Origin: Parabacteroides faecis
GTDB taxonomy: Bacteria; Bacteroidota; Bacteroidia; Bacteroidales; Tannerellaceae
NCBI RefSeq assembly: GCF_014647375.1
Contig: NZ_BMPB01000010.1
Location: forward strand, 124,001-188,000
Direction of reading: 5' to 3'
DNA: 64,000 nt
Within the stretch, counting starts at the first letter, position 1; the number at the start of each line of letters is the position of its first letter. Below the pieces are notes generated by a model. The model worked only from the letters and a program-made list of their open reading frames with translations. It was not told the DNA's origin and did no database searches. Shown here piece by piece: positions 1 through 64,000 of the stretch. The position numbers were made by a program, and so were the translations under genes.

Positions 1-1384
1 ATATACCAGTCTGTACACCTTGTGTGTGAGCCACGGCTTCCGCTTCGATAAAATACATTTCCTCTACCCGCATAAGTGGAATGTTGACCACATTTCCAAT
101 AAGATAATTGCCCATATTCCCCTGATTGGGACGGAATTTGAAACCGGTGTAGGCGGGGATATTAGCCCATTGTTCATCACTCAACAATGTTTTATACTGC
201 GAGGGAACCGGATTTTTACCAGCATCGTCTGGGGCAATCCAGCTTGTTTTCCGCCAGTCTGCATCAGGAATCTTGTCAAAAAGACTTTTCCCAATCATTC
301 TGTAGGCTCCGTATTGTGTGGTTCCAAAAGTCTGCTCCGGACTTATTTGGGATATGAATGCTTTCCACGAACTAAGTCCGTCATTTGCTCCGATAAGGAT
401 GGCAAAGATCCAGGCATCATTTACGGTATTGAAACCTGACGCAGTATCGTGCCATTGTGCTTCTCCAACAGGAGTATAACCTTTGTCGATCACTTTGCGG
501 GCATAGCTGGCTGCATTGGCATAACAGTCGGAAGCTGAATTTATATTAAGAGAGGCATAGGTTTCCAGTTCTGCATCTTTATCGTGAGAGATCTGGGTTG
601 CCAGGTCATCAGGATATAATTCGAATCGTGATCCCAGTTCCATCCACAATCTGGCTTTCATTCCGTATACAACGCTGAGATCAGCCCAGTTTTTCTTTTC
701 CCGCTGGAAATTCGACAGGTATTTCTCTGCATTGTTCAGGTCATTCATGATAAAACGGTACATTTTATAGAAAGGAACTCTCGGATTATTACGGCCTTCC
801 TCTTCCGATGTATTTTCTGTAATCAGGGGTACTGTTAGTCCGTAAATACCGTTTGCTTCCGCCTTACTGTCGAGGCTGGATACGCCTGTGTGTTTATATT
901 CAAAATAACGGCTCAGGTCCATGTAGGCCATGGCGCGGTAAACCAATGCGTTTCCTAAATAACTTTTTGTCGTTTCGGTCATTGTTTCCGGGTCGATAGA
1001 GCCGATCAGGAGGTTGGCATTATTGATCAGGTTATAATGATAGGTCCAAAACATTGAAGGCACTGGATAATCACCGAGATAACTCGTGGTTCCGAAACCA
1101 TAATTGAAATAATCGTAACTGGTACTGTATACCGGCATATCCTGAAGCATAACGTCACGCCACATCATAAATCCGGCATATCCGAAATTTGTATTATCAC
1201 TGGTTCCCCCGTCGTAAGTCGTCATATAGGCAATAACGGAGTTGGATAAAGCGCCCAGTGCCTCTTCCGATACACTGACCTGATCGGAAGTGGCAATATC
1301 AGTTGGGAATGTTTCCTCCAGACAACTGCTAAATGTAATGCTTGCCAGAGAAATGAATACTATATTTTTGAGTAACTTCTTCAT
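1..1384 (-). CDS. SusD/RagB-family glycan-binding lipoprotein, C-terminus cut off by window edge
   Basis: The reading frame opens at an ATG (complement of 1382-1384) and runs off the window after about 461 codons. It begins MKKLLKNIVFISLASITFSSC, a lipoprotein signal with a cysteine at about residue 21. The SusD signature follows: helical TPR-like segments, with text such as NALVYRAMAYMDLSRYFEYKH and a late RVEEMYFIEAEA block typical of the RagB/SusD domain. Family members sit on the cell surface as a lid over the SusC barrel and bind oligosaccharide. It lies 19 bp downstream of the SusC gene on the same strand, so the two are surely co-transcribed. The missing part is only the last few tens of residues, judged against the usual 500-600 aa. 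The glycan cannot be named, but the divergent fucosidase suggests a fucosylated host glycan (inference). Confidence 0.93.
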   Translation of the reverse strand, partial: MKKLLKNIVFISLASITFSSCLEETFPTDIATSDQVSVSEEALGALSNSVIAYMTTYDGGTSDNTNFGYAGFMMWRDVMLQDMPVYSTSYDYFNYGFGTTSYLGDYPVPSMFWTYHYNLINNANLLIGSIDPETMTETTKSYLGNALVYRAMAYMDLSRYFEYKHTGVSSLDSKAEANGIYGLTVPLITENTSEEEGRNNPRVPFYKMYRFIMNDLNNAEKYLSNFQREKKNWADLSVVYGMKARLWMELGSRFELYPDDLATQISHDKDAELETYASLNINSASDCYANAASYARKVIDKGYTPVGEAQWHDTASGFNTVNDAWIFAILIGANDGLSSWKAFISQISPEQTFGTTQYGAYRMIGKSLFDKIPDADWRKTSWIAPDDAGKNPVPSQYKTLLSDEQWANIPAYTGFKFRPNQGNMGNYLIGNVVNIPLMRVEEMYFIEAEAVAHTQGVQTGI

Positions 1385-1403
1385 TGTTTCTTTATTTTAA
1401 AGT

Positions 1404-4400
1404 TTAGAATTGAATATTGATACCTCCGGATATTGTACGCATTTGAGAATAATCACCAGCGGATGTGCTACCATCAAAGCTGGTGCGAGGATCGAATCCT
1501 TTTCGCTTAGACCAGTAGAATACATTATCGCAGGCCATATAAAGACGTACTTTATTGATCAGTAATGCTTTAGTGAGGCGTGTCGGAAGTGTATAGCCCA
1601 GGTTGATGTTCTGGAGTGTCAGGGTACTTGCATTGGTTAGCCAACGGTCGGAACCGGCAGCTGTATATAAATCTCCGTATTGCCAGCGTGGAATATCGGA
1701 GGTGGGATTGGTTTCCGACCAACCTTTGAGAGCATCCTTATGAATGTTTTTCCCTGTTGCATCGGCATATGGGGCTGTCATCAGACCGGAATAACCTGAA
1801 TCATACGATTTCCCGCCGATGGAGTAGGCAAAGTTTACATTCAGATCAATACCCGCATATGACAAGGTTGTTCCAAAACCACCATATACTTTCGGCATGG
1901 CATTGCCACAGAGATAATAGTCCGCTTCATCATAATTAGTTGTTGTTTGTCTTTCCCCATTTTCGTTATCATAATACCACATGGGAATTCCATCGTTCGA
2001 TACTCCGGCATATTTTTTCAGACGCCATGTGTTGAGCGGCAGACCTTCGGCAATGTATTTTTCACCACTAATATAACCGGGGTATCCATCCATAGTGGTC
2101 GACTTTTTATCTTCGGGAAGATAGGTGACTTTATTTTTATAATAAGTCATGTTCAGATTTACATCCCATTTAAATTTCTTGGTATTAAGGATGGTCGTGT
2201 TCAGGTCTATCTCCAAACCGTTGTTGACCATATCACCAACATTGTCCCAATATCCGCTGTATCCCAATGATACTGGAACGGAGAAATAGAATAACATATC
2301 ATTTGTTTTCCGGCGGAAATACTCTATACTACCGCTAAGGCGGCTTTTGAATAACTCAAATTCAACTCCGACATTAAAGTTGCCGTTTGTTTCCCAGGTT
2401 ATCTTTTTATTTCCTTTATTGGCAAAGGTCAATGATATCTCATTATCTATACTACCGATATAATAATAATCTGTATATAGGTAATTGCCAATACCATCGT
2501 TCCCTTGTTCTCCGTATGACATTTTTGCTTTCAGCATATTTAGCCAATCAACATTATACCAGTTCTCTTTATTTATGATCCAGGCTCCACCCAATGACCA
2601 GAAATTACCCCAGCGATGGTCCGGATGGAATTTAGAGGAACCGTCACGCCGGAAAGAACCGGATAAAAAGTATTTTGTATCGTAATCATATTGAACTCTG
2701 AAAAAGTAACCTTCCGTATTGGATCTCGAGTCGTAACTGTTCATATCATTTTTTACGATAGCTCCGGCAAGTTCATGATTTCCAAAATAGGAGAACATAT
2801 TCCTTTTGGCTCCCGTAAGCGTTGTCTGTACAAATTTATAATACTCATGTCCTAATAATACGGAGAGTGAATGTGCATCGATTGTTTTATTGTAGTTCAG
2901 GAGTTGCTGGAAATTAAGGGTGTAGGTGCGGTAATGGGATATTGATACTGATCCTCCCAAAGAGGTGTTGTAACCGTAGAAGGAATTGCCCACAGATGAA
3001 GAACGGTTTTCCGTATCAAATACACTAGCATTCAGTGTAAGTTTAAAATCTTTCAGAAAAGAAATATCCGCATATCCTTGTACATTGAACGAATTGCTGT
3101 TATTATAACTGACATCCAGCAAATCGCTCTGTATGGCATTGGATTTTTTATAAGTAGGACGGGTGAGGCCGGCATTGACACCATCGCCATAATCATACAC
3201 TTTACCATTCTTATCGGTCATAATATTCCCTTGTCCGTCCCGTACATAGACCGGATAGATAGGTGCTATACCGTGGGCTACTCCGAAGGCTCCGCTTAAA
3301 CCGTTTGTTTCGGTATGTGTATAAGTCATGTTTCCACCTACTTTTAACCAATCCAATGCCTGATAATCCGCTTTCATACGAGAAGAGTAACGTGTCAGGT
3401 CAGAACCATAGCAGATTCCTTCGTTTTTCATATAGCCTAAACTTCCATAAAACTGGAATTTTTCCGTTCCTCCGCTAAGATTCAGGTTATATTCCTGGCG
3501 AAGTCCGTTACGGAGTCCTTCGTCTTTCCAGCTATCCGGAGTAAGTAAATATTCTTTACCGTTATAATTGACGATATTCCCTAATGTGGCGTTGGGGTTT
3601 AGTTTTCCATTTTCTCCGATGAGGTATTGTCCGTCGGGTACATTATATATAATGTACGCAAGTCCTCCTTCATTACCTTCGAGCCCCATTGTATTATTTG
3701 CCTGGAGGTGTGCGTCGTAAGCGCTCAATCCCTTTGCTCGTTTGTAATAGTTATATAATCCGAGATAATAAGCTTCGTAATATTCTCCCGGTTTTTTGAT
3801 GTAATCGTAATCTTTTTTGGCATCTGTGTTGACTCCCCATTTACTGTCAAAGGTGATCGTAGCTTTTCCTATTTTGGCTGTTTTGGTCGTGATCATAATG
3901 ACTCCATTGGCACCGCGGGCACCATACAAGGCGTTGGATGCTGCATCTTTTAATACAGTGATCGATTCGACATCGGACGGGTTGATATCATACCAGTAGC
4001 CATCGTAAGGCATGCCATCTACCACAACCAACGGGTCGTTACTGGCATTGATAGAACTGATACCACGGATACGGAGTGTCGGAGTGGAGGTCGGTGAGCC
4101 TCCTTCGGTCATCTGTACACCGGCTACTTTTCCCGCCAAGGCTGAAATAGGGTTGCTGACTTGTCGTTCGACAATTTTTTCGGCTTTTACCACTCCGGCT
4201 GAACCTGTGAAAGCTGACTTCTTGGATTTACCGAATGCAACGACTACTACCTCTTCCAGGTTTTTAGCATCCGACTCTAATATTACCTTTACCGGTTTAG
4301 AGCTGATAGTAATTTCTTTGGTTTTCATACCTACGTAAGAGATCACTAATGTTTTGGCAGAGCCGGGTATATTGGTTAGAGTGAATTTCCCATCCATATC

Positions 4401-4844
4401 AGTGATGACTCCGGCGGTTGTTCCTTTTATTAATACGGTTGCTCCGATAAGCGGTTCTCCGGATTCATCGACGACAGTACCTGTAGCTGTTCTTTTCTGT
4501 TCGGAAGAATAGGCATCACCGCTTCTATCGTTGGAAGAAAGATAGACAATGTTATCTTCTATCTTATAAGTTATATTTTTCCCTTTGAGTACTTTATCCA
4601 AAAGTTCTTTGAGAGAAACATCTTTTACATCGACGGCGTCGACCGATATGCCGGATAATCTGTCGTCATAAAAGAATTGGTACTTTGTCTGAGATTTGAT
4701 TTGATTAATAACCTGTCCGAGTGTGGCTTTCGGAGTAGATATATTAATCTGTGAGGTTGCCCACTGATGGGTGGAACAGCATAGAATGGCAATTAGTAAT
4801 GCCTTCACTAAGCCTGGCCTTTGAAATAGACGCGTGCTTCTCAT
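1404..4844 (-). CDS. SusC/RagA-family TonB-dependent outer-membrane transporter with N-terminal STN domain
   Basis: 1146 residues. Domain order: signal peptide (about 1-31), STN/secretin-like domain (about 32-108, LGQVINQIKSQTKYQFFYDD), carboxypeptidase-D-like domain (about 118-200, GEPLIGATVLIKGTTAGV), a LEEVVVVAFG TonB-box-like stretch, plug (about 207-320, with LRIRGISS and GARGANGVIMITTK), then a 22-stranded-type barrel ending in aromatic Phe. The family imports oligosaccharides with SusD and TonB-ExbBD energy. The STN domain is the part that signals to a FecR-type anti-sigma factor, which matches the FecR and ECF sigma genes directly upstream. A 33-bp element shared with the FecR promoter lies 67-99 bp before the start. 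High confidence in family, substrate unknown. Confidence 0.96.
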   Translation of the reverse strand: MRSTRLFQRPGLVKALLIAILCCSTHQWATSQINISTPKATLGQVINQIKSQTKYQFFYDDRLSGISVDAVDVKDVSLKELLDKVLKGKNITYKIEDNIVYLSSNDRSGDAYSSEQKRTATGTVVDESGEPLIGATVLIKGTTAGVITDMDGKFTLTNIPGSAKTLVISYVGMKTKEITISSKPVKVILESDAKNLEEVVVVAFGKSKKSAFTGSAGVVKAEKIVERQVSNPISALAGKVAGVQMTEGGSPTSTPTLRIRGISSINASNDPLVVVDGMPYDGYWYDINPSDVESITVLKDAASNALYGARGANGVIMITTKTAKIGKATITFDSKWGVNTDAKKDYDYIKKPGEYYEAYYLGLYNYYKRAKGLSAYDAHLQANNTMGLEGNEGGLAYIIYNVPDGQYLIGENGKLNPNATLGNIVNYNGKEYLLTPDSWKDEGLRNGLRQEYNLNLSGGTEKFQFYGSLGYMKNEGICYGSDLTRYSSRMKADYQALDWLKVGGNMTYTHTETNGLSGAFGVAHGIAPIYPVYVRDGQGNIMTDKNGKVYDYGDGVNAGLTRPTYKKSNAIQSDLLDVSYNNSNSFNVQGYADISFLKDFKLTLNASVFDTENRSSSVGNSFYGYNTSLGGSVSISHYRTYTLNFQQLLNYNKTIDAHSLSVLLGHEYYKFVQTTLTGAKRNMFSYFGNHELAGAIVKNDMNSYDSRSNTEGYFFRVQYDYDTKYFLSGSFRRDGSSKFHPDHRWGNFWSLGGAWIINKENWYNVDWLNMLKAKMSYGEQGNDGIGNYLYTDYYYIGSIDNEISLTFANKGNKKITWETNGNFNVGVEFELFKSRLSGSIEYFRRKTNDMLFYFSVPVSLGYSGYWDNVGDMVNNGLEIDLNTTILNTKKFKWDVNLNMTYYKNKVTYLPEDKKSTTMDGYPGYISGEKYIAEGLPLNTWRLKKYAGVSNDGIPMWYYDNENGERQTTTNYDEADYYLCGNAMPKVYGGFGTTLSYAGIDLNVNFAYSIGGKSYDSGYSGLMTAPYADATGKNIHKDALKGWSETNPTSDIPRWQYGDLYTAAGSDRWLTNASTLTLQNINLGYTLPTRLTKALLINKVRLYMACDNVFYWSKRKGFDPRTSFDGSTSAGDYSQMRTISGGINIQF

Positions 4845-4910
4845 AAAATCTATTGATATTATTAAGTTAGTAAAATGTGATTTCCTTATGTTTTATTGTT
4901 GCAACATCAA

Positions 4911-4943
4911 TAAAACAACCAGGTAAATAAAAACACTTACTCT
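4911..4943 (-). promoter_or_regulatory. Putative ECF-sigma-dependent promoter of the SusC/SusD pair
   Basis: On the minus strand this reads AGAGTAAGTGTTTTTA, nine bases TTTACCTGG, then TTGTTTTA. The same two outer blocks with the same 9-bp spacing occur at 6043-6075 before the FecR gene. Recurrence before two co-regulated genes of one sigma/anti-sigma locus is what an ECF promoter or a shared operator would look like. Function is inferred. Confidence 0.5.
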
Positions 4944-5024
4944 CTTTTTCTGATTTTTTTATTTTTTCCCCTAAAAGGATGAAATAGTGGCTTCCCTTTT
5001 GTGTAATGACTTGAATATTAGTTG

Positions 5025-6020
5025 TTATTCGGTCTGTTGGATAAATACTTTTTTATCTGTGATTTTATATTTGATAGGAATGACATTGTTTAAAGAATTC
5101 AATGTCGATTCGATATCGTCTTTTTGGGGGATAGTTCCTGAATAGGTATTATTGTTATCAGTTCCTGGTAAAATTATTATCTCTACATCATAGAAGCGTT
5201 CGAGTACCTTTGCTATTTCTATGATATTGGCTTTATCAAAAGGTATCAGGTCGTTATGCCATACAGCATCGAGTTTTGTATCATCCTGTATAACCTTTAA
5301 GTATTTTGTATTTTTGTTCAATACCGCTTTTTGACCAGGTGACAAAACGATCTGTCCCTCGTCATTTTTCCCTTTTACTTCAATCTCTCCTTCTATTAAT
5401 GCAGCTTCTGCCGTCGGGGTATCCATATCATATTTCAGATTGAATTTTGTGCCGATGACCCGTACGACGAGAGCTTCCGTTGTTACGAGGAAGGGACGTT
5501 CCGGGTCTTTGGTTACTTCAAAATAGGCTTCTCCAACCAGTGAGATCGTTCTTTTATCATCAGCAAAATGTGCAGGATATTTAAGTTGAGAATTTTTGTT
5601 GATCCAGACTTTAGTCCCATCCGGAAGTTCTATCTCTTTTACGGGTTGGTCAGCAGAAACAGAGACAATCAGTTCCTCAGCAGTGAATCCGGATTGGAAG
5701 AATCGGATTAATCCGGCTCCGCAGATAATAAGAACAGCAATAGCGGCTGCATATTTTGCTATTCTGAAAGGATATTGTTTTTTCTTTTGTTGTGTTTCGT
5801 ATTCTTCTATTTTTCTGTTTAGCTTTTTTTCTGCACCGGCTATATAAATGTCGCTGGAAAAACGCTCTTTTTTCCGGGCGTTGAAAGCTTCTTCCAACGT
5901 GAAAAGTTTACGTGGATTTTCCTCTGACTGGGCAAGCCACTCGTTTAGTTGTTTCAGATCTGTATCCGAACATTCATTTTGTAAGTATTTTAATATTAAG
6001 TTTTCGTCTAACTCATTCAT
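5025..6020 (-). CDS. FecR-family anti-sigma factor with DUF4974 C-terminal domain
   Basis: About 331 residues from the ATG at 6018-6020, which gives the usual MNELDENLILKYL start; an upstream in-frame ATG would add 16 residues that look unrelated. Order: cytoplasmic sigma-binding N-terminus (about 1-80, with NEWLAQSEENPRKLFTLEEAF), one membrane span (about 93-112, YAAAIAVLIICGAGLIRFF), periplasmic FecR domain (about 130-235, IELPDGTKVWINKNSQLKYP and GEAYFEVTKDPERPF), and a DUF4974 tail that receives the signal from the SusC STN domain. It follows the sigma gene by 55 bp and precedes SusC, the canonical trans-envelope relay order. Confidence 0.95.
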   Translation of the reverse strand: MNELDENLILKYLQNECSDTDLKQLNEWLAQSEENPRKLFTLEEAFNARKKERFSSDIYIAGAEKKLNRKIEEYETQQKKKQYPFRIAKYAAAIAVLIICGAGLIRFFQSGFTAEELIVSVSADQPVKEIELPDGTKVWINKNSQLKYPAHFADDKRTISLVGEAYFEVTKDPERPFLVTTEALVVRVIGTKFNLKYDMDTPTAEAALIEGEIEVKGKNDEGQIVLSPGQKAVLNKNTKYLKVIQDDTKLDAVWHNDLIPFDKANIIEIAKVLERFYDVEIIILPGTDNNNTYSGTIPQKDDIESTLNSLNNVIPIKYKITDKKVFIQQTE

Positions 6021-6042
6021 ATTTGTTCTTCCTTGTATCAAA

Positions 6043-6075
6043 TAAAACAATTTACCTAGTAAAAACACTTACTCT
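6043..6075 (-). promoter_or_regulatory. Putative ECF-sigma-dependent promoter of the FecR gene
   Basis: The 16-bp block AGAGTAAGTGTTTTTA (minus strand) is identical to the one at 4928-4943. It is followed after nine bases (CTAGGTAAA) by TTGTTTTA, as at 4911-4943. The block starts on the sigma stop codon, so sigma coding sequence and promoter touch. The central nine bases are nearly the reverse complement of those at the SusC site. Confidence 0.45.
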
Positions 6076-6626
6076 TATTTCAACAAAAGTAAGAATAATA
6101 AGAAAAGCAGATACTTTAATCGGACCCGCAGATATTTTAAAGCTTTATACATATGGGCTTCAACTGTACGTAAAGATATGTCGAGAGTTTCGGCTATCTC
6201 TTTATTTTTAAGGTCATGCAGGTAACTGAGCTTGAATATCTCCCTGCATTTGTCGGGTAACTCATTGATAGCATTGTATACTTCAACTTGCAATTCTCTG
6301 TTTTCCATGTGTTGTATGGTTTCGTTTTGTGCGGGGTCATAAAATTCAATCTTTTTCAGATAAAATTCAATGGCGGTTGCCGAATACTCGTTTTCTACTT
6401 GTTTGTGTTTTATGGCGTTGAGGCATTTAGTATAGGTGATACGATATAAAAATGCCTGGATTTGATCTCCTATTTCAATACTATCTTTTCGTTTCCACAA
6501 TTCGAGAAATGTATCCTGTACTATATCTTCAGCTTCACTTTCAGGTAGAAAGCGGGTTGCGTAGAAGAGCAATCCGGGATAATACTTGCGAAATAGTATA
6601 TTGTAGGTTGTTGTGGCAGTGTCCAT
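6075..6626 (-). CDS. ECF RNA polymerase sigma factor (Bacteroidetes FecI-like)
   Basis: About 183 residues with sigma region 2 (FRKYYPGLLFYATRFLPESEAEDIVQDTFLELWKRKD) and region 4 (LPDKCREIFKLSYLHDLKNKEIAETLDISLRTVEAHMYKALKYL, a clear helix-turn-helix). It should direct RNA polymerase to the FecR and SusC promoters when released by FecR. I prefer the ATG at 6624-6626 over an in-frame ATG at 6642-6644, because a -7 element at 6661-6668 leaves only about 10 nt of leader for the upstream start. The protein ends in an unusual run, KYLLFLLFLLLLK, hydrophobic enough to touch the membrane; two other sigma factors in this window have similar tails. Confidence 0.94.
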   Translation of the reverse strand: MDTATTTYNILFRKYYPGLLFYATRFLPESEAEDIVQDTFLELWKRKDSIEIGDQIQAFLYRITYTKCLNAIKHKQVENEYSATAIEFYLKKIEFYDPAQNETIQHMENRELQVEVYNAINELPDKCREIFKLSYLHDLKNKEIAETLDISLRTVEAHMYKALKYLRVRLKYLLFLLFLLLLK

Positions 6627-6660
6627 AAGAGATATTTGTATCATCCTTGTTTTTCTGCAT

Positions 6661-6668
6661 CAAAGTTA
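6661..6668 (-). promoter_or_regulatory. Bacteroidetes -7 element for the ECF sigma gene
   Basis: TAACTTTG on the minus strand matches the TAnnTTTG consensus used by the primary sigma factor of Bacteroidetes. It lies 35 bp before the chosen sigma start. A CAGGTAAAA block (6697-6705) lies about where the -33 region would be. Confidence 0.55.
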
Positions 6669-6793
6669 TGTAAATATTCTGTTGTTGCATCAAAAACAGG
6701 TAAAAACTATTGTTCCCGGCTTTATGATGCTTAAAAATCGGATTTAGCAAAGAATAGATCGTAAACTGACTAATTATATAGAAAAAGGAATCT

Positions 6794-6801
6794 TATTTTT
6801 G
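6794..6801 (+). promoter_or_regulatory. Bacteroidetes -7 element for the fucosidase gene
   Basis: TATTTTTG fits TAnnTTTG exactly and lies 22 bp before the chosen ATG at 6824. The divergent sigma promoter at 6661-6668 shares this intergenic region. Confidence 0.55.
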
Positions 6802-6823
6802 TATTATTAAATTGAATATCACC

Positions 6824-7864
6824 ATGAAACAATTCTTTGTAACTTGTTTATTTTTGACTTTATTTTTGCATTTAGCCTGGGGGCAGGAACAGATCTTACC
6901 AGTCCCTTCCCATCGACCCAGTCCGGCACAGCAAAAACAGATTGCCCGTAAATATGGGATGTTCATCCATTTCGGACTGAATACATTCCAGGATCAGGAA
7001 TGGACGGATGGTTCCAAGCCGGCTTCTTCTTATCGGCCAACGACTGTCGATACCGATCAATGGATCAGGGCGGCAAAGGAGGCCGGCATGAAATATGTCA
7101 TTCTTACGGCAAAACACCATGAAGGATTCTGTCTGTGGGATAGTAAATATACGGAATATGATGTAGCGAGTTCGGGTAATACCACAAATGTAATTGAATC
7201 GATAGCAAAATCCTGTAAGAAATATGATATCGGTCTGGGACTGTACTATTCTTTATGGGACCGTAAGGTGAATGCAGATGTGAAAGATCCTGGTAAAGAC
7301 GCCGCCTATAATGAATACATGCTTCGCCAATTAGATGAATTGATCGATATTGTGCAGCCGCATACCAATATTGTAGAGTTCTGGTTTGACGGAGGTTGGG
7401 AAAAAGAGAATTACCGTTGGCCGGTGAAAGAGATTTATCAGACGATAAAATCGAGACAGCCGGATTGCCAGATCGGTATAAACTGGACGATCGGCTTGCC
7501 GGATAATCCTGATGCTCATCCTGTATTGCCGGAAAACCAGCAGGATGGTTATCCGATCCGTTACTTCCCGAGTGATTTCCGTCTGGGAGATCCCTATCTA
7601 CCTGCTGATAATGATCCGAAAGTCTTTACTCATGAAGGAAAAGAGTATTATATGCCGTGGGAATCGACCATTTGTATCAGCGAACGTTGGTTCTATAATA
7701 CGACCGACAAAAAGTATAAACCAGTTGACGAGTTGGCAAAACTGTACCATCAGTGTACAAAGAATGATAATATCCTTATCCTGAATTGTCCACCTGATCG
7801 TAGCGGTAAAATACGGACAAAAGATATCCAGCTATTGAAAGAGTTGCAGGAAAAGATTCAATAA
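6824..7864 (+). CDS. Secreted GH29 alpha-L-fucosidase
   Basis: 346 residues from the ATG at 6824 (MKQFFVTCLFLTLFLHLAWG, signal peptide cleaved near QE); an ATG four codons upstream is less likely, because the signal peptide would start late. GH29 landmarks: KYGMFIHFGLNTFQDQEW near the N-terminus, KYVILTAKHHEGFCLWDS (substrate-binding histidines), and VEFWFDGGW at about 185, whose Asp is the family nucleophile. The length fits a bare catalytic domain without carbohydrate-binding modules. It removes fucose from glycan ends, probably in the periplasm. It is divergent from the ECF sigma of the first glycan locus, so co-function in fucosylated glycan use is likely but inferred. Confidence 0.92.
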   Translation: MKQFFVTCLFLTLFLHLAWGQEQILPVPSHRPSPAQQKQIARKYGMFIHFGLNTFQDQEWTDGSKPASSYRPTTVDTDQWIRAAKEAGMKYVILTAKHHEGFCLWDSKYTEYDVASSGNTTNVIESIAKSCKKYDIGLGLYYSLWDRKVNADVKDPGKDAAYNEYMLRQLDELIDIVQPHTNIVEFWFDGGWEKENYRWPVKEIYQTIKSRQPDCQIGINWTIGLPDNPDAHPVLPENQQDGYPIRYFPSDFRLGDPYLPADNDPKVFTHEGKEYYMPWESTICISERWFYNTTDKKYKPVDELAKLYHQCTKNDNILILNCPPDRSGKIRTKDIQLLKELQEKIQ

Positions 7865-7890
7865 AACACTCTTATATATGGGCAGAGCAG

Positions 7891-8154
7891 TTAATGATTA
7901 TACATATCTTTGTTATAAAAATCTAATATTTTGATCTGGGCATTGTAGGCCGTTTGTGCCGGACTGTCGGGATTCAGTTCCATGGCTGTCAGGTAATTAT
8001 TTAGTGCCTGCCGGATATCGCCCATTTTACGATATACATTTCCACGCAGGTAAAATGCTTCATCGTCTGAGGCATTTTTTTTTATGTATTCATCCAACAA
8101 ACGCAAGGCTTCTTCTGTTTTATTATCGTTGATAAGTTGTCTGATTGTTTCCAT
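7891..8154 (-). CDS. Small tetratricopeptide-repeat protein
   Basis: 87 residues, no signal peptide or membrane span. Two TPR helices pairs are visible: EEALRLLDEYIKKNASDDEA and AFYLRGNVYRKMGDIRQALNNYLTAMELNPDSP, the second a textbook TPR. Such short cytosolic TPR proteins act as protein-binding adapters; no partner is evident. It is convergent with the fucosidase (26 bp apart) and divergent from topA, with its own TATCTTTG -7 element at 8181-8188. It is probably a stand-alone gene. Confidence 0.85.
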   Translation of the reverse strand: METIRQLINDNKTEEALRLLDEYIKKNASDDEAFYLRGNVYRKMGDIRQALNNYLTAMELNPDSPAQTAYNAQIKILDFYNKDMYNH

Positions 8155-8180
8155 ATTGAAATAATGTGATATTTTGTGGA

Positions 8181-8188
8181 CAAAGATA
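8181..8188 (-). promoter_or_regulatory. Bacteroidetes -7 element for the TPR gene
   Basis: TATCTTTG on the minus strand matches TAnnTTTG, 27 bp before the ATG. Confidence 0.5.
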
Positions 8189-8273
8189 ATTCTGAAGTGC
8201 TTACATACATAATAATCACGGTTTAAAAAACTGTTTTTTTGTTACTGATGTACGGTTACGTTAATTATTTATG

Positions 8274-8281
8274 TAAGTTTG
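8274..8281 (+). promoter_or_regulatory. Bacteroidetes -7 element for topA
   Basis: TAAGTTTG matches TAnnTTTG and lies 30 bp before the chosen topA ATG. Confidence 0.55.
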
Positions 8282-8311
8282 CACTCGATTTCTAAAAAGT
8301 GAAAAGTGATT

Positions 8312-10660
8312 ATGCAAAAGAATCTGGTAATAGTGGAGTCACCTGCCAAGGCAAAAACCATAGAAAAATTCCTCGGGAAAGATTTTAAGGTTATGTCGAG
8401 TTACGGTCATATCCGCGATTTGAAAACAAAAGAATTTAGTATCGATATCGAGCACAATTATGCTCCGCAGTACGTGATTCCGGCTGATAAGAAGAAGTTG
8501 GTTTCCGAATTGAAATCCGAAGCGAAGGCTGCCGAACAGGTATGGCTGGCATCCGATGAGGACCGCGAAGGAGAAGCTATATCCTGGCATCTGTACGAAG
8601 TTCTGGGATTAAAACCGGAAAATACTAAACGTATTGTTTTCCACGAAATTACCAAGAATGCTATTTTGCATGCTATCGAAACGCCGCGTGATATCAATAT
8701 CGACCTGGTGAATGCACAGCAGGCACGTCGTGTATTGGACCGTATCGTGGGTTTTGAACTTTCTCCTATTCTATGGAGGAAAGTGAAACCAGCACTGTCT
8801 GCCGGTCGTGTACAGTCGGTTGCTGTCCGCCTGATCGTAGAACGTGAGCGTGAGATCAATGAGTTTGTCTCGGAAGCAGCCTATCGTATCATAGCTAATT
8901 TTACGCTTCCTGACGGGACAACGATCCTGAAAGCGGAGCTGAGCAAGCGCCTGAAAGATAAAAAAGAGGTAATGGAATTTTTGGAATCCTGCAAATCTGC
9001 CTCTTTTAGTATCGACGAGATCACAAAGAAACCAGTAAAGAAATCACCTGCACCTCCTTTCACTACTTCAACATTACAGCAGGAAGCTGCCCGTAAGTTG
9101 GGATACTCTGTGTCACAGACCATGATGATCGCACAACGTCTGTATGAATCCGGGTTGATCACTTATATGCGTACCGACTCGGTGAATTTAAGTGACCTGG
9201 CGTTAGGAACGTCCAAAGAGGCTATCCTGGAAACTTATGGAGAGAAATATTATAAATTCCGCCAGTATCATACGAAGAGCAAAGGGGCGCAGGAAGCGCA
9301 CGAAGCTATCCGTCCTACCTATATAAGTAATACGGAGATCAGCGGATCGGCGCAGGAAAAGAAATTATATGAATTGATCCGCAAACGGACAATTGCGTCA
9401 CAGATGGCGGATGCCGAACTGGAACGTACGACGATTTCCGTTTGTATCAATAATAAGAAAGAAAAGTTTGTAGCTGTAGGTGAGGTGATCACATTCGACG
9501 GTTTCCTTCAGGTATACCGTGAAAGCTACGATGATGAAAACGAAAAGGAACAGGAGAATGGTCTGTTGCCGCCGGTAGAATTGCATGAAGTATTGTCGTT
9601 GAACGATATCGTAGCAACGGAACGTTTTACTCAGCGTCCGCCGCGTTATACGGAAGCCAGTCTGGTGCGCCGTCTGGAAGAACTGGGTATCGGTCGTCCT
9701 TCTACGTATGCTCCTACCATTCAGACGATACAGAATCGCGAATATGTGATCAAAGGCGATAAAGATGGTGTGGAACGTGTTTATAGCGTGATCACCCTTG
9801 CAAAAGATAAGATCAAGGAAGTCGATAAGAAAGAAATTGTCGGTGCAGACCGTAACAAGCTGATGCCTACTGATATCGGTACGGTTGTGAACGATTTTCT
9901 GATGTCTTATTTCCCGGATGTACTGGATTATAATTTTACAGCCAGTGTGGAAAAGGAATTTGATGCCGTTGCTGAAGGAGATATGGTCTGGACAGAAGCG
10001 ATCGATAAGTTTTATAAGTTATTCCACCCGATCGTAGAAGAAACTGCCGCCGTGAAAACAGAGCATAAGGTCGGTGAACGTCAGCTGGGCGTAGATCCTA
10101 AGAGCGGTAATCCGGTGTTTGTAAAAATCGGCCGGTATGGTCCGGTTGTACAGATTGGTCAGGCTCATCCGGATGACAAAGAGGCTCCTAAACCCCAGTT
10201 CGCAACATTGATGAAAGGCCAGTCTATCGAAACGATCACGCTGGAAGAAGCATTGAAATTGTTCGATTTGCCTCGCACGATCGGCGAATATGAAGGTAAA
10301 GATATGGTAGCCGCTATCGGTCGTTTCGGACCGTTTATTCGCCATGACGGGAAATTTGTTTCTATACCGAAGGATATGAATCCGCTTTCCATTACGGCCG
10401 AGGAAGCGATTGAGTTGATTGATGAAAAGCGTAAGAAAGATGAACAACGTTTTCTGAAGAAGTTTGAGGAAGATCCTGAACTGGAAATATTAAATGGCCG
10501 TTATGGTCCTTACATTACTTATAAGAAAGCCAATTACCGGATACCGAAGACAGTTACGAATCCGGAGAAACTGACTTATGAAGAATGTATGAAAATCGTT
10601 ACCGAAGCTGCAGAAAAGCCTGCGGCAACGAAGAAACGAACGACAAAGAAAAAAGCATAA
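8312..10660 (+). CDS. topA: DNA topoisomerase I (type IA)
   Basis: 782 residues from the ATG at 8312; a GTG two codons upstream is open but not needed. The N-terminal Toprim domain starts KNLVIVESPAKAKTIEKFLG and carries the acidic metal site in ASDEDREGEAISWHL. The catalytic tyrosine lies in GLITYMRTDSVNLS at about residue 284. The C-terminal part has repeated domains (GRYGPVVQIG, GRFGPFIRHDGKF, GRYGPYITYKKANYRIP) and a Lys-rich end (TKKRTTKKKA); there are no cysteine zinc fingers, as usual in this phylum. It relaxes negative supercoils behind transcription and replication. It is convergent with argS over a shared terminator. Confidence 0.98.
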   Translation: MQKNLVIVESPAKAKTIEKFLGKDFKVMSSYGHIRDLKTKEFSIDIEHNYAPQYVIPADKKKLVSELKSEAKAAEQVWLASDEDREGEAISWHLYEVLGLKPENTKRIVFHEITKNAILHAIETPRDINIDLVNAQQARRVLDRIVGFELSPILWRKVKPALSAGRVQSVAVRLIVEREREINEFVSEAAYRIIANFTLPDGTTILKAELSKRLKDKKEVMEFLESCKSASFSIDEITKKPVKKSPAPPFTTSTLQQEAARKLGYSVSQTMMIAQRLYESGLITYMRTDSVNLSDLALGTSKEAILETYGEKYYKFRQYHTKSKGAQEAHEAIRPTYISNTEISGSAQEKKLYELIRKRTIASQMADAELERTTISVCINNKKEKFVAVGEVITFDGFLQVYRESYDDENEKEQENGLLPPVELHEVLSLNDIVATERFTQRPPRYTEASLVRRLEELGIGRPSTYAPTIQTIQNREYVIKGDKDGVERVYSVITLAKDKIKEVDKKEIVGADRNKLMPTDIGTVVNDFLMSYFPDVLDYNFTASVEKEFDAVAEGDMVWTEAIDKFYKLFHPIVEETAAVKTEHKVGERQLGVDPKSGNPVFVKIGRYGPVVQIGQAHPDDKEAPKPQFATLMKGQSIETITLEEALKLFDLPRTIGEYEGKDMVAAIGRFGPFIRHDGKFVSIPKDMNPLSITAEEAIELIDEKRKKDEQRFLKKFEEDPELEILNGRYGPYITYKKANYRIPKTVTNPEKLTYEECMKIVTEAAEKPAATKKRTTKKKA

Positions 10661-10673
10661 TCCGATAGATCAT

Positions 10674-10711
10674 AAAAAAACTCCTGTTGATTTCTCAGCA
10701 GGAGTTTTTTT
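10674..10711. terminator. Bidirectional rho-independent terminator between topA and argS
   Basis: The arms CTCCTGTTG and CAGCAGGAG form a stem with one wobble and a 6-nt loop, flanked by A7 on the left and T7 on the right. It can end transcription from both sides. Confidence 0.85.
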
Positions 10712-10734
10712 ATATTATATATGTATTGATCTGA

Positions 10735-12528
10735 TTACATTCTTTCCGGAACTTCGATACCCAGCAACGACATACCAGATTTTACGATCTTGGCTACGTT
10801 TGCTGACAATACAAGGCGGAATTGTTTGATCTCCTGATTTTCTTCACGTAGGATAGAAAAATCATGGTAGAACTGGTTGTATTCTTTCACCAGGTCGTAA
10901 ATGTAGTTGGCGATATAAGCCGGGCTGTATTCTTTACCTGCTTCTTTCACTGTCACTGCATAATCGGCGATCATCTGGATCAACCCTTCCTCTTTCTCCG
11001 AAATGGGGGTGCTAGCCGGCAATTGTTCGGGAAGAACAATTCCTTGTTCGGCAGCTTTGCGCAAAACGGAACGGATACGGGCGTATGTGTACTGAATGAA
11101 CGGACCGGTATTTCCGTTAAAGTCGATAGATTCTTTCGGGTTGAAGGTCATATTCTTACGAGGGTCGACTTTCAGAATAAAATATTTCAGTGAACCTAAT
11201 CCTACGATGCGGGAAATATTATTCGCTTCATCCGGAGTCATTTCATCCAGTTTTCCCAGTTCCTGAGATATTTCGTGAGCCGTGCCGATCATTTCTTCCA
11301 TCAGGTCGTCAGCATCGACAACAGTACCTTCACGGCTCTTCATTTTTCCTTCCGGGAGTTCTACCATTCCGTAGGAGAAGTGCACCAAGCCTTTACCGAA
11401 TTCGAAACCTAACTTATCGAGCAGGATGGATAATACCTGGAAATGATAATTTTGTTCGTTTCCTACGACATAGATCATTTTGTTGATCGGGTAATCGTCG
11501 AAACGCAGTTTGGCTGTACCGATATCCTGTGTCATATATACGGAAGTACCGTCGGCACGGAGTAGCAGCTTTTCATCCAGCCCGTCTTTTGTCAGGTCTG
11601 CCCATACCGAACCATCTTCACGGCGGTAGAAAATTCCCTTTTCAAGACCTTCCATTACTTTGCCTTTTCCTTCCAGGTAAGTTTGTGATTCGTAGTATAT
11701 TTTGTCGAAGTTTACCCCCATCATTTTATAGGTTTCATCAAAACCGGCGTAAACCCAATTATTCATCTTTTCCCATAATGCGCGGACTTCGGCATCGCCG
11801 GCTTCCCATTTACGAAGCATTTCACGTGCTTCAGCCATAAGCGTAGATTGAGCTTCAGCTTCTTCTTTAGTCAGGCCCTTTGCTTCCAGGTCTTTCAGTT
11901 CCTGTTTATAATGCTTGTCGAATAATACATAGAAATCACCGATCAGGTGGTCGCCTTTTTTGCCGGATGATTCAGGAGTAACGCCCTCACCCCATTTCTG
12001 CCAGGCGAGCATCGATTTGCAGATATGAATACCACGGTCGTTTACAATATTCGTTTTAACGACTTTGTTCCCGTTTGCCTTCATGATCTCTGACAAACTG
12101 TAGCCAAGCAAATTGTTACGTACGTGACCGAGATGCAGAGGTTTGTTTGTGTTAGGAGAAGAATATTCGATCATCACCAACGGAGATTGTTCCGTAACAG
12201 GTATGATCCCGTAAGATGGTTGTGCATTGACCGTATTCAACAGGTCGATCCAGCAAGGACCGGCAACGGTCAGGTTCAGAAAACCTTTGATTACGTTGAA
12301 CTCAGATACAGCCGGTTCATTTTTCAGCAAATACTCGCCGATTTCCTGGGCTGTCTGTTCCGGTGATTTCTTGGATGTACGAAGAAAAGGAAATACAACC
12401 AGGGTAAGATGTCCTTTAAACTCTTTTTTTGTCTTCTGTAACTGAATCTGGGCCTCTGAAACTTCGGCGCCGTACAGTTCTTTAATTCCGGCAATGATCG
12501 CACCGGTGATCTGCTGTTCAATAACCAT
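10735..12528 (-). CDS. argS: Arginyl-tRNA synthetase
   Basis: 597 residues from the ATG at 12526-12528 (MVIEQQITGAIIAGIKEL); a farther upstream ATG would extend the protein past the promoter and is rejected. The N-terminal Add-1 domain is followed by the class I HIGH signature in SSPNTNKPLHLGHVRNNLLG and a KMSKS-like GKMKSREGTVV. The C-terminal anticodon-binding DALR domain ends KIVKSGMSLLGIEVPERM. It charges tRNA-Arg in the cytosol. Single-gene unit with its own TACCTTTG promoter. Confidence 0.98.
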   Translation of the reverse strand: MVIEQQITGAIIAGIKELYGAEVSEAQIQLQKTKKEFKGHLTLVVFPFLRTSKKSPEQTAQEIGEYLLKNEPAVSEFNVIKGFLNLTVAGPCWIDLLNTVNAQPSYGIIPVTEQSPLVMIEYSSPNTNKPLHLGHVRNNLLGYSLSEIMKANGNKVVKTNIVNDRGIHICKSMLAWQKWGEGVTPESSGKKGDHLIGDFYVLFDKHYKQELKDLEAKGLTKEEAEAQSTLMAEAREMLRKWEAGDAEVRALWEKMNNWVYAGFDETYKMMGVNFDKIYYESQTYLEGKGKVMEGLEKGIFYRREDGSVWADLTKDGLDEKLLLRADGTSVYMTQDIGTAKLRFDDYPINKMIYVVGNEQNYHFQVLSILLDKLGFEFGKGLVHFSYGMVELPEGKMKSREGTVVDADDLMEEMIGTAHEISQELGKLDEMTPDEANNISRIVGLGSLKYFILKVDPRKNMTFNPKESIDFNGNTGPFIQYTYARIRSVLRKAAEQGIVLPEQLPASTPISEKEEGLIQMIADYAVTVKEAGKEYSPAYIANYIYDLVKEYNQFYHDFSILREENQEIKQFRLVLSANVAKIVKSGMSLLGIEVPERM

Positions 12529-12565
12529 ATTCTTACTTCTATATATTCTGATTTTATTTTGGATG

Positions 12566-12573
12566 CAAAGGTA
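12566..12573 (-). promoter_or_regulatory. Bacteroidetes -7 element for argS
   Basis: TACCTTTG on the minus strand fits TAnnTTTG exactly, 38 bp before the argS ATG. It supports the shorter argS start. Confidence 0.6.
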
Positions 12574-13027
12574 CATGATTATTTTCTAAAAACCTGCGTA
12601 TAGGTATTTTGAATTAGCAGGAACCCGAGCCTTTACTATAAATCTTCTTTTTGGATGATCACTTGCTTTTTTCATGCGAAAGCCGTTGAATTATGTATGG
12701 TTAGCATGTGTATATAGTTAAAATGTCGAGAAAGTTGCGGAAAATGTAAAATGCCCGTGGGGGTGTTGTGAAATAGGAGATATATTGTATAATGCGTGTA
12801 TGATATCAGAAACGGTTATCGCGCAATGATTTATTTGACATTTACGATCTTTGTAATGATATAGAAAGAGTGTTTTTGGGATAATTTATATGCTTAAAGT
12901 TACGCCAAAATAAATAGTGGTCGTTAATGATGGGATATAACTTTAGAGTCGATAGTTTTTATAGAGTAAGAGCCAATAGCACTAGAATTTTACAAAATCT
13001 CATGGGAGATCAAAAAAGGCTTATTAG
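12574..13027. other. Intergenic region upstream of the fimbrial operon
   Basis: About 450 bp, AT-rich, with no open frame, tRNA or tandem repeat that I can support. It must hold the promoter of the fimbrial operon. A TTTGACA (12834-12840) and a near-consensus GATCTTTG (12846-12853) are present but wrongly spaced to form one promoter. I see no clear inverted repeat pair of the kind that would mark an invertible promoter. Confidence 0.5.
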
Positions 13028-15850
13028 ATGATGTTGGATAAATGCGGCACATACATAAATTTGGTTTGTCTCTTATTTTTGATTGCTTTTTCATCTTGTG
13101 TAGATGAAACAGTCATTAATAAAAGTACAAAAAGTTCTTATCTGTCGATCAGTGGACTCGGACTAAGTGGTACTCACCCGGGTACTGCAGAGGATTATTA
13201 TGTAAGTTCTTTTCGTGTCCTGGCTTTTGACCATGTGACAAATTTATGTATATCCAATGTCCTGTACTCTGCAGGACAGTTAGTGAATAACACGGTAGAA
13301 CATCCTATTGATCCGGGAACTTATCGTTTTGTATTTTTGGCAAATGAACCGACGGAGTCTTTGATTTCATCTGCTTTGGATGCGATTACTTCATATAGCA
13401 ACTTAGACAATATTGCTTATCCGGCAAATGCTTTTGCCTCGAATAAGAATATTCCTATGATGCAGGAAATCGAATATGTTAAGGTTTTGACCAAAGGGGC
13501 AGGAGCGGAATTGAGTGGTGGTACGATAGTCTCCGAATTGAAACTGAAGTTGAACAGAATGGGAGTTCGTGTTGACGTGTTACTGAAGGCAGCTGATGAT
13601 TTTGAAACAGAATTTAAAGGCGTTACATTCAGTAATATACCTGATAAGGTCGCTCTGACAGATAATTATACAGGTACTATTGAACGAAGTGTGACCCGCC
13701 AATTGCTAAGGACTTCCGATGCAAGTTATTTTTCAGATACGACGATTGCCGGTGTTACATGGGCTAAGAAAATTTCTCGTATCATTTTACCTGCCAATGA
13801 GCCAGCTTCTTCAACCGATGAGTCGAAAGCTGTTATTTTCACATTGAATATGGAAACGAGGTATAACCCGTCATGTAGATTGGCTATTAGTTCGGAACCG
13901 GATGCAAATTATAGTTTGCCGAAAAATACGAAATTGGATTTTACTGGAACTATAAAGGATTTTTTACTGGTGAATATCATAGCGTCTGACTGGAATTATG
14001 ATTGGATCGGTTGGGAGATACCAGGGAATAGAATATTGAATGTTTCGGATACAAAGGTGAATATTACTGATTTTAACGGAGCACGAATTTCGTTTAAATC
14101 GAATATGCCGTATGTATTTGTGGATGAAAAAGTCGTGGATCGGAGTACCGGTGCTGAATTACAAACCAGCCAGGTCTTTAATGTCTTGTCTTACAGGTCT
14201 GATAATAGTAATTTGAATAAAAATGAAAGATTCAATTATAATCCTGCGACGGGAGATGGTTATATGGATATTTTACTGGACCAACCCAATGTGGCGGGAA
14301 CAAAGACCTATACACTCACATTGGTAGGTACGGATGATTATTGGAGTAAAACAAATCTTATAAAAAAGACGATTGATGTCACTGTAAATCAAAATGGAGT
14401 GCGCTTTGACTTCGGATCAAAGGCTGAAGGCTATGATTCTTATATAGGTGCTTTTTTCAGAAATAGTGAAAAAGGTGAAAGAGTAATCAGTGGAAACAGA
14501 TGGGGGGTGGCGGATGCCTGGACGGCAGAAGTGGATGAAGCAAACGGGGGCCGGGATTTTATAGTATTAAGTACAACTCCCAGTTTTGACCCTTATATAG
14601 GAACTGACAATCCTGGTGATCCGGAAAAATATCCGGTTACACCTAATCAATATCAGGGGGAAAGTGGTACCTCCGTGAAAGGGAGAGGACGTATTTATTT
14701 CCGGATTGGCATGGCAGAAACAAGAGCCGAAGGAAGTGCTCCGAGATATGGGGTAGTGAATGTCACTTATGCTCATGGTAATGCTACTTATACAGCCCAA
14801 TTATATATTCGCCAGGGTGAAGAGCCTGATTATCTGATGAGAGGCGGGGGACAGTCCGGAACTTCCAGTTACGGAGCTAAATTCTCTCCGTATAATTTGA
14901 CGGTGAGTACTTTTAAAAATACCCCGAATACGACTTTGAAGTATTATGAGATGAATTATAGTAATCTTGCTACTGAAGTCGATTTTGTAAAATATCCGAC
15001 TCAGGCCGGAGCTCATTTTCAATGGGGATTACCGATAGCTAATGCAGTTATGGGACGTCGTGCATATCATCCGACTAATAAGAATCTGGGTAGTGTTTCC
15101 CCCTGGAGTGTCACAGGTTGGCCAGGGAATCAATATTTTATCCAGTTGTCGGCTTTCTCTTACTGGAGAGCAACGTCGGGTGTGAAATATGAGGAGTATT
15201 ATGAAGTATGTCCTCCCGGGTATTACCGCCCGACAGACGGTCCGTTGGATCGAAGGGCAGTAAATAGTACGGATGCTCAGGTTTATATGTCGGATTGGAG
15301 AATGTCTTTGTTCACGTCTCCCATGAAAGGTGATGCGTCATGGAACACAGTAAATCAACCATTTGAATCGGCTAATAAGCCGGTACTGTATACTCCTGGT
15401 GTTCTTGCAGAACTCTTATACGGATGTTATGCGGATGGCTTTTTTGACAGGCGTCCTGTTATGGAGAGGAATATGGTTGTGGGAGATAGCAGAGACCCGT
15501 CCACAGGTAGTGCACCTGCCGGATCGTCTAAAAAATATAAAGGGGTTAGTTTGGATAATACGGAAGCTGCTTATCTCGGTACATTGTTTTTCAATGCAAG
15601 TACCAAAGCTTCTTTGTTCTTGCCGTCGGCAGGGAGAAGATGGTATCTGGATGGCAGCTTGGAATATGCTGGTGAAACCGGATATTATTGGGCCTCTTCT
15701 GTTGCTCCGGGGTGGACGGATACATCCACTGGAGTACAGAATGGTAATCCTTATGGTAATATGTGGAATTTTGAATTCAATTATGATGCGACAAAACCCA
15801 TATCTACCAGTCATTTGTTTGGGAATACAATTCGGTGTGTAAAAAAATGA
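13028..15850 (+). CDS. Large fimbrial tip-like lipoprotein with C-terminal FISUMP/lectin-like domain
   Basis: 940 residues. The lipoprotein signal has its cysteine in LIAFSSC (about residue 24). The N-terminal 320 residues resemble the two-domain fimbrillin/DUF4906 fold (VSSFRVLAFD, YRFVFLANEP, LKLKLNRMGVRVDVLLKA). Middle Ig/BACON-like repeats follow. The C-terminal third has the pattern of the Fibrobacter-type major paralogous domain: YEVCPPGYYRPTDG, then FLPSAGRRWYLDGSL, GYYWASS and a final IRCVKK. In related loci such long proteins sit at the fimbrial tip and may bind a target. First gene of the operon; its stop overlaps the next start as ATGA. Assignment as tip adhesin is by context. Confidence 0.75.
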   Translation: MMLDKCGTYINLVCLLFLIAFSSCVDETVINKSTKSSYLSISGLGLSGTHPGTAEDYYVSSFRVLAFDHVTNLCISNVLYSAGQLVNNTVEHPIDPGTYRFVFLANEPTESLISSALDAITSYSNLDNIAYPANAFASNKNIPMMQEIEYVKVLTKGAGAELSGGTIVSELKLKLNRMGVRVDVLLKAADDFETEFKGVTFSNIPDKVALTDNYTGTIERSVTRQLLRTSDASYFSDTTIAGVTWAKKISRIILPANEPASSTDESKAVIFTLNMETRYNPSCRLAISSEPDANYSLPKNTKLDFTGTIKDFLLVNIIASDWNYDWIGWEIPGNRILNVSDTKVNITDFNGARISFKSNMPYVFVDEKVVDRSTGAELQTSQVFNVLSYRSDNSNLNKNERFNYNPATGDGYMDILLDQPNVAGTKTYTLTLVGTDDYWSKTNLIKKTIDVTVNQNGVRFDFGSKAEGYDSYIGAFFRNSEKGERVISGNRWGVADAWTAEVDEANGGRDFIVLSTTPSFDPYIGTDNPGDPEKYPVTPNQYQGESGTSVKGRGRIYFRIGMAETRAEGSAPRYGVVNVTYAHGNATYTAQLYIRQGEEPDYLMRGGGQSGTSSYGAKFSPYNLTVSTFKNTPNTTLKYYEMNYSNLATEVDFVKYPTQAGAHFQWGLPIANAVMGRRAYHPTNKNLGSVSPWSVTGWPGNQYFIQLSAFSYWRATSGVKYEEYYEVCPPGYYRPTDGPLDRRAVNSTDAQVYMSDWRMSLFTSPMKGDASWNTVNQPFESANKPVLYTPGVLAELLYGCYADGFFDRRPVMERNMVVGDSRDPSTGSAPAGSSKKYKGVSLDNTEAAYLGTLFFNASTKASLFLPSAGRRWYLDGSLEYAGETGYYWASSVAPGWTDTSTGVQNGNPYGNMWNFEFNYDATKPISTSHLFGNTIRCVKK

Positions 15851-17601
15851 AGAGAAAGTTGATATATAATATAATTAGGTTAAGCTGTTTTTTCATACTC
15901 ATGTTTATGTCGGCTTGTAACCATGAGGTGCTTATCTCGGATCTGCCAGGTCCTGATGAGCCCTCTGATGGCAAGGTGAGAATTGAAATTTTTAATCGTG
16001 CTGACTCTCATAATCTTCCTACGACTAGAGCGGCGGATGAATGGAGTGTCGGAATGCAGCCCTGGGTACTGGTTTTCAGAGGAAATGACAACAATGCCAC
16101 TTTCGTAGAGGCTGTGCAGGCTTTTGAAATGATCGGGACAGGGAAGAGGTATGTCTTGTTGACAGAACAAACCGATGGTGCCAGTTATCAGATATTGATA
16201 TTGGCTAATTCAAAGCAGAAATATTACTACGGTTCACAAGTGTATAATTTTGTGGATTTTCCCGCTGGTCTGGCTGTCGGAGATAAATTATCGGTTGTCT
16301 GTAATAATCTGAAGACTGATCTCTTTACTCCTTCGGATGGAAAATATATGCCGTATGATAACGGTGAAACGATTCCAATGAGTTATTTGCTACAAGGTTT
16401 GACGAATATAGATAATACAACCAAAATAGCGAATTCGGATGATACTCCGTTGCGAATGACGCGTGTGGTAGGGCATGTTCTTATTTTTAACGAGGCTGGT
16501 AATTTTAAATTCAAAGGAATAACATCGGTCGGTAATGTCCCTCGGCAGGGGCAGTTGCACAATTTGAGTACAAACATAATGAGTAGTGTAACCAATCTGA
16601 CGGAGTATAGAAAGGATGCTTCTTATTCGTCCAATCTGATCGATGCGGCAGGAGAGAATACAAATGGGAAGCCGGTTTATTTCTATGAAACGAATTCAAG
16701 AGAGAATGATACATATATGATTATTCAGGGAGAATACGAAGGAAAAGATTATTACTATAAGATGTCGATGATTAATATGTATGACCAATTTAATCCGAAA
16801 AATCTGTTACGTAATTATGCCTATATATTTCAGATTAAGCAAGTATCAGGGGCGGGGTATGAAACGATTGCTGATGCTAAGCTTTCAGGTGCGTCTAATG
16901 TGAACCTGAAAACCGAGTTGCTGGTGGATGACAGTGATACACATGAAATAGTGGCTAACGATTCTTACTACCTTGGAGTGAGTAATTCTGTTTTTATAGC
17001 TTATACCAGTAGTGCAGTTGAATATAATATATTCGATTTTATAACTAACTGTACAATAAATTTCTCCAACTCCAAAACAATAAGCGGCAATATCTCGTCG
17101 GCTCTGTTTAGGTTAACCTCGCCAAGTGATGGAATAATACCTATTGTAGAATCTACCAATCCACGAAAAACGACAGCGAAGGCTTCTATTTCAAATGGAC
17201 TGGCAGATCAGGCTCGTGTTACGCTTAATTTAGGCAATCTGGAGAAAGTCGTAGAAATAAAACAAAGAAGTGCGGTCCCTTCAGGTGGGGAAGTTCTTGG
17301 ATATATACCTTCAGGAGAGAGTTATTCGGGTAGAACAATAAACTATTATTGTCTTTCTGCTTCTCTCGATGATGCAACGTCCACTAAAAATTGGATCAAA
17401 CTGCGTCCTTCATCTATGGTGTCGCGTAATGATACTACCAATATAACGGTGGATGATGGAAAGATATTTGTAGAGGTGGAACCCAATTCCTCCGGTACGG
17501 CAAGAAGGGGAGTGGTAAATCTTACGACAATAAGTAGTTCTTCTTCAACAGGAAGTTTTACACAACGTATAAAAATAGATATTGCTCAATTGGGTAATTA
17601 G
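15847..17601 (+). CDS. Fimbrial accessory lipoprotein with BACON-like C-terminus
   Basis: 584 residues from the ATG at 15847, which overlaps the previous stop (ATGA) and so argues for translational coupling; the in-frame codons before it belong to the upstream gene. Signal MKRKLIYNIIRLSCFFILMFMSAC with a lipobox cysteine. The N-terminal half resembles FimB/Mfa2-type accessory subunits (VRIEIFNRADSHNLPTTRA, PWVLVFRGNDNN). The last 100 residues (KNWIKLRPSSM, GTARRGVVNLTT, IKIDIAQLGN) look like a BACON domain, often involved in glycan or mucin contact. Likely a minor structural or adhesive fimbrial component. No exact family name can be given. Confidence 0.7.
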   Translation: MKRKLIYNIIRLSCFFILMFMSACNHEVLISDLPGPDEPSDGKVRIEIFNRADSHNLPTTRAADEWSVGMQPWVLVFRGNDNNATFVEAVQAFEMIGTGKRYVLLTEQTDGASYQILILANSKQKYYYGSQVYNFVDFPAGLAVGDKLSVVCNNLKTDLFTPSDGKYMPYDNGETIPMSYLLQGLTNIDNTTKIANSDDTPLRMTRVVGHVLIFNEAGNFKFKGITSVGNVPRQGQLHNLSTNIMSSVTNLTEYRKDASYSSNLIDAAGENTNGKPVYFYETNSRENDTYMIIQGEYEGKDYYYKMSMINMYDQFNPKNLLRNYAYIFQIKQVSGAGYETIADAKLSGASNVNLKTELLVDDSDTHEIVANDSYYLGVSNSVFIAYTSSAVEYNIFDFITNCTINFSNSKTISGNISSALFRLTSPSDGIIPIVESTNPRKTTAKASISNGLADQARVTLNLGNLEKVVEIKQRSAVPSGGEVLGYIPSGESYSGRTINYYCLSASLDDATSTKNWIKLRPSSMVSRNDTTNITVDDGKIFVEVEPNSSGTARRGVVNLTTISSSSSTGSFTQRIKIDIAQLGN

Positions 17602-17620
17602 TAAATAAAAAGTCATATAG

Positions 17621-18187
17621 ATGAAAAAAGTATTTATACTTATATTATTGATGCTCGGTTATTTTGTTCCCGGGAGTAAAGCGCAGAAGGTTGCGGTCAA
17701 GAGTAATCTGTTGTACGATCTGACAACAACCATGAATCTTGGCCTGGAAATAGGGCTGGCTCCTAAATGGACGTTGGATGTTCCGGTCAATTATAATCCC
17801 TGGAAACCGGATAACGGCAGACGTTTACGTCATTGGGGAATACAACCGGAAGTGCGTTATTGGTTCTGTGAGCGTTTCAACCGGACATTTGTCGGATTAC
17901 ATGCACATTATGCAGACTTTAATGTTGGAAATCTTCCGGGACTATTTAGTGATAACATGCAGAAAAACCGGTATCAGGGACATTTATATGGTGGAGGATT
18001 GTCGATCGGCCATTCCTGGATATTGAAAAAACGTTGGAGTATTGAAGCTTCTGTCGGATTGGGATATGCACGTATCGAATATGAGAAATATCCTTGTGCG
18101 GAGTGCGGTTCCAAACTGAAAGATACGGGACGAAATTATTTCGGACCGACAAAAGCGAGTATATCATTTATTTATCTGATTAAATAA
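17621..18187 (+). CDS. DUF3575 outer-membrane protein of the fimbrial operon
   Basis: 188 residues with signal peptide (MKKVFILILLMLGYFVPGSKAQ). The mature part has the DUF3575 signature: VAVKSNLLYDLTTTMNLGLEIGL, WTLDVPVNYNPW, WGIQPEVRYWFCERFN and a glycine-rich GHLYGGGLSIGHSWIL, with alternating residues typical of a small beta-barrel. The family usually accompanies an OmpA/DUF3868 gene and fimbrillins, as here. It is 19 bp after the upstream gene and 4 bp before the next. A role in assembly or anchoring of fimbriae at the outer membrane is inferred. Confidence 0.85.
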   Translation: MKKVFILILLMLGYFVPGSKAQKVAVKSNLLYDLTTTMNLGLEIGLAPKWTLDVPVNYNPWKPDNGRRLRHWGIQPEVRYWFCERFNRTFVGLHAHYADFNVGNLPGLFSDNMQKNRYQGHLYGGGLSIGHSWILKKRWSIEASVGLGYARIEYEKYPCAECGSKLKDTGRNYFGPTKASISFIYLIK

Positions 18188-18191
18188 TAAA

Positions 18192-19709
18192 ATGAGAATG
18201 AGAAGAAATATACAATTCATCATATGCGTAATGGCTGTTTTATACCTGGGCTGTTTTCCGGTAATGGGACAATCGCGTTCTTATGAAGGGGCTATAACTG
18301 TGAATCCGGTACAACTGGAACAAGTTGGCGATTCTCTTTATATCCATATGGAGATCGTGTTGGACGGTGTGAAAGTGAAATCTACCCGTGGTGTAGATTT
18401 TATTCCGCAACTGACTTCTACAGAAAAGATGTATAGTTTACCGAAAGTCACAATGAAAGGAAAGGATGAATATCGTGTGTATGAACGTACCCTCTCCCTG
18501 ATGAGCGCCAGAGAGAAAGCTGTGTATGAAAAACCTTATCTGGTTGAACGTCTAAATAAGCGGACCGACAAAACGATTCAGTACCGGTATGCTTTGCTTT
18601 ATGAGCCGTGGATGGCAGATGCTCATCTGGACGTGAAACGGGATGAATGCGGTTGCGGAGAAACATTATTAATGAATGTGGAGCCGGTTGCCGATAAGGT
18701 TGCATTGGAGCATATACCGGAACCTTATGTCGTTGTGCCTCACATGGCTTTTATCAAACCTGTGGTGGAAGATATCAAACGTCGTGACATACAAGTGGAA
18801 AGTTTTCTGGATTTCGAGGTGAATAAAACGAATATTCGTCCCGAATATATGAACAATCCGCAGGAACTGGCAAAGATCCGTTCAATGATCGATGAATTGA
18901 AATCCGATCCGAGTATCGAAGTAAAAGGGTTGGATATTATCGGTTATGCTTCTCCGGAAGGTTCTTTGGCGAACAATAAACGTTTATCGGAAGGGCGTGC
19001 TATGGCTTTACGCGATTATCTGCTATCCCGGTATGATTTTTCACAAGATCAGTATCGTACTGTTTTTGGTGGTGAAAACTGGGAGGGCCTTGTGAAAGTA
19101 CTTGATGCCGGAGATATGGAATATAAGAATGAGATATTGGCTATTATCGATACTTATTCGATAGATACCGAGCGAAAGGCGAAGTTAAAACAGTTTCGCG
19201 GAGGTGTACCTTATCAGTATTTACTGAAAAATATTTATCCGGGTTTGCGTGTTGCCGTTTGTAAAGTTAATTATAACGTGAAGAACTTCGATGTGAATGA
19301 AGCGAAAGAGGTGATCAAAAGACGTCCGCAGAATCTGAGCCTGAATGAAATGTTCATGGTGGCGAATAGTTATCCGGTCGGTTCCCGAGAATTTGTAGAA
19401 GTTTTTGAAATTGCGGTAAGGATGTATCCGGAGAATGATGTAGCAAATATAAATGCGGCAGCAGCGGCTCTTTCTCAGGGAAATCTGGTAGCGGCAGAGC
19501 GTTATCTGAATCGGTTGACGGTAAAAAATGTTCAGTCGGAATACGATAATGCGATGGGTGTATTGGCACTGTTGAAAGAGGAGTATGATACGGCAGAGAA
19601 TTATTTGAACACTGCTGCCCGTTCGGGATTGGAAGCGGCTAAAAATAATTTGAAAGAATTGGAAAAGAAAAGAATCAATATAGTTGAGATAGAGAATAAA
19701 ATGAGATAA
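18192..19709 (+). CDS. DUF3868/OmpA-family outer-membrane protein of the fimbrial operon
   Basis: 505 residues (a start two codons later is also possible). Signal peptide to about residue 27. The N-terminal DUF3868 part includes VNPVQLEQVGDSLYIHMEIVLDG. The OmpA-like peptidoglycan-binding part is around 205-300: VESFLDFEVNKTNIRPEYMNN, then IIGYASPEGSLANNKRLSEGRAMALRDYLLSRY. The C-terminus is helical, TPR-like (EYDTAENYLNTAARSGLEAAKNNL). The family ties surface fimbriae to peptidoglycan or supports their secretion. Placed between the DUF3575 gene and the stalk subunit gene. Confidence 0.87.
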   Translation: MRMRRNIQFIICVMAVLYLGCFPVMGQSRSYEGAITVNPVQLEQVGDSLYIHMEIVLDGVKVKSTRGVDFIPQLTSTEKMYSLPKVTMKGKDEYRVYERTLSLMSAREKAVYEKPYLVERLNKRTDKTIQYRYALLYEPWMADAHLDVKRDECGCGETLLMNVEPVADKVALEHIPEPYVVVPHMAFIKPVVEDIKRRDIQVESFLDFEVNKTNIRPEYMNNPQELAKIRSMIDELKSDPSIEVKGLDIIGYASPEGSLANNKRLSEGRAMALRDYLLSRYDFSQDQYRTVFGGENWEGLVKVLDAGDMEYKNEILAIIDTYSIDTERKAKLKQFRGGVPYQYLLKNIYPGLRVAVCKVNYNVKNFDVNEAKEVIKRRPQNLSLNEMFMVANSYPVGSREFVEVFEIAVRMYPENDVANINAAAAALSQGNLVAAERYLNRLTVKNVQSEYDNAMGVLALLKEEYDTAENYLNTAARSGLEAAKNNLKELEKKRINIVEIENKMR

Positions 19710-19746
19710 ATAAATGAGTAAAAATTACTAATTAAATTTGAGTAAA

Positions 19747-21549
19747 ATGAAGAAGAAAAATCTATTTATGATGGCATGCGCAGCATTACTGTTTGCAGCA
19801 TGTAGTGAAAGTTTGCCGGATGGCGGCGGAGATGGCGGTGGTGTCGACAATACAGATGGAGAAGCCTGGGTGTCCCTTAATGTCCGAACAGGAGGAACGA
19901 CCAAATCCTTGAATACTCCCACCAATACTGAAAATGGTACTGAAAATGAGACAAAGGTGAATGAAATGATGGTTGTATTCTTTGATAACCATGTGGATAC
20001 TCCTACTCCTGATCCGAGCGTGGTAGATGTAAAGCTATGGGGGTCTAGTGATCCGGAAATAAATACACCTGGACAAGGCGGTGGAACTGCGACAAGTGCA
20101 TTCAAGGTAAAAAAGACAGCGAAAGCTTTTATGGTTGTATTAAATCCGTCCACAGAATTTAAAACTGCGGCAACTTTAACAAATGCTAAGTTATCTACCG
20201 TAAACGCAGCGATTGTAAATACTGATGTGACTTCTGTGATTGGTGCTGGCAAAAATAACTTTATGATGACAAATGCCAAAGGAAAGCTGGAACCAACAAA
20301 GATTACAGACACTGGTGGCACTGTTGATGTAGAAGATATAGACTTGGTAACCTATCCAACTGCAGGGGAAGCGGAAAGTAAACCGCAACAACTGACTGTC
20401 GATCGTGTCGCTGCGAAAGTACGTTTGTTCGCAGATGATAATTATACAGGAAACAGTATCGATGTTGCTACTGTTGGATGGGCTTTGAATGTAACGAATA
20501 AAAAATATTTCCCGATGTCTGAAAGATCCAAGACGTGGATGGAAACACCAGCAGCTGGTGGTCGTGGTACTTGTATATCTCCATATGATATATGGAAGTT
20601 CGGATCTTACAGGAAAGATCCGAATTTTGAGGGTCAGAAGACGAGTATGCCTAATATCGGTGCATCTCCTTATACGGATAATTACGAATTCTATACTCAG
20701 GCTGATGCCACCGCAACAGGTAAGTGGTCAGCTGCAACAGCCGGTCCTTCCACAGGTCCTAATGCCTCTAAGATACCGGCATTGTATTGTTTGGAAAATA
20801 CTCAGGAAGAAGCTGATAATTATCAAGCCTATACTACACATGTATTGCTGAAAGCTACAATCGCACCTACCGGATTAAAACTTCCGAACGATGGGGGTGT
20901 CTATAATGGAACAACTAACAGTGATGCTGATGTCGATGATTCAGGAAAGATTATATCCGGAAATGATTGGATTAAGGTCGGTTCCGGTTATTATTCCTAT
21001 GGCTTGCTTATAAAATATATTGAGGCTGAATTGGTTTCAAAATATAAAAGTGATGATTCTGATAACTTTCCTACTTCGTTGACTACTACATTCAATACTT
21101 ACCTTACTTATTTGAAAGGAAAATCTGTTGTAGATGTGGATGCGGTTGCTCTTCTAACAAAAGAAGCTTTTACAACTCAATATGGCTCTAGCGATAGTGA
21201 AATAGAAGCTGGAGCTAAGGTCATTGCTGCTTCATTCAAGCAAGCTGGAGTTAGTACTCACGGTGCTGATAGCTATGGTTCTGTTTCTTATTATAAAGGA
21301 GGAGATTCCTATTATACTATCATGATCAAACATGATAATGATGAGGATAATACAAACAACAAGCTTGGAGAATTTGGGGTAGTACGTAATTCGGTATATG
21401 ATATTACTATTAATTCGATTAAGAACCCTGGATATCCGACTATTCCTCCTCCAGATACAGACAAGAAGGATGAGGAAGAAGAAGCCTTCCTCTCTATAGA
21501 GATCAATATTAATCCTTGGACCTGGTATAAGCAGGGAGTAGATTTATAA
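19747..21549 (+). CDS. Mfa1-like major fimbrial subunit (fimbrillin)
   Basis: 600 residues from the ATG at 19747. Lipoprotein signal MKKKNLFMMACAALLFAACS. After an unusual DGGGDGGG stretch come fimbrillin features: VSLNVRTGG, VNEMMVVFFDN, and the C-terminal block GEFGVVRNSVYDITINSIKNPG followed by ININPWTWYKQGVDL. That block holds the donor strand and the WTWY end seen in FimA/Mfa1 proteins. Such subunits are exported as lipoproteins, trimmed by an arginine-specific protease and polymerised by strand exchange. Largest variable region is around 380-520. A strong hairpin just after the gene may raise its dose relative to the anchor gene. Confidence 0.85.
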   Translation: MKKKNLFMMACAALLFAACSESLPDGGGDGGGVDNTDGEAWVSLNVRTGGTTKSLNTPTNTENGTENETKVNEMMVVFFDNHVDTPTPDPSVVDVKLWGSSDPEINTPGQGGGTATSAFKVKKTAKAFMVVLNPSTEFKTAATLTNAKLSTVNAAIVNTDVTSVIGAGKNNFMMTNAKGKLEPTKITDTGGTVDVEDIDLVTYPTAGEAESKPQQLTVDRVAAKVRLFADDNYTGNSIDVATVGWALNVTNKKYFPMSERSKTWMETPAAGGRGTCISPYDIWKFGSYRKDPNFEGQKTSMPNIGASPYTDNYEFYTQADATATGKWSAATAGPSTGPNASKIPALYCLENTQEEADNYQAYTTHVLLKATIAPTGLKLPNDGGVYNGTTNSDADVDDSGKIISGNDWIKVGSGYYSYGLLIKYIEAELVSKYKSDDSDNFPTSLTTTFNTYLTYLKGKSVVDVDAVALLTKEAFTTQYGSSDSEIEAGAKVIAASFKQAGVSTHGADSYGSVSYYKGGDSYYTIMIKHDNDEDNTNNKLGEFGVVRNSVYDITINSIKNPGYPTIPPPDTDKKDEEEEAFLSIEININPWTWYKQGVDL

Positions 21550-21579
21550 TTTTGAATGGACGATCTGATTTTTTATAAG

Positions 21580-21608
21580 AAGTTGTGGGAGAAGCCCTCC
21601 CACAACTT
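21580..21608 (+). terminator. Strong hairpin between stalk and anchor genes (attenuator or terminator)
   Basis: A perfect 12-bp stem AAGTTGTGGGAG / CTCCCACAACTT with a 5-nt loop lies 31 bp after the fimbrillin stop. It has only a weak T run (CAATTTTAAC). It may stop most transcripts or protect the mRNA end, leaving less message for the anchor gene. Confidence 0.6.
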
Positions 21609-21755
21609 CAATTTTAACAAATAAGTTTCCGGAGACTTAAAAACTTTGGGATTTTTATTTTGACGGAACGAAATGTTCTGTCCACTAAATTGGAAATAAC
21701 GAGAAAAGAGAAATATCTTTTCCTCTCTATATAGAATAACTAGAAAAGAAAGAAT

Positions 21756-22718
21756 ATGAAGCTAAAAAGCCTATTACGTCACATTACCATATGGGTTATC
21801 CTTATCGGCTCTTTGATGACCTCGTGTGACAGCTTTAATGAGGATCTGCCGGAATGCCGTCTGCTTGTTAAGTTCAAGTATGACTATAATATGGAATTTG
21901 CGGATGCTTTTCATGCACAGGTCGATAAAGTAGAGCTTTATGTCTTTGATAAAGATGGAAAATTCCTGTTCAAACAAGTAGAAGAAGGAACAGCCTTGTC
22001 GACAGGCGATTATCTGATGCCGGTGGTACTTCCGGTCGGGCAATATCAGTTTATGGCATGGGGAGGGGCGCATGAATCCTATGATATCTCTTCATTGGAG
22101 AAAGGTGTCTCTTCTATTTCTGATTTGAAGTTGCTCCTGAAGCGTGAAGAATCCCTTATCATCGATAAAGAGGTGGAACCCTTGTGGTATGGAGAAATTA
22201 TAAACGTTGATTTTACCGGGACAACCCATCAGACAGAGGTGATCAATCTGATAAAAGATACCAACAAAGTCCGGTTTGTCTTCCAGGGTAGTAATGAAGA
22301 CTCCTGGGGGGTGAATGTAAATGCTTATGATTATGAGATCATAGAATCTAACGGATATTTGGGATACAATAATTCCTTGCTGGATGATGATGTTCTCAGT
22401 TACCGGCCATATCATATAGAGCAAAAGAATTTTGCAGCGGCAACAGTCGAGCTGAATACGATGCGTTTTTTAGAAGATCGTAATGCTCGCTTTGTGGTAA
22501 CAGAAAAAGCGACTGGGAAAAAAGTATTTAATATCAATCTGACCGATTTTCTGATAATGACAAAGATTGAAGGTCATAATATGACTCCGCAAGAGTATCT
22601 GGACCGGGAGAGTGAATACAAGATCATCTTTTTCTTTTCAGATAATGACCCGTGGCTTGCATTGCGAATTAGTATAAACGGTTGGACTTGGTATTTTCAG
22701 AATGAAGGCGGACTATAA
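21756..22718 (+). CDS. FimB/Mfa2-family fimbrial anchor lipoprotein
   Basis: 320 residues. Lipoprotein signal ends in IGSLMTSC. Typical of the family are CRLLVKFKYDYNMEFADAF, VDKVELYVFDKDGKFL and LPVGQYQFMAWGG, and the final ISINGWTWYFQNEGGL, which echoes the WTWY end of the stalk subunit. Mfa2-type proteins stay on the outer membrane and fix fimbrial length. Last gene of the operon, 206 bp after the stalk gene, with a hairpin in between. Confidence 0.9.
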   Translation: MKLKSLLRHITIWVILIGSLMTSCDSFNEDLPECRLLVKFKYDYNMEFADAFHAQVDKVELYVFDKDGKFLFKQVEEGTALSTGDYLMPVVLPVGQYQFMAWGGAHESYDISSLEKGVSSISDLKLLLKREESLIIDKEVEPLWYGEIINVDFTGTTHQTEVINLIKDTNKVRFVFQGSNEDSWGVNVNAYDYEIIESNGYLGYNNSLLDDDVLSYRPYHIEQKNFAAATVELNTMRFLEDRNARFVVTEKATGKKVFNINLTDFLIMTKIEGHNMTPQEYLDRESEYKIIFFFSDNDPWLALRISINGWTWYFQNEGGL

Positions 22719-23076
22719 ACAGGTGCAATATTTGGAATGTGTATCATTTTTTTTCCAGTAGTGCAGTTTGTGAGGAATAGGTAATGGCATTGCATTGATT
22801 GTTTCGGAAAATGAAACTCGAATCTCGTTAGTTGTTTACATAGTGGCCGGGGAAGAGCCCCAGATGCGTTATAAGAACCGTAAATGTGAGGATAATTTAT
22901 TGAAAAGCAGCATCTTTGTATAAAATAAATGACGGGAAAATACATTCCCCGTCATCATAAATTCGACATAAAATACTGACCTGTAAATCAGGTAAGTTTA
23001 ATATTAATACTAGTGTGGGTTCCAGGGGGCAGTGATGTTCTCTGGAATTATTTTTTATGCTATAAACCTGATTACT
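22719..23076. other. Intergenic region with a terminator-like hairpin
   Basis: 358 bp without a gene. An 8-bp stem ATGACGGG / CCCGTCAT (22929-22955) lies between the fimbrial operon and the HU gene, which converge on it. It has no good T run on either side, so termination is only possible. Otherwise I see nothing. Confidence 0.45.
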
Positions 23077-23349
23077 TTACTGCACCTTCTCGTTCAACTC
23101 AGCTCCGGCCTTAAATTTAATAGCTTTGCGAGCTGGAATTGTAATGGTCTGTTTGGTAGCTGGGTTAACACCTTTACGTTCACCTCTTTCGCTGATAGAG
23201 AAAGAACCGAAACCTAAAAGAGAAACTTTGCCTCCGGCTTTCATTTCATCGGATACTGTTTCAATAAAAGCATCAACTGCCTTCTTTGCATCTGTCTTGC
23301 TCAATCCTGATTTTTCAGCAACAGATGTAATAAATTCTGTTTTGTTCAT
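23077..23349 (-). CDS. HU-family DNA-binding protein
   Basis: 90 residues, the usual HU length. MNKTEFITSVAEKSGLSKTDAKKAVDAF is the dimerisation helix pair; KVSLLGFGSFSISERGERKGVNPATKQTITIPARKAIKFKAG is the beta arm with the GFGSF and NP motifs that intercalate into DNA. It bends and compacts DNA. It is divergent from the rhomboid gene, with a TACATTTG promoter element at 23404-23411. Confidence 0.97.
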   Translation of the reverse strand: MNKTEFITSVAEKSGLSKTDAKKAVDAFIETVSDEMKAGGKVSLLGFGSFSISERGERKGVNPATKQTITIPARKAIKFKAGAELNEKVQ

Positions 23350-23403
23350 GATGGTTTGATAATTAATATGTTAAACAATTCTGTGATAGCCTAAAAGTCG
23401 GTC

Positions 23404-23411
23404 CAAATGTA
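23404..23411 (-). promoter_or_regulatory. Bacteroidetes -7 element for the HU gene
   Basis: TACATTTG on the minus strand fits TAnnTTTG, 55 bp before the HU start. Confidence 0.55.
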
Positions 23412-23506
23412 GTTTTTATTTAATATTCTGCAAAGAAAAACATTGTTTTTTTTATTGATTTACTATGTTTTAGTACTATTTGAAGAAAAAACAATCAAAA
23501 TATATT

Positions 23507-23514
23507 TACCTTTG
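23507..23514 (+). promoter_or_regulatory. Bacteroidetes -7 element for the rhomboid operon
   Basis: TACCTTTG fits TAnnTTTG, 13 bp before the ATG at 23527. Its position rules out the farther upstream in-frame ATG at 23443. Confidence 0.55.
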
Positions 23515-23526
23515 CCGCAAATTGAT

Positions 23527-24243
23527 ATGTATATGATGAATCAAAATGGCTCCGGGTTCTTGAATAGTATACCGCCCGTTACAAAAAACCTTATCATTAT
23601 CAACCTGCTTTTCTGGGTAGCCAGTCTGGTTTTACCGAAAGTAGGGATAGATTTGGTGCAACTATTGGGATTGCACTTCCCGGGTGTGAAAGATTTTTAC
23701 CCGTTTCAGTTTGTTACTTATATGTTCATGCACGATACACATTCCTTTGCTCATGTCTTTTTTAACATGTTCGGGGTGTATATGTTTGGACGTGTACTTG
23801 AAAATGTATGGGGACCGAAACGTTTCCTTTCCTTTTATCTGGTGACAGGTATCGGTGCCGGTATCATACAGGAACTGGTATGGGCATATTCCCTTCAGTC
23901 TTTTGCGAGTGCCAACGGGTTGTCGCTTTTCCAATTGGTCCGGATGGATCCGTCGCTGAATATGATGATCACGATAGGTGCTTCGGGTTCCGTGTTCGGT
24001 ATCCTGCTGGCGTTTGCCATGCTGTTTCCGAATGTTCCTTTGTTCCTGATGTTTATCCCGATCCCAATTAAAGCTAAATATTTTGTTGTGTTTTATGGTT
24101 TGGCTGAACTATTTATGGGTGTTTCCAGTTTTGGTGGAGATACAGTCGCACACTTTGCCCATCTAGGGGGGATGTTGTTCGGCTACTTTATGGTTCGCTA
24201 CTGGAAAAAGAAAGATGCAGGCAATGGAAAGTATTTTTACTAA
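23527..24243 (+). CDS. Rhomboid-family intramembrane serine protease 1
   Basis: About 238 residues, with near-adjacent ATGs at 23527, 23533 and 23536. Six-helix rhomboid core: YPFQFVTYMFMHDTHSFAHVFFNMFGVYMFG (loop 1 with the His-rich motif), the catalytic serine in ITIGASGSVFGILLAFA, and the partner histidine in VAHFAHLGGMLFGYFM. All active-site residues are present. It cleaves single-span substrates within the membrane; the substrate is unknown. The next gene, a second rhomboid, begins inside its last codons, so the pair is coupled. Confidence 0.95.
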   Translation: MYMMNQNGSGFLNSIPPVTKNLIIINLLFWVASLVLPKVGIDLVQLLGLHFPGVKDFYPFQFVTYMFMHDTHSFAHVFFNMFGVYMFGRVLENVWGPKRFLSFYLVTGIGAGIIQELVWAYSLQSFASANGLSLFQLVRMDPSLNMMITIGASGSVFGILLAFAMLFPNVPLFLMFIPIPIKAKYFVVFYGLAELFMGVSSFGGDTVAHFAHLGGMLFGYFMVRYWKKKDAGNGKYFY

Positions 24244-25102
24244 TCTGAAGAATACATTCCGGACAGGGAATATACTGGCTAAGCTTATATATATTAATGT
24301 AGGGCTTTTTATCCTGATCCGGTTGCTGGGAGTGATATTTCTGCTTTTTAATGTTCCCGGCATACCTTTTTTACAATATTTACAGATGCCTTCATCGCCG
24401 GAACTTCTGATGTACCGGCCCTGGACGGTTATCACTTATATGTTTACCCATTTCGACTTCCTGCATATTCTTTTTAATATGCTTTGGTTGTATTGGTTCG
24501 GTGGACTGTTCCTTACATTCTTCAGCGAACGTCAGTTGGGGGGATTGTATCTGTTAGGCGGTATTGCAGGTGCAGTTCTGTTTATGCTTGCTTATAATAT
24601 CTTCCCGTATTTTCAGACGGTAGCTTCTTCCAGCTATCTGATGGGAGCATCGGCTTCGGTGATGGCAATTGTTTTTGCGGTATCGTTCTACAGGAAAGAT
24701 CTGGAAATTAATTTGTTCCTGATCGGACGAATCAAATTGATCTATCTGGCATTGTTCACTTTTGTGATCGATCTGCTGGCTATTACCTCTGATAATGCCG
24801 GCGGACATATTGCACATATAGGAGGCGCCTTGTTCGGTATCTGGTTTGCCATGCAGATCCAAAAAGGAAAAGATCTGACTGCTCCGATGAACCGCGTGCT
24901 CGACTGGGTAGCGAATCTGGGGAAAAGAAAGCCTAAAATGAAGGTGACCTATAAACGTGCAGAAACCGATTATGAGTATAATGCCCGTAAACAACGGGAG
25001 TCGGCTGATATAGATGCTATTCTGGATAAACTAAAACGTTCCGGATACGAAAGCCTTTCGGCTGATGAAAAAAGACAATTATTTGACGCGAGTAAAAAAT
25101 GA
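24215..25102 (+). CDS. Rhomboid-family intramembrane serine protease 2 with soluble C-terminal tail
   Basis: 295 residues (an ATG three codons later is possible). It overlaps the first rhomboid by 29 bp. Rhomboid core with THFDFLHILFNMLWLYWFGG, catalytic serine in LMGASASVMAIVFAV, and histidine in GGHIAHIGGALFGIWF. A charged cytosolic tail of about 75 residues follows (KMKVTYKRAETDYEYNARKQ, then ESLSADEKRQLFDASKK), a small domain seen on many Bacteroidetes rhomboids. The stop overlaps the next start as ATGA. Two different rhomboids in one operon suggest partner or paired specificity (inference). Confidence 0.94.
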   Translation: MQAMESIFTNLKNTFRTGNILAKLIYINVGLFILIRLLGVIFLLFNVPGIPFLQYLQMPSSPELLMYRPWTVITYMFTHFDFLHILFNMLWLYWFGGLFLTFFSERQLGGLYLLGGIAGAVLFMLAYNIFPYFQTVASSSYLMGASASVMAIVFAVSFYRKDLEINLFLIGRIKLIYLALFTFVIDLLAITSDNAGGHIAHIGGALFGIWFAMQIQKGKDLTAPMNRVLDWVANLGKRKPKMKVTYKRAETDYEYNARKQRESADIDAILDKLKRSGYESLSADEKRQLFDASKK

Positions 25103-26208
25103 GTGAAGGGATGAAGACACTGAAGTTGTTGTTCAAATCATTGTTCGTTCTTGCCAATGTTTTGATCGTAGTGCTGTTAATTGCTTCAGCCTATTCAGAT
25201 CGTGTTTCTCCTGATACTATCCTGGGATTTTCCTATTTGGGATTGGCTTTTCCTGTTTTATGCGTCCTGAATCTTTGTTTTGCTCTCTATTGGCTGTTTT
25301 TGTGGGAATGGCGTTTCCTGTTGATCGGTTTATGTTCTTTTCTGATCTGCTGGGGACCTGTGAAGAAGTATTTTCCTTATCATAGCCGGGTAAAGGATAT
25401 CCCGAAGGAAAATGTATTGAAGGTGCTTACTTATAATGTGATGGGGTTTGCATACAAAGACCACACGAAGGAGTCTCCCAATAAGATCATAGAATATATC
25501 GCTAACTCAGGAGCAGATATCGTTTGTCTACAGGAATATGCAGTGGGTAAATCAGAGAAATTCCTGACTCCGAAAAAGGTTTATCAGGCATTGGATATGT
25601 ATCCTTACCGTTCTGTTATTCCTATTAATTCATCGGGGTATTTGAATTTTGGTATTGCTGTTTTTTCTAAATATCCCATCTCAAACTCCCGGAGAATAAA
25701 ATATGAAAGTGATTTTAATGGTTCTTCTGTCCATGAACTGAACGTGAATGGAAAGACATTGACCCTGATCAATAATCACTTGGAGTCGTTTAAGCTGACA
25801 ATGGAAGACCGGAGCCGTTACACCGCTTTCATTAAAAATATCAGTACGGATACTTTTGACGGCATTAAGGGCGCATTGGAGCAGAAGCTGGGACCGGCTT
25901 TTAAAATGCGTGCCAGGCAAGCTGAAGTGGTTGCTGCTGAAATAGCTAAGGCAAAGGGTGATTATGTGGTAGTTTGTGGTGACTTTAACGACACGCCTAT
26001 CTCATATGCCCATCGCACCGTTCAGGGACCTTTGGTCGATTCGTTTGCCGAATCGGGACAGGGGATGGGAGTTACTTACAATCAGAATATGTTTTGGTTC
26101 CGTATCGATAATATATTGCATTCAAAGAATATGAAGTCGATGAACTGTACCATTGATAAAATACGATATTCGGACCATTATCCATTGTGGTGTTATCTGA
26201 GTATGTAA
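25099..26208 (+). CDS. Membrane-bound endonuclease/exonuclease/phosphatase-family protein
   Basis: 369 residues. Three N-terminal membrane spans (about 8-28, 40-62, 68-86) are followed by an EEP fold from about residue 108: LKVLTYNVMGF, GADIVCLQEYAV (metal-binding Glu), NNHLES, CGDFNDTPISY and a final RYSDHYPLWC (catalytic Asp-His). It probably hydrolyses a phosphodiester in the periplasm; lipid or nucleotide substrates are both possible. It is the third gene of the rhomboid operon, coupled by ATGA overlap. Confidence 0.9.
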   Translation: MSEGMKTLKLLFKSLFVLANVLIVVLLIASAYSDRVSPDTILGFSYLGLAFPVLCVLNLCFALYWLFLWEWRFLLIGLCSFLICWGPVKKYFPYHSRVKDIPKENVLKVLTYNVMGFAYKDHTKESPNKIIEYIANSGADIVCLQEYAVGKSEKFLTPKKVYQALDMYPYRSVIPINSSGYLNFGIAVFSKYPISNSRRIKYESDFNGSSVHELNVNGKTLTLINNHLESFKLTMEDRSRYTAFIKNISTDTFDGIKGALEQKLGPAFKMRARQAEVVAAEIAKAKGDYVVVCGDFNDTPISYAHRTVQGPLVDSFAESGQGMGVTYNQNMFWFRIDNILHSKNMKSMNCTIDKIRYSDHYPLWCYLSM

Positions 26209-26217
26209 CTCTGTTGT

Positions 26218-26766
26218 TCAATTGCTATCTTCTGCAGCATCGAATACATCGCCGAACAGATTCTCTGCAAAGAAAAATGTCGCATTACAGAAAAGTAACG
26301 GATCTTTGATTAATGCGATCGTATTAATTTTTCCATTATTGGCAATGACGTTTTCTGCTGGATAAGTCTTGTATTTCTTTTCGTTATTCGGGTCGTACTG
26401 ATAAGTGATATCGGTCAGTTCGATTGTGTATTTTTCATCGAAGCAATAAATCCTCATTTTATATTTGACGATTGTCTTGTCCGTTTCGTTCAGCAGTAAT
26501 TCGACTTTGGAGTTGATAAATATCGTTCCTTTCGACTTACTGGAAGTGACGCTTGACAGGAAAACATCTTTCCCATAATTCTTTTTGGCCCACTTGTCGA
26601 TTGCGTTGAACAGTTCGCCCTTTTTCATGCCTTCGACATCTACTTCATCGCTGTAACAAACCTTACCCTCTTTCATGGGTGCGCATGCCTCTACACTGCC
26701 TTTATGCCCCTGTGCCATGGCAAGCATAGGGCATATCGACAGTAGCAGGATTACTAATCTCTTCAT
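26218..26766 (-). CDS. Secreted DUF4468 protein
   Basis: About 182 residues from the ATG at 26764-26766, giving the signal MKRLVILLLSICPMLAMAQG; the upstream ATG at 26790 would overlap the neighbour without benefit. One DUF4468 domain (TBP-like fold): VCYSDEVDVEGMKKGELFNAIDKWAKKNYG, then TIFINSKVELLL and YKMRIYCFDEKYTIELTDITYQY. The function of the family is unknown; members are periplasmic or on the surface. It starts 11 bp after the second DUF4468 gene and is surely in the same operon. Confidence 0.85.
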   Translation of the reverse strand: MKRLVILLLSICPMLAMAQGHKGSVEACAPMKEGKVCYSDEVDVEGMKKGELFNAIDKWAKKNYGKDVFLSSVTSSKSKGTIFINSKVELLLNETDKTIVKYKMRIYCFDEKYTIELTDITYQYDPNNEKKYKTYPAENVIANNGKINTIALIKDPLLFCNATFFFAENLFGDVFDAAEDSN

Positions 26767-26777
26767 TATCTTACTGT

Positions 26778-27803
26778 TTATCTGATCCATACGTTAAGTA
26801 TTTCTCCGATCACTATTTTTTGTGCTCCTTCGCTGGATTCTCCTTGCTTGATACACTGGATCATAAACCAGGTTTCCGGATCATCTTTTTTCTTGAAAGA
26901 GATCGTGTAGATGTCGTTATCTCTGATCGCTTTATAAACTTCACTTTCCGGACTGATGGAGATGGAAGCAATGTTCTTTCCAAACATCTTACCCATTTCT
27001 TTCCAGGTAGCATAATGCTCCTCCAGATTTTCCTTTTCGGCCGGAGTTACCTCCATTTTGCTGTCAGGTAACATATTTAGTAAGGTTGACGGAACCTTGC
27101 CCGGTTCGAACGCGCTTAAACCCTGGCAAACTTCCGTATTGTTGCTTGCAGGAACCTGAGCTATGTTTTGTGCGGGTACTGTTACAACCTGGGTCGTTTG
27201 CTCCTGGGCTGGAGTAACAGCATAAGCCGGAACTGTTACGGCTGCCGGTTTTACACCGAATGCTTCACTGGCGCTCCGGAACATCTCGTCTGCAAAATCG
27301 ATTGTCTTGCGGCGGAATTTACCGTTGCCGCGATTTAGTTTGTCTTTTTTCTTATTCAAAGCGTATTTGTCGGTAATCCATTCTTCTGCTGTATATTTTT
27401 CCGGTTCACGTTGATAAGAAACATTGTATTCGTAGCGGATGCCGGCCAGTTTGATGTTGGCAGAGTTGTCTTCACATTCAATCGTTACGCGATAGTCCAT
27501 CAAGGTACGGTCCAGTGACAATGCTGTGCTTTGGAACACCAGATATTCTTCGCCTACTGCTGCGATATCTCCTTTGTCCTTGTCTGAATAAACCAACCGG
27601 CGGCCTTCTTCGCTGAAAAACTTCTCAGCCCATGTGTACATGACGTTATAAATCTGATCCTTGGAAAGTGAAGGCATACTTATCTCTTTGGTAAAGATAA
27701 CTTTGCCGCCATCTTCAGGAACGGCTCCGGCTAAATACTTCTGATCTTCCTGTGCTATAAGCAGGGAAGGAATAAATAATAATAAGAATAATAGCTGTCT
27801 CAT
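26778..27803 (-). CDS. Secreted two-domain DUF4468 protein
   Basis: 341 residues with signal peptide (MRQLLFLLLFIPSLLIAQ). DUF4468 domain at about 30-175: IFTKEISMPSLSKDQIYNVMYTWAEKFF and VTIECEDNSANIKLAGIRYEYN. A Val/Pro/Ala/Thr-rich linker (about 185-225) leads to a C-terminal part (FEPGKVPSTLLNMLPDS to EILNVWIR) that is repeat-like but not a family I recognise. Paralogous to the next gene through the DUF4468 part. Confidence 0.85.
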   Translation of the reverse strand: MRQLLFLLLFIPSLLIAQEDQKYLAGAVPEDGGKVIFTKEISMPSLSKDQIYNVMYTWAEKFFSEEGRRLVYSDKDKGDIAAVGEEYLVFQSTALSLDRTLMDYRVTIECEDNSANIKLAGIRYEYNVSYQREPEKYTAEEWITDKYALNKKKDKLNRGNGKFRRKTIDFADEMFRSASEAFGVKPAAVTVPAYAVTPAQEQTTQVVTVPAQNIAQVPASNNTEVCQGLSAFEPGKVPSTLLNMLPDSKMEVTPAEKENLEEHYATWKEMGKMFGKNIASISISPESEVYKAIRDNDIYTISFKKKDDPETWFMIQCIKQGESSEGAQKIVIGEILNVWIR

Positions 27804-27828
27804 GGTGAATTCTGTGTTTTTTTACAGG

Positions 27829-27836
27829 CAAAGATA
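27829..27836 (-). promoter_or_regulatory. Bacteroidetes -7 element for the DUF4468 operon
   Basis: TATCTTTG on the minus strand fits TAnnTTTG, 26 bp before the ATG. Confidence 0.5.
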
Positions 27837-27911
27837 TATATTTGTGTTTGAAATTAACTATGAGAGTGACAAATAATTAATCTAATTACTACTTGACAAA
27901 GAAAAAAAGCC

Positions 27912-27919
27912 TATATTTG
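27912..27919 (+). promoter_or_regulatory. Promoter of secDF
   Basis: TATATTTG fits TAnnTTTG, and a TTGAC at 27893-27897 is close to the place of the -33 element. It is 55 bp before the secDF start. Confidence 0.6.
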
Positions 27920-27973
27920 CACCCTGTGAAAAAACGAAAATAAATAATGTAATAACATAAACTCAAGATTCAA

Positions 27974-30900
27974 ATGCAAAACAAAGGATTTGTAAAGGTC
28001 TTCGCGGTGTTACTTACGCTTGTATGTTTGTTCTATCTATCGTTCTCATTTGTAACAAGATATTACAACAATAAAGCCGCTGAGTATGCAGGCGGGGATC
28101 CGTCGAAAGAGAGTCTTTATTTGGACTCATTATCTACTCAGAAGGTGTGGCTGGGCTATACGCTTAAGCAGTGCCGTGAAATGGAAATTAGTTTAGGACT
28201 TGACCTGAAGGGCGGTATGAACGTCGTTCTGGAGTTGAATGTGGCAGATGTTATCCGCTCACTTTCAAATAACAACCAGGATGAAAACTTCAACAAAGCA
28301 TTGGATTTAGCCTATGCACGCCAGGCAACCAGTCAGAGAGACTTCATTGACTTGTTTGCAGAAGAGTACAAGAACCTGGACAATGGTGCACGCCTGTCTG
28401 CTGTTTTCAGTACTTTCGAATTGAAAGATAAAATTACTCCTCAGAGTACAGATGCCCAGGTTGTTGCAGTGTTGAAAAATGAGTTGAAAAGTGCTATCGA
28501 TAATTCATTCAACGTATTGCGTACCCGTATCGACCGTTTCGGTGTAGTATCTCCTAACATCCAGCGTTTGGAAACAGCAGGACGTATCCTGGTGGAACTT
28601 CCTGGTGTAAAAGAACCTGAACGTGTACGTAAATTGTTACAGGGTAGTGCAAACCTGGAATTCTGGGAAACTTATCAGTTACCGGAAGTTTACCAGCAGT
28701 TGGTTGCTGCCGACAATATACTGGCAACAGTTCTGAAAGAGCATAATGACGAAGCTGCTGTCACTGAAACAGAAAGTGTTTCTACTGACGGTACGGATAC
28801 GACTGCAACTGCTACAGAAACTGTAACAGATAATGCAGCTGCTACAAGCGAAGCTGATTCTTTGCTGCAGCAGATCGCTCAGGATAAACCTGAAACTCAG
28901 GCTAACCAGTCGATGGAAGAATTTGCAAAACAGCATCCGTTGTTTGCTTTGCTGCAGATCAACCAGTACAATGGTCAGTTAGGACGTGGTGCAGCCGTTG
29001 GTGTAGCTAACGTAAGAGACATTCCTAAGATCAACGAATATCTGGCAATGAAACAGGTGAAAGACGTATTGCCTCGTAACCTGTCTTTGAAATGGGGTGT
29101 AAAAGCAATCGATGAAAAAGAACAGTTCTTCGAATTATATGCTATCAAAGTTACTAACCGCGACGGAACACCTGCTTTAGGTGGTGACGTTGTAACGGAT
29201 GCTAACGCTGACTTCGTTCAGCAAGCCGGCCGTTCTGAACAACAGGTTAGCATGGCTATGAACGCAGAAGGTGCTAAAGCATGGGCTCGTTTGACAAAAG
29301 AAAATATCGGTAAAGCGATCGCTATCGTTCTGGATGACATGGTTTATTCTGCTCCGAACGTAAACGATGAAATTACCGGCGGACGTTCTCAAATTACTGG
29401 TCACTTCACTCCGGAAGAAGCGAAGGACTTAGCGAACGTATTGAAATCAGGTAAGATGGCAGCTTCTGTGCATATCGTACAGGAAGACGTTGTCGGTCCG
29501 TCACTGGGTCAGGAAGCTATCAGTTCAGGTGTTATTTCATTTGCACTGGCTTTGATTCTGTTGATGATTTATATGTGTGCATTCTACGGTATTATCCCGG
29601 GTCTGATCGCAGACGGTGCCTTGGTGTTGAACATCTTCTTCACAATGGGTATCCTGGCTTCTTTCCAGGCTGTACTTACTTTGCCGGGTATCGCCGGTAT
29701 GGTATTGACACTGGGTATGGCGGTCGATGCTAACGTGTTGATCTACGAACGTACAAAAGAAGAGCTTCGAGCCGGTAAATCGTTAGGTAAAGCTATTGCC
29801 GACGGTTACAGCAATGCCTTCTCTGCTATCTTCGACTCCAACCTGACATCTATCATTACCGGTGTCGTATTGTTCTACTTCGGTACAGGTCCTATCCGTG
29901 GTTTCGCTACCACTATGATCATCGGTCTGTTCGCATCCTTCCTTACAGCTGTGTTCCTGACTCGTATTGTTTATGAAGCATTACTGGCTAAAGATAAACT
30001 GAAGAATGTAACATTCGTAACTTCTATCACAAAAGACCTGTTGACTAATCCGAAGATCAACTTCCTGGGTGCCCGTAAGATCGGTTATCTGATCCCTACA
30101 GGTATCATCATTCTGGGAGCTATCTCCATGATGACAATTGGTTTGAATAATGGTATCGACTTCACTGGTGGACGTAACTATATCGTTCGTTTCGATCAGG
30201 ATGTAAAGACAGATGAAGTTCGTAATATGCTGGATGAAAAACTGGATGGTGCTGTAAGTGTTATCACGATCGGTACTCCGGACCAGGTTCGTGTATCTAC
30301 CAACTTTAAGATCGATGATGCAGATCCTGCAGTAGACCGGGAAATCGAATCATTACTGTTCGAAGGCGTTAAACCGCTGCTTCCGGAAGGAACAACATTG
30401 GATCAGTTTACAACTACTTATATTCAGAGTTCTCAGAAAGTAGGGCCGAGTATGGCTGACGACATCAAGAACAGCGCTATCATGGCGGTTATCTTCGCGA
30501 TGTTCTGTATGGCAGCTTATATCCTGCTCCGTTTCCGTGATCTCTCATTCTCAATCGGTGCATTTGCATCAGTTGCAGTAACAACATTGTGTATCATTTC
30601 TTTCTATACCTTATTATGGAAAGTATTACCGTTCTCTATGGAGGTCGACCAGACATTTATCGCGGCTATCCTGACGATTATCGGTTACTCTATCAATGAT
30701 ACCGTGGTTGTATTCGACCGTATCCGTGAAACGATCGGCTTGTATCCGAAACGTGACCGTTATCAGGTAATTAATGACGCATTGAACTCTACATTATCCC
30801 GTACATTCAATACATCATTGACTACATTGGTTGTAGTACTGTGTATCTTTATCCTGGGTGGTAGCACAATCCGTAGCTTTACGTTTGCTATCTTGTTGGG

Positions 30901-31006
30901 TATTATCATCGGTACTTATGCTACGCTGTTCATTGCAACTCCGATTGCATACGAATTGCAGAAGAGGAAAATAAACAAAAAAGCTGCTGCAGAACTTGCT
31001 AAGTAA
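27974..31006 (+). CDS. secDF: Fused protein translocase subunit SecDF
   Basis: 1010 residues: SecD and SecF joined in one chain, the common form in Bacteroidetes. SecD part: first membrane span near 8-28, the conserved LGLDLKGGMNVVLEL, a large periplasmic domain with FNVLRTRIDRFGVVSPNIQRL, then six spans with GMAVDANVLIYERTKEEL. SecF part from about 700: GIDFTGGRNYIVRF and TIIGYSINDTVVVFDRIRE. A Thr/Ala/Glu-rich insert at about 258-290 (SVSTDGTDTTATATETVTD) is disordered and unusual. It uses proton motive force to finish export through SecYEG. Single-gene unit with its own promoter and terminator. Confidence 0.97.
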   Translation: MQNKGFVKVFAVLLTLVCLFYLSFSFVTRYYNNKAAEYAGGDPSKESLYLDSLSTQKVWLGYTLKQCREMEISLGLDLKGGMNVVLELNVADVIRSLSNNNQDENFNKALDLAYARQATSQRDFIDLFAEEYKNLDNGARLSAVFSTFELKDKITPQSTDAQVVAVLKNELKSAIDNSFNVLRTRIDRFGVVSPNIQRLETAGRILVELPGVKEPERVRKLLQGSANLEFWETYQLPEVYQQLVAADNILATVLKEHNDEAAVTETESVSTDGTDTTATATETVTDNAAATSEADSLLQQIAQDKPETQANQSMEEFAKQHPLFALLQINQYNGQLGRGAAVGVANVRDIPKINEYLAMKQVKDVLPRNLSLKWGVKAIDEKEQFFELYAIKVTNRDGTPALGGDVVTDANADFVQQAGRSEQQVSMAMNAEGAKAWARLTKENIGKAIAIVLDDMVYSAPNVNDEITGGRSQITGHFTPEEAKDLANVLKSGKMAASVHIVQEDVVGPSLGQEAISSGVISFALALILLMIYMCAFYGIIPGLIADGALVLNIFFTMGILASFQAVLTLPGIAGMVLTLGMAVDANVLIYERTKEELRAGKSLGKAIADGYSNAFSAIFDSNLTSIITGVVLFYFGTGPIRGFATTMIIGLFASFLTAVFLTRIVYEALLAKDKLKNVTFVTSITKDLLTNPKINFLGARKIGYLIPTGIIILGAISMMTIGLNNGIDFTGGRNYIVRFDQDVKTDEVRNMLDEKLDGAVSVITIGTPDQVRVSTNFKIDDADPAVDREIESLLFEGVKPLLPEGTTLDQFTTTYIQSSQKVGPSMADDIKNSAIMAVIFAMFCMAAYILLRFRDLSFSIGAFASVAVTTLCIISFYTLLWKVLPFSMEVDQTFIAAILTIIGYSINDTVVVFDRIRETIGLYPKRDRYQVINDALNSTLSRTFNTSLTTLVVVLCIFILGGSTIRSFTFAILLGIIIGTYATLFIATPIAYELQKRKINKKAAAELAK

Positions 31007-31030
31007 GAAGCAGAAGTCATAGAATTATAG

Positions 31031-31063
31031 AAAAGGCCACCTCATTTCGGGGTGGCCTTTTTC
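31031..31063 (+). terminator. Rho-independent terminator after secDF
   Basis: AAAAGGCCACC / GGTGGCCTTTT form an 11-bp stem, followed by a long T-rich run. Confidence 0.88.
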
Positions 31064-31181
31064 TTTTTTGTGATATGCTTCTAAACATATAAACCGGAAT
31101 TGTTCGGATTCATCTAAATAATTACCTTGTAGCCCACTTTAATGAATCGTGGATAAGAGTTAAAACGTCATCAATTTAGAC

Positions 31182-31189
31182 TACATTTG
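31182..31189 (+). promoter_or_regulatory. Bacteroidetes -7 element for hutI
   Basis: TACATTTG fits TAnnTTTG, 65 bp before the hutI start. Confidence 0.5.
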
Positions 31190-31253
31190 GGTGAACAATT
31201 GTCGGAAAAAAGAGATTTGACATGTGTTTAGACCTGAATAATGAAAAGAAAAA

Positions 31254-32504
31254 ATGGAAGGAGATAAATTATTAATAAGAAACGCCTCACAAGTTATTAC
31301 CTGTTCTGGTTTTGCTGCTAAAAGAGGAGCGGAAATGTCTAACCTTCATATTATTGACGACGGTGCTGTCGTCATCTCAGGCGGTATAATCACACACGTA
31401 GGACCGACTAATGATATTTTGCGTACAGTCGATGCAGACGATTATCTGGAAATCGATGCGACCGGACGGGCTTTGCTTCCTGGTTTTGTAGATAGTCATA
31501 CACATTTTCTTTTCGGAGGTTATCGGGAGAAAGTATTTTCCGAACGTTTGAAAAAGAATCATTCTTTGTCGCCTGTAGAATATAGCGAAGATGTTCTCGG
31601 AACTGTCAGTGCTACCCGTTCTTGTGATTTTGAGCAATTGTGGGAGGCCGGTTATGAACGTCTGGATGAAATGTTTAATATGGGAGTAACGACTGTAGAG
31701 GGGAAGAGCGGCTATGGTCTGGATTTTGATACGGAGTTGAAACAGCTTCGAGTTATGGCAGACTTGAATGACGAGCATCCGATGGATGTTGTTTCCACCT
31801 ATTTCGGAGGACATGTTACTCCTTCCGAATATACTCATCAGACAGATGATTACATTACTTATATGATAGAGAAAGTTTTGCCGGAGCTTCGTTTGGAGAG
31901 ATCGGTAACTTTCTGTGATGTTTATTGTGACCAGGGCTTATTTTCTTTACGGCAGACAGAACGTTTGCTCCGTGCTGCCCGCAGCCTGCGTTTTAAATTG
32001 AAAATGCATACAGATTCGATCGCTTCTTTTGATGGGGCGGAACTGGCTGCAAAGTTAAAGACAGTGAGTGCCGATCATTTACTGTATGTTTCAGACGTAG
32101 GTATCAAACGTCTGGCATGTAGCGGGATTGTTGCTACTTTGCTTCCTTTTAGTTCCTTTTCACAGAATAAGCCTTATGCCCGCGGACGTGAAATGATCGA
32201 TGCCGGTTGTGCGGTAGCATTGGCTTCTGACTATAATCCGGGGAATTGTTTCTCATGTTCTATTCCAATGTTATTTGCCCTGGCATGTATCCAGATGAAA
32301 TTGACTCCCGAAGAAGCTTTAACGGCGCTGACCATAAATGGTGCAGCCGCTTTAGGATTGGCGAAAAAGACCGGTAGTATCGATGTAGGGAAGAAGGCTG
32401 ATTTGATATTATTGAAATATCCGTCATATAAGTTCTTACCTTATAATATCGGAATGAATATCGTAGATACAGTGATCAAGGATGGTATTCTCTATATGAT
32501 CTGA
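31254..32504 (+). CDS. hutI: Imidazolonepropionase
   Basis: 416 residues, the normal HutI length. Amidohydrolase-fold markers: FVDSHTHFLFGGYREKVFSERL (metal-binding HxH and substrate arginine), TTVEGKSGYGLDFDTELK, STYFGGHVTPSEY, KMHTDSI, and the late ALASDYNPGNCFSCSIP. It opens the imidazolone ring to give N-formimino-L-glutamate in histidine breakdown. The other hut genes are not beside it: the flanks are secDF and an unrelated glycan locus. It is therefore a lone gene here. Confidence 0.95.
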   Translation: MEGDKLLIRNASQVITCSGFAAKRGAEMSNLHIIDDGAVVISGGIITHVGPTNDILRTVDADDYLEIDATGRALLPGFVDSHTHFLFGGYREKVFSERLKKNHSLSPVEYSEDVLGTVSATRSCDFEQLWEAGYERLDEMFNMGVTTVEGKSGYGLDFDTELKQLRVMADLNDEHPMDVVSTYFGGHVTPSEYTHQTDDYITYMIEKVLPELRLERSVTFCDVYCDQGLFSLRQTERLLRAARSLRFKLKMHTDSIASFDGAELAAKLKTVSADHLLYVSDVGIKRLACSGIVATLLPFSSFSQNKPYARGREMIDAGCAVALASDYNPGNCFSCSIPMLFALACIQMKLTPEEALTALTINGAAALGLAKKTGSIDVGKKADLILLKYPSYKFLPYNIGMNIVDTVIKDGILYMI

Positions 32505-32602
32505 TTGCCGGATATTATCTTGCTTTTTTGTGAAATAGGTCGCTATATCGTGCTTAAGATGCTTAAATATAATGCTTTAGCATGGTTTTTGTGTCTGGAT
32601 TA

Positions 32603-32640
32603 CAGTGACTAGAAAAAACGATCGTTTTTTCTAGTCACTG
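32603..32640. repeat. Perfect 38-bp palindrome, copy 1
   Basis: The left half CAGTGACTAGAAAAAACGA is followed at once by its exact reverse complement. A second, 32-bp copy lies at 32771-32802. It lies 98 bp after hutI and about 205 bp before the ECF sigma gene. It has no T run after it, so it is not a normal terminator; it is a candidate operator or RNA cruciform element. Confidence 0.9.
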
Positions 32641-32770
32641 CGAAGATACCTACATTTTTTTATTATTTAATATTTATATATATATAAAACTACTGATAGA
32701 TTGCATTTTATATTCAGGAATTAAACCCTAAATATAATTGTCATTTATGTCTACTCTATGGCCTAATTAG
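32641..32770. other. AT-rich spacer between the two palindromes
   Basis: 130 bp, very AT-rich with a TATATATATA run, no gene. It probably holds the sigma-gene promoter or a protein-binding region; no TAnnTTTG match is present in it. Confidence 0.4.
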
Positions 32771-32802
32771 TGACTAGAAAAAACGATCGTTTTTTCTAGT
32801 CA
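32771..32802. repeat. Perfect 32-bp palindrome, copy 2
   Basis: Its core is the same as copy 1 (TGACTAGAAAAAACGA plus reverse complement). The outer bases have begun to differ (G opposite T at the next position). It lies 44 bp before the sigma start. Confidence 0.9.
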
Positions 32803-32845
32803 TTTTAAGTATACTGGGAATAAAATTCAAAGTTTACGATTTCTG

Positions 32846-33442
32846 ATGGACATAAATGTACGGCAACTAAAAGAGAGTAACGAACAGATATTTAAAGGTA
32901 TAGTAGAATCATATTGGCCGCGTTTACATAAATTTGCTCAAATTTATGTATTGGATAGAGAAGCCGCCAAAGAGATTGTACAAGATACCTTCCTCATTCT
33001 GTGGAAACAACGGGAAAATCTGGACGATGAGACTTGCCTGATAACTTATTTAATGGTTGTATGCCGGAACAAATGTCTGAATTATTTGAAAAGTCTGCAG
33101 TTTGAAAAGGTTGAAATAAATGAATTGACAGAATCGGCTATTTATCAGCGGAGTAATATTTATGTATTGGAAGACGATTCACTAGAGATTTTAGTAACAA
33201 AAGAATTAGCATCGGCTATAGAAGCATCACTTTCTAAACTACCTTCCCGTACAAGAGCTATTTTTATGATGAGTCGTTATGAAGGTCTTAAGAACCGGGA
33301 GATAGCCGAGCATCAGAATATAACGGTAAAAGCTGTTGAATTCCACATAAACAAGGCATTAAGTCATTTGAGACATGATCTGTCCCAGGAATATTTTATT
33401 TCCGTTGTTTTTGTTTTCTTGTATCTCATCTTAAAAAAATAA
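32846..33442 (+). CDS. ECF sigma factor of the mannosidase glycan locus
   Basis: 198 residues. Region 2: IVESYWPRLHKFAQIYVLDREAAKEIVQDTFLILWKQRENL. Region 4: LPSRTRAIFMMSRYEGLKNREIAEHQNITVKAVEFHINKALSHL. It closely resembles the sigma factor at 53716-54318, sharing blocks such as NKCLNYLKSLQ and VYVLEDDSLEIL-like text, so the two may read the same promoters. It ends with a hydrophobic tail, YFISVVFVFLYLILKK. It is followed by the TAGGG/GTTGTTC motif and then FecR, SusC, SusD and GH38. The double palindrome upstream is a likely control region. Confidence 0.94.
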   Translation: MDINVRQLKESNEQIFKGIVESYWPRLHKFAQIYVLDREAAKEIVQDTFLILWKQRENLDDETCLITYLMVVCRNKCLNYLKSLQFEKVEINELTESAIYQRSNIYVLEDDSLEILVTKELASAIEASLSKLPSRTRAIFMMSRYEGLKNREIAEHQNITVKAVEFHINKALSHLRHDLSQEYFISVVFVFLYLILKK

Positions 33443-33530
33443 CTACTTTAATATTGTTGCTGATTTTCAGACATTTATTTGTTGTTTGAAAAAAATATTC
33501 ATCAAAAGTCAAAAAAAGATTCATTTTCTG

Positions 33531-33562
33531 TTAGGGTAAAATTAAAAAATGTTGTTCCTCTT
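33531..33562 (+). promoter_or_regulatory. TAGGG-N14-GTTGTTC motif, site 1 (before FecR)
   Basis: TTAGGGTAAAAT, a run of A, then GTTGTTCCTC; TAGGG to GTTG start-to-start is 19 nt, the same in all five sites of the window. It is 36 bp from the FecR start and about 90 bp after the sigma stop. Proposed ECF promoter; inferred. Confidence 0.55.
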
Positions 33563-33586
33563 CCATCTGACATCAAAAGAGGATAT

Positions 33587-34726
33587 ATGGACAACAATTT
33601 AATTATATGTTTTATAGAACGGCAATGTACACTGGATGAAGCTCGTGAAGTTCTTCGCTGGATTGAAGCCAGCGAAGAAAATAAGGCAGTTTTTCGGAAT
33701 ATGCAGGCTGTGTATGCTTCTATCAGTATTGATAGCGCAGACCGTACCGGGAATGTGGATGCTGAAGATGTACAACAGATCATGAAAGAGATAAGTCGGA
33801 AACGTTATCGTTTGGCTACTTATATCGGTGCGGCTGTTTGTTCGGCTGCTGTTATCCTGTTTGTCGTTTTATTCCCTTTCGAACAAAAAGATCGTTATGA
33901 ATATGAAAAGGCTTTAGCCGGAATTACGGATAAAACGGAGATCACATTGACAGTAAGCGATCAAAAGGAGATAGAGTTGTCCGATACATCCGTTGTTGCC
34001 TATGATAAAAAGGGACAGATCGTGATCAATGATACGGTGACTGTTCCGAAAGAGAAAAAAGATAAAAGTGATCTGAATACAATCTATGTCCCTTATGGTA
34101 AACGTTCAACACTGATTCTGGCAGATGGCTCCAAAGTCTATCTTAATTCCGGCTCTTCCCTGGTTTATCCGGTTGTCTTTGCAAAAGATAAACGTGAAGT
34201 TTATTTGGATGGCGAAGCCTATTTCGAAGTATCCAAAGAATCCCAGAGAAAATTTATCGTACAGACAAGCTGTAAAGCTATAGAAGTATTGGGTACAAAG
34301 TTCAATGTTTCAGTCGATAAAACGCAGAATTTATTTGAAGCGGTATTGGTCACAGGTAAGATTGGCCTGGAAAGTAATGCCGGTAAAATAGAACTTACTC
34401 CTAATCAATATTATGTCTACCAATCAGACTCCGGCCTGGATGAATTAAGAACAGTGGATGTCAGAGATTATATTTCTTGGATAGAAGGACGGTTGAGATT
34501 TAATCGTGAGCCATTGGAAAAAGTGATCCGTAAACTGGAAAAGTCGTACAATATAAAAATCGAATTTTTTAATCCTAAATACCTGGAATATCTGATATCA
34601 GGAAATCTTGACCTAAAAAACACCGCAGAGGAAACGATGGATGTCCTGATGAGAATTCTTATTCCGAACTATAACCCGCAAAAACAAAAATTATTCTTGA
34701 TAAAAGATAAAAAGTCATCCATATAA
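33587..34726 (+). CDS. FecR-family anti-sigma factor of the mannosidase locus
   Basis: 379 residues from the ATG at 33587 (MDNNLIICFIERQCTLDEAREVL), preceded by AAGAGG as a possible ribosome site; the open frame continues upstream but runs through the promoter motif. Cytoplasmic anti-sigma part (1-75), one membrane span (about 77-98, ATYIGAAVCSAAVILFVVLF), an extra charged linker of about 70 residues (EITLTVSDQKEIELSDTSVV), FecR domain (VPYGKRSTLILADGSKVYLNSGSSLVYP, GEAYFEVSKESQRKFIV) and a DUF4974 tail. It relays the signal from the STN domain of the adjacent SusC. Confidence 0.94.
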   Translation: MDNNLIICFIERQCTLDEAREVLRWIEASEENKAVFRNMQAVYASISIDSADRTGNVDAEDVQQIMKEISRKRYRLATYIGAAVCSAAVILFVVLFPFEQKDRYEYEKALAGITDKTEITLTVSDQKEIELSDTSVVAYDKKGQIVINDTVTVPKEKKDKSDLNTIYVPYGKRSTLILADGSKVYLNSGSSLVYPVVFAKDKREVYLDGEAYFEVSKESQRKFIVQTSCKAIEVLGTKFNVSVDKTQNLFEAVLVTGKIGLESNAGKIELTPNQYYVYQSDSGLDELRTVDVRDYISWIEGRLRFNREPLEKVIRKLEKSYNIKIEFFNPKYLEYLISGNLDLKNTAEETMDVLMRILIPNYNPQKQKLFLIKDKKSSI

Positions 34727-34791
34727 AATTGAAGCATTATGAAAGACTGTGTAAAAGGAAAATTATTGTTTAACAAAAAGAATCTATTATT

Positions 34792-37700
34792 ATGGGAAAG
34801 AAGTCTAGCATGAGAAAAGCTGTTCCGAATGAACGGGGACCTTGGAGACGATTTTTGGCCGTAGGGCTATGTGGTTGTGTATCACTGACCATGTATGCAA
34901 ATGTCTTGAAATCGCAGGTGAGTTTATCGTTCAACAATACTACATTAAAGAATGCACTGGAACAGCTTCAGGAGCAAGCAGGTGTTAGCATCATTTATTC
35001 AAATAATGTATTGAATGATGAGGCTGTTGTAAATCTTAATTCCGGAAATGTATCATTGGAAGAGGCTTTACACCTATTGCTGCTTAATCAGAATTGTTCG
35101 TACAAAGTAGAAAACGGGCAAGTAATATTGTTTCCTGTAGAGAAAGCACAGCCAACAGTAGCTGTTGTTTCTCAGGAAGGTTTTAAGGTCAAAGGTAGTG
35201 TTTCCGATGCATTCGGCCCTTTGGCAGGTGTGAATATCATGGTAAAGGGAACCATGACAGGTGTTATATCTGATGCGGATGGTAATTTTGAGATTACTGC
35301 CCCTTATTCAGGAGCCAGCCTGATCTTTTCTTATATAGGTTATCAGCCTCAGGAAATAAAGATCGACGGGAAAAAGATGCTGGCTGTTACATTGGTGGAA
35401 GATACCAAAGCATTGGAAGAAGTAGTAGTTGTAGGTTATACGACTCAGAAAAAAGCCACAATTACCGGTTCTGTATCAACTATCACTACTAAAGATTTAA
35501 AACAAAGCCCGACTGCAAACCTGAATAATGCCCTGGCCGGTAGAATGCCCGGTTTGATGGCAAACCAATTCGGTGGTGGTGAACCAGGTGTGGATAAAGC
35601 TGACATTCGTATCCGTGGTATGGGTACTTACGGAGACAAATCGCCGATCGTTATTGTCGATGGTGTTGAACGCGACATGAGTTATCTGGCTCCTGAAGAA
35701 ATCGAGACATTTACAATTTTGAAAGATGCTTCTGCCACCGCTCCTTATGGTGTACGTGGTGCTAACGGTGTTATCATTGTTACGACTAAACGTGGTAAGG
35801 CTTCTGAAAAACCGAGTGTGAATTTTAAAGCATCGGTAGGAACGAATGCCCCGGTTAAATTCCCGACTTATTTAGGATCTGCAGACTATGCAACCTTATA
35901 TAATGAAGCAATGATAAATAGTAATCCGGGAACAGATCCTTCAAAGTTGGAGCTGTTTACACAGGATGCTATTAATAATTACAGAATGGCAAAAGGAGAT
36001 AATTCCGATGGTTTAGGTTATAACTGGGATTATTTCGATTATGCATTTAAACCGGGTATGCAGCAGGATTATAGTTTGTCTATCCGAGGTGGTTCCGAGC
36101 GTGCACGTTATTACGTGATGGCCAACTATTATTCTCAGAGCGGAAACTATGAGCATACGAATTTGACGGAACATGATACACAGGCACGGTTTAAACGTTA
36201 TAATTTCCGTGCGAATGTCGATGTCGATATCACAAAAGATTTTTATGTGCGGGTGGATTTAGGTGCTCGTATCACGGATCGTCATGCTCCGGGAACGACA
36301 GCTTCCCAAATCGTTAGTTTGTGTAATACATTGCCTCCCTATTTGCCGATCACACTACCGGACAATGGTAATCCGGATAATGAGGATTATGTATTGAATA
36401 ATCCGTATGGTATGCTATACGGAGACTATAGACATCGTAAAAATATTTTAGGAGAGTTGTCAAGAACCGGATATCTGGTAGAAAAGAATACTTATCTGAA
36501 CGGATCGTTTGCAATCGGGCATAAACTTGATTTTATAACGAAAGGTCTGAAAATTGAAGGTGTGTTCTCATACGATGCTTCTGAAGGTAATTGGGTTAAC
36601 CGTAAACTGGGAGGTCGTGATGATGGTTATATGAACTTTACTAAATATGCTACATTCCAGCCGGCAGAAGGTAGTTACGGTTCATTTTATATGAATAACC
36701 CGAATTATACAGGTAAATATATTCTGGGAAATCCCTGGTATGATAAAGATGAGACAATCGAGAATTCATATAGTCATAATGCTGCTGAAAGTAAGACCTA
36801 TTATCAATTGAAGCTGGATTATATGCGTACATTTAATGATCATGATGTTACAGCTATGGTTTTGTTAAACCGTTCGAATCGGACTTATGATAATCGTGTC
36901 GCTTATCGTTATCAGGGATTGACGGCAAGAGCAACATATGCTTTTCAGAATAAATATCTGGCAGAGTTCAATATCGGATATAATGGTTCTGAAAACTTCG
37001 CTCCGGGCAAACGTTACGGAACGTTCCCTGCCGGATCTGTCGGATGGGTTATTTCCCGTGAAAAGTTTATGCAGGGTGCCGATAAATGGTTGAGCAATTT
37101 GAAATTGAGAGCCTCTTACGGTTTGGTTGGTAGTGATAAAATATCAGATAGTAATGACGACCGTTTTGCTTACCTGCAATTTTTCCAAAAAGGAGATGGC
37201 TACTCGTATGGTGTGAATGAATTTGGAAATGGTTATGACGGATTGAAAGAAGGTAATTTTGCGAATCCCAATTTGACTTGGGAAAAAGCACGCAAGTTGA
37301 ATATCGGTATCGATGCATCTTTCTTCAACGAACGTCTGACTTTCTCGGCAGATTACTTCTATGAACATCGTTATGATATCATTACCAATTTAAGTAATTC
37401 TGGAAAATTGGGATATCCGGGCATAGTCGGAAAAGATGCTCCTTTCATTAACTCCGGTATTGTTGATAATAGAGGTATCGATTTTGAAATTGGTTGGAAT
37501 GGTAATATAGGAGATGATTTCCGTTATTATATCAAACCGAATTTCACATTTGCACGAAATAAAATTAAATTCATGAATGAAGTATCGTATGATAACGAAT
37601 GGCGTGCAAATACCGGTAAGCGAATCGATGAATATTTTGTTTATGAAGTAGATCATTTCGTATATGATCAGGCAGAAGCTGATCGTTTGAATGCAATGAA

Positions 37701-38322
37701 CAATGGAGAAGGTTTCCAGCCTTGGGGCACATTATATCCGGGTGACGTAGTTTATAAGGACTTGAATGGAGATGGAAAGATCGATGACGAACACGACCGT
37801 CGGGCAATGGGTAATCCTCGTACTCCGGAAATTCAATTCGGTATTCCTCTCGGTCTTCAGTATAAAGGTTTTGACGTAAGTCTGTTATTCCAGGGAGCTG
37901 CCAACTCCAGCATTTTGCTGAATGGTGCAGGTGTATGGGATTTCCCGCAATATGATCAAGACCAGATTGGTAAGGTAAAACCAATGCACTTAAACCGTTG
38001 GACTGAAGAGACTAAAGATTTTGCGACTTATCCTCGTTTGACGATTGGTAAAAATGACAATAATAAGAATTCAAACAGTAGTTTATTCTTATACAATGCT
38101 TCTTATTTGCGTTTGAAGAATGTTGAGATTGGATATACTTTGCCCAAAAGCGCTATTCGTTTTGCCGGATTGCAGAATGTCCGTTTTTATATACAAGGTA
38201 TGAACCTGGTTACTTTTGACAGCCTGGGTGATGTGGATGTTGACCCTGAAACAAAAGAAGGAGACGGAGCTTGGTATCCTATTCAGCGTATATTCAATTT
38301 TGGTGTTGATATTACTTATTAA
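34792..38322 (+). CDS. SusC-family TonB-dependent transporter with STN domain (mannosidase locus)
   Basis: 1176 residues. Order: signal region (hydrophobic about 21-38), STN domain (about 42-115, SFNNTTLKNALEQLQEQAGV), carboxypeptidase-D-like domain (about 128-205, GPLAGVNIMVKGTMTGVISD), EEVVVVGYT, plug (IRIRGMGTYGDKSPIVIVDG, GVRGANGVIIVTTKRG), then the barrel to FNFGVDITY. The STN domain fits the FecR and sigma genes in front. It should import mannose-containing oligosaccharides, judged from the GH38 enzyme two genes downstream (inference). Confidence 0.96.
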   Translation: MGKKSSMRKAVPNERGPWRRFLAVGLCGCVSLTMYANVLKSQVSLSFNNTTLKNALEQLQEQAGVSIIYSNNVLNDEAVVNLNSGNVSLEEALHLLLLNQNCSYKVENGQVILFPVEKAQPTVAVVSQEGFKVKGSVSDAFGPLAGVNIMVKGTMTGVISDADGNFEITAPYSGASLIFSYIGYQPQEIKIDGKKMLAVTLVEDTKALEEVVVVGYTTQKKATITGSVSTITTKDLKQSPTANLNNALAGRMPGLMANQFGGGEPGVDKADIRIRGMGTYGDKSPIVIVDGVERDMSYLAPEEIETFTILKDASATAPYGVRGANGVIIVTTKRGKASEKPSVNFKASVGTNAPVKFPTYLGSADYATLYNEAMINSNPGTDPSKLELFTQDAINNYRMAKGDNSDGLGYNWDYFDYAFKPGMQQDYSLSIRGGSERARYYVMANYYSQSGNYEHTNLTEHDTQARFKRYNFRANVDVDITKDFYVRVDLGARITDRHAPGTTASQIVSLCNTLPPYLPITLPDNGNPDNEDYVLNNPYGMLYGDYRHRKNILGELSRTGYLVEKNTYLNGSFAIGHKLDFITKGLKIEGVFSYDASEGNWVNRKLGGRDDGYMNFTKYATFQPAEGSYGSFYMNNPNYTGKYILGNPWYDKDETIENSYSHNAAESKTYYQLKLDYMRTFNDHDVTAMVLLNRSNRTYDNRVAYRYQGLTARATYAFQNKYLAEFNIGYNGSENFAPGKRYGTFPAGSVGWVISREKFMQGADKWLSNLKLRASYGLVGSDKISDSNDDRFAYLQFFQKGDGYSYGVNEFGNGYDGLKEGNFANPNLTWEKARKLNIGIDASFFNERLTFSADYFYEHRYDIITNLSNSGKLGYPGIVGKDAPFINSGIVDNRGIDFEIGWNGNIGDDFRYYIKPNFTFARNKIKFMNEVSYDNEWRANTGKRIDEYFVYEVDHFVYDQAEADRLNAMNNGEGFQPWGTLYPGDVVYKDLNGDGKIDDEHDRRAMGNPRTPEIQFGIPLGLQYKGFDVSLLFQGAANSSILLNGAGVWDFPQYDQDQIGKVKPMHLNRWTEETKDFATYPRLTIGKNDNNKNSNSSLFLYNASYLRLKNVEIGYTLPKSAIRFAGLQNVRFYIQGMNLVTFDSLGDVDVDPETKEGDGAWYPIQRIFNFGVDITY

Positions 38323-38339
38323 TTTAATAACAGACGACA

Positions 38340-40223
38340 ATGAAGAAATTATATATATTGGCCGGCTTGGTTGCAGGATTATTAGGTGTGACATCCTGTG
38401 ATGATTATTTGGACCGTACACCGGATGACAAAACAACAGAACAGCAAGTTTTCACACGTTATGATAAAGTAGAATCTTTGGTGACTGACTTATATGCACA
38501 TGCAAAATATGCACAGCATCCGTTGATTTACTTTAATCACTTCAGTTTGTCCAGTATTTCGGATGAATGTAGTGCCAGTAGCCATGAAGGAGCAATTCCT
38601 CACCAGTTTCATACAGGGAACTATGGCCCTTCGCAGGGAATGCCTTCAGGTAGTAGTGCAGGACAATACTGGGATGATCTGTATTCTACCATCCGTTCAT
38701 CCAATATCATACTGGAAGGTGTTGAAAAATATAACACACCGGACAATCCGCAGGATGGACGTACAGGAGATTTAAAAAGACGTATTGGCGAGGTTTACTT
38801 CCTGAGAGGTTATTTGCATTTACTGTTGATTCGTTCTTACGGTGAAGCTGTTTATGTCGATCATGTGATAAATCCGGGTGATGACATGACTTTCGAGAAA
38901 GAATCGTTCCATTCGATGGTAGAAAAGATCTGTGCAGATGCCGACTCGGCTTATAATCGTGTCGATAGCTGGAATGGCGGACAATATTTCGGTCGTGTAG
39001 ATAAAGGAGCCTGTTTAGGGTTGAAAGCCATGGCTCGCTGGCTTGCAGCCACACCTCTTTGGAATGGGGGCGAGTTGCCTAACGACAATCGTTTGTTCAA
39101 GTCTGAATACGGTTATGACCAGAAACGTTGGGAATCGGCAAGAGATGCAGCCAAAGCGGTTTTGGAGTGTACAAAAGAAGACGGTTCTTTACGTTATAAG
39201 TTGTACGAAACGTATGCAGAGGATGACTTCAGGGACGTGGATGGCAAGGCCGATACGAATAATAAAAAAGTTCAGCAGCGTTTGTGGCAGATGATGTTTG
39301 ATATGAATGCTATCCAGGATGAATGGGTTTGGTTCGTAACAAAAGATAAAGACACAGGCTGGTCCGGCGATGTATTGCCTCCGTCACAAGGTGGTCATGC
39401 CCGTCAACGCCCCTTACAGGAACAGGTAGATGAATATGAGTATATCGGCCCGGATGGATATGGTTATCCGGTTTATTGCAATCATGCAGAAAAAGATGGA
39501 TACGATGATGGCAATCCTTATGAAGGTATTCAACGTGATCCGCGTTTATATCGTGATATCCGTTATCATGGTTCCTGGTATGGAGGTAACCAGTTGAATA
39601 CGGCTGAAGGCAATGATGCTGTGGCCGGTAGTTATTTGGATCAGGCATCTCATACTGGCTACTATTTGAGAAAGTTCTATAAAGACGGTTGGGACCGCGG
39701 TCATGGTGGTCATACTATTAACGGACCGGCTATTTGGCGCTTACCGGAATTCATTTACATTTATTGTGAGGCCGTTAATACGCTGTCAGGTCCTAATGAA
39801 GAAATTTATAATTTGATCAACAAGGTACGTGCCCGTTCTTTTATGGCACCAATGCCACCGGCGGCTAAATCGGATAAAGAATTGATGCAAGAATATATAC
39901 AACGTGAACGTCGCGTAGAGTTATTCTATGAAAATAATCGTTATTGGGTTTCCCGTCTTTATCTCCAACCCGGGGATTATAGTACAACTACTAACGTGAA
40001 GGCTACGGAATGGCCGTATCCGAAAGATCTGCGTCAGTCTCATGGTATGAAGCCGGTAGAAGACCCGAATGGTAAAATTGAAGTGAATGGGAAAAAATAT
40101 CGTATGGAGCGTTTTGTCGTAGAAGACAATCGTGTGTTTACAGCTCCGAAATCATATTTGTGGCCCATTATGCAAGAAGAGTTGAAAAGATGCCCCTCTC
40201 TAGTACAGAACCCTGGCTGGTAA
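38340..40223 (+). CDS. SusD/RagB-family glycan-binding lipoprotein (mannosidase locus)
   Basis: 627 residues. Lipoprotein signal MKKLYILAGLVAGLLGVTSC, then DDYLDRTPDDKTTEQQVF. RagB/SusD landmarks: VYFLRGYLHLLLIRSYGEAVYV, LKAMARWLAATPLWNG and WRLPEFIYIYCEAVNTLSG, and the ending YIQRERRVELFYENNRYW. It starts 17 bp after SusC. A terminator follows, so the GH38 gene has its own promoter. Confidence 0.96.
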   Translation: MKKLYILAGLVAGLLGVTSCDDYLDRTPDDKTTEQQVFTRYDKVESLVTDLYAHAKYAQHPLIYFNHFSLSSISDECSASSHEGAIPHQFHTGNYGPSQGMPSGSSAGQYWDDLYSTIRSSNIILEGVEKYNTPDNPQDGRTGDLKRRIGEVYFLRGYLHLLLIRSYGEAVYVDHVINPGDDMTFEKESFHSMVEKICADADSAYNRVDSWNGGQYFGRVDKGACLGLKAMARWLAATPLWNGGELPNDNRLFKSEYGYDQKRWESARDAAKAVLECTKEDGSLRYKLYETYAEDDFRDVDGKADTNNKKVQQRLWQMMFDMNAIQDEWVWFVTKDKDTGWSGDVLPPSQGGHARQRPLQEQVDEYEYIGPDGYGYPVYCNHAEKDGYDDGNPYEGIQRDPRLYRDIRYHGSWYGGNQLNTAEGNDAVAGSYLDQASHTGYYLRKFYKDGWDRGHGGHTINGPAIWRLPEFIYIYCEAVNTLSGPNEEIYNLINKVRARSFMAPMPPAAKSDKELMQEYIQRERRVELFYENNRYWVSRLYLQPGDYSTTTNVKATEWPYPKDLRQSHGMKPVEDPNGKIEVNGKKYRMERFVVEDNRVFTAPKSYLWPIMQEELKRCPSLVQNPGW

Positions 40224-40260
40224 GATAAGCCAGAACTGATTTGTGTTTTTAATTTGATGA

Positions 40261-40299
40261 AAAGCCTGCTGTTTCAATTGAGCGGCAGGCTTTTTTTAT
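40261..40299 (+). terminator. Rho-independent terminator after SusD
   Basis: AAAAGCCTGC and GCAGGC(T)7 form a stem with a long T run. It separates the SusC/SusD unit from the GH38 gene. Confidence 0.85.
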
Positions 40300-40331
40300 C
40301 AATAGATCCGGTGAGATTAAATAATTCATTA

Positions 40332-40339
40332 TACATTTG
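40332..40339 (+). promoter_or_regulatory. Bacteroidetes -7 element for the GH38 gene
   Basis: TACATTTG fits TAnnTTTG, 21 bp before the ATG. Confidence 0.55.
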
Positions 40340-40360
40340 CAGACTTAATTTTTTAGACAA

Positions 40361-43300
40361 ATGAAATTATCATTAGCAATCCTTTCGCTCGCAATCCTTT
40401 CGAGCGGGAATGCCTCGTTTGCCCAAACCGACAAACAAGACAAAAAGGCGAAGGCTTATATGGTTGCCGACGCCCACCTGGACACCCAATGGAACTGGGA
40501 CATCCAGACAACGATCAAAGAGTATGTTTGGAATACGCTCAGTCAGAATCTATTCCTGTTGAAACGCTATCCCGACTATGTGTTCAACTTCGAAGGCGGT
40601 GTAAAATATGCCTGGATGAAGGAATATTATCCGGTGCAGTATGAAGAGATGAAAGAGTATATCAAGAACGGCCGTTGGCATATCTCCGGCAGTAGTTGGG
40701 ATGCGACGGATGTGCTGGTGCCTTCTACCGAGTCGTTTATCCGCAACATCATGCTCGGTCAGGAGTACTACCGGAAAGAGTTCGGTGTGGAAAGCACGGA
40801 TATCTTCCTGCCCGACTGCTTTGGCTTCGGCTGGACGTTGCCGACGATCGCTTCCCATTGCGGACTGATCGGTTTCTCATCCCAGAAGCTCGACTGGCGT
40901 AACAATCCGTTTTACGGAAAAAGCAAACATCCTTTCATGATCGGTATGTGGAAGGGAGTGGACGGCGCCTCCATCATGCTGGCTCACGGATATGACTACG
41001 GCAGAAGATGGAAAGACGAAGATCTGTCTGAAAGCAAGTATCTGCTGGACCTTAGCAAACGTAATCCGTTCAATATCGTTTATCGTTATTACGGAACAGG
41101 CGATACGGGCGGTTCACCTAATCTTGCCTCTGTCCGCTCCGTTGAAAAAGGTATTAAGGGCGATGGTCCGGTAGAAGTGATCAGTGCCACCAGCGACCAG
41201 ATGTTCAAAGACTTCATGCCTTATGGCAAACATCCTGAACTGCCAGTCTTTGACGGCGAACTGTTGATGGATGTGCACGGAACCGGTTGTTACACCTCCC
41301 AAGCCGCTATGAAACTATATAACCGCCAGAACGAAGTCCTGGCAAATGCCGCCGAGAATGCTGCTGTTGCAGCGGACTGGTTGGGAACGGCTACTTATCC
41401 GTTGAATACATTGACTGATGCCTGGAAGCGGTTTATCGTTCACCAGTTCCATGACGACCTGACGGGAACGAGTATTCCCCGGGCCTATGAATTCTCATGG
41501 AATGATGAATTGATCTCCCTCAAACAGTTTGCCGGTGTATTGACATCCTCCGTGAGTGGCGTAGCCAGTCAGTTGGATACCCGTGTAAAAGGTACTCCGG
41601 TTATCCTGCATAATGCGCATTCTTTTCCGGTAACCGATCTGGTAGAAGTTGTACTGGATATGCCGAAATCACCGAAAGGGGTGACCGCTTATGATGAAAA
41701 AGGAAAGAAAGTAGCCACCCAGATGCTTTCTTATGAAAACGGAAAAGCCCGTGTGTTGATTGCTGCTTCCGTTCCGGCAAGCGGCTATGCCGTTTATGAT
41801 GTGCGTGAAGGAGGTTCGGCAACCCGTACGGTTTCTTCTGAAGCGAACACATTGGAAAACTCTCTGTATAAGATACAGCTGGATGGAAAAGGAGATATCA
41901 TCTCTCTTTTCGATAAGAAGAACAATAAAGAACTGGTGAAGGAAGGCAAAGCAATCCGTTTGGCTCTCTTTACGGAGAACAAATCGTATAACTGGCCTGC
42001 CTGGGAGATTATCAAAGAAACGACTGATAAAGAACCGATCTCTATCACCGGAGATGTGAAGATCTCTCAGATCGAGAACGGGGAGTTGAGAAAGTCTCTC
42101 TGCATAGAAAAGCGCCACGGAGAGTCCGTATTCAAACAATATATCCGTTTGTACGAAGGAAGCCGTGCCGACCGTATCGACTTTTACAATGAAATAGACT
42201 GGCAATCGACCAATGCGCTGCTGAAAGCCGAGTTCCCGTTGAGTATCGCAAACCCGGAAGCAACCTATGATCTGGGTATCGGAAGCGTTAAGAGAGGAAA
42301 TAATACGCTGACAGCCTATGAAGTGTATGCACAGTATTGGGCAGACCTGACGGATGCAAACGGTTCGTATGGCGTATCTGTCCTGAATGACAGCAAGTAC
42401 GGTTGGGACAAACCGAACGATTATACGCTCCGGTTGACTTTGCTTCATACACCGGAAACAAAGGGCGGTTATGCTTATCAGGATCGTCAGGACTTTGGTT
42501 ACCATACATTTACTTATAGTTTGCTGCCTCATGCCGGAGCGTTCGAGAAAGCACAGACAGGTGTTTCTGCCGATAAGTTAAACCAACCGATCATGGCTTT
42601 TGCAGCTAATAAACATACCGGCCGTCTGGGTAAATCTTTCTCTTTTGTCAATTCGGATAACACAAGTGTCGTTATCAAGACGCTAAAGAAAGCCCAGGCA
42701 TCCGACGAACTGGTAGTTCGTGTATATGAAACCGGTGGAGTGAAGGAACAGACTGCCGAAATTTCTTTTGCAGATGCGATTGTCAGTGCAAGCGAAGCCG
42801 ACGGAACAGAGAAGACAATAGGCAAAGCAGCCTTCAATGGTAATAAGTTGCAGGTATCTATCAAGCCTAATTCGGTGAAAACCTTCAAGGTTAAACTCAA
42901 ATCGTCAGATGCTCCGGTTGATAAACCCCTATATGCAAGCCTGGCTCTGGATTATGATAAAAAATGCGTCAGCTGGAATGAATTCCGTCGTGAAGCAGAT
43001 TTCTCTTCCGGTTATTCTTATGCCGCAGAATTATTGCCCGATTCGATCGTAATCAATTCCATTCCGTTCATTCTGGGTGAAAAAGAAGCAGCCAACGGTC
43101 TGACTTGTAAAGGGGATACGATAGAGTTGCCGGCTGGAAACAATTATAACCGCGTTTACTTCCTGGCCGCATCGAGAGAAGGTGACAACGAAGGTATCTT
43201 CAGACTGGGTAAAACGGAACAGACGATAACAGTTCCCGAATATACAGGCTTTATCGGCCAATGGGGTCATACGGGCCATACGGAAGGTTTCCTGAAAGAG

Positions 43301-43966
43301 GCGGAGATCGCTTATGTAGGAACTCACCGGCATGCTCCGGGTGGAGACGAAGCGTATGAATATACTTATATGTTTAAATTCGGTATGGATATTCCCAAAG
43401 GGGCAACCCAATTGATTCTGCCGGATAATAAAGATATTGTATTGTTTGCTGCAACAGCAGTGAAAGAAGAAAATCCGCAGGTTTCTCCGGCTTCTGCACT
43501 ATTCCGTACGGCCTTGAAATCTCAGAACGGTAATAAGGCAAATGCTCCGAAAGTAAATCTGATGAAAGGGGCAAAGGTGATTGCTTGTTCAGGATTCGTC
43601 AATGATGAAGAGTCTCCCGAACGTATGATCGACGGAGATACGCAGACGAAATGGTGTGATATTACCGGTATGCCTAATTATGCAGACTTCGATTTGGGAG
43701 AAAGCAGGAAGGTCAGCGGTTGGAAACTGGTGAATGCCGGGCAGGAAAGTCATTCTTATGTAACCCGTACTTGCTTCCTTCAGGGAAAGAATAGCTTGTC
43801 GGAAGAGTGGAAAACGTTAGGACGTCTGGATGACAACCGTAAAAATGAAGTGACCGGTTTGTTGACGAAACCCGAATCGGTTCGTTACATCCGTTTACTG
43901 ATTGCTCAACCGGCGCAGGAAACCGGTAGCCGCGATGCTCGTATTTATGAGCTGGAGGTTTATTGA
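40361..43966 (+). CDS. Secreted GH38 alpha-mannosidase with C-terminal F5/8-type (discoidin-like) domain
   Basis: 1201 residues with signal peptide (to SFAQ, about 22). GH38 catalytic domain first: MVADAHLDTQWNWD (zinc-binding His and Asp), then IFLPDCFGFGWTLPTI with the nucleophile Asp, and VHQFHDDLTGTSIPRAY. Middle and beta-sandwich domains follow to about 1050. The end (VIACSGFVNDEESPERMIDGD, TKWCDITG, DFDLGESRKVSGWKLVNAG) is an F5/8C-like sugar-binding module, not part of minimal GH38. It trims alpha-linked mannose from N-glycans or mannan. It shows more G+C at third positions than the susC/D genes upstream (by eye), which may mark a different origin. Confidence 0.95.
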   Translation: MKLSLAILSLAILSSGNASFAQTDKQDKKAKAYMVADAHLDTQWNWDIQTTIKEYVWNTLSQNLFLLKRYPDYVFNFEGGVKYAWMKEYYPVQYEEMKEYIKNGRWHISGSSWDATDVLVPSTESFIRNIMLGQEYYRKEFGVESTDIFLPDCFGFGWTLPTIASHCGLIGFSSQKLDWRNNPFYGKSKHPFMIGMWKGVDGASIMLAHGYDYGRRWKDEDLSESKYLLDLSKRNPFNIVYRYYGTGDTGGSPNLASVRSVEKGIKGDGPVEVISATSDQMFKDFMPYGKHPELPVFDGELLMDVHGTGCYTSQAAMKLYNRQNEVLANAAENAAVAADWLGTATYPLNTLTDAWKRFIVHQFHDDLTGTSIPRAYEFSWNDELISLKQFAGVLTSSVSGVASQLDTRVKGTPVILHNAHSFPVTDLVEVVLDMPKSPKGVTAYDEKGKKVATQMLSYENGKARVLIAASVPASGYAVYDVREGGSATRTVSSEANTLENSLYKIQLDGKGDIISLFDKKNNKELVKEGKAIRLALFTENKSYNWPAWEIIKETTDKEPISITGDVKISQIENGELRKSLCIEKRHGESVFKQYIRLYEGSRADRIDFYNEIDWQSTNALLKAEFPLSIANPEATYDLGIGSVKRGNNTLTAYEVYAQYWADLTDANGSYGVSVLNDSKYGWDKPNDYTLRLTLLHTPETKGGYAYQDRQDFGYHTFTYSLLPHAGAFEKAQTGVSADKLNQPIMAFAANKHTGRLGKSFSFVNSDNTSVVIKTLKKAQASDELVVRVYETGGVKEQTAEISFADAIVSASEADGTEKTIGKAAFNGNKLQVSIKPNSVKTFKVKLKSSDAPVDKPLYASLALDYDKKCVSWNEFRREADFSSGYSYAAELLPDSIVINSIPFILGEKEAANGLTCKGDTIELPAGNNYNRVYFLAASREGDNEGIFRLGKTEQTITVPEYTGFIGQWGHTGHTEGFLKEAEIAYVGTHRHAPGGDEAYEYTYMFKFGMDIPKGATQLILPDNKDIVLFAATAVKEENPQVSPASALFRTALKSQNGNKANAPKVNLMKGAKVIACSGFVNDEESPERMIDGDTQTKWCDITGMPNYADFDLGESRKVSGWKLVNAGQESHSYVTRTCFLQGKNSLSEEWKTLGRLDDNRKNEVTGLLTKPESVRYIRLLIAQPAQETGSRDARIYELEVY

Positions 43967-44060
43967 TGGATTGAGGAACCTTCTTGTTTGTGTTGTCAAT
44001 ATAGTAGTTTTGTAATACAAATACAATTTCTTTCTAATCCAAATACCCTTATCTTTTATA

Positions 44061-44148
44061 TTTTTGACCTGGGTGCTAAACGTTTTTGACCTGGGTGGTA
44101 AACGTTTTCGACCTAGGTGCTAAACGTTTTTGACCTTGGTCAAAAATA
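44061..44148 (+). repeat. Tandem 22-bp repeat, about four units
   Basis: Units at 44061, 44083, 44105 and 44127. Each starts TTTTTGACCTGGG and ends TGCTAAACG, with single-base changes. The last unit breaks off as a palindrome, TTTTTGACC-TT-GGTCAAAAA. It lies between the convergent GH38 and DUF302 genes. The repeat has no spacers, so it is not CRISPR; it resembles iterons or an operator array. Confidence 0.9.
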
Positions 44149-44209
44149 TGGAAGATAGTATGCTTTATATTAGAACACTATTGTTTTTGAACCAGAAAGT
44201 AATAGTCTT

Positions 44210-44677
44210 TTACTTATCCTCCTTTATTCCGGCTGCCTGGTAGACTATATTTTCCAACAATTCCTGCATCTTTCCGATAACCGGCTCTTTCTCCAATCCG
44301 TACTCCGAAGCTAATCGTTCCATTTGAGGGAAAGAAGTCCATACTTTCCCATCCTTATCTTCCCATACCGATATCTTTAGTGGCAATTCGATGGAAATAG
44401 CCGGATTTTCCTGCATCAGCTTAGTGCCGACTTTAGGCGAACCGAATACGATCACCTGGTTCGGGCGTAGTTTCAGACCTGCTTCTTCCGCATTTTTCCC
44501 ATGATCGAACTTAGCGAATACCGGAATATCCTTTTTATGCAGTATCAGTTCGATACGCTTCATTGTTTCGTCTACACTGAATTTGCTTTCCTGATTATTC
44601 ATATTACTTCCTCCTTTTTGTGCCAGTGCTGCCCCTGCAATCAGAAGCCCTGCCAGAATTGATATATACTTTTTCAT
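44210..44677 (-). CDS. Secreted DUF302 protein
   Basis: 155 residues. Signal peptide MKKYISILAGLLIAGAALAQ. The DUF302 core reads FSVDETMKRIELILHKKDIPVFAKFDHGKNAEEAGLKLRPNQVIVFGSPKVGTKLMQ and ISIELPLKISVWEDKDGKVW. The family forms small dimers and its role is unclear; envelope stress or metal links have been suggested. It is divergent from the cassette and, in the arrangement without the cassette, would be divergent from the isochorismatase-family gene. It has its own promoter. Confidence 0.9.
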   Translation of the reverse strand: MKKYISILAGLLIAGAALAQKGGSNMNNQESKFSVDETMKRIELILHKKDIPVFAKFDHGKNAEEAGLKLRPNQVIVFGSPKVGTKLMQENPAISIELPLKISVWEDKDGKVWTSFPQMERLASEYGLEKEPVIGKMQELLENIVYQAAGIKEDK

Positions 44678-44707
44678 ATTATACTTCTATTATCTGTCAT
44701 TTCCCTG

Positions 44708-44715
44708 CAAAAATA
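44708..44715 (-). promoter_or_regulatory. Bacteroidetes -7 element for the DUF302 gene
   Basis: TATTTTTG on the minus strand fits TAnnTTTG, 31 bp before the ATG. The 47-bp repeat begins 21 bp farther upstream, so an insertion there left this promoter core intact. Confidence 0.5.
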
Positions 44716-44736
44716 AAAGAATAACGTATTTCTTTA

Positions 44737-44783
44737 GATAACAGTTTTACCTGTTGATTTGTCAATTTTACCTGGGGATAATT
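44737..44783. repeat. 47-bp direct repeat, left copy
   Basis: Identical base for base to 49226-49272. It contains TTTTACCTG twice, 21 bp apart, around the small inverted repeat TTGA-TTTG-TCAA. The sequences outside the two copies differ immediately. Confidence 0.95.
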
Positions 44784-44842
44784 TTATCCTGTATCGAACA
44801 GGATTATTTATCCATGTAATACCTATTTTTTTGTTTTTCTTG

Positions 44843-44872
44843 TTAGGGTAAATTGAAAAAAAGTTGTTCTTC
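44843..44872 (+). promoter_or_regulatory. TAGGG-N14-GTTGTTC motif, site 2 (before the cassette)
   Basis: TTAGGGTAAATTG, a run of A, then GTTGTTCTTC, with the same 19-nt spacing as the other four sites. It is 30-59 bp before the first cassette gene. No sigma gene or remnant precedes it here, so control would be from a sigma factor elsewhere. Confidence 0.55.
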
Positions 44873-44901
44873 TTTAGAATCTTATAAATTAAAATTCTAT
44901 T

Positions 44902-46173
44902 ATGAAAGAAAGAATTGCCTATTGTCTTTTACTGATAGTTTGTGTACTTGCCTATTTTAAAGTTCTTCAAGCTGATTTTCTTTATTACTGGGATGATCAG
45001 GTTATCGTAATGAATCAATATACTGTTGGAGGTTGGAATTGGAATAACTTGTGGCATATTTGTACTGATTTTCATGCGGGACAGTATGCGTCTGTCATGG
45101 AGATGAATTTCTTGATATTATATACCTTCTTTGGTTATGATCCTTTCTGGTTTCATCTGGCGAATCTGTGTTGGCATCTGGGGTGTGTTTGTCTGGTTGG
45201 CTTATTTGTTGTTCGGTTATTAAAAATACATGGTTGTTTTTCAAATAGAGATATTCATCTGATTGCATTTTTGACAGCCTTGATTTTTTCTATTCATCCA
45301 TTTAATGTCGAAGCAGTAGCCTGGGTTAGTGCCGTGAAGATTTTAATATATAGTTTCTTTTATTTATTGGCTGCCATTTGTTACCTCCGGTATATCAGGA
45401 CAATGGCGAAGAAGGATTATTTGTTGACCCTGTTTTTATTTATTGTTTCCTTTCTGGCAAAAGAGCAGGCTGTTACACTCCCATTCCTGTTGATACTCAT
45501 TGATTGGTTTGGTCATCGAAATTTGAGAGAAGAGAATTTGTGGGTTGAAAAACTCCCATTTTTCGTGTTGTCTTTATTCTTTGGGATAATTACAATTCTC
45601 TCTCAGCAAGGAGGAGGGGATGCTCCTGTTTATCCATTTGTACAACGTATGATTTTGGCCTGCTATACACTTTTTGAATATTTGACAAAGTCTTTATTCC
45701 CTATTGGATTGAATTATTTATATCCGTTTCCCATCCTTCCCGGGGAGAGTTTACCTATAAGGTTTTGGATTTATCCTTTCTTGGTGATATGTCTGGTTTC
45801 TTGGTTATGGGTCAACAGGAAAAATAGGTTGTTATTGTTTGGTGCATGTTTCTTTTTTATTCATCTATTGGTGGCATTGAATATTATCTCCACATCCAGG
45901 CAAGCAATCGTTGCAGACCGATATTCGTATATAAGTAATATCGGAATTGTCTTTTTAATGGCTGTAATACTCGTATGGTTAAAAAGTAAATGGGAAAATA
46001 CATATAAATGGAAAGGAATACTTGCTGCTTTCCTGATATATAGTTTTTATTTGGGGGGATACACACATATTTATTCTACACGCTGGGAAAATACTGAAAA
46101 AGTGAAACTTCATATCAATGAATTATTGAAAGAAAGAGAAATGACAGATAAAAAACAGGCTCAGTCAGAATAG
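44902..46173 (+). CDS. TMTC/PMT-like GT-C membrane glycosyltransferase without TPR repeats
   Basis: 423 residues, about ten membrane spans. The first loop holds the acidic pair in FLYYWDDQVIVMNQ, as in GT-C enzymes that use polyprenyl-phosphate sugars. DPFWFHLANLCWHLGCVCLV, HPFNVEAVAWVSAVK, FLAKEQAVTLPFLL and LFPIGLNYLYPFP match the TMTC/DUF1736 pattern. TMTC relatives add O-mannose to secreted proteins in animals; bacterial roles are mostly unknown. The usual C-terminal TPR part is absent: the protein stops in a charged tail (NELLKEREMTDKKQAQ). The next gene encodes a Thr-rich secreted protein, the obvious candidate acceptor (inference). Confidence 0.75.
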   Translation: MKERIAYCLLLIVCVLAYFKVLQADFLYYWDDQVIVMNQYTVGGWNWNNLWHICTDFHAGQYASVMEMNFLILYTFFGYDPFWFHLANLCWHLGCVCLVGLFVVRLLKIHGCFSNRDIHLIAFLTALIFSIHPFNVEAVAWVSAVKILIYSFFYLLAAICYLRYIRTMAKKDYLLTLFLFIVSFLAKEQAVTLPFLLILIDWFGHRNLREENLWVEKLPFFVLSLFFGIITILSQQGGGDAPVYPFVQRMILACYTLFEYLTKSLFPIGLNYLYPFPILPGESLPIRFWIYPFLVICLVSWLWVNRKNRLLLFGACFFFIHLLVALNIISTSRQAIVADRYSYISNIGIVFLMAVILVWLKSKWENTYKWKGILAAFLIYSFYLGGYTHIYSTRWENTEKVKLHINELLKEREMTDKKQAQSE

Positions 46174-46208
46174 TCTGAGTCAAATTATTAATATAAATAT
46201 TTTACATT

Positions 46209-46640
46209 ATGAAAGTGAAAAACATTATTTCGTTAGGTGGTGTGTTTGCTCTGTTAATGGGGCTGGGATTGAATCTGGAATACGCACTGGATGATTATGG
46301 TTTAAAGAGTAACTCATTGGATTTATTCGTATTGGCGCAAGCGAGTAATTCGGGTGGGGATCAAACTCATGGGCATCAAGCATCAACGACTGCTCACTGT
46401 GTGAAAACAACAACAACGGTTACAACAACTACTTCCGGAAATTCTTCTTCTGTAGGTGGAGGTGTCTCTGCTGGATGGGGAGGTGTTTCTGGCGAGGCGT
46501 CTGGAACTACAGGTAGTTCTACTGGAAATACGACGACGACAACTGTAACTACAACTGAAGAGTATAATGCAAGTAAGCTATATTGTGAAGATGTTGCTAA
46601 TATGGTAGAAGTCTGTGTAAATTTTGATCCTTGTAAGTGA
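46209..46640 (+). CDS. Small secreted Thr/Ser/Gly-rich protein, NVEALA-like leader
   Basis: 143 residues. N-terminal signal (MKVKNIISLGGVFALLMGLG) then LEYALDDYGLKSNSLDLFVLAQ, which resembles the leader of NVEALA-type small proteins of Bacteroidales (recalled, not searched). The centre is low complexity: TTTTVTTTT, a Gly/Ser stretch with GGGVSAGWGGVSGEASG, then TTTTTVTTT. The end has three cysteines (LYCEDVANMVEVCVNFDPC), a fourth lies at AHC before the first Thr run. The Thr runs suit O-glycosylation, yet the general Bacteroides motif D-S/T-hydrophobic is not visible. A strong hairpin follows the gene and may boost its mRNA. Confidence 0.7.
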   Translation: MKVKNIISLGGVFALLMGLGLNLEYALDDYGLKSNSLDLFVLAQASNSGGDQTHGHQASTTAHCVKTTTTVTTTTSGNSSSVGGGVSAGWGGVSGEASGTTGSSTGNTTTTTVTTTEEYNASKLYCEDVANMVEVCVNFDPCK

Positions 46641-46657
46641 CAGATATTCTATAAAAT

Positions 46658-46694
46658 AAGTGTTTTGTGATTGATATCAGTCTACAAAACACTT
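46658..46694 (+). terminator. Hairpin after the small secreted protein gene
   Basis: A perfect 11-bp stem AAGTGTTTTGT / ACAAAACACTT with a 15-nt loop lies 18 bp after the stop. There is no clean T run after it. It may give partial termination or mRNA protection, so that the small protein is made in excess. Confidence 0.6.
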
Positions 46695-46743
46695 GTTCTA
46701 TATATTTCTAAAGATACATTTTTATATATAATATAAATTAGAC

Positions 46744-47925
46744 ATGAAAAGATATACATTATTATTTATTTTAGTCGTATTTTTTTTATCCTGCAAGAAA
46801 AATTCTCAGAATTATCCCAAGGAAATATCCCTTTTGAGAAATATGGAAGAAACAGTTGAAGTGCATATTGATTTAAATAAAGACTGTTTGCCTTTTGATA
46901 GCTTAATGAATAAAGTCAACTATGTAAAGTTGGAAACTACCGGTGATAATCTTATAGGAGAGATTTCTCAACTTTTGTTTGTGGATGATAAAATTATTGT
47001 GGTGGATGCCAGACAATCTAAAACAATAACAGTCTATGATGAAAAAGGTCATTATTTATATAAAATAGGAGTGTTAGGACAAGGACCGATGGAGTATGGA
47101 GCATTGAATCATGTAGCTTTTACTCCGGAGAAAGAAATGCTTGTCATAACAGATTTGAAGGGTGGACGACTAAAATATTATAGTATAGATGGACGTTATG
47201 TGAAATCGGTGAAACTACCTTATTGGTTTAGTCGTTGTGAGTTTATAACTGATAATTTGATTGCTGGTTTTTGGTCAGGAGGGACTGTTATACCTGGAGA
47301 AAATAAAAATTATAAACCTCTTTTGGTAGTTACAGACTTATTAGGTAATGTTTCTTCTTCGGCTTTTCAGAGTTATTATAGCAAGGAATATACAACTACA
47401 GTTTTCGATCCGATTCGAAAATTCGCAGATCGGGTGTTATACAATAACCCAAATACAGATTCGATTTTCCTGTTGACCCCAAATGGCATTGAGTTAGCTT
47501 ATCATTTGAATATAGAAGGAGCTAAACCCATGATACTGAATGAGGATGTTACTGATGAGTTATTGAAAGAACAACGCAGGAATAACCCATTTTTCAATGG
47601 AGATTTTATAGAGTTGAAGGATGGTGCTATATTTCATATTTTTGAGTCAGGATTTCCTGCTTATCGTTTTGGTATTTATTCAAAAGCGAAACAACGCACT
47701 TTTTGTTGTACTGGTATTCGTTATAGTCCTTTTTTCTGCTTTTTTGGTGCCCCTAAAGCTCGCTATGGTGATAATACGGTAGTTGTGGATGCTCGTTCGG
47801 ACATTGCTCTTGCTTATAAAAATGAACTATACAAACTAGGGAAGAGGGAGGAAATCGACGAGTTTTATAAAGATTTGACTGAAGATAGTAATCCTGTCTT
47901 GTTCTTCTACGAATTAAAATTTTAG
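46744..47925 (+). CDS. 6-bladed beta-propeller lipoprotein of the cassette
   Basis: 393 residues. Lipoprotein signal MKRYTLLFILVVFFLSC. Blade motifs: FVDDKIIVVDARQSKTITVYDEKGHYLYKIG, then GQGPMEYGALNHVAFTPEKEMLVITD, where G-x-GP-x-E-Y is the family mark. The end, DSNPVLFFYELKF, matches the two other propeller proteins in this window. Function of the family is unknown; it may bind peptides or glycans at the surface. It is 104 bp after the small protein gene. Confidence 0.85.
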   Translation: MKRYTLLFILVVFFLSCKKNSQNYPKEISLLRNMEETVEVHIDLNKDCLPFDSLMNKVNYVKLETTGDNLIGEISQLLFVDDKIIVVDARQSKTITVYDEKGHYLYKIGVLGQGPMEYGALNHVAFTPEKEMLVITDLKGGRLKYYSIDGRYVKSVKLPYWFSRCEFITDNLIAGFWSGGTVIPGENKNYKPLLVVTDLLGNVSSSAFQSYYSKEYTTTVFDPIRKFADRVLYNNPNTDSIFLLTPNGIELAYHLNIEGAKPMILNEDVTDELLKEQRRNNPFFNGDFIELKDGAIFHIFESGFPAYRFGIYSKAKQRTFCCTGIRYSPFFCFFGAPKARYGDNTVVVDARSDIALAYKNELYKLGKREEIDEFYKDLTEDSNPVLFFYELKF

Positions 47926-47929
47926 TTCT

Positions 47930-48553
47930 ATGTATAAGATAGTAATTGGTATTTTACTTTTTGTCAACATATTATTAAGTGTAATATGTTTGAATCTGTT
48001 CAAAGATAAAACGTTGTTGGTATCCGGAAAACAATCTGTAGAAGATGATAGGCAGCTAGAAGTTTTGGAGAATAATTTCAAATTAGGTATCCGTAATGAT
48101 AACTCTATATTGGATACATCTGCTGTAATTCATGATTTGAATAAAAATAAAATTAGTTTGTCAGAAATTCCAACAGATGCGCCTTGCTTGGTTATTAGAT
48201 TTTCAGAAACCAATTGCGATGAATGTGTTCGCTTTCTGTTGATAAAAGTGATGAGATTATATAATAGTGATCTTTTCAACAAAAGAATTCTCTTATTCGC
48301 TTCTTATCAAAATCGGAAAGCACTTAGAATATTGATAGATCGTTTGAATATTAAATATCCTGTTTATTTGATCGATAAATTACCCATTCCTTGTGAACAG
48401 ATAAATTATCCTTATTGCTTTATATTGGATAGTACAAAGCGAACGAGTCATGTTTTTGTCCCTGATAAATATGAACCTCAGGTTGCAAATACTTATTTTG
48501 AACTAATAGAAAATCGGTATTTTAAAAATGGCTTTTCAGAAACGAATAGATGA
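47930..48553 (+). CDS. Membrane-anchored thioredoxin-like protein
   Basis: 207 residues. One N-terminal span (about 3-22, VIGILLFVNILLSVICLNLF), then a periplasmic domain with LVIRFSETNCDECVRFLLIKVM. The C-x-x-C in a beta-strand/helix context, the following ILLFASYQNRKALRILIDRL, and the cis-Pro-like LPIPCEQINYPYCFILD fit a thioredoxin fold. Sequence match is weak, so redox activity is inferred. It could act on the cysteine-rich end of the small secreted protein. Its stop overlaps the next start as ATGA; it begins 4 bp after the propeller gene. Confidence 0.6.
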   Translation: MYKIVIGILLFVNILLSVICLNLFKDKTLLVSGKQSVEDDRQLEVLENNFKLGIRNDNSILDTSAVIHDLNKNKISLSEIPTDAPCLVIRFSETNCDECVRFLLIKVMRLYNSDLFNKRILLFASYQNRKALRILIDRLNIKYPVYLIDKLPIPCEQINYPYCFILDSTKRTSHVFVPDKYEPQVANTYFELIENRYFKNGFSETNR

Positions 48554-49227
48554 GGAGATTTTTTATAATATGGTTTATAATCACTTTTTTATGTGTGATT
48601 GTAAGGATTTTTGGAGGAGAGATATGTGTTGTTCCGTCATCCAGTATGGAACCTACAATTCTTGTCGGCGATTGGTTGTGGATAGATAAGTTGACCTATG
48701 GTGCTCGTTTACCAGCTCGTTGGAGTGATATTCCATTAATAAATGTGTTTACATGGAATACGACTTTACGACAAAAGGATGGAAGAATAACCTGGGGCTA
48801 TCATAGAGTTGGAGGTGCTAGAAATCCTAGAGTCTCTGATATCATTGTTTTTAATAGTCCTGAGAGGCCGGATATTTTATTGGTAAAGAGAGTCGCAGGG
48901 ATTATTTCTGCCGGGGATACTGTTACATTTAATGAAAAGACCTATTTGAGTCTAAAGAAGATACTTGATAATGAGTATGCTTCTTCCTTTGTAAGAAAGA
49001 AAAAGATATATATAAATGGTAGAGCCGATTCGTCTTACCGGGTAAAACAGAATTATTATTTTGTGTTAGGAGATAATGCATCTGAATCTTACGACAGCAG
49101 GTCATTCGGCTATCTTCCGGAGAGTTCTGTTGTAGGAAAGGTTGATCGTGTGTTATTTTCGATTGATCCTGACTGTTCGAAATTTTGTAGATTTCGTTTC
49201 CTTAGATTGTTTCATCATTTGCTTTGA
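48550..49227 (+). CDS. Cassette-specific type I signal peptidase (S26)
   Basis: 225 residues. N-terminal span (FFIIWFIITFLCVIVRIFG), then the catalytic serine in VPSSSMEPTILVGDWLWIDK and the lysine in DILLVKRVAGIISAGD. Box E is GDNASESYDSRSFGYLP. Both catalytic residues and all boxes are present, so it should be active. A second signal peptidase beside one small secreted protein suggests dedicated leader cleavage. The stop codon runs into the right 47-bp repeat. Confidence 0.9.
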   Translation: MRRFFIIWFIITFLCVIVRIFGGEICVVPSSSMEPTILVGDWLWIDKLTYGARLPARWSDIPLINVFTWNTTLRQKDGRITWGYHRVGGARNPRVSDIIVFNSPERPDILLVKRVAGIISAGDTVTFNEKTYLSLKKILDNEYASSFVRKKKIYINGRADSSYRVKQNYYFVLGDNASESYDSRSFGYLPESSVVGKVDRVLFSIDPDCSKFCRFRFLRLFHHLL

Positions 49228-49272
49228 TAACAGTTTTACCTGTTGATTTGTCAATTTTACCTGGGGATAATT
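49226..49272. repeat. 47-bp direct repeat, right copy
   Basis: Identical to 44737-44783. It starts within the signal peptidase stop codon and is followed 49 bp later by the promoter of the isochorismatase gene. Confidence 0.95.
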
Positions 49273-49320
49273 GCTAAATGTAATGGCGATATTGTTATTC
49301 CCGGACGATATGCCGCATTG

Positions 49321-49328
49321 TAACTTTG
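49321..49328 (+). promoter_or_regulatory. Bacteroidetes -7 element for the isochorismatase-family gene
   Basis: TAACTTTG fits TAnnTTTG, 84 bp before the ATG. Confidence 0.5.
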
Positions 49329-49412
49329 CAATCAGAAAAATGAGTGGTATGAAACGCTATAGCAAAAAGACAATCACTTATTAGGTATAATCACTTAGAA
49401 AGAAGTACGACA

Positions 49413-50189
49413 ATGAAAATGAAAAGATTTTTAGTCGCCTGTTTGGTTTTGGTTGCAGGAACAGGTATGGTGTTTGCCGGAGTTAGTAATGAAAACAAAA
49501 AAGAAAACGAAATGAAAGAGAAGAAAGCGAAAGACGAATTTATTATTGATGAGCATACTGCTATTGTAATGACTGACCCTCAAAATGATTTCCTTAGTGA
49601 AGAGGGTAAAGGTTGGGGATTGTTTGGGGAGAATATAACCAAGAACGGTACGGTAGAACATTTGCGGCAGATATTTGATGTGGCAGCTCAAAAAGATATG
49701 CTGGTTTTCATCTCTCCGCATTACTATTACAAACATGACCATGAATGGACGTTCGAAGGTCCTGTAGAGAAAATGATGCATGAGAACGGCATGTTTGAGC
49801 GAAAGGGACAGTTGACAGATGAAGGTTTTGAAGGTTCCGGAGCGGACTGGCTGGATATCTATAAGCCTTACATTAATAATACAAACAAAGTTATTGTTAC
49901 AGCTCCTCACAAACTGTTCGGTCCTGAAAACAACGACCTGATCCTTCAGTTGAGGAAACGGGGGATCAATAAAGTCGTGATTTGCGGTATGTCAGGTAAT
50001 TTATGTGCAGAATCCCATTTACGTGAATTGCAGGAGCGGGGGTTCGAAGCCGCTGTCGTTTTCGACGCTACTGCTTCGGCACGCATACAGGGAATGGATG
50101 CGGATACTGCTGCTTTTATAAATTTCTCATTGTTGGCTGAAAAAGTATATACAACCGATGAGTTTGTAAAAGAGATGCAGACAAGATAA
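49413..50189 (+). CDS. Exported isochorismatase-family cysteine hydrolase
   Basis: 258 residues (a second ATG two codons in is equally possible). It has a signal peptide (FLVACLVLVAGTGMVFAG) and a Lys/Glu-rich spacer before the catalytic domain. The triad is complete: Asp in AIVMTDPQNDFL, Lys in VTAPHKLFG, Cys in CGMSGNLCAESHLREL. The family cleaves amides such as nicotinamide or ureido acids, or acts on isochorismate. A periplasmic member is less usual and the substrate is unknown. It was probably once divergent from the DUF302 gene, before the cassette came between them. Confidence 0.9.
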   Translation: MKMKRFLVACLVLVAGTGMVFAGVSNENKKENEMKEKKAKDEFIIDEHTAIVMTDPQNDFLSEEGKGWGLFGENITKNGTVEHLRQIFDVAAQKDMLVFISPHYYYKHDHEWTFEGPVEKMMHENGMFERKGQLTDEGFEGSGADWLDIYKPYINNTNKVIVTAPHKLFGPENNDLILQLRKRGINKVVICGMSGNLCAESHLRELQERGFEAAVVFDATASARIQGMDADTAAFINFSLLAEKVYTTDEFVKEMQTR

Positions 50190-50234
50190 TTGTGTGTTTA
50201 AAGAAAACCGGGTTACCGGGAATTATTTTTAGGG

Positions 50235-50269
50235 GAGATGTGTCGTAAAGATACATCTCTTTGTTTTTT
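50235..50269 (+). terminator. Rho-independent terminator after the isochorismatase-family gene
   Basis: GAGATGTGTC and GATACATCTC pair over 10 bp (one wobble), with a 5-nt loop and then TTTGTTTTTT. Confidence 0.8.
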
Positions 50270-50458
50270 GAGAAGGTTTAGTTCAAGTTGTTTATACATA
50301 GTGTCTTATAGGGGATGAAGGCAGAAACGTCACTTCTTTTATTTCCCTGTGGAAGGAGATATATCCGTATTATTTTACTACTTTGGCAGAAAATTTTTGA
50401 AATCGCATGCAGTATTCCCGCAGTCAATACATTTATATAATAAACACGCGCGGCGTTG

Positions 50459-51010
50459 ATGGGTGAAGCAGAACTGATAAAGCAGTGTATGCGGGGTGCA
50501 AATGCAGCCCGTAAAGAACTCTACGATACTTATGCGGAACAGATGTTGAGCATCTGCTTCCGGTACACAGGAGGTATGGACGTAGCTTACGATCTGTTGC
50601 ATGACGGATTTTTGAAAGTATTCTCCTCCTTCTCAAGTTTTTCGTACCGTGGAGAAGGGAGTTTGAAAGCGTGGATGAGCCGTATATTTGTAAATACGGC
50701 ATTGGAGTACCTTCGAAAAAAGGACGTCCTCAAACAAGTAGTCCCCCTTGATATTATTGCTGAAACAGAAGAAGAGCCTCCGGAGGAGATCGAACAGATC
50801 CCGACGTCGGTCCTGATGAAGTTCGTCCAGGAGTTACCGACGGGCTATCGCACTGTGTTTAACTTATATACATTTGAAGAACGAAGTCATAAAGAGATTG
50901 CCGAGCTTTTACACATAAACGAACGATCATCATCGTCGCAGTTGTGCCGGGCGAAAGCAATGCTGATAAAGAAAGTAAACGATTACATTCAGAAAGAAGC
51001 CAGAAGATGA
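50459..51010 (+). CDS. ECF-type RNA polymerase sigma factor
   Basis: 183 residues from the ATG at 50459 (MGEAELIKQCMRGANAARKELYDTY). Region 2: MLSICFRYTGGMDVAYDLLHDGFLKVFSSFSSFSYRGEGSLKAW. Region 4: LPTGYRTVFNLYTFEERSHKEIAELLHINERSSSSQLCRAKAMLIKKV. It belongs to a different branch from the three FecI-like factors in this window and has no hydrophobic tail. The stop overlaps the next start, so the two products are coupled. Confidence 0.93.
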   Translation: MGEAELIKQCMRGANAARKELYDTYAEQMLSICFRYTGGMDVAYDLLHDGFLKVFSSFSSFSYRGEGSLKAWMSRIFVNTALEYLRKKDVLKQVVPLDIIAETEEEPPEEIEQIPTSVLMKFVQELPTGYRTVFNLYTFEERSHKEIAELLHINERSSSSQLCRAKAMLIKKVNDYIQKEARR

Positions 51011-52314
51011 AGATGGAAGATAAATTAATAGAGGAATACCGGAATCGGTCGGTTGAATACCGCTTGCCGTTACCGGAGGATGGCTGGGAGAGGCTGGAAG
51101 CTGCGTTCGCTCCGGCTCCTGAAGTTCGTCGCTTCCCTTATCGTTGGTTGGCGGCAGCAGTGTCTTTTTTGGCAGTTTTGGGTTCTGCTCTTTACTTTAT
51201 GGGGATAGATAAGGAGATAGAACCGGTCTTGTCGGACATCGTTCTTCCTGTTCCACAAAGTGAGAATCCGGCTGTTACACCTGTACCGGTCGTACCTGTT
51301 GAGCCTGTAAAACCGCAACCGATCGCTAAGGCGTTGGTCGCTAAAGTAAAAAAGGTTGAAGCGGAATTGCCTGACTTGTCGCAGGTGGTGTCGGAAGTGT
51401 ATATGTCTATCTCTGCCTATTTTCATGCGGAGATAACAGAAGAGAATGTCGTGGAAAATAATTCGTACAATAATCGTTCGGTAGTGGAAAGCGGACGGTA
51501 CGAATATGTTCCGGAGAAGAGTTATGAACCGGTTCCGGTGAAAGCTGCTTCTTCCCCGAAAGGATGGACATTCGGTTTATATGCCGGAAATATGTTTAAC
51601 GGTAATACCTCTGCCACAGGAGGTTTGCAGATGTTCAGCATGTCGGCAACCCGTTCGGATGTAAGTGTGAATAATAACCCGGGTTCAGGGACATTCGACG
51701 ACTATATGAAAAATGTGGCGTCGAATGCTCCTTACTTCCGGGATGCAGATGATTTTACAATGTTTGAGAAGATCGCTGCTGAAAATTACCAACGCCCGAC
51801 GGGGACAAAGGTGAAACATCGTTTCCCTCTTTCTGCAGGTGTGACGGTGAAGAAAAAGATCAGTGACCGTTTTTCGCTGGAGAGCGGATTGGTTTACACT
51901 TTCCTTTCTTCGGAACTGACTGCCGGTGAAGGTGACTATTACAAACAGGAACAGCGGTTGCACTATCTCGGAATACCCGTGAAAGTGAATTATACCATCT
52001 GGAAGAAAGACCGTTTATCTCTTTACGCTTCTGCGGGAGCAATGGCGGAGATGTGTGTGGACGGGAGTCTGAATACGGATTATTATCTGAATAATACCCG
52101 TCAGCGTAAAAGTAAAACAGACCTTGATGTTGATAAAGTGCAGTTCTCTGCCTTAGCATCGCTTGGGGTACAATATGATATAGCAAAACCCGTTAGTATC
52201 TATGCCGAACCCGGCATCGCCTATTATTTTGATGATAAGAGTGTGGTTGAAACGATCCGGAAAGAGCAGCCACTCTGTGCATCGGTACAGTTCGGGGTTA
52301 GATTTGCTTTTTGA
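51007..52314 (+). CDS. Sigma-coupled membrane protein with outer-membrane beta-barrel-like domain
   Basis: 435 residues from the ATG at 51007, which overlaps the sigma stop. A cytoplasmic N-terminus (MKMEDKLIEEYRNRSVEYRLPLPEDGWERLEAAF) looks like an anti-sigma segment. One membrane span follows (about 44-62, WLAAAVSFLAVLGSALYFMG), then a Pro/Val linker (VTPVPVVPVEPVKPQP), and from about 195 a beta-barrel-like domain (WTFGLYAGNMFNG, LHYLGIPVKVNYTIW, YAEPGIAYYF) ending in FGVRFAF. An inner-membrane span before a barrel-like end is an odd topology. The role as anti-sigma factor is inferred from gene order. Confidence 0.75.
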   Translation: MKMEDKLIEEYRNRSVEYRLPLPEDGWERLEAAFAPAPEVRRFPYRWLAAAVSFLAVLGSALYFMGIDKEIEPVLSDIVLPVPQSENPAVTPVPVVPVEPVKPQPIAKALVAKVKKVEAELPDLSQVVSEVYMSISAYFHAEITEENVVENNSYNNRSVVESGRYEYVPEKSYEPVPVKAASSPKGWTFGLYAGNMFNGNTSATGGLQMFSMSATRSDVSVNNNPGSGTFDDYMKNVASNAPYFRDADDFTMFEKIAAENYQRPTGTKVKHRFPLSAGVTVKKKISDRFSLESGLVYTFLSSELTAGEGDYYKQEQRLHYLGIPVKVNYTIWKKDRLSLYASAGAMAEMCVDGSLNTDYYLNNTRQRKSKTDLDVDKVQFSALASLGVQYDIAKPVSIYAEPGIAYYFDDKSVVETIRKEQPLCASVQFGVRFAF

Positions 52315-52352
52315 TGAGATGTGATGTTGATTTCCTGTACAGGAAAAAGATG

Positions 52353-52382
52353 AGCAGGGTTTCCGACGGGAGGCCCTGCTCT
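52353..52382. terminator. Bidirectional terminator between convergent genes
   Basis: GAGCAGGG / CCCTGCTC, 8 bp, loop 14 nt, T-rich on both outsides. A perfect 16-bp palindrome TTTCCTGTACAGGAAA (52332-52347) precedes it. The whole block is repeated at about 55682-55730. Confidence 0.75.
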
Positions 52383-52398
52383 TTTCTTTATGATTTTA

Positions 52399-53568
52399 TT
52401 AAAAGTCTTTTAATGTGAATTCTATTAGAATAGGGTTGCTCTCAGGTGTGATTTTTTTTAGTTCCGACAATTTTTCCTGGGAAATGAAAGAAGAAAGTTT
52501 ATCACTTAATTGTATATCTATAGCAGGTATACATCCAATAATTGTATTTCCTCTCTTTCCTAATATTTTGATATATCCTCCGAGTAAATCATTTATTGGT
52601 TTACCTTCCAATATATGACCATTACTTTTGTTATAATATACATCTGCATAAGATTCAAATCCAAAATTGTATGAGAATCTTACTATATTTGAAGTTTCAA
52701 GAACTTCTCGAGCATACCATACTGTTTTGGGATGAGCATGAATGTACTCGTCGACATCAGATCCAGGTATTTGATCCAAATCTATTTTTGATTTATTTTC
52801 GCCAAAATCAATGACATATGAAGGAGTTATACAATCCTTATGTATAGAATAGATGGTGTCACAAAATGCATAATGGCATGTTATTTTACCATCTTCCTGT
52901 TCTGAAAAAGGAATTCTAGTGAAAAAACTCATATATGATTTATTGGGCTCATGTTGTAAGGCTGCTTTTGATTTAAACCATGTCTTCTTTTCTCCTTGAG
53001 GACTTAGCATTGTAATGTTTCCAGTTAAGAAGCCATCTCCGATATGAGAATTATTAGTTTTATTGGTATAAAAATAAATATTACCATTTTTTTCTATACA
53101 AAAATCGCTGAATGCAAGGCTGTATGGCTTATTCCCTAGATATTTACCCGCATAATTATATTTATAAAATGAGTTATTATTTGTCAACCAGATTTCTTTA
53201 TCTATTTTATTCAAGGCGAAATTTTGTGGAAAACGAATTTCTCCTGGTCCCTGTCCTTTCTTAGCTGGTTTACAGTTAAATTTTCCATTTCTATTGAAAA
53301 TGTATATAAGCATATCCTGGTCATTTTGAATAAAATATAACCCTTCGTCATATTCGAGTTCCCTTATATCACTTAGAAGTGCTTGTTCTGTTGTTTCTAA
53401 TGGTAGAATATGTAGAGAGTCAATAATACTTGATAAAAGTAAATGGCTCTCCTTATTAGGGGTTAATTTGATAGTGGTGATTTCACTTTCAGATATATTA
53501 TCTGTACATGAAAAAATGCTCGAAAGTGATAATATACATAATGTATAAAGCCTAACTGTTTTAATCAT
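52399..53568 (-). CDS. 6-bladed beta-propeller lipoprotein (module A)
   Basis: 389 residues. Signal MIKTVRLYTLCILSLSSIFSC with lipobox cysteine. Propeller marks: LSDIRELEYDEGLYFIQND, MLIYIFNRNGKFNCKPAKKGQGPGEIRFPQNFAL (the GQGPGE family mark), and GNIYFYTNKT. It ends SNPILIEFTLKDF, like its paralogs. It is 147 bp after the sigma gene, with the TAGGG/GTTGTTC motif between, here 100-128 bp before the start. Likely an outer-surface or periplasmic ligand-binding protein; the ligand is unknown. Confidence 0.85.
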   Translation of the reverse strand: MIKTVRLYTLCILSLSSIFSCTDNISESEITTIKLTPNKESHLLLSSIIDSLHILPLETTEQALLSDIRELEYDEGLYFIQNDQDMLIYIFNRNGKFNCKPAKKGQGPGEIRFPQNFALNKIDKEIWLTNNNSFYKYNYAGKYLGNKPYSLAFSDFCIEKNGNIYFYTNKTNNSHIGDGFLTGNITMLSPQGEKKTWFKSKAALQHEPNKSYMSFFTRIPFSEQEDGKITCHYAFCDTIYSIHKDCITPSYVIDFGENKSKIDLDQIPGSDVDEYIHAHPKTVWYAREVLETSNIVRFSYNFGFESYADVYYNKSNGHILEGKPINDLLGGYIKILGKRGNTIIGCIPAIDIQLSDKLSSFISQEKLSELKKITPESNPILIEFTLKDF

Positions 53569-53667
53569 AATGAGTAGTGTTATATAGTTATTAATGACAA
53601 TCTTTCATTGAATAATAAAATATACATTCTCACGAAATGTTTAAGCTTGCGAGAATTGGTTTTATAA

Positions 53668-53697
53668 GAGGAACAACTTTTTTTGATTTTACCCTAG
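53668..53697 (-). promoter_or_regulatory. TAGGG-N14-GTTGTTC motif, site 3
   Basis: Minus strand: TAGGGTAAAATC, a run of A, GTTGTTCCTC, spacing 19 nt. It starts 20 bp after the sigma stop and precedes the propeller gene. Confidence 0.55.
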
Positions 53698-53715
53698 CAT
53701 GAGAATGAAGTTTTT

Positions 53716-54318
53716 TTACTTTTTCATCAAAATAAATTGAAGGATGCAAATGGCAATAGTAAAATAGTCTTTTATAAGATCGCTTTTTAGTTGCTTTAAG
53801 GCGTTTTTAATATGATATTCAACGCTTTTTGTTGAAATGCCTAGCTGGTCTGCAATTTCTTTATTCTTGAGTCCGTTATATCGGCTTAGCATAAAAATCT
53901 CTTTGGTCTGCGCTGGTAATTTTTCTAAAGAGGTTGCTATTGCCTGAGCCAATTCCTTTGTGATAAGTATTTCAAGTGAATCATCTTCAAGAACATATAC
54001 ATTGCTTCTTTGATAAACGGTACATTCATTCAGATCATCTATCGGTATTGTATGCAGTTGCAGGCTCTTTAAATAGTTTAGACATTTATTACGACCGACA
54101 ACCATCAGATAAGTGATCAGGCAGGTATTATCTTCCAGATACTTCCTTTGACTCCAAAGAACCAGAAATGTATCCTGCACAATCTCTTTTGCAGCCTCTT
54201 TGTTTATCACATAAATATTGGCAAATGCATATAAACGAGGCCAGTAGGATTTAACTATCTGTTCAAAGACTTTTTCATTACCATCCTTTAGTTGCTGTAT
54301 TAGAAGTGATCGGCCCAT
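53716..54318 (-). CDS. ECF sigma factor (module A), paralog of the mannosidase-locus sigma
   Basis: 200 residues. Region 2: IVKSYWPRLYAFANIYVINKEAAKEIVQDTFLVLWSQRKYL. Region 4: LPAQTKEIFMLSRYNGLKNKEIADQLGISTKSVEYHIKNALKQL. Much of the text, such as DNTCLITYLMVVGRNKCLNYL and LEDDSLEILITKEL, is near-identical to the sigma at 32846-33442. The tail YFTIAICILQFILMKK is hydrophobic. No FecR gene is present; a propeller lipoprotein stands in its place. A possible -7 element is 330 bp upstream. Confidence 0.93.
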   Translation of the reverse strand: MGRSLLIQQLKDGNEKVFEQIVKSYWPRLYAFANIYVINKEAAKEIVQDTFLVLWSQRKYLEDNTCLITYLMVVGRNKCLNYLKSLQLHTIPIDDLNECTVYQRSNVYVLEDDSLEILITKELAQAIATSLEKLPAQTKEIFMLSRYNGLKNKEIADQLGISTKSVEYHIKNALKQLKSDLIKDYFTIAICILQFILMKK

Positions 54319-54397
54319 AATCCAAATGGAGTTTTATCCATCAGTTCCCGAAGTGGATGGTTTTTATATAAAGGAAGCGTGAGAACTGTTGATATAT

Positions 54398-54565
54398 CTA
54401 ACAATGAGGCTCTCGACTGCCCACAACTCTGATATAAACAACAGACTCACGCTCTTTATCCTGAATACACAAGTACATAATATACCTGTCAGTGTATAAC
54501 AAGGAAAAGAACATGAGCGTTTTGTTGTCTATTATCCAGAGTAGTTGAAATTGTCGAGATTTCAT
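54398..54565 (-). CDS. Possible small protein of 55 residues
   Basis: An open frame from ATG (54563-54565) to TAG (54398-54400), beginning MKSRQFQLLWIIDNKTLMFF. No family is recognised and the sequence has few acidic blocks and no signal peptide. It overlaps one arm of the inverted repeat. It lies downstream of the -7 element at 54647-54654. It could equally be a chance frame or a gene fragment. Confidence 0.2.
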   Translation of the reverse strand: MKSRQFQLLWIIDNKTLMFFSLLYTDRYIMYLCIQDKERESVVYIRVVGSREPHC

Positions 54566-54646
54566 TGTTAGGATAATATCTTTAAACGCTTATGTTTTGC
54601 TAATAAGTTGCATCCGGCAACGCTTTGCCTGTCTGCATATCATTTG

Positions 54647-54654
54647 CAAATATA
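54647..54654 (-). promoter_or_regulatory. Possible -7 element upstream of the module A sigma gene
   Basis: TATATTTG on the minus strand fits TAnnTTTG. It is far (330 bp) from the sigma start, so it may serve the small frame or a long leader. Confidence 0.35.
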
Positions 54655-54813
54655 AACAGAAGTTTAGTTTCTACTTTGTTTTTAAGTGTTTTATTTGAAT
54701 GATCTGGCGTAATCGTTTAATATTCGCATCTATTGAGATTTTTCCTCTCCGGAAACTGATACTCTGCTCTTCCTCTTTAGAGCTCCGTTCTTCTACTAAA
54801 AAACGCCCCTTCT

Positions 54814-55206
54814 TCACGGGCAAGATTCATTAAATGTAAAACATAGATTAGCAAAGAAATTCCATACGACTGTTATTCCTGTAGCTACTACTTTGGCATA
54901 ATAGAAAGGAACTTTCAGACGTTGATGCAACAACCATAAAGCTGCACTATTTATCATTAACCCAATCAATGATACAAATGTAAAAGTCGCAAACTCTTTT
55001 CCTATTGCCGGATTCCGGCTCTCAAATGTCCAAGATCGGTTAAATATGAAATTGGAGCAAACAGCAGTCAGAAAACCTAATGTATTTGACAGATACTTTT
55101 GCCATCTCAGATGCTCTTTACAGATATATGTTACAGTAAAATCAATGACCATACCAAGTAGGCCAACCAAGGAGAAACAGAGGAATTTGGATATAAGTTG
55201 TTCCAT
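54814..55206 (-). CDS. GtrA-family membrane protein
   Basis: 130 residues, four membrane spans. FSLVGLLGMVIDFTVTYIC, then LSNTLGFLTAVCSNFIFNRSWTFE (the conserved NF-x-x-N-R-x-WTF motif), TFVSLIGLMINSAALWLLH and a last span VWNFFANLCFTF. GtrA proteins are thought to help move polyprenyl-linked sugars across the inner membrane for glycosylation of surface polymers. It stands between a truncated propeller gene and the module A sigma gene, without a glycosyltransferase beside it. Confidence 0.9.
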   Translation of the reverse strand: MEQLISKFLCFSLVGLLGMVIDFTVTYICKEHLRWQKYLSNTLGFLTAVCSNFIFNRSWTFESRNPAIGKEFATFTFVSLIGLMINSAALWLLHQRLKVPFYYAKVVATGITVVWNFFANLCFTFNESCP

Positions 55207-55261
55207 ATTATTGAGAATTACATATTAGACACTTTGTTCTTTCACTATATTGTCTTGTTAG

Positions 55262-55486
55262 CTATGGATATTTTGCATCTGCTATTATAAGTTCCTTAGA
55301 CGTAATATTAATATTTATTTCTCCTAGTCTCAGATATTCATTAGGACCTCCCCCTTGATTATCTATTACACGGATCAAATCTATACATTGACCATTCCCC
55401 CAATATAGAAAATCATTTTGGAATATGAGATAATAAGCTAATAATGTAATGCTTATTAATAATAGTATATATTTAAAGTTTACCAT
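55262..55486 (-). pseudogene. Truncated 6-bladed beta-propeller gene (module B)
   Basis: 74 residues: a hydrophobic N-terminus (FKYILLLISITLLAYYLIF), then IRVIDNQGGGPNEYLRLGEI and ELIIADAKYP, which match the GxGPxEY blade of the full propellers but stop after one blade. The full family is near 390 residues. It lies 19 bp after motif site 4, so it still has a promoter-like element. Confidence 0.65.
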
Positions 55487-55504
55487 ATATCTATATATAA
55501 TGTA

Positions 55505-55534
55505 GGAAGAACAACTTTTTTTGATTTAGCCCTA
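55505..55534 (-). promoter_or_regulatory. TAGGG-N14-GTTGTTC motif, site 4
   Basis: Minus strand: TAGGGCTAAATC, a run of A, GTTGTTCTTCC, spacing 19 nt. It lies between a sigma remnant and the truncated propeller. Confidence 0.55.
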
Positions 55535-55552
55535 GCTGAAAGATGAAGTTTT

Positions 55553-55674
55553 TTACTTTTTCATCAAAAAAAATTGAAGGATACAAATTGTAATAGCAAA
55601 ATAGTTTTTCATAAGATCATTTTTAGTCGCTTTAAGGTACTCTTTTTGATATGATATTCAATGTTTGTTGGGAT
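55553..55674 (-). pseudogene. 3' remnant of an ECF sigma gene (module B)
   Basis: About 38 codons matching the end of the sigma gene at 53716-54318, with one frameshift. Readable pieces are IEYHIKKSTLKRLK and, in the next frame, NDLMKNYFAITICILQFFLMKK up to the stop. The left junction runs directly into the terminator of the module C propeller. It marks a deleted copy of the module. Confidence 0.75.
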
Positions 55675-55701
55675 GCTATTTTCTGTACAGGAAAAAGATA
55701 T

Positions 55702-55726
55702 GCAGGGTTTCTGACGTGAGCCCTTG
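55702..55726 (-). terminator. Terminator-like repeat after the module C propeller
   Basis: A related copy of the block at 52332-52382, including TCTGTACAGGAAAAAGAT and GCAGGG..CCCTTGC followed by T8 on the plus side. The stem has decayed compared with the first copy. Confidence 0.5.
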
Positions 55727-55734
55727 CTTTTTTT

Positions 55735-56931
55735 TTATTTCTTTACTTTTATCATAAAGAGGACTGGGTTACATTCATCTGTATTTCTGTTAGGTAGTTT
55801 TTCTTCTATCATTTTTCTTAATTCATCAGCTTTGTTTTTATCTAAATTTAAATACCCATCTTTTATCCAGGTATCAAAGTAGTCCATGCTGTTTTGTATC
55901 TGTTCCTGCTCCTGTAATGAAAGGAGATAATCTTTGTATTGACCAATAGGGTGTCCAGTTGCAAGAAATAGAAATTCATCTTCTAGAAATCGAAATGTTT
56001 TAACATATCTTTTTTTCTTCTCATAAACGGTCAGCATCGGAATAGCTATATCTATATGTTTGATAAAAACTTTATCATGGATTTCAAATATATCGCTGAT
56101 ACCTCCTAATGTCTTTTTCTCTAAAAGTATATCCAGGGGAGGACGAACATGATTTTTTAAATCGCTTCTATCTTCTTCACTCATAGTTCTGTCTTTATAA
56201 TCAATGTAGTATAAAGGGGTTAGCTTGTTTTCTGATAAAAGAAGAACAGAGTCATTTAAGTCTTGTGCGAATAGGATATTGTTTTCTCTTTTACGAAAGA
56301 TACAGGCGGAGTTATATTCTACTACATCTTTTGGCATTGGATAATATTTTTCGACTAAGTTTCCGTTTTGATCCTTAACGACTAACGAATAAGAAGGTGT
56401 ACAAGATTGCGAATATTCTTTGTATAAGAAAAAGAGTCCATTTTGGTATTCAAAGCACGTGGCATCATAATCCATCGGTATATCTTTGATGAACTTATTT
56501 TCAAAAGTGAATGCTAATATCCTTTTCCTGGGACTATCGCACAGATAAATCACGTTTTCTTCCTCATCAATAGAGAAATCTGATAAATGAACAAATTCCT
56601 CTGGTCCTTCTCCCTGGGTACCTATGCGATACAGATACTTGCCGGTATGATCAAATACATATACACCTTCCCGATTAGTTTGTTCTATTATAAAGATAAA
56701 TTTATCTGACATTACGACTTTTCTTATTTCTCCTAATATAGATTCGTCTGTAAACTCTAAAGGGATCATTTTTACCTCTTCTGCAAAATCGGAAAGTTTT
56801 CCGTAAATTGTTTCAAAGTCTGTTATAGGAATTGTTTCTATATCAGATGAAGTTTGAACTTCACTGTTTTTAGATGAACAGCCATATAAGGAGGTAATGA
56901 ACATGGCTAGTAGTAATAAATGTTTTTTCAT
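55735..56931 (-). CDS. 6-bladed beta-propeller lipoprotein (module C)
   Basis: 398 residues. Signal MKKHLLLLAMFITSLYGC with lipobox cysteine, then SSKNSEVQTSSD. Blades: ILGEIRKVVMSDKFIFIIEQ, VYVFDHTGKYLYRIGTQGEGPEEFVHLSDFSID (the GEGPEEF mark), NVIYLCDSPRKRILAFTFENKF. The end, DECNPVLFMIKVKK, is the shared family tail. It is preceded by motif site 5 and a sigma remnant but no intact sigma gene nearby. It has likely come under a paralogous sigma factor. Confidence 0.85.
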   Translation of the reverse strand: MKKHLLLLAMFITSLYGCSSKNSEVQTSSDIETIPITDFETIYGKLSDFAEEVKMIPLEFTDESILGEIRKVVMSDKFIFIIEQTNREGVYVFDHTGKYLYRIGTQGEGPEEFVHLSDFSIDEEENVIYLCDSPRKRILAFTFENKFIKDIPMDYDATCFEYQNGLFFLYKEYSQSCTPSYSLVVKDQNGNLVEKYYPMPKDVVEYNSACIFRKRENNILFAQDLNDSVLLLSENKLTPLYYIDYKDRTMSEEDRSDLKNHVRPPLDILLEKKTLGGISDIFEIHDKVFIKHIDIAIPMLTVYEKKKRYVKTFRFLEDEFLFLATGHPIGQYKDYLLSLQEQEQIQNSMDYFDTWIKDGYLNLDKNKADELRKMIEEKLPNRNTDECNPVLFMIKVKK

Positions 56932-56946
56932 ATTTTGCTTTTATGA

Positions 56947-56976
56947 GAGGAACAACTTGATCCGATTTTACCCTAA
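56947..56976 (-). promoter_or_regulatory. TAGGG-N14-GTTGTTC motif, site 5
   Basis: Minus strand: TTAGGGTAAAATC, GGATCAA, GTTGTTCCTC, spacing 19 nt, 25 bp before the propeller start. The middle has lost the pure A run while both ends stayed the same. Confidence 0.55.
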
Positions 56977-56993
56977 CAGAAAAAGAACATTTT

Positions 56994-57055
56994 TTACTTT
57001 TTCATCAAAATAAATTGGTGCATGCAATTTGTAACAGTAAAATAGCCTTTGCTAA
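56994..57055 (-). pseudogene. Short 3' remnant of an ECF sigma gene (module C)
   Basis: About 50 bp aligns with the last codons of the sigma gene, including the minus-strand AATTTATTTTGATGAAAAAG and stop. It then diverges. Only position before a motif and propeller supports the call. Confidence 0.55.
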
Positions 57056-57153
57056 ATCCCATCAAAAGCCTTTTTGTCTATAAGTTTTTCCTGTGCCTTT
57101 GTTTGTGTTTTATTTATGCAATGATAAGTGCGAATTATTATCAAAATAAACAA

Positions 57154-57183
57154 GAGGGGCTATCCAAAAGTGGATAGCCCCTC
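57154..57183 (-). terminator. Hairpin terminator of the third glycan locus
   Basis: GAGGGGCTATCCA / TGGATAGCCCCTC is a perfect 13-bp stem with a 4-nt loop. The minus-strand exit reads TTGTTTATTTTG. It ends the SusC/SusD/DUF1735 transcript. Confidence 0.8.
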
Positions 57184-57216
57184 TATCGCAGGTCCTATAA
57201 CCTGTTTCATATGAGG

Positions 57217-58554
57217 TTATTTTATACCATAGGCATAAATCTCGGCGAGAGATGAGTTCTGCTCTCTGTTGCTTTCGGTGATTTGTATTTTGAAATAACG
57301 TCCTTTCGTTGGAGTTATGGGGAATATTTGGTTTTCGTATACCTGCTCTGCTTTAAATTTACCGACAGAAGTCCATGTCTGCTTGTCGGAGCTAACGAAG
57401 AATTCACCGGCTTTTACGTCTTTGTATTGAGCATGTTGTCTTTCCGTTAATCCGATGTGGGAGAAGGTAACAACTTCCTTAACATCGACTACCAGTTCGT
57501 GAGGCAGATTGATTGAACCACCTTGCCACTGTGAGTGCCAGAATGTGTTGATATTACCATCTAACAGGCTTGTTGCTACACCGTTACCAACACCTTCGCC
57601 ACTCTTTTCTTCGGTATTGGCAGTAATGGACCAGCTTGAGCGGTCGAATTCCTTACCGACAATACGGATAGCCAACGGATACAAGGCTTTTTCGGAAACT
57701 TCGAACAGTGATGCTTCCTTAAGTCGTACAGGCAACATATAGTCGATAGGTTGCAGGCTGCTTCCATTAATCGTAACGACCATTTTTTCAGTAGTTACTC
57801 CGCTAGCAAGTGTCACGCTTTTCTCAAATGAATAACAATCGTCTGGTAAGGCTACGAAAGAGGTTCCGTTTTTAGCATTGTATTCATCCACATAATTGGC
57901 ATCTACTTCGAATAGGCAGTCGATATCCCATTTGTTGTCTGTATCGAGTCCGAAGTCTATTTCGGCTGTTTCAGTTGTAAAACCGATTGTGTACGGTTTA
58001 TAAGTGAGATCGGTGGTTGTGAAGCCTAATGTCGGTGTGAGTACCTGCGTTATTTTGAGAAATACTTCGTCCTTATTTACATTTATGGAATCAGTCTCAC
58101 TGTAAATGTACAAAGGTAACACACATGTAGCTTCGGGATTATTAGCCATAATCTTTTCAACGTTCGGCACATTGATGGAGACTGTCACGTTTTTGAAACG
58201 CTCTTCGGACGCAAAGCTAAGCTGGGTAGTTTCGAAAGAATAGCATTCCGGGCTTATGACCTTATAGTTTATTCCCTCCGGCAAACTATATTCACTGTCG
58301 ACGGTTTCCTGTGGTAACACACCGATATTAACGTTGGCTGTTAATCCCGGTTCGCTTCCGCCTTTGTAAATGGAGAGGTTGTATGTATTGTCTTCACCTG
58401 TGTTGTATAAGGTCAAATCTTTTGTGCCGGAATTGTTTATATACATTACTTTATGGTATTGTTCCGGAACCAAATTCTCCAATTCATATTTTGATTCGTT
58501 GCAGGCTCCTAATATGATTAAAGTTCCTGCCGCCAATATTAGTTTTGTTTTCAT
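57217..58554 (-). CDS. DUF1735 / F5/8-type C surface lipoprotein
   Basis: 445 residues. Signal MKTKLILAAGTLIILGAC. Two DUF1735-like repeats: the first at about 30-165, the second at about 175-300 (EYNAKNGTSFVALPDDCYSFEKSVTLASG). The C-terminal discoidin domain (about 310-445) has SLLDGNINTFWHSQWQGGSINLPHELVVDV and GRYFKIQITES. In Bacteroides such proteins are surface glycan-binding proteins coded after SusC/SusD, often in N-glycan loci with GH18 enzymes. No such enzyme follows here. Confidence 0.9.
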   Translation of the reverse strand: MKTKLILAAGTLIILGACNESKYELENLVPEQYHKVMYINNSGTKDLTLYNTGEDNTYNLSIYKGGSEPGLTANVNIGVLPQETVDSEYSLPEGINYKVISPECYSFETTQLSFASEERFKNVTVSINVPNVEKIMANNPEATCVLPLYIYSETDSINVNKDEVFLKITQVLTPTLGFTTTDLTYKPYTIGFTTETAEIDFGLDTDNKWDIDCLFEVDANYVDEYNAKNGTSFVALPDDCYSFEKSVTLASGVTTEKMVVTINGSSLQPIDYMLPVRLKEASLFEVSEKALYPLAIRIVGKEFDRSSWSITANTEEKSGEGVGNGVATSLLDGNINTFWHSQWQGGSINLPHELVVDVKEVVTFSHIGLTERQHAQYKDVKAGEFFVSSDKQTWTSVGKFKAEQVYENQIFPITPTKGRYFKIQITESNREQNSSLAEIYAYGIK

Positions 58555-58571
58555 ACAAATTGTTTTTTAGA

Positions 58572-60554
58572 TTAATAACCGGGAGCTTGTACCAATTGCG
58601 GATTACTATATATCTCACTGTTTAGGATAGGAGCCAGATACTGTTTGTTATCCCATTTGATCGGCTGGTTTATCAGCGTCGGTTTGTTGAACTCTTCAAA
58701 CGAAGGGTCAGTGGTCATACCGTTCAGTCCGTAGCGTTCACCGGCTTTCAGAACTTCGGGAGCGATAGTCCAACGACGTACATCGTAATAACGGTGGCCT
58801 TCCTGATACAGTTCGACGAAACGTTCGTTGCGGATCCATTCGGTTAGGCTCATTGTTGACAAATCTGAACTGGTAAGTTCTTTGATACCCGCACGTTTGC
58901 GGATGACATTCAATTGTTTGAGTGCATCGTCTGTCTGCTCCAGAGCTGCATAACATTCTGCTAAATTCAAATACAGTTCCGCCAAACGGATGAAAGGTGC
59001 CCGTATACGGCTTCCGCTAAGTCCGCCGGAGGTGTTATAGATAAGATCCGGTGTGATGAACTTTTTTGTCAGGAAACCGGTACCTGACACATTGCGTAAA
59101 CCGGGTCTGTAACCATTGGTGTTGGAATTCTTAAAGTTTAACCATAGAGGTTGGTTATTAACCATAACAGGTGAATATTGACCGCCGTCGAATGCAATCC
59201 ATGCATAGTAGCGGGCCTCACGGTGAACATTGAATTTGATGATGTCATTTTTAACGTCTTCTTTATCCAGACCATCTGTTTCCAGTTCCGGACTTGAAGT
59301 ACCTTCGTAGTAACGTTCATACCACTTACTTTCCGGGTAGAAGTTTTTATCGTTTTCCGGAGTTTCACCGTTTACGGTATAGAAACGCTTTACCGCATTT
59401 AAAGTGGGAGCCCAACCTGAATAACCTCCGGCCCAACTGCCGTCACTCTTTTTTATGCTTCTTTCAGGCATGCGGCTGATGTTCGGGTTTACTTCTCCCA
59501 GTCCGCTGCTCGATACAATCTGTCCCCAGATGATTTCTTTGTTGTTGTCACCTTCGGTAGCTGTAGACAAATACTGGAACATACGGACACGTTCTTTGAA
59601 TTCACGGTTTTTCTCCGTGTCTTCTTCCAGGCCGGGAATAAATGGCAACGGTATTTTCATACGGTCGGCGATTGCATTGGCCGTTTCGATATCGAATAAT
59701 TCATAGCCTGCATCTGTGGCAGCTTGCAGGGCTTCCTTACAAGCAGTCAGAGCACGGTCCCATTTCGTTTTGTCGTAAGTGGAGCTAACCAATTCTGTTC
59801 CGTATCCGGGTGTTTCGTAGTTCAGGTTCCGCCAATTTTTATTGTAGAACGAACCGTTCCATAATGGAGAAGCTGCATACAACAGAACTCGCGCTTTCAG
59901 AGATTTGCAAATAGTGGCATCGGCACGTCCCAGGTCGGCTGTCTCACGTTTTACGGGAAGTACCTTTGCCGCTTCATCCAATTTGTCTACGATGTAATCG
60001 ACGCAGTAATCGAAGTGAGAACGTCCCGGAATGTCGTCTTTCGAGATGTTTTGGTCTACTTTTGCCGGAATGATCGGACAGGGTCCGAATGCTTCCAATG
60101 CCCGGAAATGGTAGTAGGCTTCCAGGAAATAAGCTTCGGCCCGGTATTGGTTTTTATCCTCTTCCGTGACACCTACGGGGTGTAACAACTCCAATTGTTC
60201 CATGAAATAATGGACGTAACCGATATAATTGTAAATACTTTCCCACTTGGCTGGATCGGATGAGGGGGATATGGTTCCAAATAACATTTGCTGCTCCTCT
60301 ACACCCCAATCTTTGGGATGTACCATTTCGTCTGCAGAGTTTTCAATATGCTGATAGATGAAAGGATTCGTACCGGGTATGTAAGAATAGGCCGTGAATA
60401 AAAAACTTAATGTAGTGGCCTCATCTTTCATCGTGTCATCGTAATCTGGTTGTGCCGGCGGAATAACGTCCAGATAACTGCACGCGGATAATCCCAGCAG
60501 GCATATCGACAATGATGCTTTTATTAGTCGATTGGTTTTTTGTATGAATTTCAT
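58572..60554 (-). CDS. SusD/RagB-family glycan-binding lipoprotein (third locus)
   Basis: 660 residues. Lipoprotein signal ending LLGLSAC. RagB/SusD features: AYFLEAYYHFRALEAFGPCPII, CKSLKARVLLYAASPLWNG, RIRAPFIRLAELYLNLAECYAAL, and WIRNERFVELYQEGHRYYDVRRW near the end. It is 17 bp before the DUF1735 gene and 30 bp after SusC, in one operon. Confidence 0.96.
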   Translation of the reverse strand: MKFIQKTNRLIKASLSICLLGLSACSYLDVIPPAQPDYDDTMKDEATTLSFLFTAYSYIPGTNPFIYQHIENSADEMVHPKDWGVEEQQMLFGTISPSSDPAKWESIYNYIGYVHYFMEQLELLHPVGVTEEDKNQYRAEAYFLEAYYHFRALEAFGPCPIIPAKVDQNISKDDIPGRSHFDYCVDYIVDKLDEAAKVLPVKRETADLGRADATICKSLKARVLLYAASPLWNGSFYNKNWRNLNYETPGYGTELVSSTYDKTKWDRALTACKEALQAATDAGYELFDIETANAIADRMKIPLPFIPGLEEDTEKNREFKERVRMFQYLSTATEGDNNKEIIWGQIVSSSGLGEVNPNISRMPERSIKKSDGSWAGGYSGWAPTLNAVKRFYTVNGETPENDKNFYPESKWYERYYEGTSSPELETDGLDKEDVKNDIIKFNVHREARYYAWIAFDGGQYSPVMVNNQPLWLNFKNSNTNGYRPGLRNVSGTGFLTKKFITPDLIYNTSGGLSGSRIRAPFIRLAELYLNLAECYAALEQTDDALKQLNVIRKRAGIKELTSSDLSTMSLTEWIRNERFVELYQEGHRYYDVRRWTIAPEVLKAGERYGLNGMTTDPSFEEFNKPTLINQPIKWDNKQYLAPILNSEIYSNPQLVQAPGY

Positions 60555-60584
60555 ATATTTATATCTTTATTGTGTGTTGTATTT

Positions 60585-63500
60585 TTAAAATCTAAGTTGA
60601 ACTCCCAAATTAAAGGTACGCTGTAACGGATAAGCGTTCCATGAAAGTTCCGGATCCCACAATTTGAACGGACTGAAAACGGCCAGGTTATCTCCTGTGA
60701 AGTAAACACGGCAATGTGGGAAATTGTAACCGACTTCCAATGTTTTGAATCGCAGGAAGTTCCCGTTACGTAACCAGTAAGAACTTTCTTGCGTGTTGTT
60801 GGATATGTCGGCATCGGTAGTGCCTAAACGCGGATAGGTGGCGTTGGGGTTGGGATTGTCCACAGACCAGTGTTCGTCGGCAATCCACTGCATCAGGTTA
60901 CGGGGCAGAGTTTCGGAGTTGTCGCCATCACCGCCAGCCGAGATAAAGGGAGCGTAACCGGAGTTAATCATAATTTTGCGTTTAGCCGAACCGTTGAAGA
61001 ATACACCGAAATCGATTTTCTTGTATCTGACATTCAATCCCAAACCGTATTGGATACGAGGCATATTATTGTAGGTAGACAGCAAGACTTTGTCTTCCGA
61101 AGTGATTTGTCCGTCCCCGTTTATATCCCGGTATTTGATGTCACCCGGCATGATGTTGGCACCCAGTTGTGATTGGTCCGCCCAATTGTCTATTTCTTCC
61201 TGGCTTGTGAATAAACCTTCTGCTATGTAACCTTTCAAGGTGTTCAGCGGTTTCCCTGTATCGGTCTGCCACACGTAAGGATAATCCGGTTCGTCTACGT
61301 ATTTGTATTCATTCTGGTTATAAGTGAAGTTTCCGCGGAAATCCACAATCCAGTCTTTACCTATTTGTTTATTCCAGTTAACACTTAATTCGACGCCTTG
61401 GTTTATCACCTCTCCGATGTTACTCCAAGGGGTAGAACCCCAGTATCCCAGTATCTTGGGGAAGGAAGCACGTTTCATCAATATACGGTCGCGGTGATCA
61501 TGGAAATAATCGAATGTGATGTTTACCTGGTTGAAGAGTGAGATGTCGGTACCGATATCTAATTTCTTAACGTGTTCCCATCCTGCATTTTGTACGGCCA
61601 ATATATTGAAAGAGTGTCCGCTACGTTCGATTGAGTTTGTCGGTAAGCCTGTGGTATAGCTGCTACCGTTACCGATACCCACTTGGTTTTGATACAGAAA
61701 GTGTTGTGCACCGCTGTTGAATGCATCGCTACCAACCAATCCGTAAGAACCTCTGACTTTAAAGTGATTAACATATTCAGAGATGGGTTCCCAGAATTTT
61801 TCGCTACTGATTATCCAGCCTACAGATGCTGCCGGGAAGAATTCGAAGCGGTCTTCTTTAGCCAAACGTTCGGAACCGTTGTAACCGAAGTTGAACTCCA
61901 GCAAGTATTTATTGGAATAATCATAGGTAAGACGACCGGAATAACCTTGGTTACGGTTAGGTAGGGCACCGTTCCGGTATTCGCGCATCATATACATGAA
62001 CATGGCTGTCATGTTATGAGAACCGAAACTACGTTTCCAATCCAGCCGTGCATCAAGGTAGAATGTCTGGTCGGCAGCTTTACTGATGTCCGATTGCTTG
62101 ACGAAGTCTTCGCCTGTTCGCAACAGGGTGAGTTCGTATTCGTTTGTTTCAGGGTTATAAGAACCGTTTTTTGCTTCGTAGAAGTAGGATGCCATTGTGC
62201 GGTTGTAGTCAGAAGATGAATAGTTTTTGAAATTTACCAGCACCTTGGCAGATAACCCTTTGGTGATGAAACTGAAATCCTGATTGATGGCGATTGAGGT
62301 ATTCAAGGTGTTGTAGTTGTTTTCCTTGAATGAACTCATCATGTATTCATACGGGTTTTGTCCATACTTTCCCGATTTGATCAGTGTGTTACCGAAACGG
62401 ATGTGTTCGTCACCGTCTTGAGCCGGGAAATAAGCCGGGAAAGATACCGGATTGGCTACCATCACGCTCTTGTATAAGTCTGAGGTGCTGTAATTGGGGC
62501 CCTTCCTGTTTCCTATTTGTGCCATCATTCTCATATCGATGGTGGTCGTGCTGGTCATCTTATAGGAGATGTTGTTCTGGAAATTGTATTCCCAATTGTT
62601 GATGTTCGGATTGTAGTAGTAATCGGATGGAGCATCGAGTAAACCCGTATCGTGGTTAGCTTGCAAGCTCATATAATATTTGACGCGTGAACCACCGCCC
62701 TGCACGTTAATGTTGGCGCGCTGGTTAAAGTTTCCCTCTTTGAAGAGTAATTTGTACCAGTCTACATCCGGATAAATGTATGGATTGACTCCATTCATTG
62801 TATTCAGAATCTGTTCTTCCGAATATCTTGGGGTAATCGGTGTGAGGCTGCGGGCTTGCTCTGCTTCGTTATAGGTTCGCATGAACGTGGTACCGTTGGC
62901 GAATTCAACTTTGTTCATCGGTTGGAAATAAGATGTTTCCAAAGATACGTTGACAGTTGTCTTCGAATTTTCAGCACCACTTTTAGTTGTAACCAACATA
63001 ACGCCATTGGCACCTCGGTTACCGTAGATGGCTGTAGCCGATGCATCTTTCAGTAAAGAAAAACTTTCGATGGACTCTGCCGGGATACGATTCAGGTCAC
63101 CACTGGATATTTCTACTCCGTCGAGCAGGATCAAAGGAGTTGCCACCCCTCCGAAAGTGTTGATACCCCGAATATAGAACTCTGAAGCCTGTCCGGGCTC
63201 ACCGGTACTGGTAGTCGAGATGACACCGGCCAATTTTCCGGCTAAAGAATTGGTAAGCGAAGAAGTCGGAGTTTTTAAAGTAATACCTTCAACTGATGTA
63301 ATAGCACCTGTAATCGACACTTTTTTCTGCGTACCGGCACCTACAACAACCACTTCATCCAGCATTTCGTTGTCTGATTGCATTTTTACAGTGAGGACTC
63401 CCAAATCGCCAACCTCTACTGTCTGTTCCTTGTAACCGATGTAAGAAAATAACAACTCTGTTTGACTGCCTGTAACAGGGATTGTGAACCTACCTTCAGT

Positions 63501-63752
63501 GTCTGTGATAGTACCCTGGCTTGTTGTTCCTTTGATACGGATGTTTACACCAATCAACACCTCTCCTGTGGAAGCATCAAACACAGTTCCTTCGACAGTT
63601 CGTTTGGATGGGTGCGTGCTTTGGGTAATCTTCAACACCGGGGTGTCATCCGGACCGGCGGTGGCGCAGAGCGGATAACTGCTAATGAAACTTACGCAAA
63701 GTGGCAGAATCACAATCAATTTCCGTTTTCTTTTCAATGATACTAAATCCAT
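60585..63752 (-). CDS. SusC-family TonB-dependent transporter without STN domain (third locus)
   Basis: 1055 residues. Signal region to about 31, then directly the carboxypeptidase-D-like domain (about 50-130, GTVFDASTGEVLIGVNIRIKGTT), LDEVVVVGAG, plug (FYIRGINTFGG, GNRGANGVMLVTTKSG) and barrel ending RTFNLGVQLRF. It lacks the STN domain of the other two, which agrees with the absence of sigma/FecR genes. It is probably controlled by another kind of regulator upstream, outside the window. Confidence 0.96.
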   Translation of the reverse strand: MDLVSLKRKRKLIVILPLCVSFISSYPLCATAGPDDTPVLKITQSTHPSKRTVEGTVFDASTGEVLIGVNIRIKGTTSQGTITDTEGRFTIPVTGSQTELLFSYIGYKEQTVEVGDLGVLTVKMQSDNEMLDEVVVVGAGTQKKVSITGAITSVEGITLKTPTSSLTNSLAGKLAGVISTTSTGEPGQASEFYIRGINTFGGVATPLILLDGVEISSGDLNRIPAESIESFSLLKDASATAIYGNRGANGVMLVTTKSGAENSKTTVNVSLETSYFQPMNKVEFANGTTFMRTYNEAEQARSLTPITPRYSEEQILNTMNGVNPYIYPDVDWYKLLFKEGNFNQRANINVQGGGSRVKYYMSLQANHDTGLLDAPSDYYYNPNINNWEYNFQNNISYKMTSTTTIDMRMMAQIGNRKGPNYSTSDLYKSVMVANPVSFPAYFPAQDGDEHIRFGNTLIKSGKYGQNPYEYMMSSFKENNYNTLNTSIAINQDFSFITKGLSAKVLVNFKNYSSSDYNRTMASYFYEAKNGSYNPETNEYELTLLRTGEDFVKQSDISKAADQTFYLDARLDWKRSFGSHNMTAMFMYMMREYRNGALPNRNQGYSGRLTYDYSNKYLLEFNFGYNGSERLAKEDRFEFFPAASVGWIISSEKFWEPISEYVNHFKVRGSYGLVGSDAFNSGAQHFLYQNQVGIGNGSSYTTGLPTNSIERSGHSFNILAVQNAGWEHVKKLDIGTDISLFNQVNITFDYFHDHRDRILMKRASFPKILGYWGSTPWSNIGEVINQGVELSVNWNKQIGKDWIVDFRGNFTYNQNEYKYVDEPDYPYVWQTDTGKPLNTLKGYIAEGLFTSQEEIDNWADQSQLGANIMPGDIKYRDINGDGQITSEDKVLLSTYNNMPRIQYGLGLNVRYKKIDFGVFFNGSAKRKIMINSGYAPFISAGGDGDNSETLPRNLMQWIADEHWSVDNPNPNATYPRLGTTDADISNNTQESSYWLRNGNFLRFKTLEVGYNFPHCRVYFTGDNLAVFSPFKLWDPELSWNAYPLQRTFNLGVQLRF

Positions 63753-64000
63753 GTGCGGATAATTTAAAGTTAAACAATATATAAGTTCTTAGAGAACTAA
63801 GGTGATAAAATGATTTTTGAAAGGCTGGTTGATTCAGTGTATGCTTCTAAATCTCCGCTGTTGGATAAATTATGTTAAACGATTAGTTAAATTTAATAAT
63901 GTAGATTGTATTGTTAAGATTTATTTCACTACTTTGTACCAATATCGGACTTAGTTCTCTAAGGATTATGTCATCGAATTAAAAGAAGAATAAAAAAGTA
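63753..64000. promoter_or_regulatory. Upstream region of the third locus with two inverted 14-bp sites
   Basis: CTTAGAGAACTAAG at 63788-63801 recurs as its reverse complement at 63950-63963. Each copy is itself a 5-bp inverted repeat (CTTAG-AGAA-CTAAG), as expected of a dimeric regulator site. They lie about 36 and 198 bp upstream of the SusC start. No TAnnTTTG element was found on the minus strand. Confidence 0.45.

What the first reader, a model, noticed from the sequence alone, without database searches (positions are those of the whole stretch)
44902..49227. Candidate new system: small Thr-rich secreted protein with its own glycosyltransferase, thioredoxin-like protein and signal peptidase
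Five genes in one direction: TMTC-like GT-C glycosyltransferase, 143-aa Thr/Ser/Gly-rich secreted protein with terminal cysteines, propeller lipoprotein, C-x-x-C membrane protein, active-looking signal peptidase I. Each has a plausible job on the small protein: glycosylation, binding, cysteine handling, leader cleavage. I know no named system with this set. It could make a glycosylated surface peptide, a toxin or a signal.
Basis: partly seen in the sequence, partly recalled or inferred. Interest (0 to 1): 0.88.

Follow-up and report, generated by a model that had tools for sequence, protein, structure and literature searches.

The report
Gene cassette glycosylating a small secreted protein
A gut bacterium carries a compact set of neighbouring genes, found with variations in related bacteria, that appears dedicated to exporting, sugar-coating, folding and trimming one small, fast-changing secreted protein of unknown purpose.

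Summary
The five genes are real, at the stated places, in a Parabacteroides genome. They form one 4,489-bp unit bounded by a 47-bp perfect direct repeat; a relative has the same site with one repeat copy and no unit. In a glycosyltransferase (GT) tree, a 36-row clade of short TMTC/PMT-like GT-C enzymes (KEQ motif) has the small-protein leader within 4 kb in 28 of 35 loci, against 0 of 43 for the sister group. Propeller lipoproteins, thioredoxin-like proteins, signal peptidases and GT2-like genes (GtrB in the one tested) are linked to the same clade only. The small proteins share an exported leader, mostly ending xxA|Q, then a usually Ser/Thr-rich, cysteine-bearing, variable part. They resemble Pfam NVEALA proteins in layout but do not match that model. 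Best reading: a dedicated O-glycosylation and maturation locus for a small secreted protein. Sugar transfer, cleavage and the product's role are inferred, not shown. Nine literature searches found no description.

The parts
44737..44783 (+). left copy of the 47-bp perfect direct repeat bounding the cassette
   Evidence: corresponds to the single copy in the cassette-free site of G004 (L193)
44902..46173 (+). GT-C glycosyltransferase of the TMTC/PMT type, short KEQ clade without TPR (423 aa)
   Evidence: motifs DD (31-32), KEQ (187-189), DRYxY (339-343) compared with TMTC motifs M1, M4, M7 in PMC7801869 (passages)
46209..46640 (+). small secreted protein (143 aa): exported leader to about residue 43 (VLA|Q), then Thr/Ser/Gly-rich part with 4 Cys
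46744..47925 (+). 6-bladed beta-propeller lipoprotein (DUF5128; lipobox-like FFLSC, my reading)
47930..48553 (+). membrane-anchored C-x-x-C thioredoxin-fold protein (ResA/TlpA-like)
48550..49227 (+). signal peptidase I with Ser32/Lys113 dyad
49226..49272 (+). right copy of the 47-bp direct repeat; overlaps the last 2 bases of the signal peptidase stop codon

Best explanation
The cassette is a dedicated export-and-maturation locus for one small, fast-evolving secreted protein. The protein is exported by Sec and held by its N-terminal hydrophobic leader. On the periplasmic face the GT-C enzyme transfers a sugar from undecaprenyl-phosphate-sugar (made by a GtrB-type enzyme, encoded near the GT in many relatives and elsewhere in this genome) to Ser/Thr residues of the linker that follows the leader. 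The ResA-like C-x-x-C protein handles the cysteines, the dedicated signal peptidase cuts after xxA so that the mature protein starts with Gln, and the propeller lipoprotein binds or passes on the product at the outer membrane. Shown here by computation: gene set, folds, motifs, conserved association, presence or absence of the unit as a block. Inferred: sugar transfer to this protein, cleavage site and its enzyme, disulfide handling, the propeller's role. The product's purpose is unknown; its variability, tandem copies, decayed copies and insertion history fit a surface antigen, signal or competition factor.
For: Leader HMM match within 4 kb of the GT in 28 of 35 loci of the clade against 0 of 43 in the sister group (22 of the 28 loci helped to build that HMM, 6 did not: L071, L076, L078, L086, L100, L105). 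An HMM-free rule gives 25 of 35 (in L074 and L077 it hit other ORFs) against 2 of 43. Within 6 kb: propeller 25 of 35, C-x-x-C 13, signal peptidase 13, each 0 of 43; GT2-like (by a motif rule) within 3 kb 23 of 35 against 0 of 43. Four of four GT2 scanned pass PF00535; the Rhodonellum one matches GtrB, PDB 5ekp, E 1.2e-74. Residues: DD 34 of 34 letters, Lys187 36 of 36, Glu188 35 of 36 (1 of 43 in the sister group). Signal peptidase Ser32 17 of 17, Lys113 15 of 15 letters. Ser/Thr in the 20 residues after the cut: median 0.32 in 28 loci against 0.15 in NVEALA proteins of 8 genomes, p 0.0015. xxA|Q in 28 of 39 small proteins, shuffled mean 0.96, fits the Bacteroidetes Q-rule (PMC5837995, passages). 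In G106, a genome not used for the models, GT, signal peptidase and a GtrA-like frame (my reading) lie on one contig, small protein, propeller and C-x-x-C protein on another.
Against: No direct evidence of glycosylation or cleavage. The signal peptidase, and likewise the C-x-x-C protein, was not detected within 6 kb in 22 of 35 clade loci, some of them on short contigs. In G106 the small protein is not beside the GT. The small protein exists without a GT in G060, and signal peptidase + C-x-x-C + propeller exist without GT or small protein in G013's second locus. The window cassette has no GtrB. GT-C enzymes with GtrB also decorate O-antigen, so the acceptor could be a glycan (PMC11127046, passages). 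Several small proteins have few Ser/Thr after the cut (L083 0.05, L087 0.10, L091 0.15, most of P. massiliensis 0.15). Foldseek E-values for the GT are weak and it matches no Pfam PMT model.
Confidence: 0.6

Rival explanations
1. The GT-C enzyme with GtrB modifies a surface polysaccharide, as in three-component Gtr systems, and the small protein, propeller, thioredoxin and signal peptidase are an independent NVEALA-like module that travels with it.
For: GtrB/GtrA/GT-C sets are known for O-antigen (PMC11127046, passages); one relative has GtrA by Pfam (L077); NVEALA clusters with a signal peptidase but no homologue of this GT occur in the same genus.
Against: This GT clade is strongly tied to the small protein (28 of 35 against 0 of 43); its motifs are shared with TMTC protein O-mannosyltransferases; the linkers are richer in Ser/Thr than those of NVEALA proteins.
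Confidence: 0.2
2. A competition locus: the small protein is a bacteriocin-like or contact toxin, the propeller lipoprotein its immunity or receptor partner, the other genes its maturation.
For: Conserved leader with a variable Cys-bearing part and tandem copies with different cores; patchy distribution, decayed copies, presence or absence as a unit.
Against: No similarity to a toxin family found: no Pfam or NCBIfam match over cut-off for the small protein, no PADLOC match for the five proteins at E 0.01; DUF5128 propellers also occur elsewhere. Not exclusive of the best explanation.
Confidence: 0.12
3. Loosely co-inherited envelope genes with no shared substrate.
For: Signal peptidase and C-x-x-C protein are optional; partial loci exist.
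Against: Similar gene sets in distant lineages and 0 of 43 in the control clade; co-occurrence at two loci in G106.
Confidence: 0.08

Closest known systems
TMTC1-4 / PMT protein O-mannosyltransferases (GT-C)
   Same: GT-C fold, DD after TM1, KE(T/Q) and (E/D)RxxY motifs
   Different: No TPR domain, bacterial, donor presumably undecaprenyl- not dolichyl-phosphate; linked to one small-protein gene; acceptor and sugar untested
Three-component Gtr systems (GtrA/GtrB/GT-C) for O-antigen side chains
   Same: GT2-like gene near the GT-C gene in 23 of 35 relatives, GtrB in the one compared with PDB, GtrA in one by Pfam
   Different: Gene company is secreted-protein maturation, not O-antigen; the window cassette has no GtrA or GtrB
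NVEALA small proteins (PF14055) and their clusters
   Same: Leader of the same layout, short Cys-bearing mature part, propellers, DUF1573, a signal peptidase nearby in many
   Different: 0 of 30 members of the small-protein set match PF14055; no homologue of this GT in the 13 regions read; mature part less Ser/Thr-rich; xxA|Q in 12 of 45 against 28 of 39
General Bacteroidota O-glycosylation (D(S/T)X motif)
   Same: O-glycosylation of exported proteins in the same phylum (PMC10897501, passages)
   Different: Motif D[ST][AILVMT] after residue 38 in 7 of 39 small proteins and not in the window's
Actinobacterial PMT protein mannosylation
   Same: PMT-class enzyme acting on secreted proteins (recalled; only the listing of PMC12757957 was seen)
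   Different: A general system, not a single substrate gene beside the enzyme (recalled)

Membership tests
GT-C superfamily, PMT/TMTC type | GT-C membrane fold | tested here: met
   Top 9 PDB matches are GT-C enzymes, but E 0.01-0.27 and pLDDT 73.6
GT-C superfamily, PMT/TMTC type | Catalytic acidic pair after TM1 (TMTC M1) | tested here: met
   D31 D32; 34 of 34 letters in the clade (motif from PMC7801869)
GT-C superfamily, PMT/TMTC type | KE(T/Q)xxT (M4) and ERxxY (M7) motifs | tested here: met
   Window KEQAVT 187-192 and DRYSY 339-343, D in place of E. In the clade KEQ and RxxY are kept but the M4 Thr is Thr in only 6 of 36
GT-C superfamily, PMT/TMTC type | TMTC M5 DW motif in EL4 | tested here: inconclusive
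   A DW at 201-202 lies 14 residues after KEQ, whereas in TMTC it lies over 100 residues after
GT-C superfamily, PMT/TMTC type | Match to Pfam PMT models | tested here: not met
   Window GT no family at E 1; L097 PF13231 below cut-off; sister-group L147 above it
TMTC (strict) | C-terminal TPR region | tested here: not met
   423 aa, no TPR match; the 6 sister-group GTs scanned all have TPR, the 3 clade GTs scanned have none
Signal peptidase I (S26) | S26 model and Ser/Lys dyad | tested here: met
   PF10502, TIGR02227 over cut-off; Ser32, Lys113
ResA/TlpA thiol-disulfide oxidoreductases | Membrane-anchored thioredoxin fold with C-x-x-C | tested here: met
   Foldseek E 3e-6 to ResA; C96 and C99; no sequence match over cut-off
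NVEALA (PF14055) | Match to the Pfam model | tested here: not met
   0 of 30 members; the window's small protein is not among the 8 matches in its genome
Three-component Gtr system | GtrA and GtrB encoded with the GT-C gene | tested here: not met
   No such ORF in the window cassette; GT2-like gene near in 23 of 35 relatives; best GtrB-like hit in the own genome on another contig
Bacteroidota general O-glycosylation substrate | D(S/T)X motif in the mature part | tested here: not met
   Absent in the window protein; 7 of 39 in the family
Protein O-glycosylation | Sugar on the small protein | not testable with these tools
   needs mass spectrometry

The most novel reading that the evidence does not exclude
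A so far undescribed class of one-substrate glycoprotein systems in Bacteroidota: a KEQ-type GT-C O-glycosyltransferase with its GtrB donor enzyme, co-evolved with a variable small secreted protein, dedicated signal peptidase, thioredoxin and propeller, moving between strains as a cassette and diversifying by duplication of small-protein genes. With the NVEALA clusters, some of which carry a Wzy_C ligase-like gene, it would form one superfamily of small-protein export and glycosylation systems.
Probability: 0.4. Interest if true: 0.85.

Novelty: new variant of a known kind. Interest (0 to 1): 0.66.

Why it matters
If true, bacteria have TMTC/PMT-type enzymes committed to a single small secreted protein. 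That would give a simple gene-paired model for how this enzyme family chooses substrates, and a lead on the function of a class of unexplained small proteins (this family and NVEALA) in gut and environmental Bacteroidota. It also names a candidate protein O-glycosylation route separate from the phylum's general D(S/T)X system.

Tried and rejected
NVEALA membership: rejected by HMM, kept as likeness in layout only. Anti-phage defence: no PADLOC match at E 0.01. RNA element in 44000-49600: no Rfam match at gathering. PHROGs: one solid match, the signal peptidase to a family of unknown function. Plasmid carriage: GT protein not in the plasmid collection at E 1e-5. Repeat: a 32-base core had no exact match in viral contigs; the 43-base core with up to 3 mismatches was found in 0 of the other 38 genus genomes, G004's copy being more diverged; its origin stays unknown. 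G159's GT looked short but reads SKVMA where the clade has KEQ, and its contig ends there. Adjacency in G106 failed: no small protein near its GT; one was found on another contig. DW as TMTC M5: rejected by position.

Dropped rows and weak points: L073 dropped (same contig as L078). The tree labels (29 rows with a small protein, 8 changes against a shuffled mean of 23.8) were set by eye; the counts used here are those. In one search, 2 of 39 small proteins had no cut called and some cuts were mis-set; redid all 39, P. massiliensis merged into one value (L072 and L074 come from one MAG and were not merged). In one search, 46 small ORFs were listed and 45 with the motif were used; its 13 regions were chosen because searches had shown matches there. 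The compared sequences are related, so p-values are indicative. L088 (Clostridium MAG) and L091 (Phycisphaerales MAG) are probably mis-binned (inference).

Literature: NVEALA, 0 papers; DUF5128/DUF4934/BF3164, one paper, on a Brachyspira adhesin; the other searches listed no paper on this gene set by title or start of abstract. Nine searches in all. I saw passages of PMC7801869, PMC11127046, PMC5837995, PMC10897501 and PMC12645811, and the listing only of PMC12757957.
Full report
WHAT IS THERE. The window lies in a 6.66-Mb genome of the genus that holds Parabacteroides massiliensis: contig length 469,959 ties G021 to NZ_LT700192.1. The five ORFs are as described. Short gaps and one overlap make an operon likely (inference). 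GC of the unit is 0.340 against 0.408 for the rest of the window.

A DISCRETE UNIT. A 47-bp perfect direct repeat flanks the five genes 4,489 bp apart. In G004 the flanking genes (DUF302 protein and isochorismatase-like hydrolase) stand side by side with one diverged copy of the repeat and no cassette. The unit was therefore gained here, or lost in G004, as a block. That the two copies are identical while G004's differs argues for a recent gain in the window's lineage (inference). None of the five genes matches a recombinase; how the unit moved is unknown.

CONSERVED NEIGHBOURHOOD. In 39 genus genomes, full-length GT homologues occur in 5 (window genome, G006, G013, G021, G034). All 5 have the small protein within about 1.1 kb; in G006 a GT2-like gene lies between. 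One of the 34 others (G060) has the small protein without a GT. Fisher p is 1e-5, ignoring relatedness. A scan of genome contigs with the GT alignment kept the best 80 of 532 relatives, 79 distinct loci. A tree of 79 rows (78 loci after dropping L073, plus the window) splits into 36 mostly short GTs including the window's, and 43 others (SH-aLRT 99; quick tree). The 6 of those 43 scanned with Pfam all carry TPR repeats.

Beside the clade's GTs the small-protein leader is found in 28 of 35 loci, beside the others in 0 of 43. The seven misses: L070 and L102 end at or near the contig end; L096 lies on a 3.7-kb contig; L083 and L088 have a small-protein match more than 4 kb away; in L082 and L146 none was found. 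The leader HMM was built from 22 of those 28 loci, so the fair part of this test is the 0 of 43, the 6 loci not used, and the HMM-free rule (25 of 35, two of them other ORFs, against 2 of 43). Propellers (25 of 35), C-x-x-C proteins (13), signal peptidases (13) and GT2-like genes (23) are each 0 of 43 beside the other GTs.

In Algoriphagus and Rhodonellum the usual order is GT-C, GT2 (overlapping), small protein, TolB-like propeller; the Rhodonellum GT2 is GtrB-like. Single loci examined add DUF1573, MauE or GtrA. In 247 genomes of the order drawn evenly, 91 have some GT relative at E 1e-40. Of the matches looked at further, only G106's, besides the window's own, is of the short KEQ type; most of the 91 were not classed. 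G106 was not used to build any model. It has GT, a second large membrane protein, signal peptidase and a GtrA-like frame (my reading, not scanned) on one contig, and small protein, propeller and C-x-x-C protein on another. This is a failed adjacency test but a met co-occurrence test.

THE ENZYMES. The GT keeps the acidic pair (D31, D32), KEQ (187-189) and DRYxY (339-343). These correspond to the TMTC motifs M1, M4 and M7; PMC7801869 aligns M1 with known active sites and models M4 and M7 at the phosphate of the lipid donor, M4 also at the metal (passages). The Glu of KEQ is in 35 of 36 clade members and 1 of 43 others; the Thr of M4 is not kept (6 of 36). So the clade is a distinct subfamily with what looks like an intact donor site. 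Signal peptidase residues Ser32 and Lys113 are kept. The C-x-x-C protein folds like ResA.

THE SMALL PROTEIN. Leader: hydrophobic helix, usually Asn, a spacer of about 20 residues, then xxA. 28 of 39 have xxA followed by Gln, against a shuffled mean of 0.96 and 12 of 45 in the NVEALA set. Bacteroidetes signal peptidase I substrates usually expose Gln there, average 71% across species (PMC5837995, passages). The spacing from the hydrophobic core to the cut (median 20 residues, some cuts mis-set) is longer than in ordinary signal peptides (recalled), a possible reason for a dedicated peptidase. After the cut comes a stretch usually rich in Ser, Thr and Gly, then cysteines; the mature part varies strongly. 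Ser/Thr in the first 20 mature residues: median 0.32 (28 loci) against 0.15 in NVEALA proteins of 8 genomes; L083 (0.05) and L087 (0.10) are exceptions.

RELATION TO NVEALA. No member of A5 matches PF14055 (0 of 30), but the layout is the same. Of 24 genus genomes with NVEALA matches, 17 have a signal peptidase match within roughly 15 kb of one, read by eye (one search's list was cut; the 7 without, G002, G005, G007, G023, G027, G030 and G061, are in many contigs). No chance level was computed for this. Six of 13 NVEALA regions fetched also hold a 600-aa protein; one was scanned and has Wzy_C, the others match it. I take both as branches of one kind of small-protein export locus with different sugar-transfer genes; that is inference.

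HOW IT LIKELY WORKS. See best explanation. Shown by computation: gene content, folds, catalytic residues, association, presence or absence as a block. Inferred: donor, acceptor, order of events, the propeller's role, purpose.

NOVELTY. The parts are known; no paper listed by my nine searches describes the set. I rate it a new variant of a known kind (GT-C protein O-glycosylation) because the substrate pairing is untested biochemically.

Noticed in passing
G000 C11:206000-222000 (L066 6551-9554): Second, decayed copy of the locus in the same genome: 50-aa GT fragment, propeller, C-x-x-C protein, 150-aa protein, N-terminally short signal peptidase (126 aa).
   Followed up: partly
L063 6188-17844 and L064 5944-10837 (P. 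massiliensis): Three full GT genes and five small-protein genes in tandem, one pair preceded by a GT 3'-end fragment, as if [GT end + small protein] were duplicated as a unit.
   Followed up: partly
L068 5476-6797: Orphan small-protein gene with a GT 3'-end fragment, next to a gene that reads like a serine recombinase (my reading, not scanned).
   Followed up: no
L180, L182, L183, L185, L188, L189: NVEALA clusters with a signal peptidase and a Wzy_C-like protein nearby (L185's scanned, the others by similarity), a candidate O-ligase for the NVEALA proteins.
   Followed up: partly
window 44061-44140: Direct repeats of 22-bp period (TTTTTGACCTGGGTGnTAAACG-like) between the ORF at 40361-43966 and the DUF302 gene.
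   Followed up: no
window 52399-53568 (-): Another DUF5128 propeller protein outside the cassette, downstream on the same strand of an ORF that reads like an ECF sigma factor (53716-54318, not scanned).
   Followed up: no
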